Shown here one piece after another: positions 1 through 49,810 of a DNA stretch of 49,810 nt; position 1 is the stretch's first letter, and every line of letters begins with the position of its first letter. The notes beneath the pieces were generated by a model. It was not told the origin of the DNA, made no database searches, and was given only the letters and a program-made list of their open reading frames with translations. Both the position numbers and the translations under genes were made by a program. Source of the DNA: Bacilli bacterium. GTDB lineage: Bacteria > Bacillota_I > Bacilli_A > RF39 > UBA660. The stretch lies in contig JAFXZI010000015.1 of the NCBI GenBank assembly GCA_017541325.1, positions 1-49,810 on the forward strand. The letters run 5' to 3'.

Positions 1-621
1 AAAGCAGATGGAACATATGAAGAAAAGAATGATATGGCAATCGGAGTACTAAGAGAAGAAGACAATCCAACAACAGGAAGAGAAGAAATGGTAGTAATAG
101 GAGTAGTACTAGCATTAATAGTAGTAGTAGGATTTGTAATGATCAAAAACAGACAAACAAAATACTTAGTAATAACATTAGGAGCGTTATTAGTATTAGT
201 ACCAACAGTAAATGCATTAAAAGAAATCACAATTACAATGAATACAAAGATTGTTATTGAAAAAGAATCGGAGTTCTGTGTATATAAACCTAAATTATTA
301 AGAAGAGATGGTAATGATACAACTGAAGATGAAAATAGTAATATAAACTATTATAAATATACACCAGGAATGAAGTTTAGTGATTATGTAGCTAAGAATG
401 ATGATCTACCTCAAATTAATGAGTTTATTGAAGGTGGATGGGAACCAATAGATGCTTGCTATAATGCATTAGATGCGGATAATGCAACAGAAGAAGAATG
501 GGCTGCATGTGATGCATTAGCAGATGCTGCAGTTACTCAATATGAATCAAACGGAGATTTAATGAATGCTTTAATTAAACCAAAAACTGAAGGATGTTAC
601 GATTATCAAGAATTAGAATAA
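1..621 (+). CDS. NPxTG-type membrane surface protein, C-terminal part (5' end outside window)
   Basis: The reading frame is open from base 1, so the start lies to the left; the ATG at 34 is probably internal. What remains shows an NPTTG motif (bases 64-78), a hydrophobic helix, a short basic turn (KNRQTK), a second hydrophobic helix ending in VPTVNA, then a polar acidic C-terminal region of about 130 residues with four Cys. The same order (NPxTG, helix, basic turn, helix ending VPxxxNA, TI-rich strand, M-x-[FW]-x-[DE]-[YW] motif) occurs in the protein at 24316-25764, so the two are paralogues. NPxTG resembles a sortase signal, but two helices and an outside domain follow it, which ordinary sortase substrates lack. 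The VNA end of helix 2 looks like an internal signal-peptide cleavage site (inference). Function unknown. Confidence 0.7.
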   Translation, partial: KADGTYEEKNDMAIGVLREEDNPTTGREEMVVIGVVLALIVVVGFVMIKNRQTKYLVITLGALLVLVPTVNALKEITITMNTKIVIEKESEFCVYKPKLLRRDGNDTTEDENSNINYYKYTPGMKFSDYVAKNDDLPQINEFIEGGWEPIDACYNALDADNATEEEWAACDALADAAVTQYESNGDLMNALIKPKTEGCYDYQELE

Positions 622-649
622 AAGATATGTTTAAAACATATCTTTTTTA
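622..649 (+). terminator. Intrinsic terminator of the NPxTG protein gene
   Basis: Arms 622-630 and 636-644 pair perfectly around a 5-base loop and run into six T (643-648). It starts directly after the stop codon. Confidence 0.85.
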
Positions 650-662
650 TTTTGCTACTAAT

Positions 663-692
663 AAAAAAGTTAGGAATTTATCCTAACTTTTA
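663..692 (-). terminator. Intrinsic terminator of the GspE-like ATPase gene
   Basis: Arms 666-675 and 681-690 are perfect complements with a 5-base loop. On the minus strand the hairpin overlaps the ATPase stop codon and is followed by a T tract (complement of the A run 663-668). With the terminator at 622-649 it insulates two convergent genes. Confidence 0.8.
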
Positions 693-2573
693 TTCTATTG
701 GTATATTTTTTTCTTTGTCTCTTTCTATTTCTTCTTCAAGTTCTTTTTTTCTTTTCGTTTTTATAGTTTCGTCAACTATATCTTTAATAGATGGACCATC
801 ATTTGAATAAGCATCGATTAGATCAAGTAATTCTTTATAGTTAAATTCTGTATTGCTTAAATCTAAATAGTACTTATTATTTGTTAAATCATCATCTGCT
901 TGACCACCAAGAACATTATCTAATGAATTGTTTGGAATTAATTCTAATGTTTCATTTTCATCTATTTCTTCTTTTGGTGTTTCACCTATAATATCAGTAA
1001 TTTCTTCTTTAGCATTTTCCATGAAGTTACTTAACATATACTTACTTGCTCTCATATTAATTTCCATTTCTTCTTGTTCAGCTTTAATAGCTTGTTCTTC
1101 TTCTTCACGAAGTGCTTTGTTTTCTCTAAATAAGAAGTTTAAGAAGTTTGGATCACTATGATCAAGGTCTTTATTAAATTGTTTAAAGATTCTATCATGG
1201 ATAATAATATCTGTATTAAGAGTAGGTAAGTCATTTTCATCTTTAACATCAACATCGATAATATCGATTTCATCATCAAAGACATCATCAAAGTTGTTCC
1301 AGTCAATGTCTTCAGCATTATCATCATCGAATCCAAATTCGTCGACACCTTCCATACCAATATCACTACGAATTTCATTATCAAGGTCAACATCGATATC
1401 AACAACACGATATATTTCTTGGAATGTTGTATAACCAAGTAATACTTTTTCTAATGCATCTTGAAGTAGTGTAGTTGTATCTTCTCTTGCATATACTTCT
1501 TCACGTAATTGTTCTTTATCTACTGATTCATCAGAGATTTTATCACGTAATCTTTCAGATATATATAAAACTTCATGTAAAGCAATACGACCAGTAAATC
1601 CTTTGAAACATTCATCACATCCAACTGGTTCATATATTTCCTTTACCTTTTTATGAAGGACACGAGCAAACATATGTCTTTCATATTTAGTTGTACGTCT
1701 TAGTCTTTTACATTTAGGGCAAAGAGTTCTTGCAAGTTTTTGGGAAATAATTCCAGTAACAGAAGTTGCAATCATGTATCTTTCAACACCCATATCTATC
1801 AAACGCTCGATGGTAGCTAGAGAGTTGTTAGTATGGATAGTAGATAGAACCAAGTGTCCTGTAATAGATGCACGAACGGCGATTTGGGCAGTTTCTTCGT
1901 CACGCATCTCTCCGATAAGTATAATGTTAGGGTCTTGACGTAAGATAGAACGTAGAGCAGCAGCAAACGTCATACCGATTTCGCTATTTACTTGTACTTG
2001 GTTTACTCCTTCTATGTTCATCTCTATTGGGTCTTCTACAGTAATTATATTAGTTTCTTCCTTATTTAAAGCTTGTAACATTGAATAAGTAGTAGTAGAT
2101 TTACCAGAACCAGTAGCTCCAGTAACTAGAATGATACCGTTAGGTACAGCTAACATCTTTTCAATTTTTTTAAAGTTTTTAGGAGAAAATCCTAAAGACT
2201 CAAGTCCACTTAATCCTTTTTGGAAGTCCAAAATACGGATAACGCATTTTTCACCTTCATTTGTAGGTAGAATAGATACACGCATATCTAGATCTCTACC
2301 TCCGATACGTCCTTTAATAGCACCATCTTGTGGAAGACGAGTCTCTGTAATGTTCATTGCAGAAACAAGTTTTATTCTTGTGATTAGGTTCCTTTCATAT
2401 ACTTTAGGAACTAGAGAATGGTTATGAAGATCTCCATCAAATCTCATCCTAATCATTAGTGCATCTTCTAAAGGGTCGAAGTGAATATCGCTGGCCTTAT
2501 GTTGAGCTGCATATAATATAATTTGATTTACAATGTCTACTATCGGTACTTTCGCGAAATCATACTCTACCAT
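690..2573 (-). CDS. GspE/PilB-family type IV pilus/type II secretion ATPase with acidic C-terminal extension
   Basis: Secretion/pilus assembly ATPase of 627 residues. Residues 1-395 form the GspE core: SDIHFDP motif (28-34), Walker A GATGSGKST (152-160), Asp box with VEDPIE (179-184), Walker B region IILIGEMRDEET (217-228), His box with STIHTN (244-249), and two Cys pairs CPKC (285-288) and CDEC (319-322) forming the usual zinc site. The long N-terminal N1 domain of many PilB/GspE proteins is absent. After about residue 395 comes a 230-residue, Asp/Glu-rich tail without a recognisable fold. The gene is divergent from two prepilin-like genes (2669, 3227), so it probably powers assembly of that pseudopilus. 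No GspF/PilC platform protein or prepilin peptidase is in the window. Start ATG at 2573 has an AGGGG about 12 bases upstream. Confidence 0.93.
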   Translation of the reverse strand: MVEYDFAKVPIVDIVNQIILYAAQHKASDIHFDPLEDALMIRMRFDGDLHNHSLVPKVYERNLITRIKLVSAMNITETRLPQDGAIKGRIGGRDLDMRVSILPTNEGEKCVIRILDFQKGLSGLESLGFSPKNFKKIEKMLAVPNGIILVTGATGSGKSTTTYSMLQALNKEETNIITVEDPIEMNIEGVNQVQVNSEIGMTFAAALRSILRQDPNIILIGEMRDEETAQIAVRASITGHLVLSTIHTNNSLATIERLIDMGVERYMIATSVTGIISQKLARTLCPKCKRLRRTTKYERHMFARVLHKKVKEIYEPVGCDECFKGFTGRIALHEVLYISERLRDKISDESVDKEQLREEVYAREDTTTLLQDALEKVLLGYTTFQEIYRVVDIDVDLDNEIRSDIGMEGVDEFGFDDDNAEDIDWNNFDDVFDDEIDIIDVDVKDENDLPTLNTDIIIHDRIFKQFNKDLDHSDPNFLNFLFRENKALREEEEQAIKAEQEEMEINMRASKYMLSNFMENAKEEITDIIGETPKEEIDENETLELIPNNSLDNVLGGQADDDLTNNKYYLDLSNTEFNYKELLDLIDAYSNDGPSIKDIVDETIKTKRKKELEEEIERDKEKNIPIE

Positions 2574-2668
2574 ACATTTTTGCCCCTTTTTAAACTTTGT
2601 CTAGTTTTTTATTCTAATTTATTATATAATACTTTTATGAGATAATCAATAAAGGTATGTGATAAAAA
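2574..2668. promoter_or_regulatory. Divergent promoter region, pilus ATPase / prepilins
   Basis: The palindrome ATTATATAAT at 2621-2630 offers a TATAAT box on both strands, so the ATPase and the prepilin genes may share one RNA polymerase site. No clear -35 box was found on either side. Confidence 0.4.
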
Positions 2669-3214
2669 ATGAAAAAAAATAATAATAAGGGGTTTGTATT
2701 AGCCGAGGCAATTATCGTAGGGGTATTTATCTTAAGCCTATTTACCTTTTTATTTGTAAATATAGTTCCTTTAATTGGTAAATATGAAGCAGTAAAGCAA
2801 TATGATACAATTGATGCAGTATATAATGCTAATATGGTTAGAATGGTTATGCTTGAAAATACTAATGCCAATTCATTCTTTCCAACAGGAAGTGCAAAGT
2901 ATGTAAAATATTCTGCTGAATCATTTTGTAATAAATTAAAAAATGATGGTGAAGATGTTAATAGTCAACCATTCTGCAAAAAACTATTAAGTAAAACTTA
3001 CTTAGATGTAAGTAATGTAATAGTAACTAGTTTTAGATTAAGTGAACTAAAAAATGTAGTAAAAACATCTGCTGACTTCTCAAGAGCAGAAAGAGAGTAT
3101 ATATTAAGTTTAGATAATTATACACAACCAACAAATGCAGCTTTTAATAATTATCATAGAATTATAGTAGAATTTAATGATGGTAGTTTTGCCAATTTAG
3201 AAATTAAGAAATAA
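2669..3214 (+). CDS. Type IV prepilin-like protein (pseudopilin)
   Basis: 181 residues. The N-terminus has a short basic leader (MKKNNNK), then G8 followed by FVLAE and a hydrophobic stretch to about residue 30. This is the class of signal cut by prepilin peptidase after Gly, with Glu at mature position 5, as required for type IV pilins and pseudopilins. The rest is a soluble domain with two Cys (in SFCNKL and PFCKKL) that could form a disulfide. The gene opens a two-gene prepilin unit opposite the assembly ATPase; 12 bases separate it from the next start. It may be a minor pilin of a type IV or competence-like pilus; the soluble domain matches no subfamily I can name. An upstream AAAGG is weak, but the leader decides the start. 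Confidence 0.8.
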   Translation: MKKNNNKGFVLAEAIIVGVFILSLFTFLFVNIVPLIGKYEAVKQYDTIDAVYNANMVRMVMLENTNANSFFPTGSAKYVKYSAESFCNKLKNDGEDVNSQPFCKKLLSKTYLDVSNVIVTSFRLSELKNVVKTSADFSRAEREYILSLDNYTQPTNAAFNNYHRIIVEFNDGSFANLEIKK

Positions 3215-3226
3215 AGAGGTATGAAT

Positions 3227-4513
3227 ATGAAGGGACTTAATAATCAAAGTGGATTTACAATAATTGAATTGATACTAAGCTTTGTTTTTGTATTTACTAT
3301 AGCTTTTTCTATGTATCAATTAGTATTTAATTATAAAGAGAAAAGAGATCAAGAATCAATTGCACAGACTATGACTGATTATAAAAATGAAGTTACTCTT
3401 GCAATACAAAGAGATATTTCTGATAGATCATTAAAAAGTATAGATTATTGTACAACTGGTTCTACTTTAATACCTAAATGCTTAGAATTATATTTTAATG
3501 ATGGAACTAAAAAACAATTATCTGTAGAGACTGAATCTATTGATTATGATGGTGAAGAAGTAGAGACAAATTATATTAAATATGGATCAGTAAATTATAA
3601 GAATGATGAAGCATTACTTGTAACTTTCTCAGCTAATTATATGCTTTATAAGACATATCAAGAAGATAATTTAGGTGAAAATGTAATAATATATAAAATA
3701 GCAATTCCTATTTATCATAATGATTTAGGAGATGAAGACTTTGGTATATATGTAAATGCTATTGGATATAATTATGATGCTACGAAAGTAGATGGAGATG
3801 CAACCGGTGGAATTCCAGTAGGAGTACAAACTGCAGAAGGAAGACAATTTAAAGCAGAATATCATATGAAATGTATTACAAATAACTTTTCAAGAACAGA
3901 TCTTTATAAACAAACAATGATTATTAGATTTAAAGTGGGGGATTTAAATAAAGCAAAAGGATCTCACCTATTAGGTAATTTAAATAATAATGGTGCAGCT
4001 TTAACTATAGATAATAAAGGAAGAGTATGTTATAGTGCCTTTTTAAAGAGTACAGAAACAGAAAAACCAGTTCTTCATAAACTATGTTCAGGTGAGTCTT
4101 ATGTTGCAGCCAATACATGGTATACAGTAGTGGGTGGTTTCAAAAGTAATGCATCAGCATCAAATACTACTAGTACTGGATATAGTGAATACTTATCTGT
4201 AAACAATAATGAATTTAATTCACCAAGTACAGCAGGAAGTGGTTTTGCAAATTATAGAATAAGTGGTTCTAATATAAACTATTCAGTTGGAGTAGAACCA
4301 GGAAATGTAATAAATCTTGCTTTCTTTGATGGTATAGTTCAAGATGTAGCTTTATATAATGGAATAGCACCTACTGATGGAAATCCTTCAGGACTAGGAA
4401 ATGGTTCTGTTCCAATAAAAACACTTATTGAAACGTCATTTGGAACTACTGGTAAAGTATTCCATTATGACTTTACTGATACTTCAGTATATGCAAATTT
4501 TTGCTTAGATTAA
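3227..4513 (+). CDS. Prepilin-like protein fused to a LamG-like domain
   Basis: 428 residues from ATG 3227, chosen over ATG 3221 because the AGAGG at 3215-3219 is 7 bases away from it. Residues 1-30 are a classic type IV prepilin signal: G9 followed by FTIIEL, with Glu at mature position 5, then a hydrophobic helix. Residues about 40-190 are the pilin soluble part. From about residue 200 there is a beta-rich domain with the rhythm of the laminin-G/concanavalin fold (NTWYTVVGGF, INLAFFDGIVQDVALYNG). LamG domains usually bind glycans or proteins, so this protein may sit at a pilus tip as an adhesin (inference). It has many Asn, Ser, Gly and Thr, like exported surface proteins. Probably cotranscribed with 2669-3214. 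Prepilin confidence is high, LamG moderate. Confidence 0.8.
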   Translation: MKGLNNQSGFTIIELILSFVFVFTIAFSMYQLVFNYKEKRDQESIAQTMTDYKNEVTLAIQRDISDRSLKSIDYCTTGSTLIPKCLELYFNDGTKKQLSVETESIDYDGEEVETNYIKYGSVNYKNDEALLVTFSANYMLYKTYQEDNLGENVIIYKIAIPIYHNDLGDEDFGIYVNAIGYNYDATKVDGDATGGIPVGVQTAEGRQFKAEYHMKCITNNFSRTDLYKQTMIIRFKVGDLNKAKGSHLLGNLNNNGAALTIDNKGRVCYSAFLKSTETEKPVLHKLCSGESYVAANTWYTVVGGFKSNASASNTTSTGYSEYLSVNNNEFNSPSTAGSGFANYRISGSNINYSVGVEPGNVINLAFFDGIVQDVALYNGIAPTDGNPSGLGNGSVPIKTLIETSFGTTGKVFHYDFTDTSVYANFCLD

Positions 4514-4538
4514 GAATACTAATGTATTCTTTTTTTAT
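4513..4538 (+). terminator. Intrinsic terminator after the prepilin-LamG gene
   Basis: Arms 4513-4519 and 4524-4530 (AGAATAC / GTATTCT) with a 4-base loop, followed by eight T. Confidence 0.8.
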
Positions 4539-4541
4539 TTT

Positions 4542-4550
4542 TGCTATAAT
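4542..4550 (+). promoter_or_regulatory. Extended -10 promoter of the PDZ protease gene
   Basis: TGCTATAAT lies 15 bases before the ATG and directly behind the preceding terminator's T tract. GGTGAT serves as the ribosome-binding site. No -35 hexamer is visible. Confidence 0.6.
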
Positions 4551-4565
4551 TATTTTGGTGATAAT

Positions 4566-5594
4566 ATGAAAGCATTTAAACGATTCGGAAAAAATATCAT
4601 TAATTTTATTGATGAAAATATAAAAGAATTAATATTTATTCTTGGAGTATATGTTGTTTTAACTTATCAATTACCATATTTTATTCTAGTATCAGGAGGT
4701 ACTATAGCAGTTGATGATAGGGTTGAAATAGAAGAAGAATACTCCCAAGATGGTAGTTTTAATTTAGCATATGTAGATCAGATTAATGCTACATTACCTA
4801 CGTATTTATTATCTAAAGTTATAAAGTCTTGGACAGTATATAGTGTAAGTGATTATACATATGATGATGAAGAAGACGAAAGAGAAGTAGATTTAAGAGA
4901 TAATATGGAATTAAATAGTTCTATTCAGTCTGCAGTAAAAGTTGCTTATTTAGAAGCAGGTAAAGAATTTAATATAGATGAATATCATCACTATATATAT
5001 TATGTAGACGAATCTATTAAAGATAGTGGACTATTAGTTGGTGATGAAATATTAAGTATCAACAATAAAGAATTTACTGATTTAGATGAATTTAAAAAAG
5101 AGATAAATAATCAAGAAGTTGGAGATAAAGTACTAATTAAATATAAAAGAAATAAGAAAATAAAAGAAAAAGAACTTGTAGTTAGAAAAGAAAGTGATCG
5201 TAAAATAGTAGGACTTATGGTACTTACTTTATATGACTATGAAACTAAACCTAAAATATCTTTTAAATTTCAAGATAGAGAAGGAGGTTCAAGTGGTGGT
5301 TTAACTCTTGCTCTTGCTATCTATAATAAACTTATTGAAGAAGATATTACACATGGATATAAAATAGTTGGTACAGGAACAATTGATGAAGATGGTAATG
5401 TTGGAGAAATAGGTGGAGTTACATATAAATTAAAAGGTGCAGTTAAGAAAAAAGCAGATATATTTATAGTACCTAATGGTGATAATTATAAAGAAGCAAA
5501 AGAAGAACAAGAAAAACATAATTATAAGATAGATATTATAGGAGTAGACACTTTTAGTGATGCTGTAAATGAATTAAAAAATTATAAGAAATAG
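4566..5594 (+). CDS. PDZ-domain Lon-like (S16) membrane protease, YlbL/SepM type
   Basis: 342 residues. Residues about 22-42 form a single transmembrane anchor. A PDZ-like segment follows (about 150-210: SGLLVGDEILSINNKEFTDL), then a Lon-type proteolytic domain. The catalytic Ser is in GGSSGGLTLAL (about 240-250) and the catalytic Lys in the YKLKGAVKKKADIFIVP region (about 285-300). Known members (YlbL in Bacillus, SepM in streptococci) cut extracellular or membrane substrates; SepM matures competence peptides. The catalytic domain would lie outside the cell. Eight bases separate it from ispH, so the two are probably cotranscribed from the promoter at 4542. Its substrate cannot be read from the sequence. 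Confidence 0.88.
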   Translation: MKAFKRFGKNIINFIDENIKELIFILGVYVVLTYQLPYFILVSGGTIAVDDRVEIEEEYSQDGSFNLAYVDQINATLPTYLLSKVIKSWTVYSVSDYTYDDEEDEREVDLRDNMELNSSIQSAVKVAYLEAGKEFNIDEYHHYIYYVDESIKDSGLLVGDEILSINNKEFTDLDEFKKEINNQEVGDKVLIKYKRNKKIKEKELVVRKESDRKIVGLMVLTLYDYETKPKISFKFQDREGGSSGGLTLALAIYNKLIEEDITHGYKIVGTGTIDEDGNVGEIGGVTYKLKGAVKKKADIFIVPNGDNYKEAKEEQEKHNYKIDIIGVDTFSDAVNELKNYKK

Positions 5595-5601
5595 GTGTAA
5601 T

Positions 5602-6438
5602 ATGGAAATAATAGTAGGTAAAACAGCTGGTTTTTGTGGAGGAGTAAAATTATCAGTAGATAAAACAAAAGAATTACTTAATAGTAACAGTAATTATTAT
5701 TGTTTAGGAGAATTAGTTCATAATAATGAAGTAATAACTGAACTTGAAGATAAAGGTCTTAAAATAGTTAATTCATTAGATGAAGTAGATGATAACTCTA
5801 CTGTAATTGTAAGAGCTCATGGTATTGCTAAAGAAGTATATGAAGAAGCTGAAAGAAGAGGAATTAATTTAATTGATTTAACTTGTCCTAAAGTATTAAG
5901 AATACATGAATTAGTAAAAAAAGATAATAGTCTTATTCTTCTTTTTGGTAAAATTGATCATCCAGAAATAATTGGTACGATTAGTTTTTGTAATAATGGG
6001 ATAGTAGTAGATAGTACTGATGATTTAGATAAAGTAATATCTTATATTAAGAATAATAATATTAAAGAAGTATCAGTATATACTCAAACTACTTACTCTC
6101 TAGATAAATATAATGAATTAATTAATTATTTAGAAGAAAGATTAACTGATATAAAACTAAATATAAATAATAATATATGTGATGCAACACGTACAAGACA
6201 AAGTGAAACAAGAGAATTAGCTGGTAAAGTAGATTTAATGATTATAATAGGTGGTAAGAATAGTTCTAATACTAAAAAGTTATATGAAATAGCAAGTTCT
6301 ATAACTAAAACCTATATAATTGAAACTATTAAAGATTTAAAAGATAAAGATATTAATTTTAATAAAATAGGTATTATGGCAGGAGCATCTACTCCTAAAA
6401 GTAGTATTGATGAATGTATTAATTTTTTGAAAGGATAA
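5602..6438 (+). CDS. ispH: 4-hydroxy-3-methylbut-2-enyl diphosphate reductase
   Basis: IspH makes IPP and DMAPP in the last step of the MEP isoprenoid pathway, using a cubane iron-sulfur cluster. 278 residues, normal for the short bacterial form. The three cluster cysteines are C12 (GFCGGV), C95 (DLTCPKV) and C193 (NICDAT). Substrate-binding motifs are also present: LVHNNEV, VRAHG, the TQTT segment and GGKNSSNTKKL. It lies 8 bases after the protease stop and ends in a terminator. Its presence implies the MEP rather than the mevalonate route and undecaprenyl-phosphate synthesis for a cell wall. Confidence 0.96.
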   Translation: MEIIVGKTAGFCGGVKLSVDKTKELLNSNSNYYCLGELVHNNEVITELEDKGLKIVNSLDEVDDNSTVIVRAHGIAKEVYEEAERRGINLIDLTCPKVLRIHELVKKDNSLILLFGKIDHPEIIGTISFCNNGIVVDSTDDLDKVISYIKNNNIKEVSVYTQTTYSLDKYNELINYLEERLTDIKLNINNNICDATRTRQSETRELAGKVDLMIIIGGKNSSNTKKLYEIASSITKTYIIETIKDLKDKDINFNKIGIMAGASTPKSSIDECINFLKG

Positions 6439-6442
6439 AAAT

Positions 6443-6467
6443 AAAAGACACTTAGGTGTCTTTTTTT
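6443..6467. terminator. Terminator between ispH and the convergent transglycosylase gene
   Basis: AAAAGACAC (6443-6451) pairs with GTGTCTTTT (6456-6464) around a 4-base loop. Seven T follow on the plus strand; the minus strand carries a shorter T run, so it may serve both genes. Confidence 0.8.
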
Positions 6468-7581
6468 ATACTTGATTAGTTTTTTCGTGGTCTTTATGAA
6501 TAGTTAAGTTAATTGTACCTTCTTCTGTCTCTACGGATAATTCTTCATCATCTGGTAGAAATTTAAATACGTTTTCAACGTATTCTGGATCTCCTACAGA
6601 AACATAATTTCTATAATTTAACCATTCATTATAAGTAGGATTATTAATTATATAGTCAACACTTACTCCTTCTTCTTGCGAACAAGCGTTGAGTACTGTT
6701 CTCATATTTCCTGGTCCAAAATTATATGCTTGAAGAGCAAGAGGAATATTTCCATCATACATACTTAAACAATCTGCCCAAATCATTGCTCCATATCTAA
6801 TATTAGTCTCTAAATCTTGTAATGATTCCTCTGTAACTGTAAATCTATCATATTCTCCAGTTTCAAAGTTATATGCATGTACTTCGTTTCCAATATGAAC
6901 AGATTTTTCAATTTGCATTATTCCTTCCGCAGGACCATTACCTATATTGTCATAGTGATTACCCGCACTTTCTTGAGCAGCGATTGCTATTAATAAATCA
7001 GGATCAACTCCATACATTTCTCCATATTTATTAAATAATTCTTGATATTGCATAGCGTTTTCAATACATTCTGGATCTCCACTTCCAATTGATTCATAAG
7101 AAAATGTATCAGCATTTTTATCAACTTCATTAAGTACTATTGGTGTTTGATATGTAATATCATCAGGAACTGTATAGTAATCATCTAATTCACTAGATAT
7201 TGTTGGTTCACTTGATAAATCAACATCTTTGTCTGAATGATTTGAAAATGCTACTGCACCAGATATAGTCATAGCAGCAGCAACTACAATAGCGGTAGCT
7301 TTAGGATATGCTTTAGCAAGTGCAAATGGTATTTTTGGTAAATTATAAATAATTAATCTAATTTTATTTTTTCTAATGTATGAATCGTATTCTTTAATTA
7401 TAGAATTTGTTCTTGTTCTAACAAGTCCTTCATCATCGATTCTTGCATTTAAATCTTCAGCAATACTTATTAATTCTCGCAAGTTTTTCTTATTTCTAAC
7501 TGTTTTAACCAAACCATTTTCATAGATTCTAGCAAATAGTCCGTTTTCATCTTCAAAGAATTGTATTTTTTTTCTATTCAT
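6466..7581 (-). CDS. Membrane-anchored lytic transglycosylase (SLT fold)
   Basis: 371 residues. Residues 1-90 are basic and have no signal peptide; a hydrophobic segment lies at about 94-112; then comes a polar linker and, from about 175, a lysozyme-like transglycosylase domain. The catalytic Glu is E204 in AAQESAGN, followed by GIMQIE (220-225) and ALQAYNFGPG. Such enzymes cleave peptidoglycan glycan strands non-hydrolytically during wall remodelling or insertion of large machines. The topology (about 90 residues inside, catalytic domain outside) is unusual, since most are secreted or lipoproteins. The cytoplasmic segment has two similar stretches (NGLFARIYENGLVKTVRN and DEGLVRTRTN), perhaps a small repeat. 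On the minus strand AGGAA precedes the start. Confidence 0.88.
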   Translation of the reverse strand: MNRKKIQFFEDENGLFARIYENGLVKTVRNKKNLRELISIAEDLNARIDDEGLVRTRTNSIIKEYDSYIRKNKIRLIIYNLPKIPFALAKAYPKATAIVVAAAMTISGAVAFSNHSDKDVDLSSEPTISSELDDYYTVPDDITYQTPIVLNEVDKNADTFSYESIGSGDPECIENAMQYQELFNKYGEMYGVDPDLLIAIAAQESAGNHYDNIGNGPAEGIMQIEKSVHIGNEVHAYNFETGEYDRFTVTEESLQDLETNIRYGAMIWADCLSMYDGNIPLALQAYNFGPGNMRTVLNACSQEEGVSVDYIINNPTYNEWLNYRNYVSVGDPEYVENVFKFLPDDEELSVETEEGTINLTIHKDHEKTNQV

Positions 7582-7690
7582 ATTTTCACGTTCCTATCTA
7601 AATTAAATCTAGCACATAATGTATTTTTATTCAAAAATATTTACAATTATCATGTAAAATAATATATAATATATAACTAAGGGTGATTGT
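7582..7690. promoter_or_regulatory. Divergent promoter region, transglycosylase / mutS
   Basis: Plus strand: TTTACA at 7640-7645 with TATAAT at 7665-7670 (spacing 19; an overlapping TATATA gives 17). Minus strand: TTGTAA, 17 bases, TACATT. TTTACA...TGTAAA forms an inverted repeat over the mutS -35 region, which could be an operator or chance in AT-rich DNA. Confidence 0.45.
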
Positions 7691-10243
7691 ATGAATAGAA
7701 GTGAAGTAGATAGAAATAAAATTAGTCCTATGATGAGGCAATATCTTGAAATTAAAGATAAATATCCTGATACATTAATATTCTATAGATTAGGCGACTT
7801 CTATGAAATGTTTTTTGAAGATGCAATCATTGGTAATAGAGAACTTGGACTTACTTTAACTGGTAGAAATGCAGGACTTGATGAGAGAGTTCCTATGTGT
7901 GGAGTTCCTCATCATGCTTATGTATCATATCTAGATAAATTGGTTGAAAAAGGATACAAAGTTGCCATATGTGAACAGATGGAAGATCCAAAACTAGCTA
8001 AAGGAATGGTAGATAGAGATATAGTTCAAGTAGTTACAAAAGGAACTAGATTAGATTCTGATTTATATGAAAAAGATAATAATTTTATTGGTAGTATTTA
8101 TGATTTTAATTACTGCTATATTTTAACTTTTTCTGATATAACAACTGGATCAATTTACTCAATGATAATTGATTATGATAAAGAAAGATTACTAAAAGAA
8201 GTAACTAAAAGAAATATTAGAGAATTAATAGTTAATGAAAAAATAGATCGTGGTATTATTAATGATTTTAGAGAACATTATAATATTTTAGTTACTATAT
8301 ATGATGATATATATGAATCTGATAATTATGATTTTATTTATAAAGATGTAAATGATATTAGAGTTGTAACTGGAATAAAACATTTATTATCTTATATATT
8401 AGATACTAAAAAAGGTGATTTATCTCATTTACAAAAAGTAGAAATAATAAATAGTGATAAATTCTTATTGTTTGATGTTCATACTAAAAGAAATCTTGAA
8501 CTAACTGAGACAATTAGAACAAAAGATAGAATTTATTCATTGCTATGGTTACTTGATAAAACTAAAACAGCAATGGGTGGAAGATTACTTAAATATAATA
8601 TTGAAAATCCATTAACTGATAAAAATGAATTAAATAGAAGATTTGATACTATTGAGAAATTATTAAATGAATTTATTTTAAAAGAAGACTTGGTTAGAAC
8701 ATTAGATCAAGTATATGATTTGGAAAGATTAACTGGAAGAGTTGCCTATGGTAATTTAAATGCTAGAGATTTAATTCAATTAAAGAATTCTTTAAAAGCA
8801 CTTCCAGTTATTCATGATATTTTAGAAGAACTAAAATATGATAAAAATGTAGAACCGTTAGAAGATTTATACTCATTACTTGAAGAATCTATTAATGAAG
8901 ATGCACCTGTAACAGTTAAAGAAGGTTCTTTAATAAAACCAGGATATAGTAGTGAACTAGATGAATTAAAGAGTATTAGAAGTAATAGTAAAGACTTTAT
9001 TTTAGAATTCGAACAAGAAGAGAGAGAAAGAACTGGAATAAAAAATTTAAAAGTTGGATTTAACAAAGTATTTGGTTATTATATAGAAATATCTAAAGGT
9101 AATATTCCACTTGTTAAAGATGAGTGGAATTATGATCGTAAACAAACACTTGTTAATTGTGAAAGATTTATTACACCAATTTTAAAAGAAAAAGAAAATA
9201 TTATATTAGGTGCAGAAGAAAAAATTATAGAGCTTGAATATCGTTTATTTATGGAAATAAGAGATGAAGTTAAAAAATATATTTCAGTCATTCAAAAGAA
9301 TAGTAAAGTATTAGCTGAAATAGATATGATAGCATCTTTTGCAACTGTAACAGAAGAAAACTCTTATGTTAGACCTAAATTTACAGAAAAAAGAGAAATA
9401 GTAATTAAAGATGGTCGTCATCCAGTAGTAGAAAAAGTAATAAAAGATAATTATATTTCAAATGATATTGTTATGAATGAAGATATTGATATATTACTTA
9501 TTACTGGACCAAATATGGCAGGTAAATCTACATATATGAGACAACTTGCGATAACAGTAATAATGGCTCAAATAGGTTGTTTTGTACCAGCTAAAGAATG
9601 TACAATACCAATATTTGATAAAATCTTTACCAGAATTGGTGCTAGTGATGATTTAGTTAGTGGAGATTCTACTTTCATGATTGAAATGAAAGAAGCAAAT
9701 ACTGCGATTAGTGAAGCAACTGAAAATAGTCTAATATTATTTGATGAATTAGGAAGAGGAACAGCAACATATGATGGTATGAGTCTTGCTCAAGCAATTC
9801 TAGAATATATTCACGATAATATAAAAGCAAAGACTTTATTTTCAACTCATTATCATGAATTAACAGTTTTAGAACACGACTTAAATCATTTAAAAAATGT
9901 TCATGTTAGTGCAACTTTAGATGATGGAAAATTAATATTCTTGCATAAAGTAAAAAATGGATCTGTTGACAAGAGTTATGGTATCCATGTAGCAAGTCTT
10001 GCTCATCTACCTAAAACACTTATTGATAGAGCTAATGATATATTATCTGTTTATGAAAAAAGTAATAAAAAAGATAGAGAATTTACTCAAACATCATTAT
10101 TCTTAGATTTTGGAGAAGAAGAACAAAACAAGGAATCAGTAGTAGAAGAAAAATTAAAGAATATTGATCCACTTGAAACCACTCCAATTGAAGCTTTAAA
10201 TATTCTATATGAACTGAAGAAAGATATTGATGATAAGAAATAA
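7691..10243 (+). CDS. mutS: DNA mismatch repair protein MutS
   Basis: MutS recognises mismatches and small loops and recruits MutL. 850 residues, the normal length. The mismatch-contacting F-x-E motif is in GDFYEMFFED near the N-terminus (about 36-45). The ATPase has Walker A GPNMAGKST (606-614), Walker B with LILFDELGRGTATYDG, and the FSTHYHEL segment. The extreme C-terminus is short, as in other Gram-positive MutS proteins. RBS AAGGGTGAT is 5 bases from the ATG. cvpA follows after 37 bases, with its own weak promoter. mutL is 4 kb downstream on the same strand. Confidence 0.98.
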   Translation: MNRSEVDRNKISPMMRQYLEIKDKYPDTLIFYRLGDFYEMFFEDAIIGNRELGLTLTGRNAGLDERVPMCGVPHHAYVSYLDKLVEKGYKVAICEQMEDPKLAKGMVDRDIVQVVTKGTRLDSDLYEKDNNFIGSIYDFNYCYILTFSDITTGSIYSMIIDYDKERLLKEVTKRNIRELIVNEKIDRGIINDFREHYNILVTIYDDIYESDNYDFIYKDVNDIRVVTGIKHLLSYILDTKKGDLSHLQKVEIINSDKFLLFDVHTKRNLELTETIRTKDRIYSLLWLLDKTKTAMGGRLLKYNIENPLTDKNELNRRFDTIEKLLNEFILKEDLVRTLDQVYDLERLTGRVAYGNLNARDLIQLKNSLKALPVIHDILEELKYDKNVEPLEDLYSLLEESINEDAPVTVKEGSLIKPGYSSELDELKSIRSNSKDFILEFEQEERERTGIKNLKVGFNKVFGYYIEISKGNIPLVKDEWNYDRKQTLVNCERFITPILKEKENIILGAEEKIIELEYRLFMEIRDEVKKYISVIQKNSKVLAEIDMIASFATVTEENSYVRPKFTEKREIVIKDGRHPVVEKVIKDNYISNDIVMNEDIDILLITGPNMAGKSTYMRQLAITVIMAQIGCFVPAKECTIPIFDKIFTRIGASDDLVSGDSTFMIEMKEANTAISEATENSLILFDELGRGTATYDGMSLAQAILEYIHDNIKAKTLFSTHYHELTVLEHDLNHLKNVHVSATLDDGKLIFLHKVKNGSVDKSYGIHVASLAHLPKTLIDRANDILSVYEKSNKKDREFTQTSLFLDFGEEEQNKESVVEEKLKNIDPLETTPIEALNILYELKKDIDDKK

Positions 10244-10249
10244 AATATA

Positions 10250-10258
10250 TGTTATACT
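10250..10258 (+). promoter_or_regulatory. Extended -10 element before cvpA-like gene
   Basis: TGTTATACT lies 22 bases before the ATG, with AGAGGAGG between as ribosome-binding site. Confidence 0.4.
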
Positions 10259-10280
10259 ATAAGTAGTAGAGGAGGATATT

Positions 10281-11003
10281 ATGGACTTTTTATCTATTAA
10301 TGTAATTGATGTTGTTATTGTACTAATGATTTTATTAGCAGGAGTAGTAGGATTAAAAAGAGGATTTTTTAGAGAAATAGTAATGACTATTGGATATTTT
10401 CTACTAATTATTATTTCATTTTGGATTAAAACTCCAATTGGAGAATTTTTAGCAGAAAATTTACCTTTCTTAACTTTCGGAGGTAAATTAATATATATGC
10501 CAGTTGTAAATATTGTTTTCTATCAAATGATAGCATTTATTGTAGTATTTGCAATTTTAGCAATATTATTTAATGTAATATTAATAACTTCTAAAGTATT
10601 AGAAAAAATATTAGATGCTACTATTGTTTTAGGACTTGTTTCTAAAATATTAGGATTCTTTGTTGGATTAATAGAGGGATATATTATTATGTATTTTGTA
10701 TGTATATTATTATCTTTCCCAGTCTTTAATCAAACTGTTGTTGCTGAATCTAAATTGAAAAATGATATGTTAAGCAATACTCCAATTTTAAGTAAATATA
10801 CTGGTGGCCTTGTAAGAACAGTAGATGGTATTGTAGATTTAACAAAAGATTTTAAAGAAGATAATGCTGATGACTTTAATCTAAAAGCAGTAGAATTAAT
10901 GCTTGATAATAAGATGGTAACTAAAGAACATATTATTAAATTAATTGATCAAAATAAACTTGATACACCTGGAATGAGAGAGTTAGCTGAAAGTTATAAA
11001 TAA
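10281..11003 (+). CDS. CvpA-family membrane protein
   Basis: 240 residues with four hydrophobic segments (about 8-27, 33-50, 65-98, 112-145) and the family signature near the N-terminus (DVVIVLMILLAGVVGLKRGFFRE). CvpA-family proteins are inner-membrane proteins linked to colicin V export and envelope homeostasis in other bacteria; in Bacillota the homologue YshB lies next to mutS2. A soluble helical tail of about 70 residues follows the last helix. The gene comes after mutS and ends at a strong terminator. Biochemical activity is not known. Confidence 0.85.
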   Translation: MDFLSINVIDVVIVLMILLAGVVGLKRGFFREIVMTIGYFLLIIISFWIKTPIGEFLAENLPFLTFGGKLIYMPVVNIVFYQMIAFIVVFAILAILFNVILITSKVLEKILDATIVLGLVSKILGFFVGLIEGYIIMYFVCILLSFPVFNQTVVAESKLKNDMLSNTPILSKYTGGLVRTVDGIVDLTKDFKEDNADDFNLKAVELMLDNKMVTKEHIIKLIDQNKLDTPGMRELAESYK

Positions 11004-11008
11004 AAAAT

Positions 11009-11036
11009 AAAACATAACCAAATGGTTATGTTTTTT
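11009..11036 (+). terminator. Intrinsic terminator after cvpA-like gene
   Basis: AAAACATAACCA (11009-11020) pairs with TGGTTATGTTTT (11023-11034), the apex opening to a small loop, followed by T6. Confidence 0.85.
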
Positions 11037-11042
11037 CTTTAA

Positions 11043-11133
11043 AAAAAAGGCACCGGGGTTTAAAACCGGTGTTTATTAAAGTGATTAGGTACCAGTGTTT
11101 AAAACTATCATAGTACGACCTCACTTTGATAAT
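11043..11133 (-). ncRNA. Candidate small structured RNA with its own promoter and terminator
   Basis: No open frame fits here, but the minus strand has a complete transcription unit. TTGACA (complement of 11161-11166), 17 bases, TAAATT, then about 90 bases, then a GC-rich hairpin CACCGG / CCGGTG (complement of 11051-11072) ending in eight T (complement of 11041-11048). The body folds: AAAGTGA and TCACTTT pair across about 40 bases, enclosing GGT/ACC and two small AT hairpins. The unit ends before the convergent cvpA-like gene, so it is not a leader of any gene. It does not match the SRP RNA, tmRNA, 6S or RNase P motifs I know. Some similarity in style to a tracrRNA tail is noted, but no cas gene or repeat array is present. 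Confidence 0.55.
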
Positions 11134-11167
11134 TAAAATTTATCAAATGATATTATATATGTCAATA

Positions 11168-11728
11168 TTAATTTGTATATTCTTTTATAATCTCATATTT
11201 TAAACTGCTTATTTTATCAAGATCTTTTTTAGGTATTTCTACATAATATGTAACATCATCTAAAAACTCTTTTTTTATTTCATATTCTTTTAGTAAATTA
11301 TCTATTTTACTTTGATTTGAATAATCAGTTTTAAAGGTAATACTTACATAGTCTATTTCTTCTTTTATATTATCTTTTAGAGCATTTGCAACCGAATCAG
11401 TATAAGCTCTAATAAGACCTCCCATACCAAGTTTTATTCCTCCAAAGTATCTAATAACAATACATAATACATTATTTAAATCATTTTTATTTAAAACTTC
11501 TAGTATTGGAATACCAGCACTTCCTCCAGGTTCACCATCATCACTAGACTTTTTATAGTTATTTATTACATAGGCATAACAATAGTGAGTAGCTTTCGGA
11601 TATTTATGTTTGTATTCATTAATTATATCTTTTACTACTGCATCATCCATTTCTTTTAAAAGGATACAGATAAATTTAGATTTTTTAACTTCTAAAACAT
11701 ATTCTTTATTACTTATAATGGTATTCAT
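11168..11728 (-). CDS. YigZ/IMPACT-family protein (UPF0029 + DUF1949)
   Basis: 186 residues, slightly short for the family. The UPF0029 domain covers about 1-110 with the hallmark motifs KATHYCYAYV, SSDDGEPGGSAGIPIL and VVIRYFGGIKLGMGGLIRAY. The C-terminal DUF1949 ferredoxin-like domain covers about 120-186. Family members include E. coli YigZ and eukaryotic IMPACT, a regulator of the translation kinase GCN2; the bacterial role is unsettled and probably related to RNA or the ribosome. GGTGAT precedes the ATG on the minus strand. Its promoter faces that of uvrC. Confidence 0.92.
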   Translation of the reverse strand: MNTIISNKEYVLEVKKSKFICILLKEMDDAVVKDIINEYKHKYPKATHYCYAYVINNYKKSSDDGEPGGSAGIPILEVLNKNDLNNVLCIVIRYFGGIKLGMGGLIRAYTDSVANALKDNIKEEIDYVSITFKTDYSNQSKIDNLLKEYEIKKEFLDDVTYYVEIPKKDLDKISSLKYEIIKEYTN

Positions 11729-11743
11729 AAAATCACCAATTAA

Positions 11744-11784
11744 ATTCTAACAAATATTTAAATATAAGTAAATTATGATATAAT
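11744..11784. promoter_or_regulatory. Divergent promoters, YigZ-family gene / uvrC
   Basis: Plus strand: TGATATAAT at 11776-11784, 17 bases before the uvrC ATG with GAGGAG between. Minus strand: TGTTAGAAT (complement of 11744-11752). Both are extended -10 elements. Confidence 0.55.
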
Positions 11785-11801
11785 TAACGCGAGGAGTTTA
11801 T

Positions 11802-13571
11802 ATGACTAGTAATTACATTAAAGAAAAATTAAAACTAATTCCAGAACTTCCAGGAAGTTATCAATTTAAAAACAAAGATGGAATTATTATCTATGTAGGT
11901 AAAGCTAAGAATTTAAAAAGAAGAGTATCTTCTTATTTTAATCGTGTTCAGACTGGTAAAACCTTAATGTTAGTTAATGATATAGTTGATTTAGAATATA
12001 TAGTTACATCTTCAGAGTTAGAATCATTAATATTAGAAATTACTTTAATAAAAAAATATAATCCTAAATATAATATATTACTTAAAGATGATAAGAGTTA
12101 TCCATATATTGAATTTACTAGAGATAAATATCCTACTTTAAAAGTAGTACGTAATTTAAATCGTAAAAAGAATAAGAATCATTTATTTGGTCCTTATCCA
12201 AATGTATCTGCGGCTCGTAAAACAGTAGATATTATAAATAGAATTTATCCATTAAGAAAATGTGAAAGATTAAAAAAAGATCTATGTCTTTATTATCATA
12301 TAGGAGAATGTTTAGGATATTGCAAGATTGATATATCTAAAGAAGAAATAAATAATATGTGTGATGAAATAATATCTTTCTTAAAAGGAAATAATGATAT
12401 TATTAAGAATAAAATTGTAAGTAAGATGAATAAAGCTAGTGAAGAATTAAATTTTGAAAGAGCTTTAGAATATAAACAAATGCTTGAAGATATAGATATT
12501 ACTTTATCTCATCAAAAGATAAGTTTGAATTCTAAATATAATTTTGATGTCTTTAACCTATATCGTCATAATAATTATGCATCTATAGAAGTATTCTTTA
12601 TAAGAGATGGTCTTCTATTTGGTAAACATGAAGATATAATAACAGTAGTAGATGAAAATGAAGAAGTATTAACAGAATATATAATTAAATTCTATGAGAA
12701 AAATAATATTATGCCTAAAGAAATAGTAGTTCCTGATTATATAGATAGAGATATATTAAGTAATTATTTAAATATAAAAGTATCTAGTCCATCTAGAGGC
12801 GATATTAAGAAATTATTACTACTTGCACAAGAAAATGCAAAAATTAAATTAGATAATAAAGAAGAGTCATTATCTCGTAACGATAGAGCAAGACTTGAAG
12901 CATTAAAAGATATTAGAAACCTACTTAATGATCAGAGTATTTCTATAATGGAAGCCTTTGATAACTCACACTTGTTTGGAACATTTTATGTAGGTGGAAT
13001 GGTAGTTTTTGAAGATTTTCTTCCTAATAAACAAGAATATCGTAAATTTAGAGTAGCGCCATCTGTTAAAGATGATTTAGCAGCGATGAAGGAAGTTCTT
13101 TATAGAAGATATTATAAAGTATTAATGGGAGAAGAGAGAAAATGTGATTTAATTTTAATAGATGGTGGAGAAAATCAAGTAAAAGTATGTAAGGAAATAA
13201 TAGATTCTTTGAAACTGGATATAAAAATAATAGGACTTAAAAAAGATGATAAACATAGAACTAGTTCATTAATAAGTAGTGATTTAAAAGAAATACCTAT
13301 TGATAAACACAGTAATTTATTTATTTTCTTAAGTAAAATCCAAGAAGAAGTACATAATTATGCGATTAATTATCATCGTCAAATAAAAAGTAAAGGAACT
13401 CTTGCTAGTGTTTTAGATATGGTAGATGGAATTGGTCCTAAAAGAAGAAAACAATTATTAAAGAAATTTGAATCTTTAAAAAAGATGAAAGAAGCATCAT
13501 TAGAGGAACTTGAAGAAGTAGTTAATCATGATGTTGCTTTAAACTTATATAATTATTTAAAAAGTATTTAA
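11802..13571 (+). CDS. uvrC: UvrABC excision nuclease subunit C
   Basis: UvrC makes both incisions around a DNA lesion after UvrA/UvrB recognition. 589 residues, normal. GIY-YIG nuclease at about 14-95 (PGSYQFKNKDGIIIYVGKAKN); Cys-containing segment KCERLKKDLCLYYHIGEC; UVR motif SEELNFERALEYKQMLE (about 206-222) for UvrB contact; RNase H-like second nuclease with EAFDNSHLFG and LILIDGGENQV; C-terminal helix-hairpin-helix VLDMVDGIGPKRRKQLLKKF (about 540-559). No SOS box is visible upstream, unlike the polymerase gene at 34272. Confidence 0.97.
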   Translation: MTSNYIKEKLKLIPELPGSYQFKNKDGIIIYVGKAKNLKRRVSSYFNRVQTGKTLMLVNDIVDLEYIVTSSELESLILEITLIKKYNPKYNILLKDDKSYPYIEFTRDKYPTLKVVRNLNRKKNKNHLFGPYPNVSAARKTVDIINRIYPLRKCERLKKDLCLYYHIGECLGYCKIDISKEEINNMCDEIISFLKGNNDIIKNKIVSKMNKASEELNFERALEYKQMLEDIDITLSHQKISLNSKYNFDVFNLYRHNNYASIEVFFIRDGLLFGKHEDIITVVDENEEVLTEYIIKFYEKNNIMPKEIVVPDYIDRDILSNYLNIKVSSPSRGDIKKLLLLAQENAKIKLDNKEESLSRNDRARLEALKDIRNLLNDQSISIMEAFDNSHLFGTFYVGGMVVFEDFLPNKQEYRKFRVAPSVKDDLAAMKEVLYRRYYKVLMGEERKCDLILIDGGENQVKVCKEIIDSLKLDIKIIGLKKDDKHRTSSLISSDLKEIPIDKHSNLFIFLSKIQEEVHNYAINYHRQIKSKGTLASVLDMVDGIGPKRRKQLLKKFESLKKMKEASLEELEEVVNHDVALNLYNYLKSI

Positions 13572-13623
13572 TAAATTATTTTAATATGTTATTATAAATG
13601 TAGAATTGAAAAGGAGGATTAAT

Positions 13624-14001
13624 ATGGCAAAAAAAGTACCTGCAAAAAAGTTAAATAATAAAAATATAGTAGTTTATGTTGTTATAGTTGTAATAGTTGC
13701 AATATTAGTTGCATTACTAGTATCAAGTGTTTTTAAGAAAGAGAAGCCTAGTAAAACTGATAAGATAGAAGATAAGACTCAATCAGATGAAAAGACTATG
13801 GAAAGAGATTATGGATTTACAAAAGAAGATGCTATTAAAGTAGTAAAACAAGCTTATAGAAGTGATAATTATAAGTTTGAAGCTGAAGCAAATATCGATA
13901 ATACTTATATAGTTACTGTAACAAACATTGAAAATAATGTAGTAAGAAAATATATAGTTGATCCTAGTGATGGATCATTCACTATGCTAGAAGATGAATA
14001 A
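13624..14001 (+). CDS. Single-pass membrane protein with PepSY-like C-terminus
   Basis: Start set at ATG 13624, which follows AAAGGAGG at 13610-13617 with proper spacing; the in-frame ATG at 13606 lies before that site. 125 residues: Lys-rich N-terminus, one transmembrane helix (about 16-38), a charged linker, then about 55 residues (TKEDAIKVVKQAY ... YIVDPSDGSFTML) with the pattern of a PepSY domain: an AIxxxxQAY helix, then strands ending in a VDP turn. PepSY domains are often extracytoplasmic inhibitors or chaperones of proteases. It sits between uvrC and mutL, 52 and 20 bases apart. The domain call is a guess from pattern only. Confidence 0.6.
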   Translation: MAKKVPAKKLNNKNIVVYVVIVVIVAILVALLVSSVFKKEKPSKTDKIEDKTQSDEKTMERDYGFTKEDAIKVVKQAYRSDNYKFEAEANIDNTYIVTVTNIENNVVRKYIVDPSDGSFTMLEDE

Positions 14002-14021
14002 AAGTTAGGAACGTGTTGTTT

Positions 14022-15773
14022 ATGAGTAAAATTTTAGTTATGAATGAAAATCTAGCTAATAAGATAGCAGCTGGAGAAGTAGTTGAAAGAGTAGTAAGTG
14101 TAGTAAAAGAGTTAGTTGAGAATTCAATTGATGCTCAAGCTACAGAAATTAAAATTGAACTTATAGATAGCGGTGTTAAAGAAATAAATGTATCTGATAA
14201 CGGCGTTGGAATGGATAAAGAAGACGCCGTTTTATGTTTTTCTAGACATGCTACAAGTAAATTAAAAGATGAACATGATTTGTTTAACATAGAGCATTTA
14301 GGTTTTAGAGGTGAAGCACTGCCTTCAATTGCATCAATTAGTAAATTAACTCTTATTACTTCAAATGGAAAAATAGGTACTGAGGTTTTAATAGAAGGAG
14401 GAACTTTAGTAAGCACAAAGAAAACATCTCGCGAAAAAGGTACTACTATTATTGTAAAAGATTTATTTTATAATACTCCTGTAAGACTTAAGTATTTAAA
14501 AAATCTATATACAGAACTTGCTAATGTTACTGATTACGTTGATAAGATGGCTTTAGCTTATCCAAATATTAAATTTAAACTTATTAATAATGATAAATTA
14601 TTATTAAATACTGATGGATCAGGAAATCTATTAAAAGTAATAAGTAAAGTTTATGGAATTGAAATAGCTAAAAAAATGATAGAAGTAAATGTAAGTAATG
14701 AAGACTATACAATTACTGGATATATTTCATATCCGGAAGAGACGCGTACTACTAGAAATATCATTACTACTTTTGTAAATAATAGATTAATTAAAAATCA
14801 AGATATTAATCGTATTATTTTAGATGGTTATCATACATATATTCCTGTATCTAAAACACCATATATAGTTCTAAATATTGAAGTAGATCCAATACTAATT
14901 GATGTAAATATACATCCTACTAAAATGGATATTAAGTTTTCTAAAATGGAGACTTTAACTGAACTTCTTTCAAAAACTATTAAAGAAAAATTAGAAGAGC
15001 GTAATTTAATACCTGAATTAAAAAGTTATAAGCATAAAGAAGAAAGTATTTCAAAAAAGCTAGAACAATTAGTAGAAAAATATAAAGAAGAAGAAAAAGA
15101 AGAAGTTACTTATGAAGAACTATCATTAGATTTAGATTCTTATGAAACAGAAGAAGAACCAGTTATATATGAAAATAAAAAAGATCGTATTAAAAAGATG
15201 TACCCTGTTGGTTTGGTAAAAGGAACTTATATTGTTGCTGAAAATGAAGATGGAATGTATATTATTGATCAACATGCAGCAGCTGAAAGAATTAATTATG
15301 AAAAGTATATGAAAGCAATGGGTACTCATGATAATCATATGATGGATTTATTAATTCCTCTTAAAATAGAATTATCTAATAGTGATTACATCGTTCTAAA
15401 AGAAAAAATGGATAAATTAATTGATCTTAATTTTGAAATAGAAGACTTTGGACATAATACTATTATGGTAAGATCACATCCATACTGGCTTCCTGAATAT
15501 GCTTTATCTGAAGCTATTAGAAAGATTATAGATATAGTACTTAGTGAGAAAGAATTTGATCCATATAAATTTACTGAGAAAATAGCAATTACTCTTGCAT
15601 GTAAAATGAGTATTAAAGCAAACGATCATATAGAAATGCCTGCTATGGAAGATTTACTTGATCGTTTAAGACAAACAGATAATCCATTTACTTGTCCTCA
15701 TGGAAGACCAACAATTATTACTTATTCAAATTATGAACTTGAAAAACTATTCATGAGAAGTATGGAATCTTAG
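14022..15773 (+). CDS. mutL: DNA mismatch repair endonuclease MutL
   Basis: Start at ATG 14022: TTAGGAA (14005-14011) is correctly spaced from it and too close to the GTG at 14013. 583 residues. The N-terminal GHKL ATPase carries IAAGEVVERVVSVVKELVEN, DNGVGM and GFRGEAL. The C-terminal domain has the metal-binding endonuclease motif DQHA(X)2E(X)4E (DQHAAAERINYE, from D416), ACKMSIKAND and CPHGRP. MutL in this organism should therefore nick DNA itself, as expected without MutH. The loop after VVER reads VVSVV, whereas most homologues have P-[AS]-SVV. Ends in a terminator; miaA follows. Confidence 0.97.
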   Translation: MSKILVMNENLANKIAAGEVVERVVSVVKELVENSIDAQATEIKIELIDSGVKEINVSDNGVGMDKEDAVLCFSRHATSKLKDEHDLFNIEHLGFRGEALPSIASISKLTLITSNGKIGTEVLIEGGTLVSTKKTSREKGTTIIVKDLFYNTPVRLKYLKNLYTELANVTDYVDKMALAYPNIKFKLINNDKLLLNTDGSGNLLKVISKVYGIEIAKKMIEVNVSNEDYTITGYISYPEETRTTRNIITTFVNNRLIKNQDINRIILDGYHTYIPVSKTPYIVLNIEVDPILIDVNIHPTKMDIKFSKMETLTELLSKTIKEKLEERNLIPELKSYKHKEESISKKLEQLVEKYKEEEKEEVTYEELSLDLDSYETEEEPVIYENKKDRIKKMYPVGLVKGTYIVAENEDGMYIIDQHAAAERINYEKYMKAMGTHDNHMMDLLIPLKIELSNSDYIVLKEKMDKLIDLNFEIEDFGHNTIMVRSHPYWLPEYALSEAIRKIIDIVLSEKEFDPYKFTEKIAITLACKMSIKANDHIEMPAMEDLLDRLRQTDNPFTCPHGRPTIITYSNYELEKLFMRSMES

Positions 15774-15793
15774 AGCAATTGCTCTTTTTTTTT
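15772..15793 (+). terminator. Intrinsic terminator after mutL
   Basis: AGAGC (15772-15776) and GCTCT (15781-15785) with an AATT loop and a long T tract (15785-15793). It begins inside the mutL stop codon. Confidence 0.75.
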
Positions 15794-15826
15794 GGTTGTG
15801 ATAGTATTTATTTGAGGTTGATTTAT

Positions 15827-16699
15827 ATGATAATTACAATCGTAGGACCTACTGGAGTAGGTAAAACAAAACTAAGTGTAGAACTTGCTAAAAGATTAAA
15901 TGCAGAAATAATTAATGGAGATTCTATGCAAGTATATAAAGGACTAGATATTGGTACTGCTAAAGTAACTGAATCTGAAAAAGAAGGAATTCCTCATCAT
16001 TTGTTTGATATTGTAGATGTAGTAGATAATTATACAGTCTATGATTATCAAAGAGATGCAAGAAAAAAAATAGAAGAATTACAAAAAAATAATAAAAATA
16101 TAATTATAGTAGGTGGTACAGGATTATATATTAAAGCAGCCTTATATGATTATAAATTTGATTATGAAGATAATCATATAAATTATGATAACTATTCAAT
16201 AGAAGAATTAGTTAAAAGAATAAAAGATATAGATAGTTCAATTGAGATAGATTTTTCTAATCGTAGGAGAGTAGAAAGAACTTTAGAAAAATTAGAAAAC
16301 AACAGTAGTTTTACTAATGATGGAGATAAAGTAGTATATCCATCGATTATTATAGGATTAACTACTAATAGAGAAACTTTATATAAGAAAATAAATGAAA
16401 GAGTAGATAAAATGATAGATGATGGTTTAGTTCATGAAGTTAAAGCATTATTTGATCAAAATATTAATTCTAAGGCAATAAACACTGGAATAGGATATAA
16501 AGAACTATATAAGTATTTTAATGGAGAAATAACCTATGAAGATGCGATTGAATTAATTAAGAAGAACTCAAGAAAATATGCAAAAAGACAGTATACTTTC
16601 TTTAATAATAAAATGGATGTAAAGTGGTTTAATACTGATTACAGTTGTTTTACAAAGACAATTGACGAAATTTACAATTATATAATTAGTAAAAAGTAA
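15827..16699 (+). CDS. miaA: tRNA dimethylallyltransferase
   Basis: MiaA transfers dimethylallyl from DMAPP to A37 of tRNAs reading UNN codons; the DMAPP would come from IspH of this window. Start at ATG 15827, preceded by GAGG at 15814; the frame extends upstream to 15779 but that part overlaps the mutL terminator. 290 residues. P-loop GPTGVGKTKL (about 7-16), NGDSMQVYKGLDIGTAK (substrate pocket), GIPHHLFD, GGTGLYIKA and IGYKE are all in place. A TGATAGTAT element at 15799-15807 could be its promoter. Confidence 0.96.
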   Translation: MIITIVGPTGVGKTKLSVELAKRLNAEIINGDSMQVYKGLDIGTAKVTESEKEGIPHHLFDIVDVVDNYTVYDYQRDARKKIEELQKNNKNIIIVGGTGLYIKAALYDYKFDYEDNHINYDNYSIEELVKRIKDIDSSIEIDFSNRRRVERTLEKLENNSSFTNDGDKVVYPSIIIGLTTNRETLYKKINERVDKMIDDGLVHEVKALFDQNINSKAINTGIGYKELYKYFNGEITYEDAIELIKKNSRKYAKRQYTFFNNKMDVKWFNTDYSCFTKTIDEIYNYIISKK

Positions 16700-16739
16700 A
16701 AAATATTTAGAAAAAACTATTTAAACATTTTGTATATGA

Positions 16740-16748
16740 TGCTAAAAT
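16740..16748 (+). promoter_or_regulatory. Extended -10 element before the acidic membrane protein gene
   Basis: TGCTAAAAT, 45 bases before the ATG at 16794; AGAGGTGAT at 16781-16790 is the ribosome-binding site. Confidence 0.45.
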
Positions 16749-16793
16749 GAATATGTCTAGAAAAATCAAAAAGGAAAATTCAGAGGTGATTAG

Positions 16794-18224
16794 ATGGGAA
16801 ACTTAACAACAAGCGATATGGTTATCGTTATTTCATTAGTTTCAATTATTTTAGTATTAGTAGTCATTATAGTCGTTCTAGATATTTTAAATAAGAGAAA
16901 TAAGAAAGAAGACTTAGAAATAGAAAAAATGTTTGAAGATAATAAACCAGATGTATCTAAAGTAGAACTTCCTTCTGTTAATACTCCATCAAGAGTAGAA
17001 GAAATAAAATATGTTGAAGAAGATGAAGAATTAGAAAAAACAAAAGCTAAATTAGAACTTCTTGCCTTAAAAGAAGAGTTAGAAAGGCAAAAAGAAAAAG
17101 ATAATCTTACTCCTCTTGCAGAAAGTGTAGAAAAAGAAGTATTTGAAAATAAAGAACCAGAATTATTGTTTAATTCTGAAGAAAAGAAAGATCCTCCAGT
17201 AGAAGTAGTTGAACCAGTTAAAGAAGATAAACCGGTTAAATATAATTTTGATAAAATGGTTGAATTTGTTAAATTGGAAAACGAAGAAGAGTTAAAACCA
17301 ATTGATAACTATTTAGATGATGAAGTTAGGGCATATCCTATCGAAGAACATACATTTGAAATACCAACTGAAGTAGAAGAAGAGGTACAAATTCAAGAAG
17401 CACCACAAGTAATAGAAGAAGAAAATCCTGTTGTTGAAGAAGAAAATTTAGAACGTATTGTAGAAGAAGAACCAACTCCTGAAGTAGTTAATTACACACC
17501 TACTATTAGAGAATTTGGTCCAGTTCAAGTAGAAAAAATTGAAGAAACTAAAGAAGAACCTTCTCCAATTGAAGAAAAAGAAGAAGTTGCAAGCGTTGAA
17601 ATTCAAGAAGCAAGTCTTGAAGAAACTAAAGAAGAAAAACCAGTTGAAATTCAAGAGATTGCTACTTCAATTAATAATGATTTAAAAGAAGTTAAAGCAG
17701 CTAATCTTGCCAGAGTAAATGAAATTCAACAAGATCTTAATGAACTTCTTAATAGTAGAGAAGAAGAAATTAATCGTCATGAAGATATGCAAGAAGAAAA
17801 CGCTATTATTTCAGTAGAAGCTTTATCTAAATTGAGTGATGAAGTATATGATAATAATGAAAATTATCAAATGAGTTATGAAGATGAAGGAAATGAACCA
17901 ATAAGTATAAGAGAATTAGAACAACTTTATAACACTACTGATTTACGAGAAGTAACTGAAGTTATTAAGAATGAACCAGAATTAGTAAAAGAAGAAATTA
18001 AACAACCAACAATTGAATTCAAACGTTTAGAAGATTTACCACCAATATCTTCAGAAATTAAATTTAAATCAAGTCCATTTATTTCACCAGTATTTGGTGT
18101 TACAGAAACACCATCTAGCTTAGAACTTGAACAAACTGCTAACCTAGATAAATTAAATGATGAAATAAAGAAAACTAATGAATTCTTAAATAAATTAAGA
18201 GAACTTCAAAAAAATTTAGACTAG
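16794..18224 (+). CDS. Single-pass membrane protein with long Glu-rich cytoplasmic region
   Basis: 476 residues. A hydrophobic helix at about 8-30 is followed by a basic stop (NKRNKKED) and more than 400 residues dominated by Glu, Val, Pro and Lys: charged helices, low-complexity PVEEE-type stretches (about 180-300), then a predicted coiled segment (about 305-340) and a final helix (about 450-476). The N-out, long cytoplasmic coil layout recalls divisome organisers such as EzrA or ZipA, but no recognised motif supports that. The gene stands alone between miaA and mtaB, with its own promoter and terminator. Function unknown. Confidence 0.7.
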   Translation: MGNLTTSDMVIVISLVSIILVLVVIIVVLDILNKRNKKEDLEIEKMFEDNKPDVSKVELPSVNTPSRVEEIKYVEEDEELEKTKAKLELLALKEELERQKEKDNLTPLAESVEKEVFENKEPELLFNSEEKKDPPVEVVEPVKEDKPVKYNFDKMVEFVKLENEEELKPIDNYLDDEVRAYPIEEHTFEIPTEVEEEVQIQEAPQVIEEENPVVEEENLERIVEEEPTPEVVNYTPTIREFGPVQVEKIEETKEEPSPIEEKEEVASVEIQEASLEETKEEKPVEIQEIATSINNDLKEVKAANLARVNEIQQDLNELLNSREEEINRHEDMQEENAIISVEALSKLSDEVYDNNENYQMSYEDEGNEPISIRELEQLYNTTDLREVTEVIKNEPELVKEEIKQPTIEFKRLEDLPPISSEIKFKSSPFISPVFGVTETPSSLELEQTANLDKLNDEIKKTNEFLNKLRELQKNLD

Positions 18225-18230
18225 AATAAT

Positions 18231-18261
18231 AAAAAATGCTATAATAAATTAGCATTTTTTT
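18231..18261 (+). terminator. Intrinsic terminator with the mtaB -10 element in its loop
   Basis: AAAAAATGCTA (18231-18241) pairs with TAGCATTTTTT (18250-18260) around an 8-base loop. TGCTATAAT at 18237-18245 spans stem and loop and would be the -10 of mtaB, 29 bases before its ATG. Confidence 0.75.
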
Positions 18262-18274
18262 ATGGAGGAATATT

Positions 18275-19546
18275 ATGAAAGTTGGAATATATACTTTAGG
18301 TTGCAAAGTTAATACATATGAGAGTGAATATGTTAGAAAATTATTAGAAGATGCTAATTACGAAATATGTTCTTTTGATGATGTTTGTGATATCTATATA
18401 ATTAATACTTGTACTGTAACTAATAGTAGTGATAGTAAGAGCCGTAAAATAATTAGACAAGCTAGAAGAAAAAATAAAGATGCTTGTATTATTGCTATGG
18501 GATGTTTTATTCAAAAAGAAAAAGAAATAATGCCTGAAGTAGATATTGCAATTGGTAATAAAGATAAAAGTAAAATTATTGATTTAATAAATGACTTCTA
18601 TAAAAATAAAGAAAAAATAAATGTAGTATCTAAAGATTTAGATGAATTTGAAGATATGTATCTTAATAAATACTTATCTAGAACTCGTGCTTTTGTAAAA
18701 ATACAAGATGGATGTGAAAATTACTGTAGTTATTGTATTATTCCATTTGTTAGAGGAAAGTGCCGTAGTAAAGACTTTAATACTGCTGTAAAAGAAATAA
18801 AAGAATTAGTAAATAATGGATTTAAAGAGGTAGTATTAACTGGAATACATACCGGTAATTATGGAGCAGATATTGATAAATCATTTGCTGATCTATTAAA
18901 AGAATTAGTTAAAATAAAAGGACTTGAAAGACTTAGAATATCTTCAATTGAAGCTACTGAATTAAATGATGAAGTATTAGATATAATAAAAAATAATAAA
19001 GTAATAGTAGATCATTTTCATATACCTATTCAAGCTGCATCAGACAATGTTTTAAAACTTATGAATAGGAAATATGATTTAGAATATTTTAAAAATAAAA
19101 TAAAAGAGATTAGAGCAATTAGACCAGATGTATCTATTACAACAGATATTATTACTGGACATCCTGGTGAGACTGATGAGGATTTTGATTCATCTATTGA
19201 TGTTTTAAAAGAAATTAATTTTTCTAAACTTCATGTATTTCCATATTCAATTAGATATGGAACACGTGCAGCATCTATGCCTCAAGTAAAAGATAAAGTT
19301 AAGGATGAAAGAACTCATAGATTACTTGAATTATCTAAAGAATTAGAAATAAATTATATGAATAAATTTATAAATAAAGAATTAGATGTACTTATAGAAA
19401 GAAGTAAGAACGGTATATCAATGGGACATACATCAAATTATTTACAAGTTAAAATAAAAGGAGATATTACTTCTGGTGAAATAGTTCCTGTATTAATAAC
19501 TAAAGCAGAATATCCATATTTAATAGGAGAAATATCTAAAAACTAG
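18275..19546 (+). CDS. mtaB: tRNA t6A37 methylthiotransferase MtaB
   Basis: Radical-SAM enzyme that adds a methylthio group to t6A at position 37 of tRNAs reading ANN codons. 423 residues, normal. N-terminal UPF0004 domain with Cys at LGCKVN (C10), INTCTVTN (C46) and AMGCFIQ; radical-SAM motif CENYCSYC (C147, C151, C154); central TIM-barrel part with GIHTGNYG and TDIITGHPGET; TRAM domain at the C-terminus (about 360-423). TATGGAGGAA gives a strong ribosome-binding site. Together with miaA and trmD this window carries three enzymes that modify positions 37 of tRNA. Confidence 0.96.
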   Translation: MKVGIYTLGCKVNTYESEYVRKLLEDANYEICSFDDVCDIYIINTCTVTNSSDSKSRKIIRQARRKNKDACIIAMGCFIQKEKEIMPEVDIAIGNKDKSKIIDLINDFYKNKEKINVVSKDLDEFEDMYLNKYLSRTRAFVKIQDGCENYCSYCIIPFVRGKCRSKDFNTAVKEIKELVNNGFKEVVLTGIHTGNYGADIDKSFADLLKELVKIKGLERLRISSIEATELNDEVLDIIKNNKVIVDHFHIPIQAASDNVLKLMNRKYDLEYFKNKIKEIRAIRPDVSITTDIITGHPGETDEDFDSSIDVLKEINFSKLHVFPYSIRYGTRAASMPQVKDKVKDERTHRLLELSKELEINYMNKFINKELDVLIERSKNGISMGHTSNYLQVKIKGDITSGEIVPVLITKAEYPYLIGEISKN

Positions 19547-19613
19547 CCTAAAATCTTGAAAAAGATACCTAAATCAATTTATAATAAAAGTAGAAGATTT
19601 AGGAGGTGTAGGT

Positions 19614-20210
19614 ATGAATCTTACCGTTGCAATAATTGTACTTTTAGTTTGTACATTATTAATTGACTTTTTTACATATAAGAAGGATGTAGATAAGAAA
19701 CTCGACACTAAAGCGATTCATTATTTAAATCGTAGTTTTGTTAGTGATGCAGTTACTTATCTTTTATTTACTTTAACTTTTTCTCTTATGTATAAACATT
19801 TCTTAGTTGGAAATGAATACTTTATTTGTAATAATAATTGTCATATAGAAGTATTAAATACTTTCTTTGGGCTTTTATTTATCATTTTCCAATTATTAAA
19901 TATTTATAATTTCTATGATAGTTATGTACATACATATATGATATATACATCTTATCAAGATTTATTTAGTAAGATTATGGTTGTAGTTGGATGCGTTATA
20001 GTAGTTTTATTTAATGAATTCTTATTATCTAACATAGATCTAAATATAGTATTCTTTAAAGCAGGATTCTTTACATTTACTTTAAAACTAGTTAAGTATT
20101 CATTATATATATTCTTACCACTTGTAATTATTAAAAGAGAAGTTAAAAGATATTTATATGAAAGAAAAATAGAAGAAATAGAAGAAGACGAATTTATAGC
20201 GGAACTTTAA
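19614..20210 (+). CDS. Multi-pass membrane protein of unknown function
   Basis: 198 residues with about five hydrophobic segments (roughly 4-20, 48-65, 85-105, 122-142, 146-172) and an acidic cytoplasmic tail (KIEEIEEDEF). Two Cys lie close together in FICNNNCHIE between segments 2 and 3. I do not recognise a family. AGGAGGTG at 19601-19608 is a strong ribosome-binding site. One base separates its stop from the next ATG, so it is translationally coupled to the YgjP-like gene and probably to the TrmH-family gene after it. Confidence 0.75.
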   Translation: MNLTVAIIVLLVCTLLIDFFTYKKDVDKKLDTKAIHYLNRSFVSDAVTYLLFTLTFSLMYKHFLVGNEYFICNNNCHIEVLNTFFGLLFIIFQLLNIYNFYDSYVHTYMIYTSYQDLFSKIMVVVGCVIVVLFNEFLLSNIDLNIVFFKAGFFTFTLKLVKYSLYIFLPLVIIKREVKRYLYERKIEEIEEDEFIAEL

Positions 20211-20211
20211 A

Positions 20212-20853
20212 ATGAAATATACAATAGATAATATTACATATGATGTTTTAATTAATAGAAAAAGAAGAAATAAAGGAACTTATATTAGGATTAAAGATGA
20301 GAATACTATTTATGTAACAACTAATTATTTAGTACCTAATTTTGAAATTAAAAGATTAATTAAAAAAAATGAACAAGCTATTTTAAAGATGATAAATATA
20401 AAAGCAAAAGAAAATAAATGGAATAATAATTTTTATTATTTAGGAAAACAATATGAAGTTATAAATACAAATAATAATAAAATTGAATTTATTGATGATA
20501 AAGTATATCTTGGTAAAATAGATATTGATTCATTTTATAAAAAAGAAGCTAAGAAATTATATCAAGAAAGATTAGATTATTGGTATAATTCTTTTTCAAG
20601 AAAAATTCCTAAACCAAAGTTATTTATTAGAAAAATGAAAACAAGATGGGGAGTATGTAATACTAAAGATATAAAAATAACTTTAAATCTAGAATTAATG
20701 AAACATAGTATAGATTGCTTAGATTACGTAATTAATCATGAGTTATCTCATTTAATATATGCAAATCATTCTAAAAATTTTTGGAATTTAGTAGAAGAAA
20801 ATTATCCTAATTATAAGGAAATTAGAAAAAAGATGAAATTTCATGAAGAATAG
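20212..20853 (+). CDS. YgjP-like zinc metallopeptidase (DUF45)
   Basis: 213 residues. Family motifs are in the C-terminal half: RKMKTRWGVCN (substrate-cleft region) and the zinc site HELSHLIYANHSKNFW, i.e. HExxH with the downstream H of the HxxxF pattern. YgjP-type proteins are cytoplasmic, minigluzincin-like, and related to WSS1/SprT proteases that act on DNA-protein crosslinks; the bacterial substrate is unproven. The N-terminal part is beta-rich (INRKRRNKGTYIRIKD), as in the family. It has no clear ribosome-binding site of its own and follows the preceding stop by one base. Confidence 0.9.
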   Translation: MKYTIDNITYDVLINRKRRNKGTYIRIKDENTIYVTTNYLVPNFEIKRLIKKNEQAILKMINIKAKENKWNNNFYYLGKQYEVINTNNNKIEFIDDKVYLGKIDIDSFYKKEAKKLYQERLDYWYNSFSRKIPKPKLFIRKMKTRWGVCNTKDIKITLNLELMKHSIDCLDYVINHELSHLIYANHSKNFWNLVEENYPNYKEIRKKMKFHEE

Positions 20854-20862
20854 AGGGATATT

Positions 20863-21600
20863 ATGGTTATAACTAGTGTTAGTAATAAAAAGATAATTGA
20901 ATATGAAAAACTTAAACAAACAAAATATCGCAAACAAAATAAACTCTTTATTGTAGAAGGAGAGCATTTAGTTGAAGAAGCCTATAAGAATAACAAAATA
21001 AAAGAAGTATTTGTTTTAGATGGTTACAATTTAAAAATAGATGTTCCTTGTACAGTAGTTACTGAATCTGTTATGAAAAAATTATCTAGTTTGGATACAA
21101 TTACTAATGTATTAGCCATATGTACATATTCTTCTAATAATATGATAAAAGGGAATCATATTTTAATGCTTGATTGTATTCAAGATCCTGGAAACTTAGG
21201 AACTATAATTAGAAGTAGTTTAGCTTTTAATATTGATACAATTATTCTTTCAAATGATTCTGTTGACTTATATAATTCTAAAGTAATTAGATCTACTCAA
21301 GGAATGATATTTGGAATGAATATAATATATCAAGACTTAGAGAATACTATTCTTGATTTAAAAGAAAAAAACTATATAATATATGGAACGGACGTAAATA
21401 AAGGAATTGATGTTAAGACTTTAAATGATACTAATAAAGAAAAATATGTTCTTGTTATGGGAAATGAGGGACAAGGTCTTAGTAATAATATAAAAGAATT
21501 ATGTGATAAATTTTTATATATTAAAATGAATTCTAAAGTAGAGAGTTTAAATGTCGGAGTAGCAACTTCAATCCTTATTTATGAACTTAATAATAGGTGA
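20863..21600 (+). CDS. TrmH/SpoU-family RNA 2'-O-methyltransferase
   Basis: 245 residues. N-terminal substrate-binding domain (about 1-95) of the SpoU_sub_bind type (RKQNKLFIVEGEHLVEEAY), then a SPOUT knot with the three usual motifs: DPGNLGTIIRSS (motif 1), LVMGNEGQGLS (motif 2) and LNVGVATSILIYEL (motif 3). These enzymes methylate ribose 2'-OH in rRNA or tRNA; this architecture resembles the 23S rRNA enzymes RlmB and YsgA, and the exact site cannot be told. It ends with TGA, which shows that TGA is a stop here. rimM begins 4 bases later. Confidence 0.93.
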   Translation: MVITSVSNKKIIEYEKLKQTKYRKQNKLFIVEGEHLVEEAYKNNKIKEVFVLDGYNLKIDVPCTVVTESVMKKLSSLDTITNVLAICTYSSNNMIKGNHILMLDCIQDPGNLGTIIRSSLAFNIDTIILSNDSVDLYNSKVIRSTQGMIFGMNIIYQDLENTILDLKEKNYIIYGTDVNKGIDVKTLNDTNKEKYVLVMGNEGQGLSNNIKELCDKFLYIKMNSKVESLNVGVATSILIYELNNR

Positions 21601-21604
21601 TAAT

Positions 21605-22099
21605 ATGGAATATATTTATATAGGTAAAATAGTTAATACTCATGGTATTAAAGGAGAACTTAGAATTCTTAGTGATTTTCAGTTTATTAATAAAGTATTT
21701 GTTCCTGGTTTCAACTTTTATATAGGTAAAGATAAAATTAAAGAAACAGTTAAGACTTATCGTCATCATAAAATATTTGAAATGGTTACATTTGTTGGAT
21801 ACACTGATATAAATCAAGTACTTAAATATTTAAATGAAGATGTCTATATATTAAAAGATGATTTGAAACTAAATAAAGAAGAATATTTAGATTCTGATTT
21901 AATAGGTATGAAAATAATAGAAAATGATAATAATATTGGAACAGTTACTGATATAACTTATGCTTCTAAGAACAACAAATTAATAGAAGCAAATATAAAT
22001 AATAAAAAGGTATATATTCCATTTAATAAAGAGTTTGTCCTTGATATTAATTTACAAGATAGAGTAATTCGAGTAAAATTAATTAAGGGGATGATATAA
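21605..22099 (+). CDS. rimM: 16S rRNA processing protein RimM
   Basis: RimM assists maturation of the 30S head. Start at ATG 21605 after ATAGGTGATA; the frame runs upstream into the preceding gene but those ATGs lack a ribosome-binding site. 164 residues. N-terminal RimM barrel (YIGKIVNTHGIKGELRI, about 4-20) and C-terminal PRC-barrel (DLIGMKIIENDNNIGTVTDI). The stop and the trmD start share one base, as in the conserved rimM-trmD operon. rpsP and the KH-domain gene that often precede it are not next to it here. Confidence 0.95.
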   Translation: MEYIYIGKIVNTHGIKGELRILSDFQFINKVFVPGFNFYIGKDKIKETVKTYRHHKIFEMVTFVGYTDINQVLKYLNEDVYILKDDLKLNKEEYLDSDLIGMKIIENDNNIGTVTDITYASKNNKLIEANINNKKVYIPFNKEFVLDINLQDRVIRVKLIKGMI

Positions 22100-22770
22100 T
22101 GCAAATTGATATATTAACATTGTTTCCTCATATGTTTGATGGAGTTTTATCTGAATCAATTATTAAAAGAGCAATTGAAAAAAATATTGTAAAAATTAAT
22201 ATTATTAATTTTAGAGATTTTTCTAAATTAAATAATAGTCAAGTAGATGATACTCCGTATGGTGGAGGAGCAGGAATGGTTCTTATGTGTGAACCAATAG
22301 TAGATGCTATTGAGTCAGTAAGAGATGATGATTCGTTAGTTATACTTCTAACACCTCAAGGTAAAACATATAATCAAAAAATGGCTTATGATTTTAAAAA
22401 TAAAAAGCATTTAATACTAGTATGTGGTCATTATGAAGGATTTGATGAAAGAATTAGATCTTTTGTAGATTTAGAATTAAGTATTGGAGATTATGTACTA
22501 ACAGGAGGAGAAATACCAGCAATGGCAATTGTTGACTCTGTTGTTAGACTACTTGATGGAACTATTAATGAAGAATCATATATTAGTGATTCATTTACTA
22601 ATAATTTACTTGATTATCCTACATATACAAAACCAGCAGATTTTCGTGGTATGAAAGTTCCAGATGTATTACTTTCTGGAGATCATAAGAAAATAGCTGA
22701 TTATAGAAAAGAAGAAGCTTATAAAAGGACAAAAGATAGAAGACCAGATTTAATTAAGGAAGGTGAGTAA
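22099..22770 (+). CDS. trmD: tRNA (guanine-N1)-methyltransferase
   Basis: TrmD makes m1G37 in tRNA and prevents +1 frameshifting. 223 residues, normal. Knot and substrate motifs: DILTLFPHMF, DDTPYGGGAGMV, LILVCGHYEGFDERI, IGDYVLTGGE and the linker to the C-terminal helix with VPDVLLSGDHKKI. Overlaps the rimM stop by one base (AAGGGGATG ribosome-binding site inside rimM). Confidence 0.97.
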   Translation: MQIDILTLFPHMFDGVLSESIIKRAIEKNIVKINIINFRDFSKLNNSQVDDTPYGGGAGMVLMCEPIVDAIESVRDDDSLVILLTPQGKTYNQKMAYDFKNKKHLILVCGHYEGFDERIRSFVDLELSIGDYVLTGGEIPAMAIVDSVVRLLDGTINEESYISDSFTNNLLDYPTYTKPADFRGMKVPDVLLSGDHKKIADYRKEEAYKRTKDRRPDLIKEGE

Positions 22771-22771
22771 G

Positions 22772-23239
22772 ATGCCAATTAAACAAAGATTTTTAGTTGT
22801 AAAAGAAAAGGATTCGAAAACTATAACTTATATGGATTATGATAAATCAGCAGGTTACCTTGTTAATCCAAAAAATAATTTAAAATTTAGGGATGCAATT
22901 AATGTTAAAAGTATGGTACTTATTAATCCAACTTTAATTGAAAAAATGGTAGATATTAAAGCAAGAAAAAGATTTAATAATTTAATTAATATCTTGTCCA
23001 TCATTTACGAAGATGAAGAAGGTGGAGGAGACGGACTTATGCTTGCTAAAAATGAAGCAGAAAAGTTCCGTATGGAGATTATTAATAAATATAGAAAATA
23101 CTTAAGTGATGAAAAAATAGAACTATATGAAAATAAATTATCTATATTAGAAGATGAATTAAATTTAAGATTAGAATATTTAAATCAAAATGAATATTCT
23201 TTAGGTGATGAAGAGAAGACTTCTAATCGTAGTAGATAA
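22772..23239 (+). CDS. Hypothetical protein inserted between trmD and rplS
   Basis: 155 residues from ATG 22772, preceded by AAGGAAGGTGAG inside trmD; a GTG at 22763 in the same frame overlaps that site and is less likely. The protein is charged and mostly helical. About 1-60 is basic with a beta-like stretch (QRFLVVKEKDSKTITYMDYD); 60-90 has IKARKRFNNLINILSIIYED; the rest is a Lys/Glu-rich helix pair with a probable coiled coil (about 95-145). No domain recognised. Its position, one base behind trmD and ahead of the rplS promoter, suggests cotranscription with rimM-trmD and perhaps a role in translation or RNA (inference). Confidence 0.7.
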   Translation: MPIKQRFLVVKEKDSKTITYMDYDKSAGYLVNPKNNLKFRDAINVKSMVLINPTLIEKMVDIKARKRFNNLINILSIIYEDEEGGGDGLMLAKNEAEKFRMEIINKYRKYLSDEKIELYENKLSILEDELNLRLEYLNQNEYSLGDEEKTSNRSR

Positions 23240-23251
23240 TTTAATTTATTG

Positions 23252-23280
23252 TTGAAAATAAATAATAATTGTGTTAAAAT
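23252..23280 (+). promoter_or_regulatory. Promoter of rplS
   Basis: TTGAAA (23252-23257), 17-base spacer, TAAAAT (23275-23280), with TG one base ahead of the -10 box. This is one of the few promoters in the window with both hexamers. Confidence 0.7.
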
Positions 23281-23343
23281 TACTTCTAGTGATCCGCTGG
23301 ACTTAGTATTTATGATCACTTTAAATAGAAAAGGAGAGATATT
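23281..23343 (+). promoter_or_regulatory. rplS leader hairpin (possible L19 autoregulatory leader)
   Basis: AGTGATC (23288-23294) and GATCACT (23324-23330) are perfect complements enclosing about 29 bases, just ahead of AAAGGAGAG and the ATG. Leaders of L19 genes in Firmicutes are known to carry a conserved structure; position and size fit, but I cannot confirm the motif. Confidence 0.4.
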
Positions 23344-23691
23344 ATGGCTAATGTAATTGACAAGATTACAGAAAAACAACTTAATCCTAACGTTCCTGAA
23401 TTTAGAGTAGGAGATACAGTTAAAGTTGATGTTAAGATTATTGAAGGAAAAAGAGAAAGAATCCAAGCCTTTGAAGGTATAGTTATTTCAAGAAAAGGTT
23501 CTGGAGTTAGTGAAACATTCACAGTTAGAAAAGTTTCATATGGAATTGGTGTAGAAAGAATCTTCCCAGTTCATTCACCAAAAATTGCTAATATTACAGT
23601 TGTTAAGAAAGGTAAAGTAAGAAGAGCTAAATTAAATTTCTTAAGAAATGTTGTTGGTCAATACAAAATTAAAGAAAGAGGACAAAAATAA
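23344..23691 (+). CDS. rplS: 50S ribosomal protein L19
   Basis: 115 residues, the standard length. Family features throughout: [52 protein letters not shown]-like [15 protein letters not shown] and the basic C-terminal [10 protein letters not shown]19 sits at the 30S-50S interface. Its own promoter (23252) and hairpin leader allow control separate from trmD. A terminator begins at the stop codon. Confidence 0.98.
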
Positions 23692-23714
23692 GACAGCATT
23701 GTCTTATTTTTTGA
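23686..23714 (+). terminator. Intrinsic terminator of rplS
   Basis: AAATAAGAC (23686-23694) pairs with GTCTTATTT (23701-23709), loop of 6, T tract to 23712. Confidence 0.8.
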
Positions 23715-23723
23715 TTTAAAAGT

Positions 23724-24233
23724 ATGAAGTATATTAAAGAATATGTTCCATATTTAATAGTAATTTTAGTTATACTTTTAATAAAAAAATTCGTTGTAAC
23801 CCCTGTTATAGTAAGTGGAGATTCAATGTATTCTACACTTCATGATAAAGATGTAATGATTCTAAATAGATTATATAAACCAAAAGATATTAAAAGGTAT
23901 GATATTATTGTTATTAGATATAATAAAAAGAATATAATAAAAAGGGTAATAGGTCTTCCAGGAGATACTATTGAATGTGTAGATAATCAATTATATGTTA
24001 ATGGTAAAGTAATTAAAGAAGAATATTTAGACAAAGGTACGATTACAAATGATTTTTCTTTGCAAGATTTATTTGATGTCGATACTGTACCTGAAGGTAA
24101 ATTCTTTGTTTTAGGAGATAATAGAGAAGTTTCTCTTGATAGTAGATCAATTGGATTTATTGAACCAAAAGATATAGAAGGACAAGCTACATTTACTATA
24201 TTTCCATTTAATCGATTTGGAGCAAAAAAATAG
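23724..24233 (+). CDS. lepB: Signal peptidase I
   Basis: Cleaves signal peptides from exported proteins. 169 residues, the short Gram-positive (Sip-type) form with one N-terminal membrane helix (about 8-26). The Ser/Lys dyad is S34 in SGDSMYSTL and K73 in IIKRVIGLPGD; box E reads FVLGDNREVSLDSRSIG. It has only a weak ribosome-binding site and lies directly behind the rplS terminator. In B. subtilis and relatives a sip gene also tends to follow rplS. Confidence 0.95.
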   Translation: MKYIKEYVPYLIVILVILLIKKFVVTPVIVSGDSMYSTLHDKDVMILNRLYKPKDIKRYDIIVIRYNKKNIIKRVIGLPGDTIECVDNQLYVNGKVIKEEYLDKGTITNDFSLQDLFDVDTVPEGKFFVLGDNREVSLDSRSIGFIEPKDIEGQATFTIFPFNRFGAKK

Positions 24234-24257
24234 ATGTAAATTTTACATCTATTTTTC
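24229..24257 (+). terminator. Intrinsic terminator of lepB
   Basis: Arms 24230-24239 and 24243-24252 (ATAGATGTAA / TTACATCTAT), followed by T5. Starts inside the stop region. Confidence 0.75.
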
Positions 24258-24315
24258 TTCGCTTTATTGAAATGTTTTTCAAATTTTTATACCTTTATAA
24301 TAGAGGTATACAATT

Positions 24316-25764
24316 ATGAAAAAACTAAGAATATTAATTATTATGCTTATGTTACTTCCTATGACAACATTTGCATATACTACTCAAAATAATGGAAAGA
24401 TATATAGAGTACCAGGAAAAACTCCAATTACTGCAAAAGGAGGTTCTGAATGTAATCAAACTGTAGAAACTTTTGTTGATTATCCAGTAGTAGGTGAAAA
24501 ACCAGCTACTAAAGCAAAAATGATTTATACTACTTCAGTGGGTAAGAAAACAATTGATAATATTACTATTGTTTGGAAAGAGATGAACGATTCTTATTAT
24601 AATAAATTTTTAGAACTTTATTCTAATCCAGATGATTTCTTTGACTATATTGATAATTTACCTGATATGACTACAGAAACATTCCAAAAAGACAAATATT
24701 ATTATTGGGATTTTGATAGAAACTCTCTAACTGAAGAACAAGAAAATTTAATTGAAGAAGCAGAAAACGAAATTACATGTGGACCACTATATATATATAA
24801 TGGAGAAAAAACATATGATAGTGAATTATCAGATGCATTATTTTATTCAATAAAACCACTTGAAAAAGATAATACTGTATCTATCACAAACGCTGCATTT
24901 ATTCATGGTAGTCCTGATTTATATGCAATATATGACGACTTTAGGGATATACAAGGCAAAGTAAATGGACTTAATATCAATTTAGATCTTAAATTTAAAA
25001 CTTTAAATGGATTCTATGTATATCAAGTAACACTTAGAAATGGAACTGATGAAGACCATGAAATAAATGTTGGTGATTTTGCTAAAAAAAGTGATTATAT
25101 TGACTATAAATTTGAATTTGCAGATGGATCTAACGTAATTAAAGCTATGTCATATAAGACATTATATATAACTGCAACATATAAAAATGAAGTACCAGAG
25201 AATGTTTTAGGAGAAGGATATACTGAAGCTAATGAAATAGAATTAAAAATAGGTAAAGATGAACCATTACCAGAAGAAGCTAATAATCCAAAGACTGGAG
25301 TGTCTACTGCTATAGTAGTTATAGGTATTGGAACAGCTATTGTTATATCTATAGTTAGATTTGGAATTAAAAGAAAAATTAAATATTTTATAATTGTACT
25401 AGCTACAGTAATAGTATTTGTACCATTTACTGCTAATGCAATTAAACAACTTACTATAAAAGTATCTACAAATGTAGAAATAATTAATAAGATTCAATTT
25501 AAACTAGATGGTAAAACATATTATGCACTTCCTGAAATGACTTGGGAAGAATGGATGAATAGTAAGTATAATACCGATCACTATGTAATAACTGATTATA
25601 AAGAGTGTGAAGATAGAACAGCAGAAGATTATAATAAAAGATATTTAATCTATCCAAAAATAAATAATCCTAGTTATCCAATTATAGTTGGTATTCATGA
25701 TGATATAATTTTAGAAAATCAATCATATACAACAGCTGAATTTGAAGCGTGCGAAGAAGGATAA
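24316..25764 (+). CDS. Secreted NPxTG-type membrane surface protein, paralogue of the gene at 1-621
   Basis: 482 residues. Signal peptide at 1-20 (ends TTFA), a large extracytoplasmic region (about 21-320) with three Cys, NPKTG at 324-328, hydrophobic helix (about 330-350), basic turn GIKRKIK, second helix ending VPFTANA (about 357-377), then an outside C-terminal domain of about 105 residues with ALPEMTWEEWMNSKYN. The C-terminal 160 residues share order and motifs with the partial protein at the left edge. One region (LKTLNGFYVYQVTLRNGTD ... MSYKTLYITATYKNEV) looks like an immunoglobulin-like or pilin-like beta domain. Likely a cell-surface protein, possibly cut at NPKTG by a sortase and at the second helix by signal peptidase; both are inference. 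Own promoter (TATAAT 24297-24302) and terminator. Confidence 0.75.
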   Translation: MKKLRILIIMLMLLPMTTFAYTTQNNGKIYRVPGKTPITAKGGSECNQTVETFVDYPVVGEKPATKAKMIYTTSVGKKTIDNITIVWKEMNDSYYNKFLELYSNPDDFFDYIDNLPDMTTETFQKDKYYYWDFDRNSLTEEQENLIEEAENEITCGPLYIYNGEKTYDSELSDALFYSIKPLEKDNTVSITNAAFIHGSPDLYAIYDDFRDIQGKVNGLNINLDLKFKTLNGFYVYQVTLRNGTDEDHEINVGDFAKKSDYIDYKFEFADGSNVIKAMSYKTLYITATYKNEVPENVLGEGYTEANEIELKIGKDEPLPEEANNPKTGVSTAIVVIGIGTAIVISIVRFGIKRKIKYFIIVLATVIVFVPFTANAIKQLTIKVSTNVEIINKIQFKLDGKTYYALPEMTWEEWMNSKYNTDHYVITDYKECEDRTAEDYNKRYLIYPKINNPSYPIIVGIHDDIILENQSYTTAEFEACEEG

Positions 25765-25781
25765 AAATATAATTGTAAATT

Positions 25782-25806
25782 AAGAGTATTTTATACTCTT
25801 TTTTTA
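25782..25806 (+). terminator. Intrinsic terminator after the NPxTG protein gene
   Basis: AAGAGTAT (25782-25789) pairs with ATACTCTT (25793-25800), followed by T5-7. Confidence 0.8.
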
Positions 25807-25882
25807 TGTAAAGAATATTAATTATTACTTGATAGGTATATTTAATAAAGGTAAAATATATATTGTAGGATAGGTGATATAT

Positions 25883-26728
25883 ATGTATAAAGTACACTAT
25901 AATAAACAAATAAGTCCTGATTCATATGAGATGCTTATTGAAGCACCTCTTGCAGTAAAACGTGCTATTCCAGGACAATTTGTAATAGTAATGACTAAAG
26001 AAGATAGTGAAAGAATTCCATTAACTATTTATGATTATGATAAAGAAAAAGGATTACTTTGGATAATTTATCAAGTAATAGGTGCATCTACTGAAGAATT
26101 ATCTCATGTTAAAGATGAAATATTTAGTGTAGTTGGTCCTCTTGGTAATGGAAATGAAATATGTTCTGATCCAGAAAGTTTCAAAGGAAAAAGAATATGT
26201 TATGTAGCAGGTGGAGTTGGTATTGCTCCGGTTTATCCACAAGTTAAATTCTTACATGATAATGGATTTGATGTAGATGTAATATATGGTTCTCGTAATA
26301 AGGAACTGTTACTTATTAGAGATAAAATAGAAGCTGTTGCTCATAATATTACATATACAACAGATGATGGTAGTTTTGGTACAAAAGGATTTGTTACAAC
26401 AGTATTAGAAGAAAATATTAATAATTATGATATTGTAGTTGCAATTGGACCAATTATAATGATGAAAAATGTTGCAGAAGTAACAAGAAAACATAATGTA
26501 AAAACTATCGTTAGTATGAATCCGTTAATGGTAGATGGTAGTGGTATGTGTGGTGCATGTCGTTGTGAAGTTGATGGTAAACCTAAATTTGCTTGTATAC
26601 ATGGTCCTGAATTTGATGGACATAAAATAGATTTTGATTTAGCTTTGAAACGTATGAAAATATATCAAGAAGAAGAAAAAATTAAATGGGATCAAATGAA
26701 AGCACTACTTGCTAAGGAAGAAGCTTAG
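25883..26728 (+). CDS. NfnA/SudB-like ferredoxin-NADP reductase subunit (FAD, 2Fe-2S)
   Basis: 281 residues from ATG 25883, preceded by ATAGGTGAT; the GTG at 25874 lies within that site. FAD-binding beta barrel with RIPLTIYDYD, NAD-binding Rossmann part starting YVAGGVGIAPVYPQ, and C-terminal 2Fe-2S Cys cluster MCGACRCEVDGKPKFAC followed by GPEFDGH. This matches the small subunit of NfnAB (NADH-dependent reduced ferredoxin:NADP+ oxidoreductase, flavin-bifurcating) and of sulfide dehydrogenase SudAB; PyrK is a more distant relative. With the large subunit 8 bases downstream it forms a cytoplasmic redox complex balancing NADH, NADPH and ferredoxin in a fermentative cell. Confidence 0.9.
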   Translation: MYKVHYNKQISPDSYEMLIEAPLAVKRAIPGQFVIVMTKEDSERIPLTIYDYDKEKGLLWIIYQVIGASTEELSHVKDEIFSVVGPLGNGNEICSDPESFKGKRICYVAGGVGIAPVYPQVKFLHDNGFDVDVIYGSRNKELLLIRDKIEAVAHNITYTTDDGSFGTKGFVTTVLEENINNYDIVVAIGPIIMMKNVAEVTRKHNVKTIVSMNPLMVDGSGMCGACRCEVDGKPKFACIHGPEFDGHKIDFDLALKRMKIYQEEEKIKWDQMKALLAKEEA

Positions 26729-26736
26729 GAGGAATT

Positions 26737-28095
26737 ATGGAAGATAAGAAAGTAAAAGGAAGATTGCAATCTCCAGAAGAACGTATTACTAACTTTAATG
26801 AAGTAGAATATGGTTTTAACGATGAAGAAGCTTTAGCGGAAGCAAGTCGTTGTCTACATTGTAAAGTTCCACGTTGTGTTGAAGGATGTCCAGTTAATAT
26901 TATGATTCCTGAGTTTATAGCACATATTAAAGATGGAGATATTAAAGCTGCATATGAAGTTATTTCAAGAAGTTCTTCACTTCCAGCTATATGTGGACGA
27001 GTTTGTCCTCAAGAAAAACAATGTGAAGCAATGTGTGTTAAAGGTATTAAGGGTGATGCAATATCAATTGGTTCACTAGAAAGATATGTTGCAGATCAAG
27101 CTTTAATCAATAATTTTAATGCAACAAAAAAAATAGAACAAAATGGTAAAAGAATTGCTATTGTAGGAAGTGGACCTGCTGGACTTACTTGTGCAGGAGA
27201 TCTTGCTAAGGCTGGATATGATGTAACTATTTTTGAAATATTACATAAAGCAGGAGGAGTTTTAACATATGGTATTCCTGAATTTAGACTTCCTAAAGAT
27301 ATAGTTGCAAAGGAAGTAAAAAGTTTAAAGAAACTTGGTGTTAGAATAAATACAAATGTGCCTATTGGAAATGCAATTACTCTTAATGATTTACAAAAAG
27401 AATATGATGCAGTTTTTGTAGGTAGTGGTGCTGGACTTCCTAAATTTATGGGAATTCCAGGAGAAGATGCTAATGAAGTATTCTCTGCTAATGAAATACT
27501 TACGCGTATTAACTTAATGGGTGCTTATAAAGATACAAGTAAAACACCAATAAAGAATCTTAAAAAAGCATATGTTATCGGTGGAGGAAACGTAGCAATG
27601 GATGCCGTTCGTTCACTAAAAAGATTAGGAGTAGATGCTCATTTAATGTATCGTCGTAGTGAAGAAGAACTTCCAGCACGTAAAATGGAAGTAGAACACG
27701 CAAAAGATGAAGGAATTGTCTTTGATGTACTTACTAATCCAGTAAGAATTTTAACTGATGAAAATAATTCTGTAATTGGTATGGAAGTAGTTAATATGGT
27801 TTTAGGTGAAGCTGGAGAAGATGGAAGACGTAGTGTTACAGAAGATGAAAAATCACTTCATAAAGTAGACTGTGATATGGTTGTTATGGCTTTAGGTACA
27901 AGTCCAAATCATGAAGCACTTAAAGGTAGTGATATTAATTTATCTGATAGAGGTCTTATTGTTGTTGAAGGAACTAAAACATCTCTTGATAATGTATATG
28001 CAGGAGGAGATGCTGTAACTGGTGCAGCTACTGTAATTCTTGCAATGGAAGCTGGTAAGAAAGCTGCTAAAGAAATAATAGATAATTTAAAGTAG
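26737..28095 (+). CDS. NfnB/GltD-like NADPH oxidoreductase subunit (FAD, two 4Fe-4S)
   Basis: 452 residues. N-terminal ferredoxin-like domain with two Cys clusters (CLHCKVPRCVEGCPVNI at about 39-55 and CGRVCPQEKQCEAMC at about 86-100). Then two nucleotide-binding folds: IAIVGSGPAGLTCAGDLAK for FAD and AYVIGGGNVAMDA for NADPH, and the C-terminal VYAGGDAVTGAATVILAM. Long-standing annotations call such proteins glutamate synthase small subunit; here no GltB-type large subunit is near, and the NfnA partner next to it makes the NfnB/SudA role more likely. AGGAGGAATT gives the ribosome-binding site. Confidence 0.92.
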   Translation: MEDKKVKGRLQSPEERITNFNEVEYGFNDEEALAEASRCLHCKVPRCVEGCPVNIMIPEFIAHIKDGDIKAAYEVISRSSSLPAICGRVCPQEKQCEAMCVKGIKGDAISIGSLERYVADQALINNFNATKKIEQNGKRIAIVGSGPAGLTCAGDLAKAGYDVTIFEILHKAGGVLTYGIPEFRLPKDIVAKEVKSLKKLGVRINTNVPIGNAITLNDLQKEYDAVFVGSGAGLPKFMGIPGEDANEVFSANEILTRINLMGAYKDTSKTPIKNLKKAYVIGGGNVAMDAVRSLKRLGVDAHLMYRRSEEELPARKMEVEHAKDEGIVFDVLTNPVRILTDENNSVIGMEVVNMVLGEAGEDGRRSVTEDEKSLHKVDCDMVVMALGTSPNHEALKGSDINLSDRGLIVVEGTKTSLDNVYAGGDAVTGAATVILAMEAGKKAAKEIIDNLK

Positions 28096-28114
28096 GGTAA
28101 TCCTACTTTTTTTG
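28089..28114 (+). terminator. Intrinsic terminator after nfnB-like gene
   Basis: AAAGTAGG (28089-28096) pairs with CCTACTTT (28102-28109), followed by T. The stop codon lies in the left arm. Confidence 0.8.
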
Positions 28115-28121
28115 TTATAAT
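28113..28121 (+). promoter_or_regulatory. Extended -10 promoter of the S11 peptidase gene
   Basis: TGTTATAAT directly behind the terminator T tract, 16 bases before the ATG, with TTGGTGAT between. Confidence 0.6.
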
Positions 28122-28137
28122 TAAATTGGTGATAATA

Positions 28138-29445
28138 ATGATACTAGATATATGTGAACAATCAAACTTTTTAAGTATTATTTTATGGTTTAAGTATGCT
28201 ATAGAATTTATTGGTATAGTAGTTCCTTTAATTCTAGTTTTATCACTTGGTATTGATTTATATAAAATAGTTGTTGCAAATGATCCTAATTTTAAAAAAG
28301 ATACTAAAAAAATGATTTCTAGAATGATTGCAGCAGTATGTATATTTTTTATTCCTTTTCTAGCTCGTCTTATATTATCCTTTGCAACAAGTAATGATTT
28401 TTTTGATAATAAGTGTTGGGATAATGCAAATATTGATACGATTAAACACTTTCAAAATATAGAAGAAAAAAATAAAAAAGAAGAAGAAAATGAGTTAAAA
28501 CGTGAAAGTGAAGAAGCTGCTCAAGAAAGAAATAGAATAAATGAAATTAGAGAAAGAGTTCGTCGTATAAATGAAGAAAAAGCAAAAGAAGCGCAAAGAC
28601 AAAAAGAAGGTGGTTCATTAAACTATTCAAATTCAATTGAGATACCTTCTTCAGTTTTAAATAATGCTAAGAATAGTAATCCAAGTATTATTATAGCTAG
28701 TGAAAATGGAACTGTTTTAGCATCAAAAAATGCTCATCTACTAAGAGAAGGTGCATCAACAACTAAAATATTTACTGGATATGCTGCAATTAAACTATTA
28801 GATTTACAAACTGATTATGTAGTTGGCTCTAAATTCGTTACTAATAAAGTTGGACAATATAATACTAATAAAATTGATCCAGGACAAAAGTTAACAGTTA
28901 AAGCCGCAGCAACTAGAGCATTTCCAGGATCTTCTAATTCAGCTGCTGAAGCAATAGTTGTTGCAATTGGTAAAAAATATGGGAATACCAATGATGATGC
29001 TAAAGCTCATGAATATGGTATTAAAAAGATTAATGAGTTTTTAATATCAAATGGATGTAAAGAAACTACTTTAAGTAATGGTAGTGGACTATCTGGTTCT
29101 AAGTATTATAAATCAAACGGAATATCTAAAAGTTCTGTTGGAATGACTGCTAATGATTTAACTATTATTACAATTACTGCTATGAATAATTCTGACTTTT
29201 TATCATCATATACTTCAAATACATCAAAGACATATTCATCATTAGCTAGTAACAAATCTAAAGATGGTCTATTCTTTATAAAAAGTGGAACTGGTTACCA
29301 TTGTCATGGTGTTTGGGGATTTAATCATGGGGGTAAAAGATACTATATTACAGTTTTAGGAATAGATTGTAAAAATAGTAGTGATGATAAATATAAAGTA
29401 GCAAACGATTTATATAACTATAGTAAAAATATATTAATAAAATAA
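28138..29445 (+). CDS. Two-helix membrane domain fused to an S11 D-alanyl-D-alanine carboxypeptidase
   Basis: 435 residues from ATG 28138 (after TTGGTGAT; TTG/GTG codons just upstream are part of that site). Residues 1-85 hold two hydrophobic segments (about 8-40 and 58-80) joined by a basic loop (NDPNFKKDTKKM), a layout like the TrbC/VirB2-type small membrane proteins. A charged coiled coil follows (about 100-155). From about 165 the S11 penicillin-binding domain begins: S207-T-T-K (SxxK), S265-S-N (SxN) and K382-S-G-T-G (KTG-type). It trims the terminal D-Ala of peptidoglycan stem peptides. Usual family members have a signal peptide and a C-terminal anchor, so the N-terminal membrane and coil module is unusual. 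Confidence 0.88.
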   Translation: MILDICEQSNFLSIILWFKYAIEFIGIVVPLILVLSLGIDLYKIVVANDPNFKKDTKKMISRMIAAVCIFFIPFLARLILSFATSNDFFDNKCWDNANIDTIKHFQNIEEKNKKEEENELKRESEEAAQERNRINEIRERVRRINEEKAKEAQRQKEGGSLNYSNSIEIPSSVLNNAKNSNPSIIIASENGTVLASKNAHLLREGASTTKIFTGYAAIKLLDLQTDYVVGSKFVTNKVGQYNTNKIDPGQKLTVKAAATRAFPGSSNSAAEAIVVAIGKKYGNTNDDAKAHEYGIKKINEFLISNGCKETTLSNGSGLSGSKYYKSNGISKSSVGMTANDLTIITITAMNNSDFLSSYTSNTSKTYSSLASNKSKDGLFFIKSGTGYHCHGVWGFNHGGKRYYITVLGIDCKNSSDDKYKVANDLYNYSKNILIK

Positions 29446-29455
29446 GAGGTACGTT

Positions 29456-29638
29456 ATGGGAATGTTTAGTTTTTTATTTGAAGATACTGATTTTCAAAAG
29501 AAGAAAAAAGAAAATGAAGAATTAGCTGGATTAGATAAATGGCAAAAAGAAGATATAAAAAAAGATAACTATAATTCATATAATTTTGAAGAAGAAGAGT
29601 TAGAAGATGATGATTATTATTTTGAAGATGATGATTAA
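29456..29638 (+). CDS. Small acidic protein
   Basis: 60 residues, starting 10 bases after the carboxypeptidase stop with AGAGGTACG as ribosome-binding site. Hydrophobic first six residues (MGMFSF), a basic patch (QKKKKEN), then a run of Asp/Glu with Tyr/Phe to the end (ELEDDDYYFEDDD). Probably cotranscribed with the S11 gene. No family recognised. Confidence 0.65.
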   Translation: MGMFSFLFEDTDFQKKKKENEELAGLDKWQKEDIKKDNYNSYNFEEEELEDDDYYFEDDD

Positions 29639-29652
29639 ATGATAGTTATCCC

Positions 29653-29681
29653 TTGAAAAAAATCAAGTTTTGTGGTATAAT
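29653..29681 (+). promoter_or_regulatory. Promoter of the riboswitch transcript
   Basis: TTGAAA (29653-29658), 17-base spacer, TATAAT (29676-29681) with TG one base ahead. The best-formed promoter in the window; predicted start near 29688. Confidence 0.75.
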
Positions 29682-29687
29682 ATCCAC

Positions 29688-29774
29688 TCGTAAATGGGAG
29701 TAGTCCTTAAATGTAGTGATACGACATTTCGTTAATTACTAACCGTATTACTAAGATTTATATCTGGACAAGAC
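29688..29774 (+). promoter_or_regulatory. Putative manganese riboswitch (yybP-ykoY type)
   Basis: Between promoter and terminator lies an aptamer-like stretch with the two conserved parts of yybP-ykoY RNAs: GGGAGTAG at 29696-29703 near the 5' end and a CAAGACTTT at 29769-29777 near the 3' end. GTAAATG (29690-29696) can pair with CTTTTAC (29774-29780) as P1 with one mismatch, TCC (29704-29706) with GGA (29766-29768) as P2, and AAATGT/ACATTT (29709-29714/29724-29729) form a side hairpin. The conserved CAAGAC is also the left arm of the following terminator, so ligand-bound aptamer would prevent termination, the known on-switch logic of Mn2+ members. Confidence 0.6.
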
Positions 29775-29799
29775 TTTTACTATAAAGGTCTTGTCTTTT
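29767..29799 (+). terminator. Riboswitch expression-platform terminator
   Basis: GACAAGAC (29767-29774) and GTCTTGTC (29788-29795) are perfect complements followed by T4. The left arm is shared with the aptamer. Confidence 0.75.
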
Positions 29800-29843
29800 A
29801 ATTTATATTTTTACTTTTTTCAAGACCTTTATAAAGATTTTTT
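29781..29843 (+). other. Alternative 13-bp hairpin downstream of the riboswitch terminator
   Basis: TATAAAGGTCTTG (29781-29793), which contains the terminator's right arm, is also a perfect complement of CAAGACCTTTATA (29821-29833). AAAGATTTTTT follows. It could be a second terminator, a leader stem masking nothing else, or an RNA-stability element; it ends 15 bases before the start codon. Confidence 0.6.
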
Positions 29844-29858
29844 GAAAGGGATGATATT

Positions 29859-30302
29859 ATGAGAAAAGTAAAAGTATTTTTAGGAGGAACTTGTGCATCA
29901 AGTACATGGAGAAGTGAATTAATTCCTATGTTAGATCAAGAAAGAGTTGAATTCTTCAATCCTCAATTAACTCCAGGAGCATGGAATGAGGAAGCACAAG
30001 CTGTTGAAGACTTTCATAGGGAAACAGATGATATTCGTGTATATGTTATAACACCAGAAGCAGAATTAGAGATTGGTTATTCACACGTAGAAGTGGTTGA
30101 TGACAGTAACAAAAGACCTGATAGAACAGTTTTATTAGTTATTCCTGAAGCAAATGGTAAAACATTCTCAAAGCATGGATTAAAAGTAACTTTAAAAACT
30201 GCTAAATTAGTTGCTGAAAATGGTGCTACAGTAGTTGAAAGTTTAGATGAACTTGCTGAGTTTTTAAATACTTACAAACCTAAAGTAAAAACTATTGAAT
30301 AA
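29859..30302 (+). CDS. Nucleoside 2-deoxyribosyltransferase-like protein
   Basis: 147 residues. VFLGGTCASSTWR at 6-18, FFNPQLTPGAWNEE (about 46-59), VYVITPEAELEIGYSHVEVV (about 69-88; family position of the catalytic Glu) and a C-terminal helix bundle, matching the Nuc_deoxyrib_tr2 branch of the 2-deoxyribosyltransferase fold. Such proteins exchange or hydrolyse the base on (deoxy)nucleosides or nucleotides; fold relatives include the TIR and DNPH1 NAD/nucleotide hydrolases, so the substrate is open. AAAGGGATGAT precedes the ATG. Expression should depend on the riboswitch upstream, an unusual pairing. Own terminator follows. Confidence 0.8.
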   Translation: MRKVKVFLGGTCASSTWRSELIPMLDQERVEFFNPQLTPGAWNEEAQAVEDFHRETDDIRVYVITPEAELEIGYSHVEVVDDSNKRPDRTVLLVIPEANGKTFSKHGLKVTLKTAKLVAENGATVVESLDELAEFLNTYKPKVKTIE

Positions 30303-30309
30303 CTATATT

Positions 30310-30341
30310 GAGACTAGTTAATTGAACTAGTCTCTTTTTTT
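30310..30341 (+). terminator. Intrinsic terminator after the deoxyribosyltransferase-like gene
   Basis: GAGACTAGTT (30310-30319) pairs with AACTAGTCTC (30325-30334), followed by T7. TGCTACAAT at 30343-30351 behind it is the next gene's extended -10. Confidence 0.9.
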
Positions 30342-30366
30342 ATGCTACAATAATCTTGGTGATAAT

Positions 30367-30987
30367 ATGAAGAATATAGTCTTTGATATTGGAAATATTT
30401 GTTTTTATTATGATATAAGTAAACTTCCTGGTCTTTTCTCAGATGATATAGATGAACAAAAATTTATTATTGATAATTTAATTAATTCTCCTGAATGGCA
30501 AACATATGATTTAATAGATACAGGTTTATTTAACATTACTGATATTATTAATATTCATCAAGATCGTACTGATCATTTGAAAGATAAATTAATATTTAAT
30601 TTTTGGCATCATTATTTAGATTCTGGATATATATCTAGTGATGTTTTATTACTAATAAAAAATCTTAGTAGAAATGGATATAAAATATATTTATTATCTA
30701 ATATGAATGATTCTTTTTATAATAAAGTTGAATCATCTGGTTTATTTGATATGGTAGATGGATATGTTTTATCATTTCAAGAGTGTGCTTTAAAACCTCA
30801 TACAGAGATATATAAAATACTTATAGATAGATATGATTTAAAAGTAGATGAAACTCTATTTATTGATGATTTAATTGCAAATGTAGATACTGCTAAGATG
30901 TTAGGTATGACTGCAGAAGTTGTAGAAAAAGATAATTATAATGACTTATTAGATAAATTAAAGAAAAATAATATAAATGTAGAATAA
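30367..30987 (+). CDS. HAD-superfamily phosphatase (YihX-like)
   Basis: 206 residues. Motif I is VFDIGN (D7 nucleophile; the usual second Asp is Asn, as in the YihX/epoxide-hydrolase-N group), motif II LLSNM (about 116-120), motif III Lys in ALKPHTEIY, motif IV FIDDLIANVDTAKMLG. Cap segment between about 15 and 100 is helical. Likely a soluble sugar-phosphate or nucleotide phosphatase; E. coli YihX is a glucose-1-phosphatase. Start follows TTGGTGAT. Monocistronic by its surroundings. Confidence 0.88.
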   Translation: MKNIVFDIGNICFYYDISKLPGLFSDDIDEQKFIIDNLINSPEWQTYDLIDTGLFNITDIINIHQDRTDHLKDKLIFNFWHHYLDSGYISSDVLLLIKNLSRNGYKIYLLSNMNDSFYNKVESSGLFDMVDGYVLSFQECALKPHTEIYKILIDRYDLKVDETLFIDDLIANVDTAKMLGMTAEVVEKDNYNDLLDKLKKNNINVE

Positions 30988-31028
30988 TTTGATAAAAAGT
31001 ATTGACTTTAAATTTTAAAGTAGTAAAG

Positions 31029-31037
31029 TGGTATTAT
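31029..31037 (+). promoter_or_regulatory. Extended -10 element of the small Cys-rich peptide gene
   Basis: TGGTATTAT 20 bases before the ATG. A TTGACT at 31002-31007 is 24 bases upstream, too far for a normal -35. Confidence 0.45.
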
Positions 31038-31057
31038 ATTTTTTAGAGAGGCAAGTT

Positions 31058-31171
31058 ATGAGAAGAAATACCAATTTACATTTAAACTTATCTAAACGAA
31101 TTCGAATATTTTTTGATATTTACTGTTTTTGCTGCTGTAAAAAATATAGATTAGAAAAACAAAGTGCGTAA
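31058..31171 (+). CDS. 37-residue basic Cys-rich peptide
   Basis: ATG 31058 follows AGAGAGGCAAG. The peptide begins MRRNTNLHLNLSKRIRIFF, continues DIYCFCCCKKYRLEKQSA and stops with TAA. Net positive charge and a CxCCC cluster followed by KK. It has its own promoter-like element, a good ribosome-binding site and a strong terminator, so it is a complete transcription unit rather than chance. It could be a metal-binding or antimicrobial-like peptide, or a leader; nothing in it decides. The relA-type gene has its own ribosome-binding site downstream. Confidence 0.6.
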   Translation: MRRNTNLHLNLSKRIRIFFDIYCFCCCKKYRLEKQSA

Positions 31172-31205
31172 TAAGAATAAAACTTATTGCGTGCTTTTTG
31201 TTTTT
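31164..31205 (+). terminator. Intrinsic terminator of the Cys-rich peptide gene
   Basis: 31164-31175 pairs with 31183-31194 over 12 positions (three G-U pairs) with a 7-base loop, then TTTTTGTTTTT. It includes the peptide's stop codon. Confidence 0.8.
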
Positions 31206-31218
31206 AAGAGGTGATAGT

Positions 31219-32679
31219 ATGATAGAATTAGAAGATCTACTTAGTAATGTACTCATTTATAACTGTAATGTTGCTGACTTAGCTAAGATTAGAAAGGCAT
31301 ATAAACTAGCTGAAGAATTACATAGAGGACAGTATAGACAGAGTGGAGAAGCATACATTTATCATCCGTTGAATGTTTCATATATCTTATCTGAAATGCA
31401 TGCAGATTGCGATACAATATGTGCAGGACTTTTACATGATACTTTAGAAGATTGTGATATTACAAAAGAAGAAATAGCAAGCGAATTTGGAGTAGATGTT
31501 GCTAATCTAGTAGATGGAGTTACTAAGATTAGTAGATTAAACTATTCTTCTAAAGAAGAACAAAACTTTGCTAATACAAGAAAAATAATATTAGGTATTA
31601 CTACTGATGTTCGTATAATTATTATTAAATTAGCAGATAGACTTCATAATATGAGAACATTACAATCTAAAAGTGAATTTAAGCAAAAAGAAAACGCTAT
31701 TGAAACAATGGAAATATTTGTACCAATCGCATATTATATAGGAGCTTATAAAATAAAAAGTGAATTAGAAGATTTATCTCTTCAATATTTAAAACCAGAT
31801 TCTTATAATAAGGTAAGAGAACAAAGAATAATTATTGAAAGAGATAGTCATGATTGTTTAGAAGAAATGCTTACACAAATTAGTACAATATTAAATGATA
31901 ACGATATTCCTAGTGATATTAAAATTAGAACAAAGAATATTTATGGTATTTATAAAGCATTATCTCAAGGTGGTAGAATGTCTGATATTCATGATTTACT
32001 TGCAATGAAAATAATAGTAGATAAAATATCTGAATGTTATCTAACACTAGGATTAGTTCATTCGAAATATAAACCTATAAACGAAAGATTTAAGGATTAT
32101 ATATGTAATCCTAAAACTAATATGTATCAATCTCTTCATACTAGTGTTTTTGGAGAAGATAATAGAATTGTTCAAACACAAATTAGAACTCATCAAATGG
32201 ATCAAATCGCGACTTTTGGATTAACTGCATATTGGGATTTAAATCAAGGTGATGCCAGAACTAGAATGCAAGAAGATTTAAGAGAAAAGTGTCAATTTTT
32301 TAATTCATTACTTGAAATAAGTAAAGTATTTGGTGATAATCAAGATTTTGTAAAACAGGTTAAAATAGAAGTATTCTCAAATAAAATATATGTATATACT
32401 ACTAATGGGCATACTATTGAACTACCAGTTGGATCTACTCCAATAGATTTTGCTTATTCTATTCATACTGATATAGGTAATACCATGGTAGCAGCTAAAG
32501 TAAATGGAGAATATGTACCAATTTCTACTAAATTACATACTAAAGATAGAGTAACAATTATTACAGATCCTACTTCATATGGTCCTAGAGAAGAATGGCT
32601 TAAGGATGTAAAAACTACCAAGGCTAAAAGAAAAATAAAAGAGTTTAGAAGAAACTTTACTGAAGAAACAGGTGCTTAG
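31219..32679 (+). CDS. Short Rel/SpoT-type (p)ppGpp protein: HD hydrolase, synthetase-like, TGS
   Basis: 486 residues from ATG 31219 (AAGAGGTGAT upstream). HD hydrolase domain with YHPLNV, LLHDTLED (HDxxED), GVTKIS and KLADRLHNMRTL, all intact. Synthetase-like domain with RTKNIYGIYKAL, DLLAMKIIVD and YKPINERFKDYICNPKTNMYQSLHT. However, the segment that normally reads VEVQIRT...AExGxAAHW reads VQTQIRT...ATFGLTAYW: the conserved Glu is Gln and the later Glu and His are lost. TGS domain at about 385-445. The usual zinc-finger and ACT domains are missing, so it is about 250 residues shorter than Rel. It may be mainly a (p)ppGpp hydrolase (inference). Confidence 0.88.
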   Translation: MIELEDLLSNVLIYNCNVADLAKIRKAYKLAEELHRGQYRQSGEAYIYHPLNVSYILSEMHADCDTICAGLLHDTLEDCDITKEEIASEFGVDVANLVDGVTKISRLNYSSKEEQNFANTRKIILGITTDVRIIIIKLADRLHNMRTLQSKSEFKQKENAIETMEIFVPIAYYIGAYKIKSELEDLSLQYLKPDSYNKVREQRIIIERDSHDCLEEMLTQISTILNDNDIPSDIKIRTKNIYGIYKALSQGGRMSDIHDLLAMKIIVDKISECYLTLGLVHSKYKPINERFKDYICNPKTNMYQSLHTSVFGEDNRIVQTQIRTHQMDQIATFGLTAYWDLNQGDARTRMQEDLREKCQFFNSLLEISKVFGDNQDFVKQVKIEVFSNKIYVYTTNGHTIELPVGSTPIDFAYSIHTDIGNTMVAAKVNGEYVPISTKLHTKDRVTIITDPTSYGPREEWLKDVKTTKAKRKIKEFRRNFTEETGA

Positions 32680-32682
32680 TAC

Positions 32683-32712
32683 TTTACTTATTTAATAATA
32701 ATATGTTAAAAT
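32683..32712 (+). promoter_or_regulatory. Promoter of tyrS T-box transcript
   Basis: TTTACT (32683-32688), 18-base spacer, TAAAAT (32707-32712), with TG at the extended -10 position. Confidence 0.55.
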
Positions 32713-32718
32713 TACTTA

Positions 32719-32925
32719 TATTGAGCTTTGATTAATAAGAAGTAATTTAATATTTTAATTTATAGAGAGTTCATAGTTGGTGGAAATGAATAATGAATAT
32801 TAAATGAAATACATATTATGAGTTCAAACGTTAGTTACGTTATAACTTTGAGTGCATGTATTTATACATGAATTAAGGTGGTACCACGAATATTTCGTCC
32901 TTATGACGATTATTCGTGTTTTTTA
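32719..32925 (+). promoter_or_regulatory. Tyrosine T-box riboswitch with terminator
   Basis: Canonical T-box sequence AAGGTGGTACCACG at 32875-32888; the bulge UGGU (32879-32882) complements ACCA of tRNA-Tyr. Stem I region starts with AGAGAG (32764-32769) and GGTGGAAA (32779-32786); on its 3' side GAAATACA carries a TAC Tyr specifier at 32810-32812. Terminator: CACGAATA (32885-32892) pairs with TATTCGTG (32911-32918), then T6. Uncharged tRNA-Tyr binding would favour readthrough into tyrS. An extra hairpin (ATTACTTAT / ATAAG-AGTAAT) lies at the very 5' end. Confidence 0.93.
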
Positions 32926-32942
32926 TTTAAGGAGGATAGAAT

Positions 32943-34175
32943 ATGAAATTTTATGATGAATTAGTTTGGAGAGGATTAATTAAAGACGTTGCAGGAGAAG
33001 ATATTGAAGATAAATTAAATAATGAAAAAGTAACTTTTTACTGGGGAACAGATCCAACTGCAGATTCTTTGCATTTAGGACATTATTCTAGTCTTATTAC
33101 TGCTAAGAGATTAGCTAAATATGGACATCATCCTATTCTTCTTTGTGGAGGAGCTACAGGATTAATTGGAGATCCTAGACCTACTGCTGAAAGAGAGATA
33201 ATTACTAAAGAGCAACTAAATAAGAATCTAGAAGGAATCAAAAAACAAGTAGAAGATATTTTTGATGGAAAAGCAGAAGTAGTAAATAACTATGATTGGT
33301 TTAGAGGATATGAATTTACTGATGTATTACGTGATGTAGGTAAATATATTACAGTTAACTATATGTTAGATAAAGATATTATTAGAAGAAGATTAGAAAC
33401 AGGTATTACTTTTGCTGAATTTGCTTACATGTTAATTCAAGGATATGATTTTTTATGGTTATATGAAAATAAAAATTGTATTATGCAAGTAGAAGGTTCA
33501 GATCAATGGGGTAATATTACAACAGGTATTGATTTAATTAAAAAGAAATTAGGAAAAGATGCATATGCATTTACTATGCCACTTGTTGTAGACAAATATG
33601 GTAATAAGTTTGGTAAGAGTGAAGGTAATGCTCTTTGGTTAGATGAAGAAAAAACATCTTCTTATGAGTTATATCAATACTTAATTAACGTAGATGATGA
33701 AGTAGTAGTAGATTACTTAAAGATATTTACTTTCTTATCAGTAGATGAAATACTTGAACTTGAAAAAAGTAATAAAGAACATCCAGAATTGCGTGAGGCT
33801 CATAAAGCGTTAGCTCGTGAAATAATTACTGATTTACATGGAGAGAATAGTTATAAAGAAGCTCTTAAAATATCTGAATCATTATTTAGTGGAGATATAA
33901 AGAATTTCACTGAAAAAGAAATAGAAGATGCTTTTAAAGGACTTGTACCATTTAAAATTAATGAAGATAGTAATATTCTAGATTTTCTTATAGCTGGTGG
34001 TATTTGTTCAAGTAAAAGAGAAGCACGTGAATTTGTTAGTGCTGGATCTATTACTTTAAACGGAGAAAAGATTACAGATTTAGATTTTACTATAACTAAA
34101 AATTCTTGTTTACATAATAAGTATTTAATAGTAAGAAGAGGTAAAAAGAAATATTATATAGGTATATATGAATAA
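32943..34175 (+). CDS. tyrS: Tyrosyl-tRNA synthetase
   Basis: Charges tRNA-Tyr. 410 residues. Class I signatures: TDPTADSLHLGHYSSL (HIGH-type HLGH at about 43-46) and KFGKS (KMSKS-type, in YGNKFGKSEGNA); tyrosine pocket motifs GGATGLIGDP and QGYDFLWLYE; C-terminal S4 RNA-binding domain from about 345 (DFLIAGGICSSKREAREFVSAG). AAGGAGGATAG ribosome-binding site. Regulated by the T-box upstream. Terminator overlaps the stop. Confidence 0.98.
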   Translation: MKFYDELVWRGLIKDVAGEDIEDKLNNEKVTFYWGTDPTADSLHLGHYSSLITAKRLAKYGHHPILLCGGATGLIGDPRPTAEREIITKEQLNKNLEGIKKQVEDIFDGKAEVVNNYDWFRGYEFTDVLRDVGKYITVNYMLDKDIIRRRLETGITFAEFAYMLIQGYDFLWLYENKNCIMQVEGSDQWGNITTGIDLIKKKLGKDAYAFTMPLVVDKYGNKFGKSEGNALWLDEEKTSSYELYQYLINVDDEVVVDYLKIFTFLSVDEILELEKSNKEHPELREAHKALAREIITDLHGENSYKEALKISESLFSGDIKNFTEKEIEDAFKGLVPFKINEDSNILDFLIAGGICSSKREAREFVSAGSITLNGEKITDLDFTITKNSCLHNKYLIVRRGKKKYYIGIYE

Positions 34176-34199
34176 GAAGTATAAAAATACTTCTTTTTA
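34175..34199 (+). terminator. Intrinsic terminator of tyrS
   Basis: AGAAGTAT (34175-34182) pairs with ATACTTCT (34187-34194), followed by T5. Confidence 0.8.
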
Positions 34200-34215
34200 T
34201 TTTGTAAAATACATA

Positions 34216-34229
34216 CGAACAAGTGTTCT
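34216..34229 (+). promoter_or_regulatory. LexA-type SOS box
   Basis: CGAACAAGTGTTCT matches the Gram-positive LexA (DinR) operator CGAAC-N4-GTTCG at all but the last position. It overlaps the -35 region of the polymerase promoter, so LexA binding would block RNA polymerase. Confidence 0.85.
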
Positions 34230-34245
34230 ATTTTTAATAATTTAA

Positions 34246-34254
34246 TGTTATAAT
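34246..34254 (+). promoter_or_regulatory. Extended -10 promoter of the polymerase-yolD operon
   Basis: TGTTATAAT, 17 bases before the ATG, with TTGGTGATG between. Confidence 0.65.
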
Positions 34255-34271
34255 TATCTTGGTGATGTGAT

Positions 34272-35765
34272 ATGGACAAAGTATATATGTGTATTGATTT
34301 AAAAAGCTTTTATGCATCAGTAGAATGTGTTGAAAGAGGTCTTGATCCATTAACAACTAATTTAGTTGTAGCTGATAAAACTCGAACAGAAAAAACTATA
34401 TGTTTAGCTGTATCACCATCTTTAAAACAATATGGTATTAGTGGTAGAAGTAGACTATATGAAGTAATAGAAAAAGTTAAAGAAATAAATATATTAAGGA
34501 GAAAAAATATTAAAACTAGTTTTAGTGGTAATTCTTATAATGATATTGCTTTAAAAAACGATCCTAATCTTAAAGTAGATTTTATAGTAGCCCCTCCTAG
34601 AATGAAATATTATATGAAATATAGTAATGACATATATAATATTTATTTAAAATATATTTCTCCTGATGATATATTAGTCTATTCAATAGATGAAGTATTT
34701 TGTGATATTACTAATTATTTAAAATTATATAAATTATCTAGTGAAGAATTAACTACTAAAATAATAAATGATGTATATAATACTACTGGAATAACTGCAA
34801 CTGCAGGAATAGGTACTAATATGTATTTAGCTAAAATAGCAATGGATATAGTTGCAAAACACTCAGAACCAAATGAAAATGGAGCTAGAATGGCCTTCCT
34901 TGATGAAATGTTATATCGTAAAGAATTATGGAATCATGAACCAATCACTGACTTTTGGAGAGTTGGTAGAGGAATAAGTTCTAGACTTGAAAAATATAAT
35001 ATAAAAACTATGGGAGATATTGCTAGAATTTCAATAAATGATGAGAACCTATTATATAAAATATTAGGAATAAATGCTGAAATTTTAATAGATCATGCTT
35101 GGGGATATGAACCATGTACTATTAAAGATGCCAAAAACTATAAACCAAAAGCGTCTTCATTATCATCTGGACAAGTTTTACATGTTCCATATAATTATCG
35201 TAAAGCTAGATTAATATTAAAAGAAATGACTGAATTACTTACTTTAGATTTAGTAGATAAGAATTTAGTTACAGATAAATTAGTTATTACTATAGGTTAT
35301 GATATAGAGAATTTAAAAAATAAAAATATAAGAGATAATTATTTTGGTGAAATAGTAAAAGATTTTTATGGTAGAAGTATTCCTAAACATAGTCATGGGA
35401 CAATTAATATTGATCATAAAACTTCATCTACTAAAGTAATTACTTCAAAAGTTTTGAAATTATATGATAATATTATTAATCCGGATTTATTAATTAGAAG
35501 AATAAATATAGTTGCATGTAATTTATCTAGTAATAATGAAAAAGAAAAAGTATTTAATCAATTTGATTTATTTAATAATCAAGATGAATTTGATATAAAT
35601 AAGAAAAAAGAACAAATAGAAGAAATGGAAGAACATAATCTACAAAAAGTAATTATAGAACTTAAAAATAAATATGGAAAAAATGCTATTTTAAGAGGGA
35701 TGAATTTAGAAGAAGGTGCAACTACAATAAGTAGAAATAAACAAGTAGGAGGACACAATGGATAA
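34272..35765 (+). CDS. Y-family DNA polymerase (UvrX/UmuC-like)
   Basis: Error-prone translesion polymerase of 497 residues. Catalytic acids: D9 in CIDLKSFYASVE and D140/E141 in YSIDEVF. Fingers/palm motif AGIGTNMYLAKIA, thumb HhH-like segment ITDFWRVGRGISSRLEKY, little-finger domain after about 290, and a beta-clamp-binding motif QFDLF near the C-terminus. The pairing with a YolD-like gene and the SOS box match the B. subtilis uvrX/yqjW-yolD operons, not dinB. Overlaps the yolD-like ORF by 8 bases. Confidence 0.95.
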   Translation: MDKVYMCIDLKSFYASVECVERGLDPLTTNLVVADKTRTEKTICLAVSPSLKQYGISGRSRLYEVIEKVKEINILRRKNIKTSFSGNSYNDIALKNDPNLKVDFIVAPPRMKYYMKYSNDIYNIYLKYISPDDILVYSIDEVFCDITNYLKLYKLSSEELTTKIINDVYNTTGITATAGIGTNMYLAKIAMDIVAKHSEPNENGARMAFLDEMLYRKELWNHEPITDFWRVGRGISSRLEKYNIKTMGDIARISINDENLLYKILGINAEILIDHAWGYEPCTIKDAKNYKPKASSLSSGQVLHVPYNYRKARLILKEMTELLTLDLVDKNLVTDKLVITIGYDIENLKNKNIRDNYFGEIVKDFYGRSIPKHSHGTINIDHKTSSTKVITSKVLKLYDNIINPDLLIRRINIVACNLSSNNEKEKVFNQFDLFNNQDEFDINKKKEQIEEMEEHNLQKVIIELKNKYGKNAILRGMNLEEGATTISRNKQVGGHNG

Positions 35766-36144
35766 ATATTTAGATATTATTAATTTAGAACATTATGAAC
35801 CTAGGTATCATAAAAGAATGAATATTGATAATAGAAGTGCTATTTTTGCTCCTTTCGCAGCTCTTTCTGGATATGAAGATAGTATTAATGAAACTGCAAG
35901 ATATGTAGAAAGTAAAATTATTCTTACAGATGAGAAGATTGAACAATTAAATAAAAAAATAAATGATTATAAAAATAAAATAATAAAAATAACATATTTT
36001 ATTAAAGATAAATATAAAGACGGTGGTATCTATGTATCTATTACTGATAAAATTAAAAAGATAGATTTAATTAATAAAGAAATTATATTATTTTCTAAAG
36101 AAACAATTAAAATAGAAGATATTTTAGATATAGATGTGTTATAA
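35758..36144 (+). CDS. YolD-like protein
   Basis: 128 residues. The YolD motif YHKRMNIDNRSAIFAPFAAL at about 18-37 is clear. Helical middle (about 45-80), then a beta-rich end (IKITYFIKDKYKDGGIYVSI). YolD-like proteins accompany Y-family polymerases in Gram-positive SOS operons and resemble the UmuD-type partner role. AGGAGG sits inside the polymerase gene. TGTTATAAT overlaps its stop (36137-36145), so the following genes may also have a separate promoter. Confidence 0.92.
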   Translation: MDKYLDIINLEHYEPRYHKRMNIDNRSAIFAPFAALSGYEDSINETARYVESKIILTDEKIEQLNKKINDYKNKIIKITYFIKDKYKDGGIYVSITDKIKKIDLINKEIILFSKETIKIEDILDIDVL

Positions 36145-36171
36145 TTGCTATAAGAGGATAGTGATTAATAA

Positions 36172-37077
36172 ATGCAATATTCTGATTTCACATTAGAACA
36201 ATTAATGGTAGATCCTAAATATCAAGATTTATGCAATAGATTTTTATCCTTATCTCCAGACGAAGAAACAACAAAAAAATTAGAATCCATCTTGTATGAA
36301 GGTGGGTATTTAAATTATAGTCCATCGGGAGATATAGGAAGAAATAATCCAGGTATTGATGCTGAAAGAAGAGTAGGACTTGCTTATTTATTATTAAATA
36401 ATCCAGATACCTTTGATCAATTAGTTGAAAATAATATTATATATTTTCATGGAACAAATGCTAATGCTCTTCCAGGAATATTAAAATATGGAATTAATAG
36501 CGTAGATAAATCAAATGAACAAGGTATCGAAGTTACTACTGGAGAAGAATGGTCAAGGATAAAAGGACAAAGAGCTTTTGTAAGCTTAACTGATGTGTTA
36601 GATGTTGCTGAAGGATATTCTTCCTTTAATCCAACAAAGAAAACAGAATTATCATTTCCAATAGTGCTTGGTACAACAAAAGAAGATGTAAAATCTAGTC
36701 ATTATACTCCAATTAGTTCAGCCGTTCCGGAAGTAGGAATTATGCATAACTTTCCTAGGGACAAAATAAGATGTGTTTTAGTACCATCTGATAAAGTGGA
36801 TATAGTAAAAAAGATGTCAGGAGATAGTATTTTAGTTTTAGCAGCCGATAATACAACAAGGAAATTCTATTATTTTAATGATTTAGGTGGAATAGAAATA
36901 TTTGAGGAAGAATATGAAGAATGGAAATCAAGACTTAACAATACTCCTACTGAAAACATATCTGATGTTAATGAATCAATATTTAGTAGATCAATATCAG
37001 ATGTAAAGAAAGTAATAGATAAAATAAAAGGACTTGTTAAAGGAGATGAAATGAGTCATGGACGAAGAATTGCTTGA
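36172..37077 (+). CDS. Putative ADP-ribosyltransferase-fold protein
   Basis: 301 residues. The core (about 88-215) has YFHGTNANALPGILKYGI with H93-G-T, a Tyr at 149 (AEGYSSFN) and a Glu at 187 (AVPEVGI) followed by IRCVLVPSDKV. Spacing and context resemble the H-Y-E arrangement of PARP-like/RNA 2'-phosphotransferase-like ART proteins, many of them toxins or NAD-dependent modifiers. Residues 1-85 are a helical N-terminal region (RRVGLAYLLLNNPDTFDQL), and 240-301 a charged tail. It follows the SOS-controlled polymerase-yolD pair by 27 bases and overlaps the next gene by 20, so an SOS-induced four-gene unit is possible. The fold call is from motifs only. Confidence 0.55.
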   Translation: MQYSDFTLEQLMVDPKYQDLCNRFLSLSPDEETTKKLESILYEGGYLNYSPSGDIGRNNPGIDAERRVGLAYLLLNNPDTFDQLVENNIIYFHGTNANALPGILKYGINSVDKSNEQGIEVTTGEEWSRIKGQRAFVSLTDVLDVAEGYSSFNPTKKTELSFPIVLGTTKEDVKSSHYTPISSAVPEVGIMHNFPRDKIRCVLVPSDKVDIVKKMSGDSILVLAADNTTRKFYYFNDLGGIEIFEEEYEEWKSRLNNTPTENISDVNESIFSRSISDVKKVIDKIKGLVKGDEMSHGRRIA

Positions 37078-37351
37078 TAAAGATGTTGCTAAAGAAGTTC
37101 TAATGATTTTACTTCATAGTGGTAACTATATCCAAGATAAGATGCCTGCTGATTTTTTGAAAAATTTAACCGATTTGGCAGCCGATTCAAATCTTGAAGT
37201 ACATTTAGATAAAAATAAAAGTTTAAAAGATCAAAATCTATCAAATGATGCATTAGATACGTTTGCATTATTATATTATTTATATGTTGCTAATGATTCT
37301 GAAAGAGATGAAATATTATCACATTGGGTAATAAATGATAATGAAGATTAA
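37058..37351 (+). CDS. Small acidic helical protein overlapping the ART-like gene
   Basis: 97 residues, frame-shifted relative to and overlapping the previous gene by 20 bases. Ribosome-binding site AAAGGAGATG at 37039-37048. Acidic, mostly helical (LDKDVAKEVLMILLHSGNYI ... ALDTFALLYYLYVANDSERDEI), no recognised domain. The overlap with a putative ART toxin-like gene and small size fit an immunity or partner protein, but that is conjecture; it could equally be a separate regulator. Confidence 0.6.
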   Translation: MDEELLDKDVAKEVLMILLHSGNYIQDKMPADFLKNLTDLAADSNLEVHLDKNKSLKDQNLSNDALDTFALLYYLYVANDSERDEILSHWVINDNED

Positions 37352-37371
37352 TAAAAAGAAAGGGTGATTAT

Positions 37372-38103
37372 ATGAAAAAGAATAGTATTTTAGTGATTTT
37401 ATTTGGTGTTTTATTAATTGTTTTTGGTTTCGTAAATCCTTTTAATTTAGGAGTTGAAGAAAAATCAAAAGATAGTAATGATGCCAAAAAAGATGTACAA
37501 CCAGTAGTACAAACAAAGAATTTTGATGGAGTGTATAAGAAAGATAATATAGTATTAAAAATATATACATTAGATAACAAGATAAAATATAATATATTAG
37601 CAAATGATAGTTATACAGCAAAAGGAGAAGCAGATATTACTGATGATACTGCAACTGCAACTATATTTGAAAAGAATTATACTTTTAAACTAAATGGTAA
37701 TAATATTACATTAGAAACAAATGATGCCGGATTTGATAGTGGAGAATATGTAAAAGAAAAAAATTATACAGCTAATGATTACTTTACTGATAACTATGGT
37801 GATCCTAAATTTGTAACTAGTGAGATAACTGGATTATATGAACAAGAAAATAATAAATTATATGTATATCAAATGGCTGATAATAAAATATCTTTCAAAG
37901 CAGAATTAATTAATAATAATACAGTAGTTGGAGAAGCAGAGTTAGATGCTAATGGAAATTATACAGTTACTATTCCTGAAAATACATATAGCCTAAAATA
38001 TGAAAACAAAAATATAACTTTAACATCTACAGATCCAACTTTTTCTGGTACTTATACTAAAAAACAACCGCTTACAGTTGAAGATATAATTAAAAAATTT
38101 TAA
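37372..38103 (+). CDS. Secreted or membrane-anchored protein with two beta-domain repeats
   Basis: 243 residues. N-terminal hydrophobic helix (about 5-24) acting as signal/anchor, a polar linker, then two similar domains of about 75 residues. Each has the pattern [FT]xGxY, K-L-x-[IV]-Y, a KxxYNxxAND/KAELINNN strand, GEA[DE][IL], [FI]xxNTY-like, and ends with GxY. They are at about 50-128 and 148-235. This looks like a duplication of one beta-sandwich module. No catalytic residues apparent. RBS AAAGGGTGAT. Terminator follows. Confidence 0.65.
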   Translation: MKKNSILVILFGVLLIVFGFVNPFNLGVEEKSKDSNDAKKDVQPVVQTKNFDGVYKKDNIVLKIYTLDNKIKYNILANDSYTAKGEADITDDTATATIFEKNYTFKLNGNNITLETNDAGFDSGEYVKEKNYTANDYFTDNYGDPKFVTSEITGLYEQENNKLYVYQMADNKISFKAELINNNTVVGEAELDANGNYTVTIPENTYSLKYENKNITLTSTDPTFSGTYTKKQPLTVEDIIKKF

Positions 38104-38109
38104 TTAATT

Positions 38110-38137
38110 AAAAAGTAGAGTAAAATCTACTTTTTTT
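38110..38137 (+). terminator. Intrinsic terminator after the repeat protein
   Basis: AAAAAGTAGA (38110-38119) pairs with TCTACTTTTT (38126-38135). TGTTATAAT at 38137-38145 right behind it is the next gene's extended -10. Confidence 0.8.
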
Positions 38138-38160
38138 GTTATAATAATTTTGGTGGTTTT

Positions 38161-39171
38161 ATGAAGCGAGTTAATAGAAAAGAAGTAATTAAACTTTTAA
38201 ATGATTTAAAAATAGATAAAAATAAATATATAGTTCTATCTTCTGGAGCTCTTGTTCTTCGTGGTATTTTAGATGATGCAGGAGACTTAGATTTAGCAGT
38301 TGATGAAGAAACATTTAATGAACTAAATAAGAAATATGATTTGATTAAAAGAGGGAGTAACTGGTACCGTTTAAATGATAGATATGAATTTGTAATAGAT
38401 GATTCTGTAAAATATGAAAATATTGATTCATTTAATGTACAAGATATTCATGAATATTTAGATTATTTAAATAGTAGTGATAGATTAAAAGATAAAGAAA
38501 GAATTCCTCTTGTAAAAGATTATATTAAAACATCTGATTTAGTAAATAAGACACTATTATATGTAGAAGAGTTCTTCTCTAACGATTTTAGTGGACATGA
38601 TTTTTATCATACATTACGTGTATATAATTTAGCTAGAAACATCTCATATAATATAGAATGTGATAGAGAATTAGTTTACCTTGCTTCTTTATTGCATGAT
38701 GTAGATGATTATAAATTAGTAGGAAAACAAGAAGAAAGATTTATTAATGCTAAAACATTCTTGAAGAAAAATAATTATCCACAAGATAGAATTGATATGA
38801 TTTGTCATATTATTTCTCAAGTTTCTTTTAAAGGCAGTGATTCTGTAACTCCTGATACTATAGAAGGAAAAATAGTTCAAGATGCTGATCGCTTGGATGC
38901 TCTTGGTGCAATTGGAATTGCTAGAACTTTTGCTTTTGGGGGTAATCATAATTCTCCTATGCATATTCCTGGGACAAAATTTAATTTTAATATGAATTCT
39001 GATGAATACTATAATACAACTAGAACTTCAATTAATCATTTTTATGAAAAATTATTATTACTTAAAGATATGATGAATACTGATGAAGCAAAAAGAATTG
39101 CTCTACATCGTCATAAATATATGGAGAAATACTTAGAAGAATTTTATAAAGAATGGGATGGATTGTTATAG
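38161..39171 (+). CDS. Nucleotidyltransferase-like domain fused to an HD phosphohydrolase
   Basis: 336 residues. Residues about 1-110 have a nucleotidyltransferase-like start (SSGALVLRGI ... GDLDLAVD with the DxD-type acids), then YEFVIDD and IHEYLDY as in uncharacterised NTases for small substrates. From about 140 there is an HD domain of the YpgQ/YedJ type: GHDFYHTLRVYNLA, SLLHDVDDYK, QDADRLDALGAIGIARTFAFGG. YpgQ hydrolyses nucleoside triphosphates, with release of pyrophosphate, in a metal-dependent way. I know both halves separately but not as a usual fusion. Own promoter with start after GGTGG. Confidence 0.82.
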   Translation: MKRVNRKEVIKLLNDLKIDKNKYIVLSSGALVLRGILDDAGDLDLAVDEETFNELNKKYDLIKRGSNWYRLNDRYEFVIDDSVKYENIDSFNVQDIHEYLDYLNSSDRLKDKERIPLVKDYIKTSDLVNKTLLYVEEFFSNDFSGHDFYHTLRVYNLARNISYNIECDRELVYLASLLHDVDDYKLVGKQEERFINAKTFLKKNNYPQDRIDMICHIISQVSFKGSDSVTPDTIEGKIVQDADRLDALGAIGIARTFAFGGNHNSPMHIPGTKFNFNMNSDEYYNTTRTSINHFYEKLLLLKDMMNTDEAKRIALHRHKYMEKYLEEFYKEWDGLL

Positions 39172-39224
39172 AATTCTTCACATCTATTTGAAAAGATGAT
39201 AAAATAATTATTGGAGTGATCAAA

Positions 39225-39932
39225 ATGAAAAAAAAAATATTTATATTAAGTTTAATACTAGTTATTGCTGTATCAATTACAGGATGTGGTAAAAAAGAAA
39301 AAAATAAAGATGCTTTAGCCTTTAAAGAAGAATACGAAGCATTAAATGGAAAAACTAATAAATCAGGAAAAGAACATAGAACAATAAATATTTCTGAAGA
39401 TAATCCTTATGTAAAAGTAAAACCTTCTGAAATAGTTAAAATGATTGAAGATAAAGAAACATTCTTTTTATATGTAGGAGATCCTTTATGTCCTTGGTGT
39501 CGTAGTGTCTTAGAAAAATCTATAGAAGTAGCTAAAGACTATAAAGTTAATAAAATTTATTATATAGACATTTGGAATGATGAAGGAAATGAAATTTTAA
39601 GAGATAAATTTGAAATATCTAATAATGAACTTATGAAAACAGTAGAAGGCACTGAAGAATATCAAAAATTGTTAGAAGAATTTGATTCAGTTTTATCAGA
39701 GTATTCTATTACAACTGAAGATGGAGAAAAAATTAGTACTGGTGAAAAAAGAATATATGCTCCTAATTATTTCTTTATTAAAAATGGTAAAGTTAAAAAA
39801 TTAATAGAAGGATATTCTAGTTTACAAACTGATTCTCGTGAAGAATTAACTAAAGAAATGTTAGAAGATGAAGAAGAACAATTTAAAGAATTATTTAAAT
39901 TAAATCCATCTTGTAGTAAAGACGGATGCTAA
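39225..39932 (+). CDS. Thioredoxin-like lipoprotein with CPWC motif
   Basis: 235 residues from ATG 39225 (TTGGAG at 39211-39216, 8 bases away). Signal peptide with lipobox ending ITG-C at about residue 21, so it should be a lipoprotein. Thioredoxin-fold part at about 75-200 with FFLYVGDPLCPWCRSVLE (redox motif CPWC), KIYYIDIWND and a cis-Pro-like segment APNYFFIKNG. The family of bacterial CPxC lipoproteins handles disulfides of exported proteins or copper. The C-terminal residues include a final Cys pair CSKDGC. The gene has its own promoter-like TGATAAAAT (39197-39205). Confidence 0.85.
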   Translation: MKKKIFILSLILVIAVSITGCGKKEKNKDALAFKEEYEALNGKTNKSGKEHRTINISEDNPYVKVKPSEIVKMIEDKETFFLYVGDPLCPWCRSVLEKSIEVAKDYKVNKIYYIDIWNDEGNEILRDKFEISNNELMKTVEGTEEYQKLLEEFDSVLSEYSITTEDGEKISTGEKRIYAPNYFFIKNGKVKKLIEGYSSLQTDSREELTKEMLEDEEEQFKELFKLNPSCSKDGC

Positions 39933-39956
39933 AGCAGTTTTATGCTGCTTTTTTTA
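39931..39956 (+). terminator. Intrinsic terminator after the lipoprotein gene
   Basis: AAAGCAG (39931-39937) pairs with CTGCTTT (39945-39951), followed by T6. Confidence 0.75.
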
Positions 39957-39967
39957 TAAGGAGATTT

Positions 39968-40624
39968 ATGGAAGAAATTAGAAGAATTGTAAAAGAATTA
40001 CATATAAATGAAAAAAGATTAATGGTTGAATTGGGTAGAAAAGAAGCATTAAAAATAAGAAGAAGAATGTCTGATTTAACATTTAATCAAACAGTTGCAG
40101 AATATGCTTATACTTTAGATCAGTTTAATTATGAATCTAAAAGACTAGAAGCACGTGGAGGAAATGATAATTCATTATTAATTGCTTTAACAGAATATGA
40201 TCATCAATTAGAAGAATTAGAATCATATCTGGAAGTAAAAGAATATATTGCTTTACAAGAGAGATTAGATGCAATTGATAGAGATATAAAAGAATATTAT
40301 CAAACAATTCAAACAGATTTAAGATATTTTTTAAGTTCTTTAAAAATGCCACCTATTTTTGTATATCAAGGATTAGATAAAAGTAGAAAATATAAATTAG
40401 CAAAACATATTATTATACCTGGATCAGTTCAAATGTTTTCATCAACTCCTGATACCATTATTTATCCTGCAGATAAAAATGGAGAGAAAAGTACTAATTT
40501 CTCTTCTGAAAGAAAACATAGACATTTTTATAATGATGTTAGTTTTAGGTATTTAAGTCAGTTAACTCAGGATGAATCGTTTGATATTAAAACTAAAAAA
40601 TTAGGTAGAATAGTTGTAGAATAA
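39968..40624 (+). CDS. Hypothetical coiled-coil protein
   Basis: 218 residues from ATG 39968 after AAGGAGAT; the frame extends upstream to 39926 but that part is in the preceding gene and terminator. N-terminal helical half (about 1-125) with heptad-like Leu/Glu (EELESYLEVKEYIALQERLDAID), then a C-terminal half with PPIFVYQGLDKSRKYKLAKHI and HRHFYNDVSFRYLSQL. No membrane segment, no known motif. Function unknown. Confidence 0.6.
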   Translation: MEEIRRIVKELHINEKRLMVELGRKEALKIRRRMSDLTFNQTVAEYAYTLDQFNYESKRLEARGGNDNSLLIALTEYDHQLEELESYLEVKEYIALQERLDAIDRDIKEYYQTIQTDLRYFLSSLKMPPIFVYQGLDKSRKYKLAKHIIIPGSVQMFSSTPDTIIYPADKNGEKSTNFSSERKHRHFYNDVSFRYLSQLTQDESFDIKTKKLGRIVVE

Positions 40625-40669
40625 ATTGATTATTTCTATTATAATTAATATGTAATATAAGGAGTTAGT

Positions 40670-41419
40670 ATGATAGAAGTTAAAAATGTATCTAAAGAAT
40701 TTATAAAAATTGATAATAAAAAGAAAAAATCTAAATTTTTAGCAGATGATTCCGTATCATTTAAAGTAAATGATGGAGAAATATTAGGTTTACTTGGACC
40801 TAATGGTGCTGGTAAAACAACTTTACTTAGAATTATTGCTGGAATAATGGAACCAACAAAAGGAAAAGTAATTATTGCAGACAAAGATTTAAAAGACAAT
40901 GAGATAGAATTAAAAAAACAAATGGCTTTTTTATCAGGAAATACAAAACTATATAAAGATATATCTTGTGTTGAACTTCTAAAAATGTGTGCTGCCTATT
41001 ATAAAATGGATAAAAATATAATTGATAAAAGAATTAATGAAGTAGTAAAAAGATTTGATATGGACTCCTTTAAAAATCAAAGAATAGGTAATCTATCCAC
41101 TGGACAAACACAAAGAGTAGGTGTTTCACGATGTGTTATTCATGATCCACATTATTATATTTTAGATGAAGCAACATCTGGGCTTGATATTATATCTAGT
41201 CAAGTTATATTAGATTTTATTAAAGAAGAAAGAGATAAAGGTAAATGTATTATTTATTCAACTCACTATATGGAAGAAGCAGAGAATATATGTAATAGAG
41301 TTGTATTAATTAATAAAGGAAAAGTAATCGCGATTGGTACACCAAAAGAAATAGAAAAAGAAACTAATACTACTAATATTAGAGATGCATTCTTTAAACT
41401 TATTGGAGGTGCTAAATAA
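40670..41419 (+). CDS. ABC transporter ATP-binding protein (NatA-like)
   Basis: 249 residues. Walker A GPNGAGKTTL (about 44-53), Q-loop GN region, signature NLSTGQTQRV, Walker B YYILDEATSGLD, switch His in STHYMEE. It resembles the NatA/CcmA-type ATPases of small-molecule or ion exporters. Overlaps its permease by one base. An AAGGAG ribosome-binding site precedes the ATG. Confidence 0.95.
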   Translation: MIEVKNVSKEFIKIDNKKKKSKFLADDSVSFKVNDGEILGLLGPNGAGKTTLLRIIAGIMEPTKGKVIIADKDLKDNEIELKKQMAFLSGNTKLYKDISCVELLKMCAAYYKMDKNIIDKRINEVVKRFDMDSFKNQRIGNLSTGQTQRVGVSRCVIHDPHYYILDEATSGLDIISSQVILDFIKEERDKGKCIIYSTHYMEEAENICNRVVLINKGKVIAIGTPKEIEKETNTTNIRDAFFKLIGGAK

Positions 41420-42564
41420 TGGATTGGAGTAATATAAAAATTACCATTTTTAAAGAATTAAGAGGAATTGTAAGAGATAAGAAATCTTTTCATAAATTAT
41501 TATTATTACCTTTATTAATACCATTTATTATCTTCTTATTTGGATTCTTATCTGATTTTATGGAAAATTCTAATTATGATGTAGGTATTAATTACACTTT
41601 ATCTAAAGAAGAAAAAGAAATATTAAAAAAATATGATAATATTGATTTTAAAGTATATAAAGATGATAAAGAATTAAAAGAAGCATATGATAACGGAGAG
41701 ATATCTGGCTATATTATAAAAAATGATATTAATTATATTATTTATACAGATCAGTCTTTAAATAGTGGTGCGATGATAGATTATTATGCTAGTACATATT
41801 TAGAAGAATATTCTAGATTAAAAGCTAATCAATATTTAGTTGATAATAATATAGATCCTAATCTTGTATTTAATAGTATAACTTATTCATCTGAATCTTT
41901 AGCAGAAGAAGAAACTGATTCAATGTTTATAGTACTTTTAAGTTTACCTATTACATATGTACTTATGATAGTAGTTATGGCTTGTGTTACAGTTGCTACT
42001 GATGCAACAAGTGGTGAAAAAGAAAGAGGAACATTAGAAACAATTTTAACATTCCCAGTAAATAGTTCTGATTTAGTAACTGGTAAGTATTTAGCAACTG
42101 CTATACTTGGTCTTGCTATTGGATTATTTTCTTATCTATTAACATTACCATCTATATATGTTTGTAGTTACATATTTGAATCATTCAAAGATCTAACTAT
42201 TACTATTAATTTTAAAATAATATTCTTAGCACTAATAGTTATAGTTATATCAACTTTGTTATCTGCTGGTGTATGTATTGCATTATCAGGTAAAGCTAAA
42301 ACATATAAAGAAGCACAATCATCACTTCAATTTGTTTCATTTTTACCAATGATACCTTATTTCGTAAAAATAATGGAAGTTGATAATAAGATCTTTAATT
42401 TAGTACCAATTGCAAACTGTGGTATGGCACTTAATGATATAACAATGAATAAATTTGATATGAATTCATTAATAATAATATTTATAAGTACTATTTTCTA
42501 TATTGTATTAATACTAATATATATATCTAAACAATATAAATCAGAAAAAACATTATTTGGATAA
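41419..42564 (+). CDS. ABC-2 type permease (NatB-like)
   Basis: 381 residues. One membrane helix near 27-48, a soluble extracellular region (about 55-170), then five membrane segments from about 175 with the ABC-2 motif KERGTLETILTFPVNSSDLVTGKYL. Pattern matches NatB-type exporters (Na+ or peptide/antibiotic export in relatives). Starts inside the stop of the ATPase gene (TAATG), so they are coupled. Substrate unknown. Confidence 0.9.
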   Translation: MDWSNIKITIFKELRGIVRDKKSFHKLLLLPLLIPFIIFLFGFLSDFMENSNYDVGINYTLSKEEKEILKKYDNIDFKVYKDDKELKEAYDNGEISGYIIKNDINYIIYTDQSLNSGAMIDYYASTYLEEYSRLKANQYLVDNNIDPNLVFNSITYSSESLAEEETDSMFIVLLSLPITYVLMIVVMACVTVATDATSGEKERGTLETILTFPVNSSDLVTGKYLATAILGLAIGLFSYLLTLPSIYVCSYIFESFKDLTITINFKIIFLALIVIVISTLLSAGVCIALSGKAKTYKEAQSSLQFVSFLPMIPYFVKIMEVDNKIFNLVPIANCGMALNDITMNKFDMNSLIIIFISTIFYIVLILIYISKQYKSEKTLFG

Positions 42565-42586
42565 AATATTAATAGTTGGTGATTTT

Positions 42587-43411
42587 ATGAAAATAAATTT
42601 ACATGTTCATTCGAATTATTCTTTAGATGGTAAATATGATGTTAATAGTTTAATTAATATTTTAAAAGAAAATAATTTTGATATTATTTCAATAACTGAT
42701 CATGATACTTGCCAAGCTTATAAAGATATAGAAAATAATTATAATATTAGAATAATAAATGGAATTGAAGCTGATGCAATTATAAATAATCATACTTATG
42801 ATTTTTTGTGTTATGGTTTTAATTTAGATAATATATTAGATTATGCTTCAAAAAAATATAGAGCAATAGAAGAAAGACAACAAATATTATTTAATGAATT
42901 AGTTAAATTATGTGAATCTAAAAATATTAAATTAGATAATATTGATTCATATAATCCCAAACTTGAGTATGCTCATGGTGCAATATATAGAATGCTACCA
43001 AGCGACTTTTTAGAAAAAAATAATATTACATGTACTGGTGACTTATATCGATTAAGTTCAATAGATTCAAATTTTCCATTATATATAGATATGCATATTG
43101 TGTGGCCAGATATAACTGAATTAGTTGAAATAATACATAAAAATAATGGAAAAGTATTCATCGCTCATCCTTATAGATATAACAAAGATGTATTAGATGT
43201 ACTTAAAGATGTTAAAAATTATGTAGATGGAATAGAAATATGTAATAATCCAAATTCTAAAGAAGAAGTAGAATTTTTATATAAATATGCTAAAGATAAT
43301 AATTTATTAATATCATGTGGATCTGATTATCATGGTGATAGTAAACATAGTTTAGATTGTAATTATTTAACAGATGAGATGATAAATGATATATTATTAT
43401 GGATAAAATAA
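42587..43411 (+). CDS. PHP-domain metal-dependent phosphoesterase
   Basis: 274 residues from ATG 42587 after TTGGTGAT; the frame upstream overlaps the permease gene. PHP motifs: HVHSNYSLDG (about 4-13), ITDHDT (motif II), HPYRY (motif III) and SDYHGD (motif IV). These metal ligands belong to the phosphoesterase branch (TrpH/YciV-like, 5'-nucleotidase or RNase activity) rather than to histidinol phosphatase, whose signature differs. Soluble. No terminator before the following flavodoxin remnant. Confidence 0.88.
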   Translation: MKINLHVHSNYSLDGKYDVNSLINILKENNFDIISITDHDTCQAYKDIENNYNIRIINGIEADAIINNHTYDFLCYGFNLDNILDYASKKYRAIEERQQILFNELVKLCESKNIKLDNIDSYNPKLEYAHGAIYRMLPSDFLEKNNITCTGDLYRLSSIDSNFPLYIDMHIVWPDITELVEIIHKNNGKVFIAHPYRYNKDVLDVLKDVKNYVDGIEICNNPNSKEEVEFLYKYAKDNNLLISCGSDYHGDSKHSLDCNYLTDEMINDILLWIK

Positions 43412-43423
43412 AATGGGAAAAAT

Positions 43424-43579
43424 ATGAATATAAAAGTAAGATATTATTCTAGAAGTGGTAATACCAAAGCATTAGCAGAAGCTATTGCAAAAGGAGTTAA
43501 TACTGATGCTATTTCAATTGATTCTGAAAATGCAGATATAAAAGAAGCAGAAGAAACTGCTAAAAAAATTATTGGATAA
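43424..43579 (+). pseudogene. Flavodoxin remnant (internal deletion)
   Basis: 51 codons. Starts VRYYSRSGNTKALAEAIAKGV, the FMN-phosphate loop of a flavodoxin (S-x-[ST]-GNT), then passes after about 30 residues into NADIKEAEETAKKIIG, resembling the C-terminal helix of the family. Normal flavodoxins have about 140-150 residues, so the centre with the remaining FMN loops is gone. Its upstream site is weak (GGGAAAAAT). A terminator follows. It could still be translated as a 51-residue peptide, but it cannot fold as a flavodoxin. Confidence 0.6.
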
Positions 43580-43586
43580 AACATAG

Positions 43587-43615
43587 AGTAGATTTAATTT
43601 ATAATCTACTTTTTT
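43587..43615 (+). terminator. Intrinsic terminator after the flavodoxin remnant
   Basis: AGTAGATT (43587-43594) pairs with AATCTACT (43603-43610), followed by T. TGATATAAT at 43618-43626 follows as the next promoter. Confidence 0.75.
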
Positions 43616-43657
43616 CGTGATATAATTTTAGTAATTTGTTTTTAATGAGGTGACAAC

Positions 43658-44176
43658 ATGGATGATTATTCTAAAATAATACTTGGTACTGGAAGTTATT
43701 CTAGTGTTAAATCAGGTAATACTGTATCTATTACCGGTGATGGTGGTAATGCTTGGGGGTATTTTGGTCCTGCATACAAAAAACTTGCACCTAAACTTGT
43801 TACTTATCTACCATATGCAGAACAACTAGATGAATTAAAAAGATTAAGAGAAGATGCCACTCGTATAAAAGAATATTTAGAATTTAGGAAACAAATAGAA
43901 GATGAATATATAAGAAGTTATTATGATACTAGATTAAAATATTTAGATGCTTATAAACTTTTAGATACTTTAAATAAACGTTTTGGAGAAGATATAATAT
44001 TATTATGTCATGAATATACAACAGAATTTTGTCATAGAAGATTAGTTGCTGATTTTATTGAACTTGAAACAGGTATATATATACCAGAAGTAAGTGTAGA
44101 TGAAGAAGGACATGTTAAAAAAATTAATCCAATTAGATATAAAAATAGATTATTAGATGTTATTAATGAATCATAA
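43658..44176 (+). CDS. DUF488-like protein
   Basis: 172 residues. The C-terminal part has ILLCHEYTTEFCHRRLVADF (about 118-137), the Cys/His-R signature of DUF488 proteins; the N-terminal part has GTGSYSSVKSGNTVSITGDGG and a WGYFGPAYKKLAP segment, plus a helical middle rich in Arg/Glu. DUF488 proteins are small, soluble and of unsettled function, often near nucleic-acid or stress genes. Preceded by GAGGTGAC. Own promoter and terminator. Confidence 0.75.
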   Translation: MDDYSKIILGTGSYSSVKSGNTVSITGDGGNAWGYFGPAYKKLAPKLVTYLPYAEQLDELKRLREDATRIKEYLEFRKQIEDEYIRSYYDTRLKYLDAYKLLDTLNKRFGEDIILLCHEYTTEFCHRRLVADFIELETGIYIPEVSVDEEGHVKKINPIRYKNRLLDVINES

Positions 44177-44190
44177 TAAATATATAATTT

Positions 44191-44222
44191 AAATAAGAGC
44201 TTTTATAAGTTCTTATTTTTTT
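44191..44222 (+). terminator. Intrinsic terminator after the DUF488-like gene
   Basis: 44191-44201 pairs with 44208-44218 over 11 positions including one G-U pair; T run follows. Confidence 0.8.
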
Positions 44223-44250
44223 CTAAAATGATACTAGAATAGGTGATTAT

Positions 44251-44388
44251 ATGAATACAAAGTCAGATAATAGTTGGTTATTTAGTATTATATTAATAAT
44301 TATATTAGGACTAATAATTGGTAAAAAAGCAACAATTAATGGAAAATCATATACTTTTAATATAAATGGTATTTGTACTAATTGTTAG
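44251..44388 (+). CDS. 45-residue single-helix membrane peptide
   Basis: ATG 44251 after ATAGGTGAT. Short polar start (MNTKSDNSWL), one hydrophobic helix (about 10-27, rich in Ile/Leu), then a short outside or inside tail (KKATINGKSYTFNINGIC) ending CTNC. Two Cys in CxxC at the very end. It has its own terminator. No family recognised; the ribosome-binding site and spacing support translation. Confidence 0.6.
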   Translation: MNTKSDNSWLFSIILIIILGLIIGKKATINGKSYTFNINGICTNC

Positions 44389-44417
44389 AAAGAGTAGATA
44401 TAATAATCTGCTCTTTT
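44389..44417 (+). terminator. Intrinsic terminator after the small membrane peptide
   Basis: 44389-44399 pairs with 44406-44416 over 11 positions with one G-U pair. Only a short T run follows. TGTTATAAT at 44419-44427 is the promoter of the ASCH operon. Confidence 0.7.
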
Positions 44418-44465
44418 ATGTTATAATTTTTAATAGATTTGTAATATTTTTCAGGATGTGATTTT

Positions 44466-44852
44466 ATGAAAGTTTTATCAATTAGAGAACCATTCGCAAC
44501 ACTAGTAAAAGATAAAGTTAAAATATACGAAACTAGAAGTTGGAAAACAAATTATAGGGGAGAAATATATATTCATGCAAGTATATCACAAAGTAAATCT
44601 GATAACGTTACTAAAGCATCTAAATACTTAAAATCAGATATTAAACCGGGATATATATTATGTAAATGTGAACTTGAAGATTGTATTTTAATGACTAAAG
44701 AATTTATTGATTATATTAATAAAGAAACTAATGAATCAGATTATGGAAGATATGAGATAGGTAGATTTGCTTGGAAACTTAAAGTAATTGAAGTACTACC
44801 AAAACCAATACAAGCAAAAGGAAAACTTGGTATTTGGAATTATGAATTATAG
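44466..44852 (+). CDS. ASCH-domain protein
   Basis: 128 residues. ASCH pattern: MKVLSIREPFATLV (about 1-14), KIYETRSWKTNYRGEIYIHAS (about 19-39; the R-[GS]-x-[IL]-x-I-H-A-S signature) and the C-terminal GIWNYEL strand. ASCH proteins have a PUA-like beta barrel that binds RNA, and some hydrolyse N4-acetylcytidine; the EOLA-type branch has the W-x-T-x-YRG motif seen here. First gene of a probable operon with ART-like (17 bases apart) and ARH genes. Confidence 0.88.
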   Translation: MKVLSIREPFATLVKDKVKIYETRSWKTNYRGEIYIHASISQSKSDNVTKASKYLKSDIKPGYILCKCELEDCILMTKEFIDYINKETNESDYGRYEIGRFAWKLKVIEVLPKPIQAKGKLGIWNYEL

Positions 44853-44869
44853 TTAAAGGAGATATAAAT

Positions 44870-45316
44870 ATGAATGAATTTGAAGAATATATAAATCAAG
44901 ATGTATTTAATCCAAAATATTTATTTCATGGTGCAGCACACGAATATAAGAGTTTAGAATGTAGTCAACCTACAGAAAATGATCCTAATAGTAATGCTAT
45001 ATTTCTAACTAGTTCATTATATACTGCTGCTGCATATGCTTTTAGTAGAGCATTAAAAGAAATAAATGAGCATTATTCTTTTTCAATGAATAATAATGGT
45101 GAATTTCCTGTTATGACATTTGAGGTTGAAAAATTACCAGATGACTTATATGGATACATTTATATTTTTGATAAAGCTGATGATATGATTAAAGATAATC
45201 ATTCTAATACTACTCAATATAGATGTTTTCATTCTTTAGATACAGATAAAGTAATTAAAGTTTATTATAGAGATTTTGAAGAATTCTTTGTAAGAGAGAA
45301 TAATAAAAAGTATTAA
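44870..45316 (+). CDS. Putative ART-fold (ADP-ribosyltransferase-like) protein
   Basis: 148 residues. KYLFHGAAHEYKSLE with H20-G21, AIFLTSSLYTAAAYAF with Y56, and a last strand YRCFHSLDTDKVIKVYY. The opening FHGx motif and the following helix of A-rich residues resemble the NAD-binding half of small ART-like proteins (RNA 2'-phosphotransferase/PARP-like group). The third conserved position is not an obvious Glu. A TYGYIYIFD-type strand lies at about 94-101. The gene directly precedes an ADP-ribosylglycohydrolase (30 bases apart) and follows an ASCH gene (17 bases), so an NAD-dependent modifier plus its remover is the natural reading; call based on pattern and context. Confidence 0.5.
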   Translation: MNEFEEYINQDVFNPKYLFHGAAHEYKSLECSQPTENDPNSNAIFLTSSLYTAAAYAFSRALKEINEHYSFSMNNNGEFPVMTFEVEKLPDDLYGYIYIFDKADDMIKDNHSNTTQYRCFHSLDTDKVIKVYYRDFEEFFVRENNKKY

Positions 45317-45346
45317 AAATTAAAATATTATAAGCAAGGTGATAGT

Positions 45347-46111
45347 ATGTATGGAGCAATAATTGGAGATTTAGCGGGAAGTATTTATGAATATGATCAA
45401 TTAGGACATGTTCATAGTATACAAATGAAAGAATTAATTGAAGATAATGCTTTCTATAGCGATGATACTATTTTAACTATCGCCGTATTAGATGCAATAT
45501 TACATGATAAAGACTATGACTTTTATTTAAGAAAATATATACAAGAATATAGAGAATATAAACCTAATTTTTCTCCGTATTTTAAATCATCATTTTCACC
45601 AAATTTAATAAAATGGAGTAAATCAAATATAATTGGTAATAGTCATGGAAATGGTGCAATGATGAGAATATCTCCTGTAGGATATATGTTTGATACAGAA
45701 CAAGACGTATTAAAAAATGCAAAACTTGCAACTATTCCTTCGCATAATTCAAAGTCTGCAATTGATTCAGCAACTCTAATAGCATTAATAATATATTATT
45801 CAAGAAAAGGTTATTCTAAAGAAGAAATATTTGAAATGATGAAAATAAATCCTATATACATACCATTTTCTAAATTTAATACAACATGTGAAGAAACTAT
45901 AGGAAACTGCTTATTTGCACTTTATAATTCAAATAGTTTTGAAGATGCTATTAGAAAGACTTTATTAATGGGAGGAGATACTGATACTAATTGCGCAATT
46001 GTTGGAAGTATGGCTGAAGCTATATATGGTATAAGTGATGAATTAATTGAACAAACTAATAAAAAATTACCAGAAGAATTTGTAAAAAAACTAGGTAGCT
46101 GTATTAAATAG
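45347..46111 (+). CDS. ADP-ribosylglycohydrolase (ARH/DraG family)
   Basis: 254 residues. Removes ADP-ribose from proteins or nucleic acids, or hydrolyses related substrates. Motifs: GAIIGDLAGSIYE (3-15), SDDT (38-41) for Mg2+/ligand, GNGAMMRISPVGYMF, HNSKSAIDSATL and GGDTDTNCAIVGSMAEAIYG with D211 and D213 as the second metal site. The metal-binding residues all appear intact, so it should be active. Follows the ART-like gene with GGTGATAGT ribosome-binding site. AAGGTGG of the next gene is preceded by its own -10 element (46125-46133). Confidence 0.93.
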   Translation: MYGAIIGDLAGSIYEYDQLGHVHSIQMKELIEDNAFYSDDTILTIAVLDAILHDKDYDFYLRKYIQEYREYKPNFSPYFKSSFSPNLIKWSKSNIIGNSHGNGAMMRISPVGYMFDTEQDVLKNAKLATIPSHNSKSAIDSATLIALIIYYSRKGYSKEEIFEMMKINPIYIPFSKFNTTCEETIGNCLFALYNSNSFEDAIRKTLLMGGDTDTNCAIVGSMAEAIYGISDELIEQTNKKLPEEFVKKLGSCIK

Positions 46112-46124
46112 TACTTATATTTAA

Positions 46125-46133
46125 TGTTATAAT
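46125..46133 (+). promoter_or_regulatory. Extended -10 promoter of the gluzincin gene
   Basis: TGTTATAAT, 15 bases before ATG 46149, with AAGGTGG between. Confidence 0.55.
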
Positions 46134-46148
46134 AAGTAAGGTGGTTTT

Positions 46149-46796
46149 ATGAGATATATTGTACAAAATGATAATTCAGACTATAAAAATGTTATTGATT
46201 CCATTATAAATAATAAAAAGAAAGAGATATTTAGCTTTTTTAATTCTGATGAATTTGAATTATCTTTTAATATATATATTTATGATAGTATAGAAGAATT
46301 AGTTAATGGACTAAAAAAACGAGGATTTAAAGATGACCCTGATTATATGTGTGCTTGTCATAAAGATGAAGATAATTCCCTTAATTTTTTTGAACCAAAA
46401 GATAATCCAAATAGTGATGAATGGTCTAAAGAAGAATATAAAAATGTAATATTTCATGAATTAATACATGGTATTCAATTTAGTATTTTTGGTATTACTC
46501 CTGAATGGTTAAATGAAGGAATAGCAAAATATCTAGACGGAACATATTCTAAAGGTATTAAATGGCTTTTAGATAATTATATAAATAATAATCCTATTCC
46601 TGATCAAAAAGAAATAGAAAATGAATTTGGAATGCATGATTATGATAGTTATGACTATGCTTATATTATGGTTAGTTATTTAATTGATACTTTAGGAAAA
46701 GACGAATTTATAGATTTATTAAAGAATAAAGATAAAATTAATGAAGTAAAAAAAGACTTACTTATAAAAGCAATTAATTATTATAATTCTAAATAA
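46149..46796 (+). CDS. Cytoplasmic gluzincin metallopeptidase (peptidase MA-like)
   Basis: 215 residues. Zinc motif HELIH at 103-107 and the third ligand E123 in EWLNEGIAKYLDG, as in the peptidase MA (gluzincin) clan. No signal peptide or membrane segment, so it should act in the cytoplasm, unlike most of its relatives. Helical C-terminal part (about 135-215). Followed by the HAD-type gene 11 bases later (ACAGGAGGA), so the two are probably cotranscribed. Substrate unknown. Confidence 0.8.
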   Translation: MRYIVQNDNSDYKNVIDSIINNKKKEIFSFFNSDEFELSFNIYIYDSIEELVNGLKKRGFKDDPDYMCACHKDEDNSLNFFEPKDNPNSDEWSKEEYKNVIFHELIHGIQFSIFGITPEWLNEGIAKYLDGTYSKGIKWLLDNYINNNPIPDQKEIENEFGMHDYDSYDYAYIMVSYLIDTLGKDEFIDLLKNKDKINEVKKDLLIKAINYYNSK

Positions 46797-46807
46797 CAGG
46801 AGGATAT

Positions 46808-47404
46808 ATGAAAAAGATAGGAATAGATATTGATGGAGTATTAACTGATGTATATAATTGGTACTTAATTAATGGAAAGAAATATGCAGATAGTTTAGGA
46901 AAATCTTTAGTTAATGAAAAAGGTTATGATGCAAAAGAAATGTATGATTTAACTAATGAAGAATTTACTGATTTTATAGATAAAACAATATGGGATTATT
47001 CTAAAGATGAACCTGCAAGAAAAGATGCTAAAGAAATGTTAGAAAAACTATTAGATAATAATTATGAATTAATTATTATAACTGCTAGATATAAAGCTGA
47101 TAAAGATAATGAAAATGGAAAAAAGATGCGTGAATGCGTAAAAAACTGGTTAAATAATAATGGTCTTAAATATAGTAATATAATATTTAGTGATGATAAA
47201 ACTAAAATATGTAAAGATAATAGTATAGATCTTATGATTGAAGATAAACCAGATACAATTATTAATCTTTCAAACTATATTCCAGTAATTTGTTTTAATG
47301 CTCCATATAATGAAAATATAGAAAGTAAAAATATATATAGAGTATTTAATTGGAATGAAGTATATGATCAAATTAACGATATTTTTGAACATTTTAATAA
47401 TTAA
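46808..47404 (+). CDS. HAD-superfamily nucleotidase-like protein (NT5C/YqfW type)
   Basis: 198 residues. Motif I IGIDIDGVLTD with D7 and D9, motif II IIITAR (about 91-96), Lys in KKMRECVKNWL region, motif IV LMIEDKPDTI with ED. The short helical cap (about 20-75) is of the 5'-nucleotidase C type. Likely removes phosphate from a nucleotide or a small phosphometabolite. Forms a pair with the gluzincin gene. A poorly defined stretch and a micro-ORF follow. Confidence 0.85.
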   Translation: MKKIGIDIDGVLTDVYNWYLINGKKYADSLGKSLVNEKGYDAKEMYDLTNEEFTDFIDKTIWDYSKDEPARKDAKEMLEKLLDNNYELIIITARYKADKDNENGKKMRECVKNWLNNNGLKYSNIIFSDDKTKICKDNSIDLMIEDKPDTIINLSNYIPVICFNAPYNENIESKNIYRVFNWNEVYDQINDIFEHFNN

Positions 47405-47435
47405 ATGACCATATAACAAAAAAAAGGTGGAATAA

Positions 47436-47546
47436 ATGAATGAAAATAAAACAAATATCAACTGCCTGTCCTGTATTTATGACGACTATCGCTTAAACCC
47501 TTATAAAATGGGAACTTTTAAGAATTGAGATCTTGCAAGTTTTAAT
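47436..47546 (+). CDS. Micro-ORF, first copy (MNENKTNINCL family)
   Basis: 36 residues: MNENKTNINCL, then SCIYDDYRLNPYKMGTFKE, then LRSCKF. Ribosome-binding site AAGGTGG 9 bases upstream. Its first 33 bases match those of the ORF at 49380 at 30 of 33 positions, and the next 45 bases align more loosely (CIYDDYRLNPYK against TLYTNSSLIPYI). The CxxC start could be a metal site but is not kept in the second copy. The peptide could be a short regulatory leader, an antitoxin-like peptide, or a decayed gene fragment. The 131 bases after it (47547-47677) show no clear gene. Confidence 0.5.
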
Positions 47547-47677
47547 AAAAAAGGAAGAAAAATTAGAAAAAATAGGTTAAAATATACTCATTTTTGAGAG
47601 GAATTAGAGTACTGGCTTGTAATATGCCGACAATTATTTTGAAGTATATTTAATATCAATAAAAAGAGGTGAAAAAT

Positions 47678-49393
47678 ATGTCATATTTGAGATGGTGTTT
47701 TAAAGATAGTAGATTAATAGAAGAAGGAAAAGAGATTATAAGTGATACTTGGGATCCATCTAATCCTGATTGGGAACAAAGAGGTGGAATTAATTTTTCA
47801 AATGAAGAAAACATAATTAGATGGATTGCAAGAGGTGATACTTTATATGAGGTTGAAATACCAGAAGATGCAGAAGTAATAAATGTTACTAATAAAAAAA
47901 CTCCTAATGGTATTTTTGTAACCAATAAAATAATTATGAAAAATCCAAAGTCACTAAGTGATGAATTAACTATGGATTTGTATAAAAAATCTGATATGCC
48001 ACTTAAAACATATTTAGAAACCATTGCAGCTTTGGCAATAAGAGGTTGTTATAATACTTCTCTAGAAATTATTAAAGATAAAGTTAATATGGATAATATT
48101 GATGAAGCAATTTATGAATACACTAATTTTATAAAACCTTGGCATGAAGGACATATTAATTATGAGATTTATAATAGTGTATTAGAAGTATTAAACGAAA
48201 TTAAAAGTAGTAAGTTAATTAATTTATTTATAGATAAAGATCCGTATACCATAGAAATAACGGATGATAATGTAATTAACTTAACTGGACAAAGTGGATC
48301 TGGCAAAACGACTTATGCAAAAAAATATTTTAATAGTGATGAATATCTTATTATTGATACTGATGATATATTTAGCGATAATAGATATGAGAATGCTATG
48401 GGAATTAATAAGGAATTAGGAGAATATTTCAGAAGTAAATATGATACCTTACCTAATTGCGGAGATAATTTTGATTTAATATATAAAGAAATACTAGAGT
48501 ATTGTAAAAAATATAATAAAACTATTGTAATTGATTGCGCACAATTTCATTGCATTAAGGATATTGGTATATTAAAAGGTAAACTAATTATTATTAGAAC
48601 CTGTATTAATAATTGTTATAATAGAACGATTGAAAGATATAAAAAGATAACTACAAATTATACAGAGGAAGATTTAAATAAATATATAGAAAAAAAGAAA
48701 TCTTTATTTAAATGGTATAAGTATTCCAATAATTTTATAAAAAATATAGATGATTTTATTAAAAATAGAGATGAACATATAAAAAGTATTAGAAATAGAT
48801 TAATCAATAAAGACTTTTCTTTATTTACTAATAATTGTCTAGCAGGTTTTATTTATCATGATTTAGGATTGAAATTTTTAAGTCCAACCATTAATTTAAG
48901 AATAAAACCTAAAGAATTTATTTCTTTTGTTAGTGATTTAGATTATTATTTAAATCAAGAAATTGTAGAAATAAATGATAGTAATCAATCTATTCCAGTT
49001 GGAATCATTAAAGGGGATGCTCATCATGATTCTGTAACTATTAATTTTGATCATTATTTAACTTTTGATGAAGCAAAAGAAAAATGGATTGATAGAAGTA
49101 AAAGAGTTAATTACGATAATATTGTTGTAATGATGGAATTCTATGATGGAATTCATGATGAAGAGTTGATTCATAGGTTTCAAGGAATTCCATATAAAAA
49201 AATGATCTTAACTCATAAAGATCATAATGAAAACTATACGACAGCAATTCATTGTTTTGATAATAATTTAGATATGGCTGAAATAGGTGGTAAAATATTT
49301 AGATATGACGGAATTACAGGCAAAAGATTTTATGATGAATTTGATTACATAGAATTTTTAAATAAAGGAAGTGATCCAAATGAACGAAAATAA
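47678..49393 (+). CDS. Three-domain protein: unknown N-terminal domain, P-loop kinase-like domain, DUF1919
   Basis: 571 residues from ATG 47678 (AGAGGTG upstream). Residues about 1-175 form a region with GGINFSNEENIIRWIARGDTLYEV and a helical part (TYLETIAALAIRGCYNT) that I cannot name with certainty; the GGIxF...RGDTLYEVEIP lead-in recalls phage-associated proteins of unknown function. Residues 204-212 are a Walker A (GQSGSGKTT), followed by YLIIDTDDIF and TIVIDCAQFHC, as in small-molecule or nucleotide kinases. From about 377 there is a DUF1919 domain (SLFTNNCLAGFIYHDLGL, HHDSVTINFDHYLTF, EEKWIDRSKRVN), otherwise found in polysaccharide-gene proteins. I know no such combination. The stop overlaps the second micro-ORF by 14 bases. 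Confidence 0.75.
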   Translation: MSYLRWCFKDSRLIEEGKEIISDTWDPSNPDWEQRGGINFSNEENIIRWIARGDTLYEVEIPEDAEVINVTNKKTPNGIFVTNKIIMKNPKSLSDELTMDLYKKSDMPLKTYLETIAALAIRGCYNTSLEIIKDKVNMDNIDEAIYEYTNFIKPWHEGHINYEIYNSVLEVLNEIKSSKLINLFIDKDPYTIEITDDNVINLTGQSGSGKTTYAKKYFNSDEYLIIDTDDIFSDNRYENAMGINKELGEYFRSKYDTLPNCGDNFDLIYKEILEYCKKYNKTIVIDCAQFHCIKDIGILKGKLIIIRTCINNCYNRTIERYKKITTNYTEEDLNKYIEKKKSLFKWYKYSNNFIKNIDDFIKNRDEHIKSIRNRLINKDFSLFTNNCLAGFIYHDLGLKFLSPTINLRIKPKEFISFVSDLDYYLNQEIVEINDSNQSIPVGIIKGDAHHDSVTINFDHYLTFDEAKEKWIDRSKRVNYDNIVVMMEFYDGIHDEELIHRFQGIPYKKMILTHKDHNENYTTAIHCFDNNLDMAEIGGKIFRYDGITGKRFYDEFDYIEFLNKGSDPNERK

Positions 49394-49454
49394 AACAAAT
49401 ATAAACTGCTTGGTAACACTTTATACAAACTCTTCCTTAATTCCTTATATTTAA
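49380..49454 (+). CDS. Micro-ORF, second copy (MNENKTNINCL family)
   Basis: 24 residues: MNENKTNINCL then VTLYTNSSLIPYI. It overlaps the end of the three-domain gene by 14 bases, with AAGGAAGTG upstream of its ATG. Nearly identical at the start to 47436. A terminator lies just behind its stop. Both copies therefore frame the three-domain gene. Confidence 0.5.
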   Translation: MNENKTNINCLVTLYTNSSLIPYI

Positions 49455-49460
49455 AGGCTT

Positions 49461-49490
49461 TGCAAGATTTTAGATCTTGTATTTTTTTTA
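49461..49490 (+). terminator. Intrinsic terminator after the second micro-ORF
   Basis: CAAGAT (49463-49468) pairs with ATCTTG (49474-49479), loop of 5, followed by a long T run. Confidence 0.7.
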
Positions 49491-49493
49491 TAA

Positions 49494-49739
49494 AAAGAGC
49501 TAAAAAATTGTGAATTTAATAAAAATTTGGAAAAATCACCCGGTTTTTGCATAGGAATTGGATAAGTGGTAACGTAAGGGGAAACCCCTTATAAAACAAG
49601 TAAAAAATCATTATTATTAGATATATATTCGATTTTTTAAATAATTTTTATTTTATATTTAATTAGAATATAGTAATTTTACGAACACTCACAAACTTCA
49701 ACAAGTGTCTAAAAATTGTATATAAAAAATGTAAATTTG
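49494..49739. other. Non-coding stretch with hairpins, no gene seen
   Basis: About 250 bases without a convincing frame. It holds TAAGGGG AAA CCCCTTA (perfect 7-bp hairpin near 49576-49592), an AAAAAATC/GATTTTTT inverted repeat (about 49606-49641) and ACACT...AGTGT around 49685-49708. The CCCGG-TTTTTGC and GGTAACG bits give a local rise in GC against AT-rich surroundings. It may be a small RNA, a leader or simply intergenic; I cannot tell. Confidence 0.4.
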
Positions 49740-49748
49740 TGATATAAT
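49740..49748 (+). promoter_or_regulatory. Extended -10 promoter for the gene entering at the right edge
   Basis: TGATATAAT, followed by a small hairpin (TATTTC/GAAATA) and AAAGGAGG at 49783-49790. Confidence 0.55.
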
Positions 49749-49805
49749 TTTGTTGTAATGTATTTCTTTCGAAATATATTGGAAAGGAGGCAAATCTTAA
49801 AAAAT

Positions 49806-49810
49806 ATGAA
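49806..49810 (+). CDS. Possible start of a gene that continues beyond the window
   Basis: ATG at 49806 lies 15 bases after AAAGGAGG, a slightly long spacing. Only two codons are visible, so nothing can be said of the product. Confidence 0.35.

What the first reader, a model, noticed from the sequence alone, without database searches (positions are those of the whole stretch)
44466..46111. ASCH / ART-like / ADP-ribosylglycohydrolase cluster: candidate reversible ADP-ribosylation system
Three closely spaced genes on one strand (gaps of 17 and 30 bases): an ASCH (PUA-like, RNA-binding) protein, a small protein with an FHG motif like ART folds, and a DraG/ARH enzyme with intact SDDT and GGDTDT metal motifs. 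A writer next to an eraser is the arrangement of toxin/antitoxin and modification systems such as DarTG, but this one has an ARH in place of a macrodomain eraser and adds an RNA-binding domain. The ART call rests on motif pattern only.
Basis: partly seen in the sequence, partly recalled or inferred. Interest (0 to 1): 0.75.

Follow-up and report, generated by a model that had tools for sequence, protein, structure and literature searches.

The report
Small ADP-ribosyltransferase gene, private gene cluster

Summary
The trio exists as described (gaps of 17 and 30 bases). The ART call, which rested on a motif, now has structural support. An AlphaFold2 model of 44870-45316 (pLDDT 90) matches, in all 50 listed VIA-align rows, only ADP-ribosyltransferases (Tpt1, Arr, bacterial ART toxins, PARPs). 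Thirty-one homologues keep His20 (30/31), Tyr56 and Gln116 (31/31); Phe replaces the usual strand Tyr (30/31). Pfam ART-PolyVal matches 14 of 31 members weakly. Activity is untested.

The proposed ASCH-writer-eraser system is not conserved. None of the 33 related loci that carry this ART has an ASCH or ARH gene nearby, and ART and ARH do not co-occur beyond chance in 243 genomes (3 against 1.9 expected).

In six relatives it is fused to this ART domain, with both active sites intact. Without a fused ART, one zincin clade has a Fic (AMPylating) gene directly downstream, and a diverged copy has an ARH gene. The best reading is an accessory ADP-ribosyltransferase working with a zincin. Here an ARH may have been recruited as a possible eraser, and ASCH is probably a bystander.

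The parts
44388..44417 (+). 12-bp hairpin just upstream of ASCH; possible boundary of the transcription unit
   Evidence: RNA fold -14.4 kcal/mol; no clean T-run, so terminator role is inference
44466..44852 (+). ASCH-domain protein, 128 aa (TRIP4/ASC-1-like); one of three copies in this genome, probably a bystander
   Evidence: Pfam ASCH 24.0 bits over cut-off; PDB ASC-1 E 4e-4; found in 136 of 243 family genomes
44870..45316 (+). Single-domain ADP-ribosyltransferase-fold protein, 148 aa; His20 codon 44927-44929, Phe45 45002-45004, Tyr56 45035-45037, Gln116 45215-45217
   Evidence: AF2 pLDDT 90, pTM 0.85; VIA rows all ART superfamily; conservation in 31 homologues; Pfam ART-PolyVal in 14/31 members
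45347..46111 (+). ADP-ribosylglycohydrolase (DraG/ARH), 254 aa; SDDT 45458-45469, GGDTDT 45971-45988
   Evidence: Pfam E 7.7e-32; ARH3 in PDB; 46 of 243 family genomes, no conserved neighbours
46149..46796 (+). MA-clan zincin metallopeptidase, 215 aa, HELIH plus downstream Glu; homologues fused to the ART domain in six relatives
   Evidence: Pfam Peptidase_MA_2 E 1.2e-11; fusion alignments and invariant residues; co-occurrence with ART 4 against 0.7 expected, p 0.003
46808..47404 (+). NT5C-type 5'-deoxynucleotidase, last gene of the run; link to the rest not shown
   Evidence: Pfam NT5C E 6.9e-16; 11-base gap from the zincin gene

Best explanation
44870-45316 encodes a minimal ADP-ribosyltransferase of the His-Tyr-[Glu/Asp/Gln] branch (here His20, Phe45/Tyr56, Gln116). 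It most likely binds NAD+ in the cleft formed by its conserved strands and transfers ADP-ribose to a cellular target, probably a protein (target unknown, inferred). It is an itinerant accessory enzyme of uncultured small-genome Bacilli, and its recurrent working partner is an MA-clan zincin protease: the two are one polypeptide in some relatives and separate genes, with one gene between them, here. I infer that protease and transferase act on the same target or that one controls the other. In this genome an ARH gene lies between them and could remove the ADP-ribose mark, but that is a local arrangement and not a conserved writer-eraser module. ASCH plays no shown part. Shown: fold, conserved site, fusions, lack of trio conservation. 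Inferred: NAD+ use, target, joint action, reversal.
For: AF2 model pLDDT 90; all 50 VIA rows are ARTs (Tpt1 Z 7.6, Arr-2 Z 6.9 with 104 residues aligned, PARPs about 5.3-6). His20 30/31, Tyr56 31/31, Gln116 31/31. ART-PolyVal hit in 14/31 members, best E 1.6e-4. Six of 33 homologous loci carry zincin-ART fusions with HExxH/Glu and His/Tyr/Gln all invariant. A seventh homologue (L050) is fused to a different N-terminal region containing HETLH, with no Pfam match. The window's zincin is closest to a fused one (73% to L044), not to the zincin of its own genus (63%). ART and zincin co-occur above chance, p 0.003, or 0.016 without this genome. An unfused zincin clade has a Fic gene 3-31 bases downstream in 4 loci, and a diverged zincin has an ARH gene next to it.
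Against: Foldseek against PDB gave no match at E<0.001 and VIA Z stays below 8, the range that the tool itself calls middling. Phe45 and Gln116 depart from the best-studied active sites, so catalysis is not assured. The window's ART belongs to the solo clade (nearest L028, 73%), whose other members have no zincin nearby. Zincin-ART co-occurrence rests on few genomes, mostly draft metagenome assemblies. The window-L044 zincin grouping has weak support (80/33).
Confidence: 0.55

Rival explanations
1. A self-contained reversible ADP-ribosylation (toxin-antitoxin-like) module: the ART modifies a target, the ARH erases the mark, ASCH supplies RNA binding.
For: Tight same-strand spacing 17/30 bases; both catalytic domains look intact; ART-ARG toxin/antitoxin pairs exist elsewhere (PMC9503650).
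Against: The order occurs in no other locus; ART occurs in genomes where no similar ARH was found (7 of 10); ARG immunity enzymes are reported to go strictly with R-S-E ARTs, unlike this His-type ART; the ARH best matches ARH3.
Confidence: 0.15
2. An Arr-like ART that inactivates a small molecule (antibiotic or nucleotide-like compound) rather than modifying a macromolecule.
For: Similar size and topology; Arr-2 aligns over 104 of 145 residues, Z 6.9; HG[ST] at the end of strand 1 as in Arr; a GNAT acetyltransferase is fused in L039 and adjacent in L028, L034, L045, L046.
Against: No Pfam Arr-ms match in any of 31 members; the catalytic Asp84 of Arr has no invariant counterpart between residues 105 and 112 and Tyr49 is Phe; zincin fusions are not expected of a drug-modifying enzyme.
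Confidence: 0.15
3. A catalytically dead or altered ART fold that binds NAD+, ADP-ribose or a nucleic-acid end as a sensor or scaffold for the zincin.
For: Phe45 for Tyr in 30/31 and Gln116 for Glu in 31/31.
Against: His, the helix Tyr and Gln are almost perfectly kept, and H-Y-[EDQ] ARTs with Gln are a recognised clade (PMC7955679).
Confidence: 0.15

Closest known systems
ART-PolyVal / Tox-ART-HYD2 (PF18760)
   Same: ART fold; nearest Pfam profile (14/31 members, best E 1.6e-4); ARTs of this kind are combined with zincin metallopeptidases in polyvalent proteins (PMC5512222)
   Different: Below the curated cut-off (16.7 against 31.2 bits); published site is H-Y-D, here His-(Phe)-Tyr-Gln; small chromosomal one- or two-domain proteins instead of large phage/plasmid polyproteins
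Arr rifamycin ADP-ribosyltransferase
   Same: About 145 residues, single domain, HG[ST] motif, VIA Z 6.9 over 104 residues
   Different: No Arr-ms profile match; Arr's Tyr49 is Phe and its Asp84 is not conserved; fused to proteases in relatives
Tpt1/KptA RNA 2'-phosphotransferase
   Same: Highest VIA Z (7.6)
   Different: Only 75-84 residues aligned to its C-terminal lobe; no PF01885 match among 31 members
DarTG
   Same: ADP-ribosyltransferase-fold gene beside an ADP-ribose-removing enzyme
   Different: No match to a DarT family or macrodomain; pairing with the ARH is not conserved
DraT-DraG and ART-ARG (Imm-ARG) pairs
   Same: Eraser is an ADP-ribosylglycohydrolase
   Different: The described Imm-ARG pairs go with R-S-E-clade ARTs; this ART is His-type and unpaired elsewhere

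Membership tests
ADP-ribosyltransferase superfamily | ART fold | tested here: met
   AF2 pLDDT 90; all 50 VIA rows are ARTs, best Z 7.6
ADP-ribosyltransferase superfamily | Conserved NAD+-site residues of the H-Y-[EDQ] clade | tested here: inconclusive
   His20 30/31 and Gln116 31/31 fit; the strand Tyr is Phe45 in 30/31, the helix Tyr56 is invariant
ADP-ribosyltransferase superfamily | Transfer of ADP-ribose from NAD+ | not testable with these tools
   needs an assay
ART-PolyVal (PF18760) | Profile score over curated cut-off | tested here: not met
   16.7 bits against 31.2; best relative E 1.6e-4
Arr (PF12120) | Profile match and His-Tyr-Asp triad | tested here: not met
   no PF12120 match at E<=1 in 31 members; no conserved Asp84 counterpart, Tyr49 replaced
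Tpt1/KptA (PF01885) | Profile match | tested here: not met
   no PF01885 match at E<=1 in 31 members; the fold match covers only the C-terminal lobe
DarTG | DarT domain with adjacent macrodomain antitoxin | tested here: not met
   no DarT-family Pfam hit on the ART, neighbours are ASCH and ARH; no PADLOC hit
ART-ARG writer-eraser pair | Conserved adjacency of ART and ARG genes | tested here: not met
   seen only in the window
ADP-ribosylglycohydrolase (45347-46111) | Profile match and binuclear metal motifs | tested here: met
   E 7.7e-32; SDDT and GGDTDT present
MA-clan zincin (46149-46796) | HExxH plus downstream Glu | tested here: met
   Peptidase_MA_2 45.3 bits over cut-off 32.4; H103, E104, H107, E123 invariant in the fusions and conserved in the window

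The most novel reading that the evidence does not exclude
A so far unnamed protease-transferase module in gut Bacilli: an MA-clan zincin coupled to interchangeable protein-modifying transferases, either this ADP-ribosyltransferase (fused in six relatives) or a Fic AMPylase (operonic in one clade), sometimes with an ADP-ribosylglycohydrolase as off-switch (this window and locus L139).
Probability: 0.25. Interest if true: 0.65.

Novelty: new variant of a known kind. Interest (0 to 1): 0.42.

Why it matters
It adds a coherent ART family that curated profiles reach only weakly, with an unusual His-(Phe)-Tyr-Gln site, spread sporadically in uncultured Bacilli with 1-1.5 Mb genomes. If the zincin link is functional, it would show a small chromosomal system that joins a protease to a nucleotide-based protein modification, with ART and Fic swapped in the same slot. 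It also cautions against calling a three-gene neighbourhood a system before checking relatives.

Tried and rejected
Homologues of the ART in phages and plasmids: none; viral contigs gave one weak hit, L061. PADLOC and NCBIfam: no match for the ART. PDB sequence search, single or profile: no relevant match. Foldseek against PDB: no match at E<0.001; the ART evidence comes from VIA, with weaker support from viral models. An apparent ASCH next to the ART in L046 was an artefact of a home-made profile contaminated by a fused C-terminal domain; the gene is a GNAT fused to another domain. AF2 of the zincin-ART fusion gave pLDDT 51 from six sequences and was not used. Promoter/terminator scan: no more sites than shuffles. 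Arr-ms in 149 genomes of the phylum: none. One RhuM-ART overlap clade suggests a toxin-like pairing, but it is confined to one subclade.

Full report
Observation. The three ORFs are at the stated coordinates with gaps of 17 and 30 bases. ASCH scores just over its Pfam cut-off and the ARH scores strongly; the middle protein has only a sub-threshold ART-PolyVal match, E 0.013. Two more genes continue the run on the same strand: a Peptidase_MA_2 zincin 37 bases on and an NT5C nucleotidase 11 bases after that. A hairpin at 44388-44417 precedes ASCH, so the transcription unit may be ASCH-ART-ARH-zincin-NT5C (inference). The window is one 49.8-kb contig of a 1.25-Mb draft genome.

Is the middle protein an ART? 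Related proteins come from 33 loci in uncultured Bacilli and 14 of 243 genomes of the same family, four of these being fragments or weak matches. Thirty-one aligned domains gave an AlphaFold2 model with pLDDT 90 and pTM 0.85. Foldseek against PDB found nothing at E<0.001, but VIA alignment of its candidates lists only ARTs in all 50 rows: Tpt1 (Z 7.6), Arr-2 (6.9, 104 residues), bacterial ART toxins, PARPs. Z below 8 is middling; the uniformity of the list is the argument. Foldseek against viral models gives two matches at E<0.001, both unnamed or uncharacterised, and ART-PolyVal-annotated proteins further down. ART-PolyVal matches 14 of 31 members, best E 1.6e-4, and DUF3990 two.

Active site. 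His20 ends strand 1 (FHG, 30/31), Phe45 sits where PARPs have the first Tyr (30/31, Tyr once), Tyr56 in the following helix is invariant and Gln116 begins the late strand (31/31) (the correspondence to PARP positions is my gapless sequence reading plus the model's secondary structure). A PARP-type H-Y-Y-E tetrad and an H-Y-[EDQ] clade are described in PMC7955679. Activity is plausible but not shown.

Is the trio a system? Neighbours of the other ART loci contain no ARH by BLAST or by a profile, and no ASCH once one artefact was removed. ARH is in 46 of 243 genomes and ASCH in 136. Eight ARH loci of 10-20 kb share no other gene family. ART and ARH co-occur in 3 genomes against 1.9 expected, p 0.29. 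So the trio is, as far as these collections show, private to this genome. ARG enzymes as antitoxins or immunity proteins are already described, with R-S-E ARTs (PMC3482391) and in a phage ART-ARG pair (PMC9503650).

What does travel with the ART? In L044, L048, L051, L055, L056 and L057 the ART domain is the C-terminal part of a protein whose N-terminal part is the zincin of 46149-46796. HExxH, Glu123, and the ART His, Tyr and Gln are invariant in these fusions. L050 has a different N-terminal region with an HETLH sequence and no Pfam match. The window's zincin is nearest to the fused L044 zincin (73%) and less like its genus relative (63%), although its ART belongs to the solo clade. ART and zincin co-occur in 4 genomes against 0.7 expected, p 0.003, or 0.016 without this genome. 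In four loci of one unfused clade the zincin is followed within 3-31 bases by a Fic gene, and a diverged zincin (L139) is followed by an ARH gene. Zincin plus ART is also a known combination in phage and plasmid polyvalent proteins (PMC5512222). This is my ground for a protease-transferase reading; joint action is inferred.

Other contexts. In one subclade a RhuM gene overlaps the ART start by 4-8 bases (L032, L033, L035, L043; ART broken in L042); RhuM has been proposed to be a protein-modifying toxin linked to Doc (PMC3710099). L037 and L040 have a large serine recombinase, or the end of one, just upstream. GNAT genes recur (fused in L039). The ART is thus an itinerant accessory gene.

Verdict. 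Observation confirmed; ART call upheld at fold level; conserved ASCH-ART-ARH system not upheld. Interest lies in the new ART family and its zincin link.

Noticed in passing
L158:8501-9250, L159:9922-10665, L160:8924-9667, L162:6895-7620: A Fic/DOC gene follows unfused zincin genes at 3-31 bases in four related genomes; it takes the place that the ART domain has in the fusions.
   Followed up: partly
L032:3961-5459, L033, L035, L043: RhuM-family genes overlap the start of the ART gene by 4-8 bases in one subclade, a translationally coupled pair.
   Followed up: partly
L139:494-2175: A diverged zincin is followed at once by a different, large ADP-ribosylglycohydrolase gene (Pfam E 3.5e-71).
   Followed up: partly
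L039:5001-5915: ART domain fused to a C-terminal GNAT acetyltransferase.
   Followed up: no
window 47669-49393: One protein joins an unknown N-terminal domain, a P-loop kinase-like domain and DUF1919; a relative of part of it lies near the zincin-ART fusion in L044.
   Followed up: no
window 43424-43579: 51-aa flavodoxin N-terminal fragment, probably a truncated gene.
   Followed up: no
window 47437-47665: Short frame broken by several stops after a good ribosome-binding site, possibly a decayed small gene.
   Followed up: no
G000 C1:45370-45744 and C1:50208-50585: Two further ASCH paralogues in the same genome, one 79% identical to the window copy.
   Followed up: no
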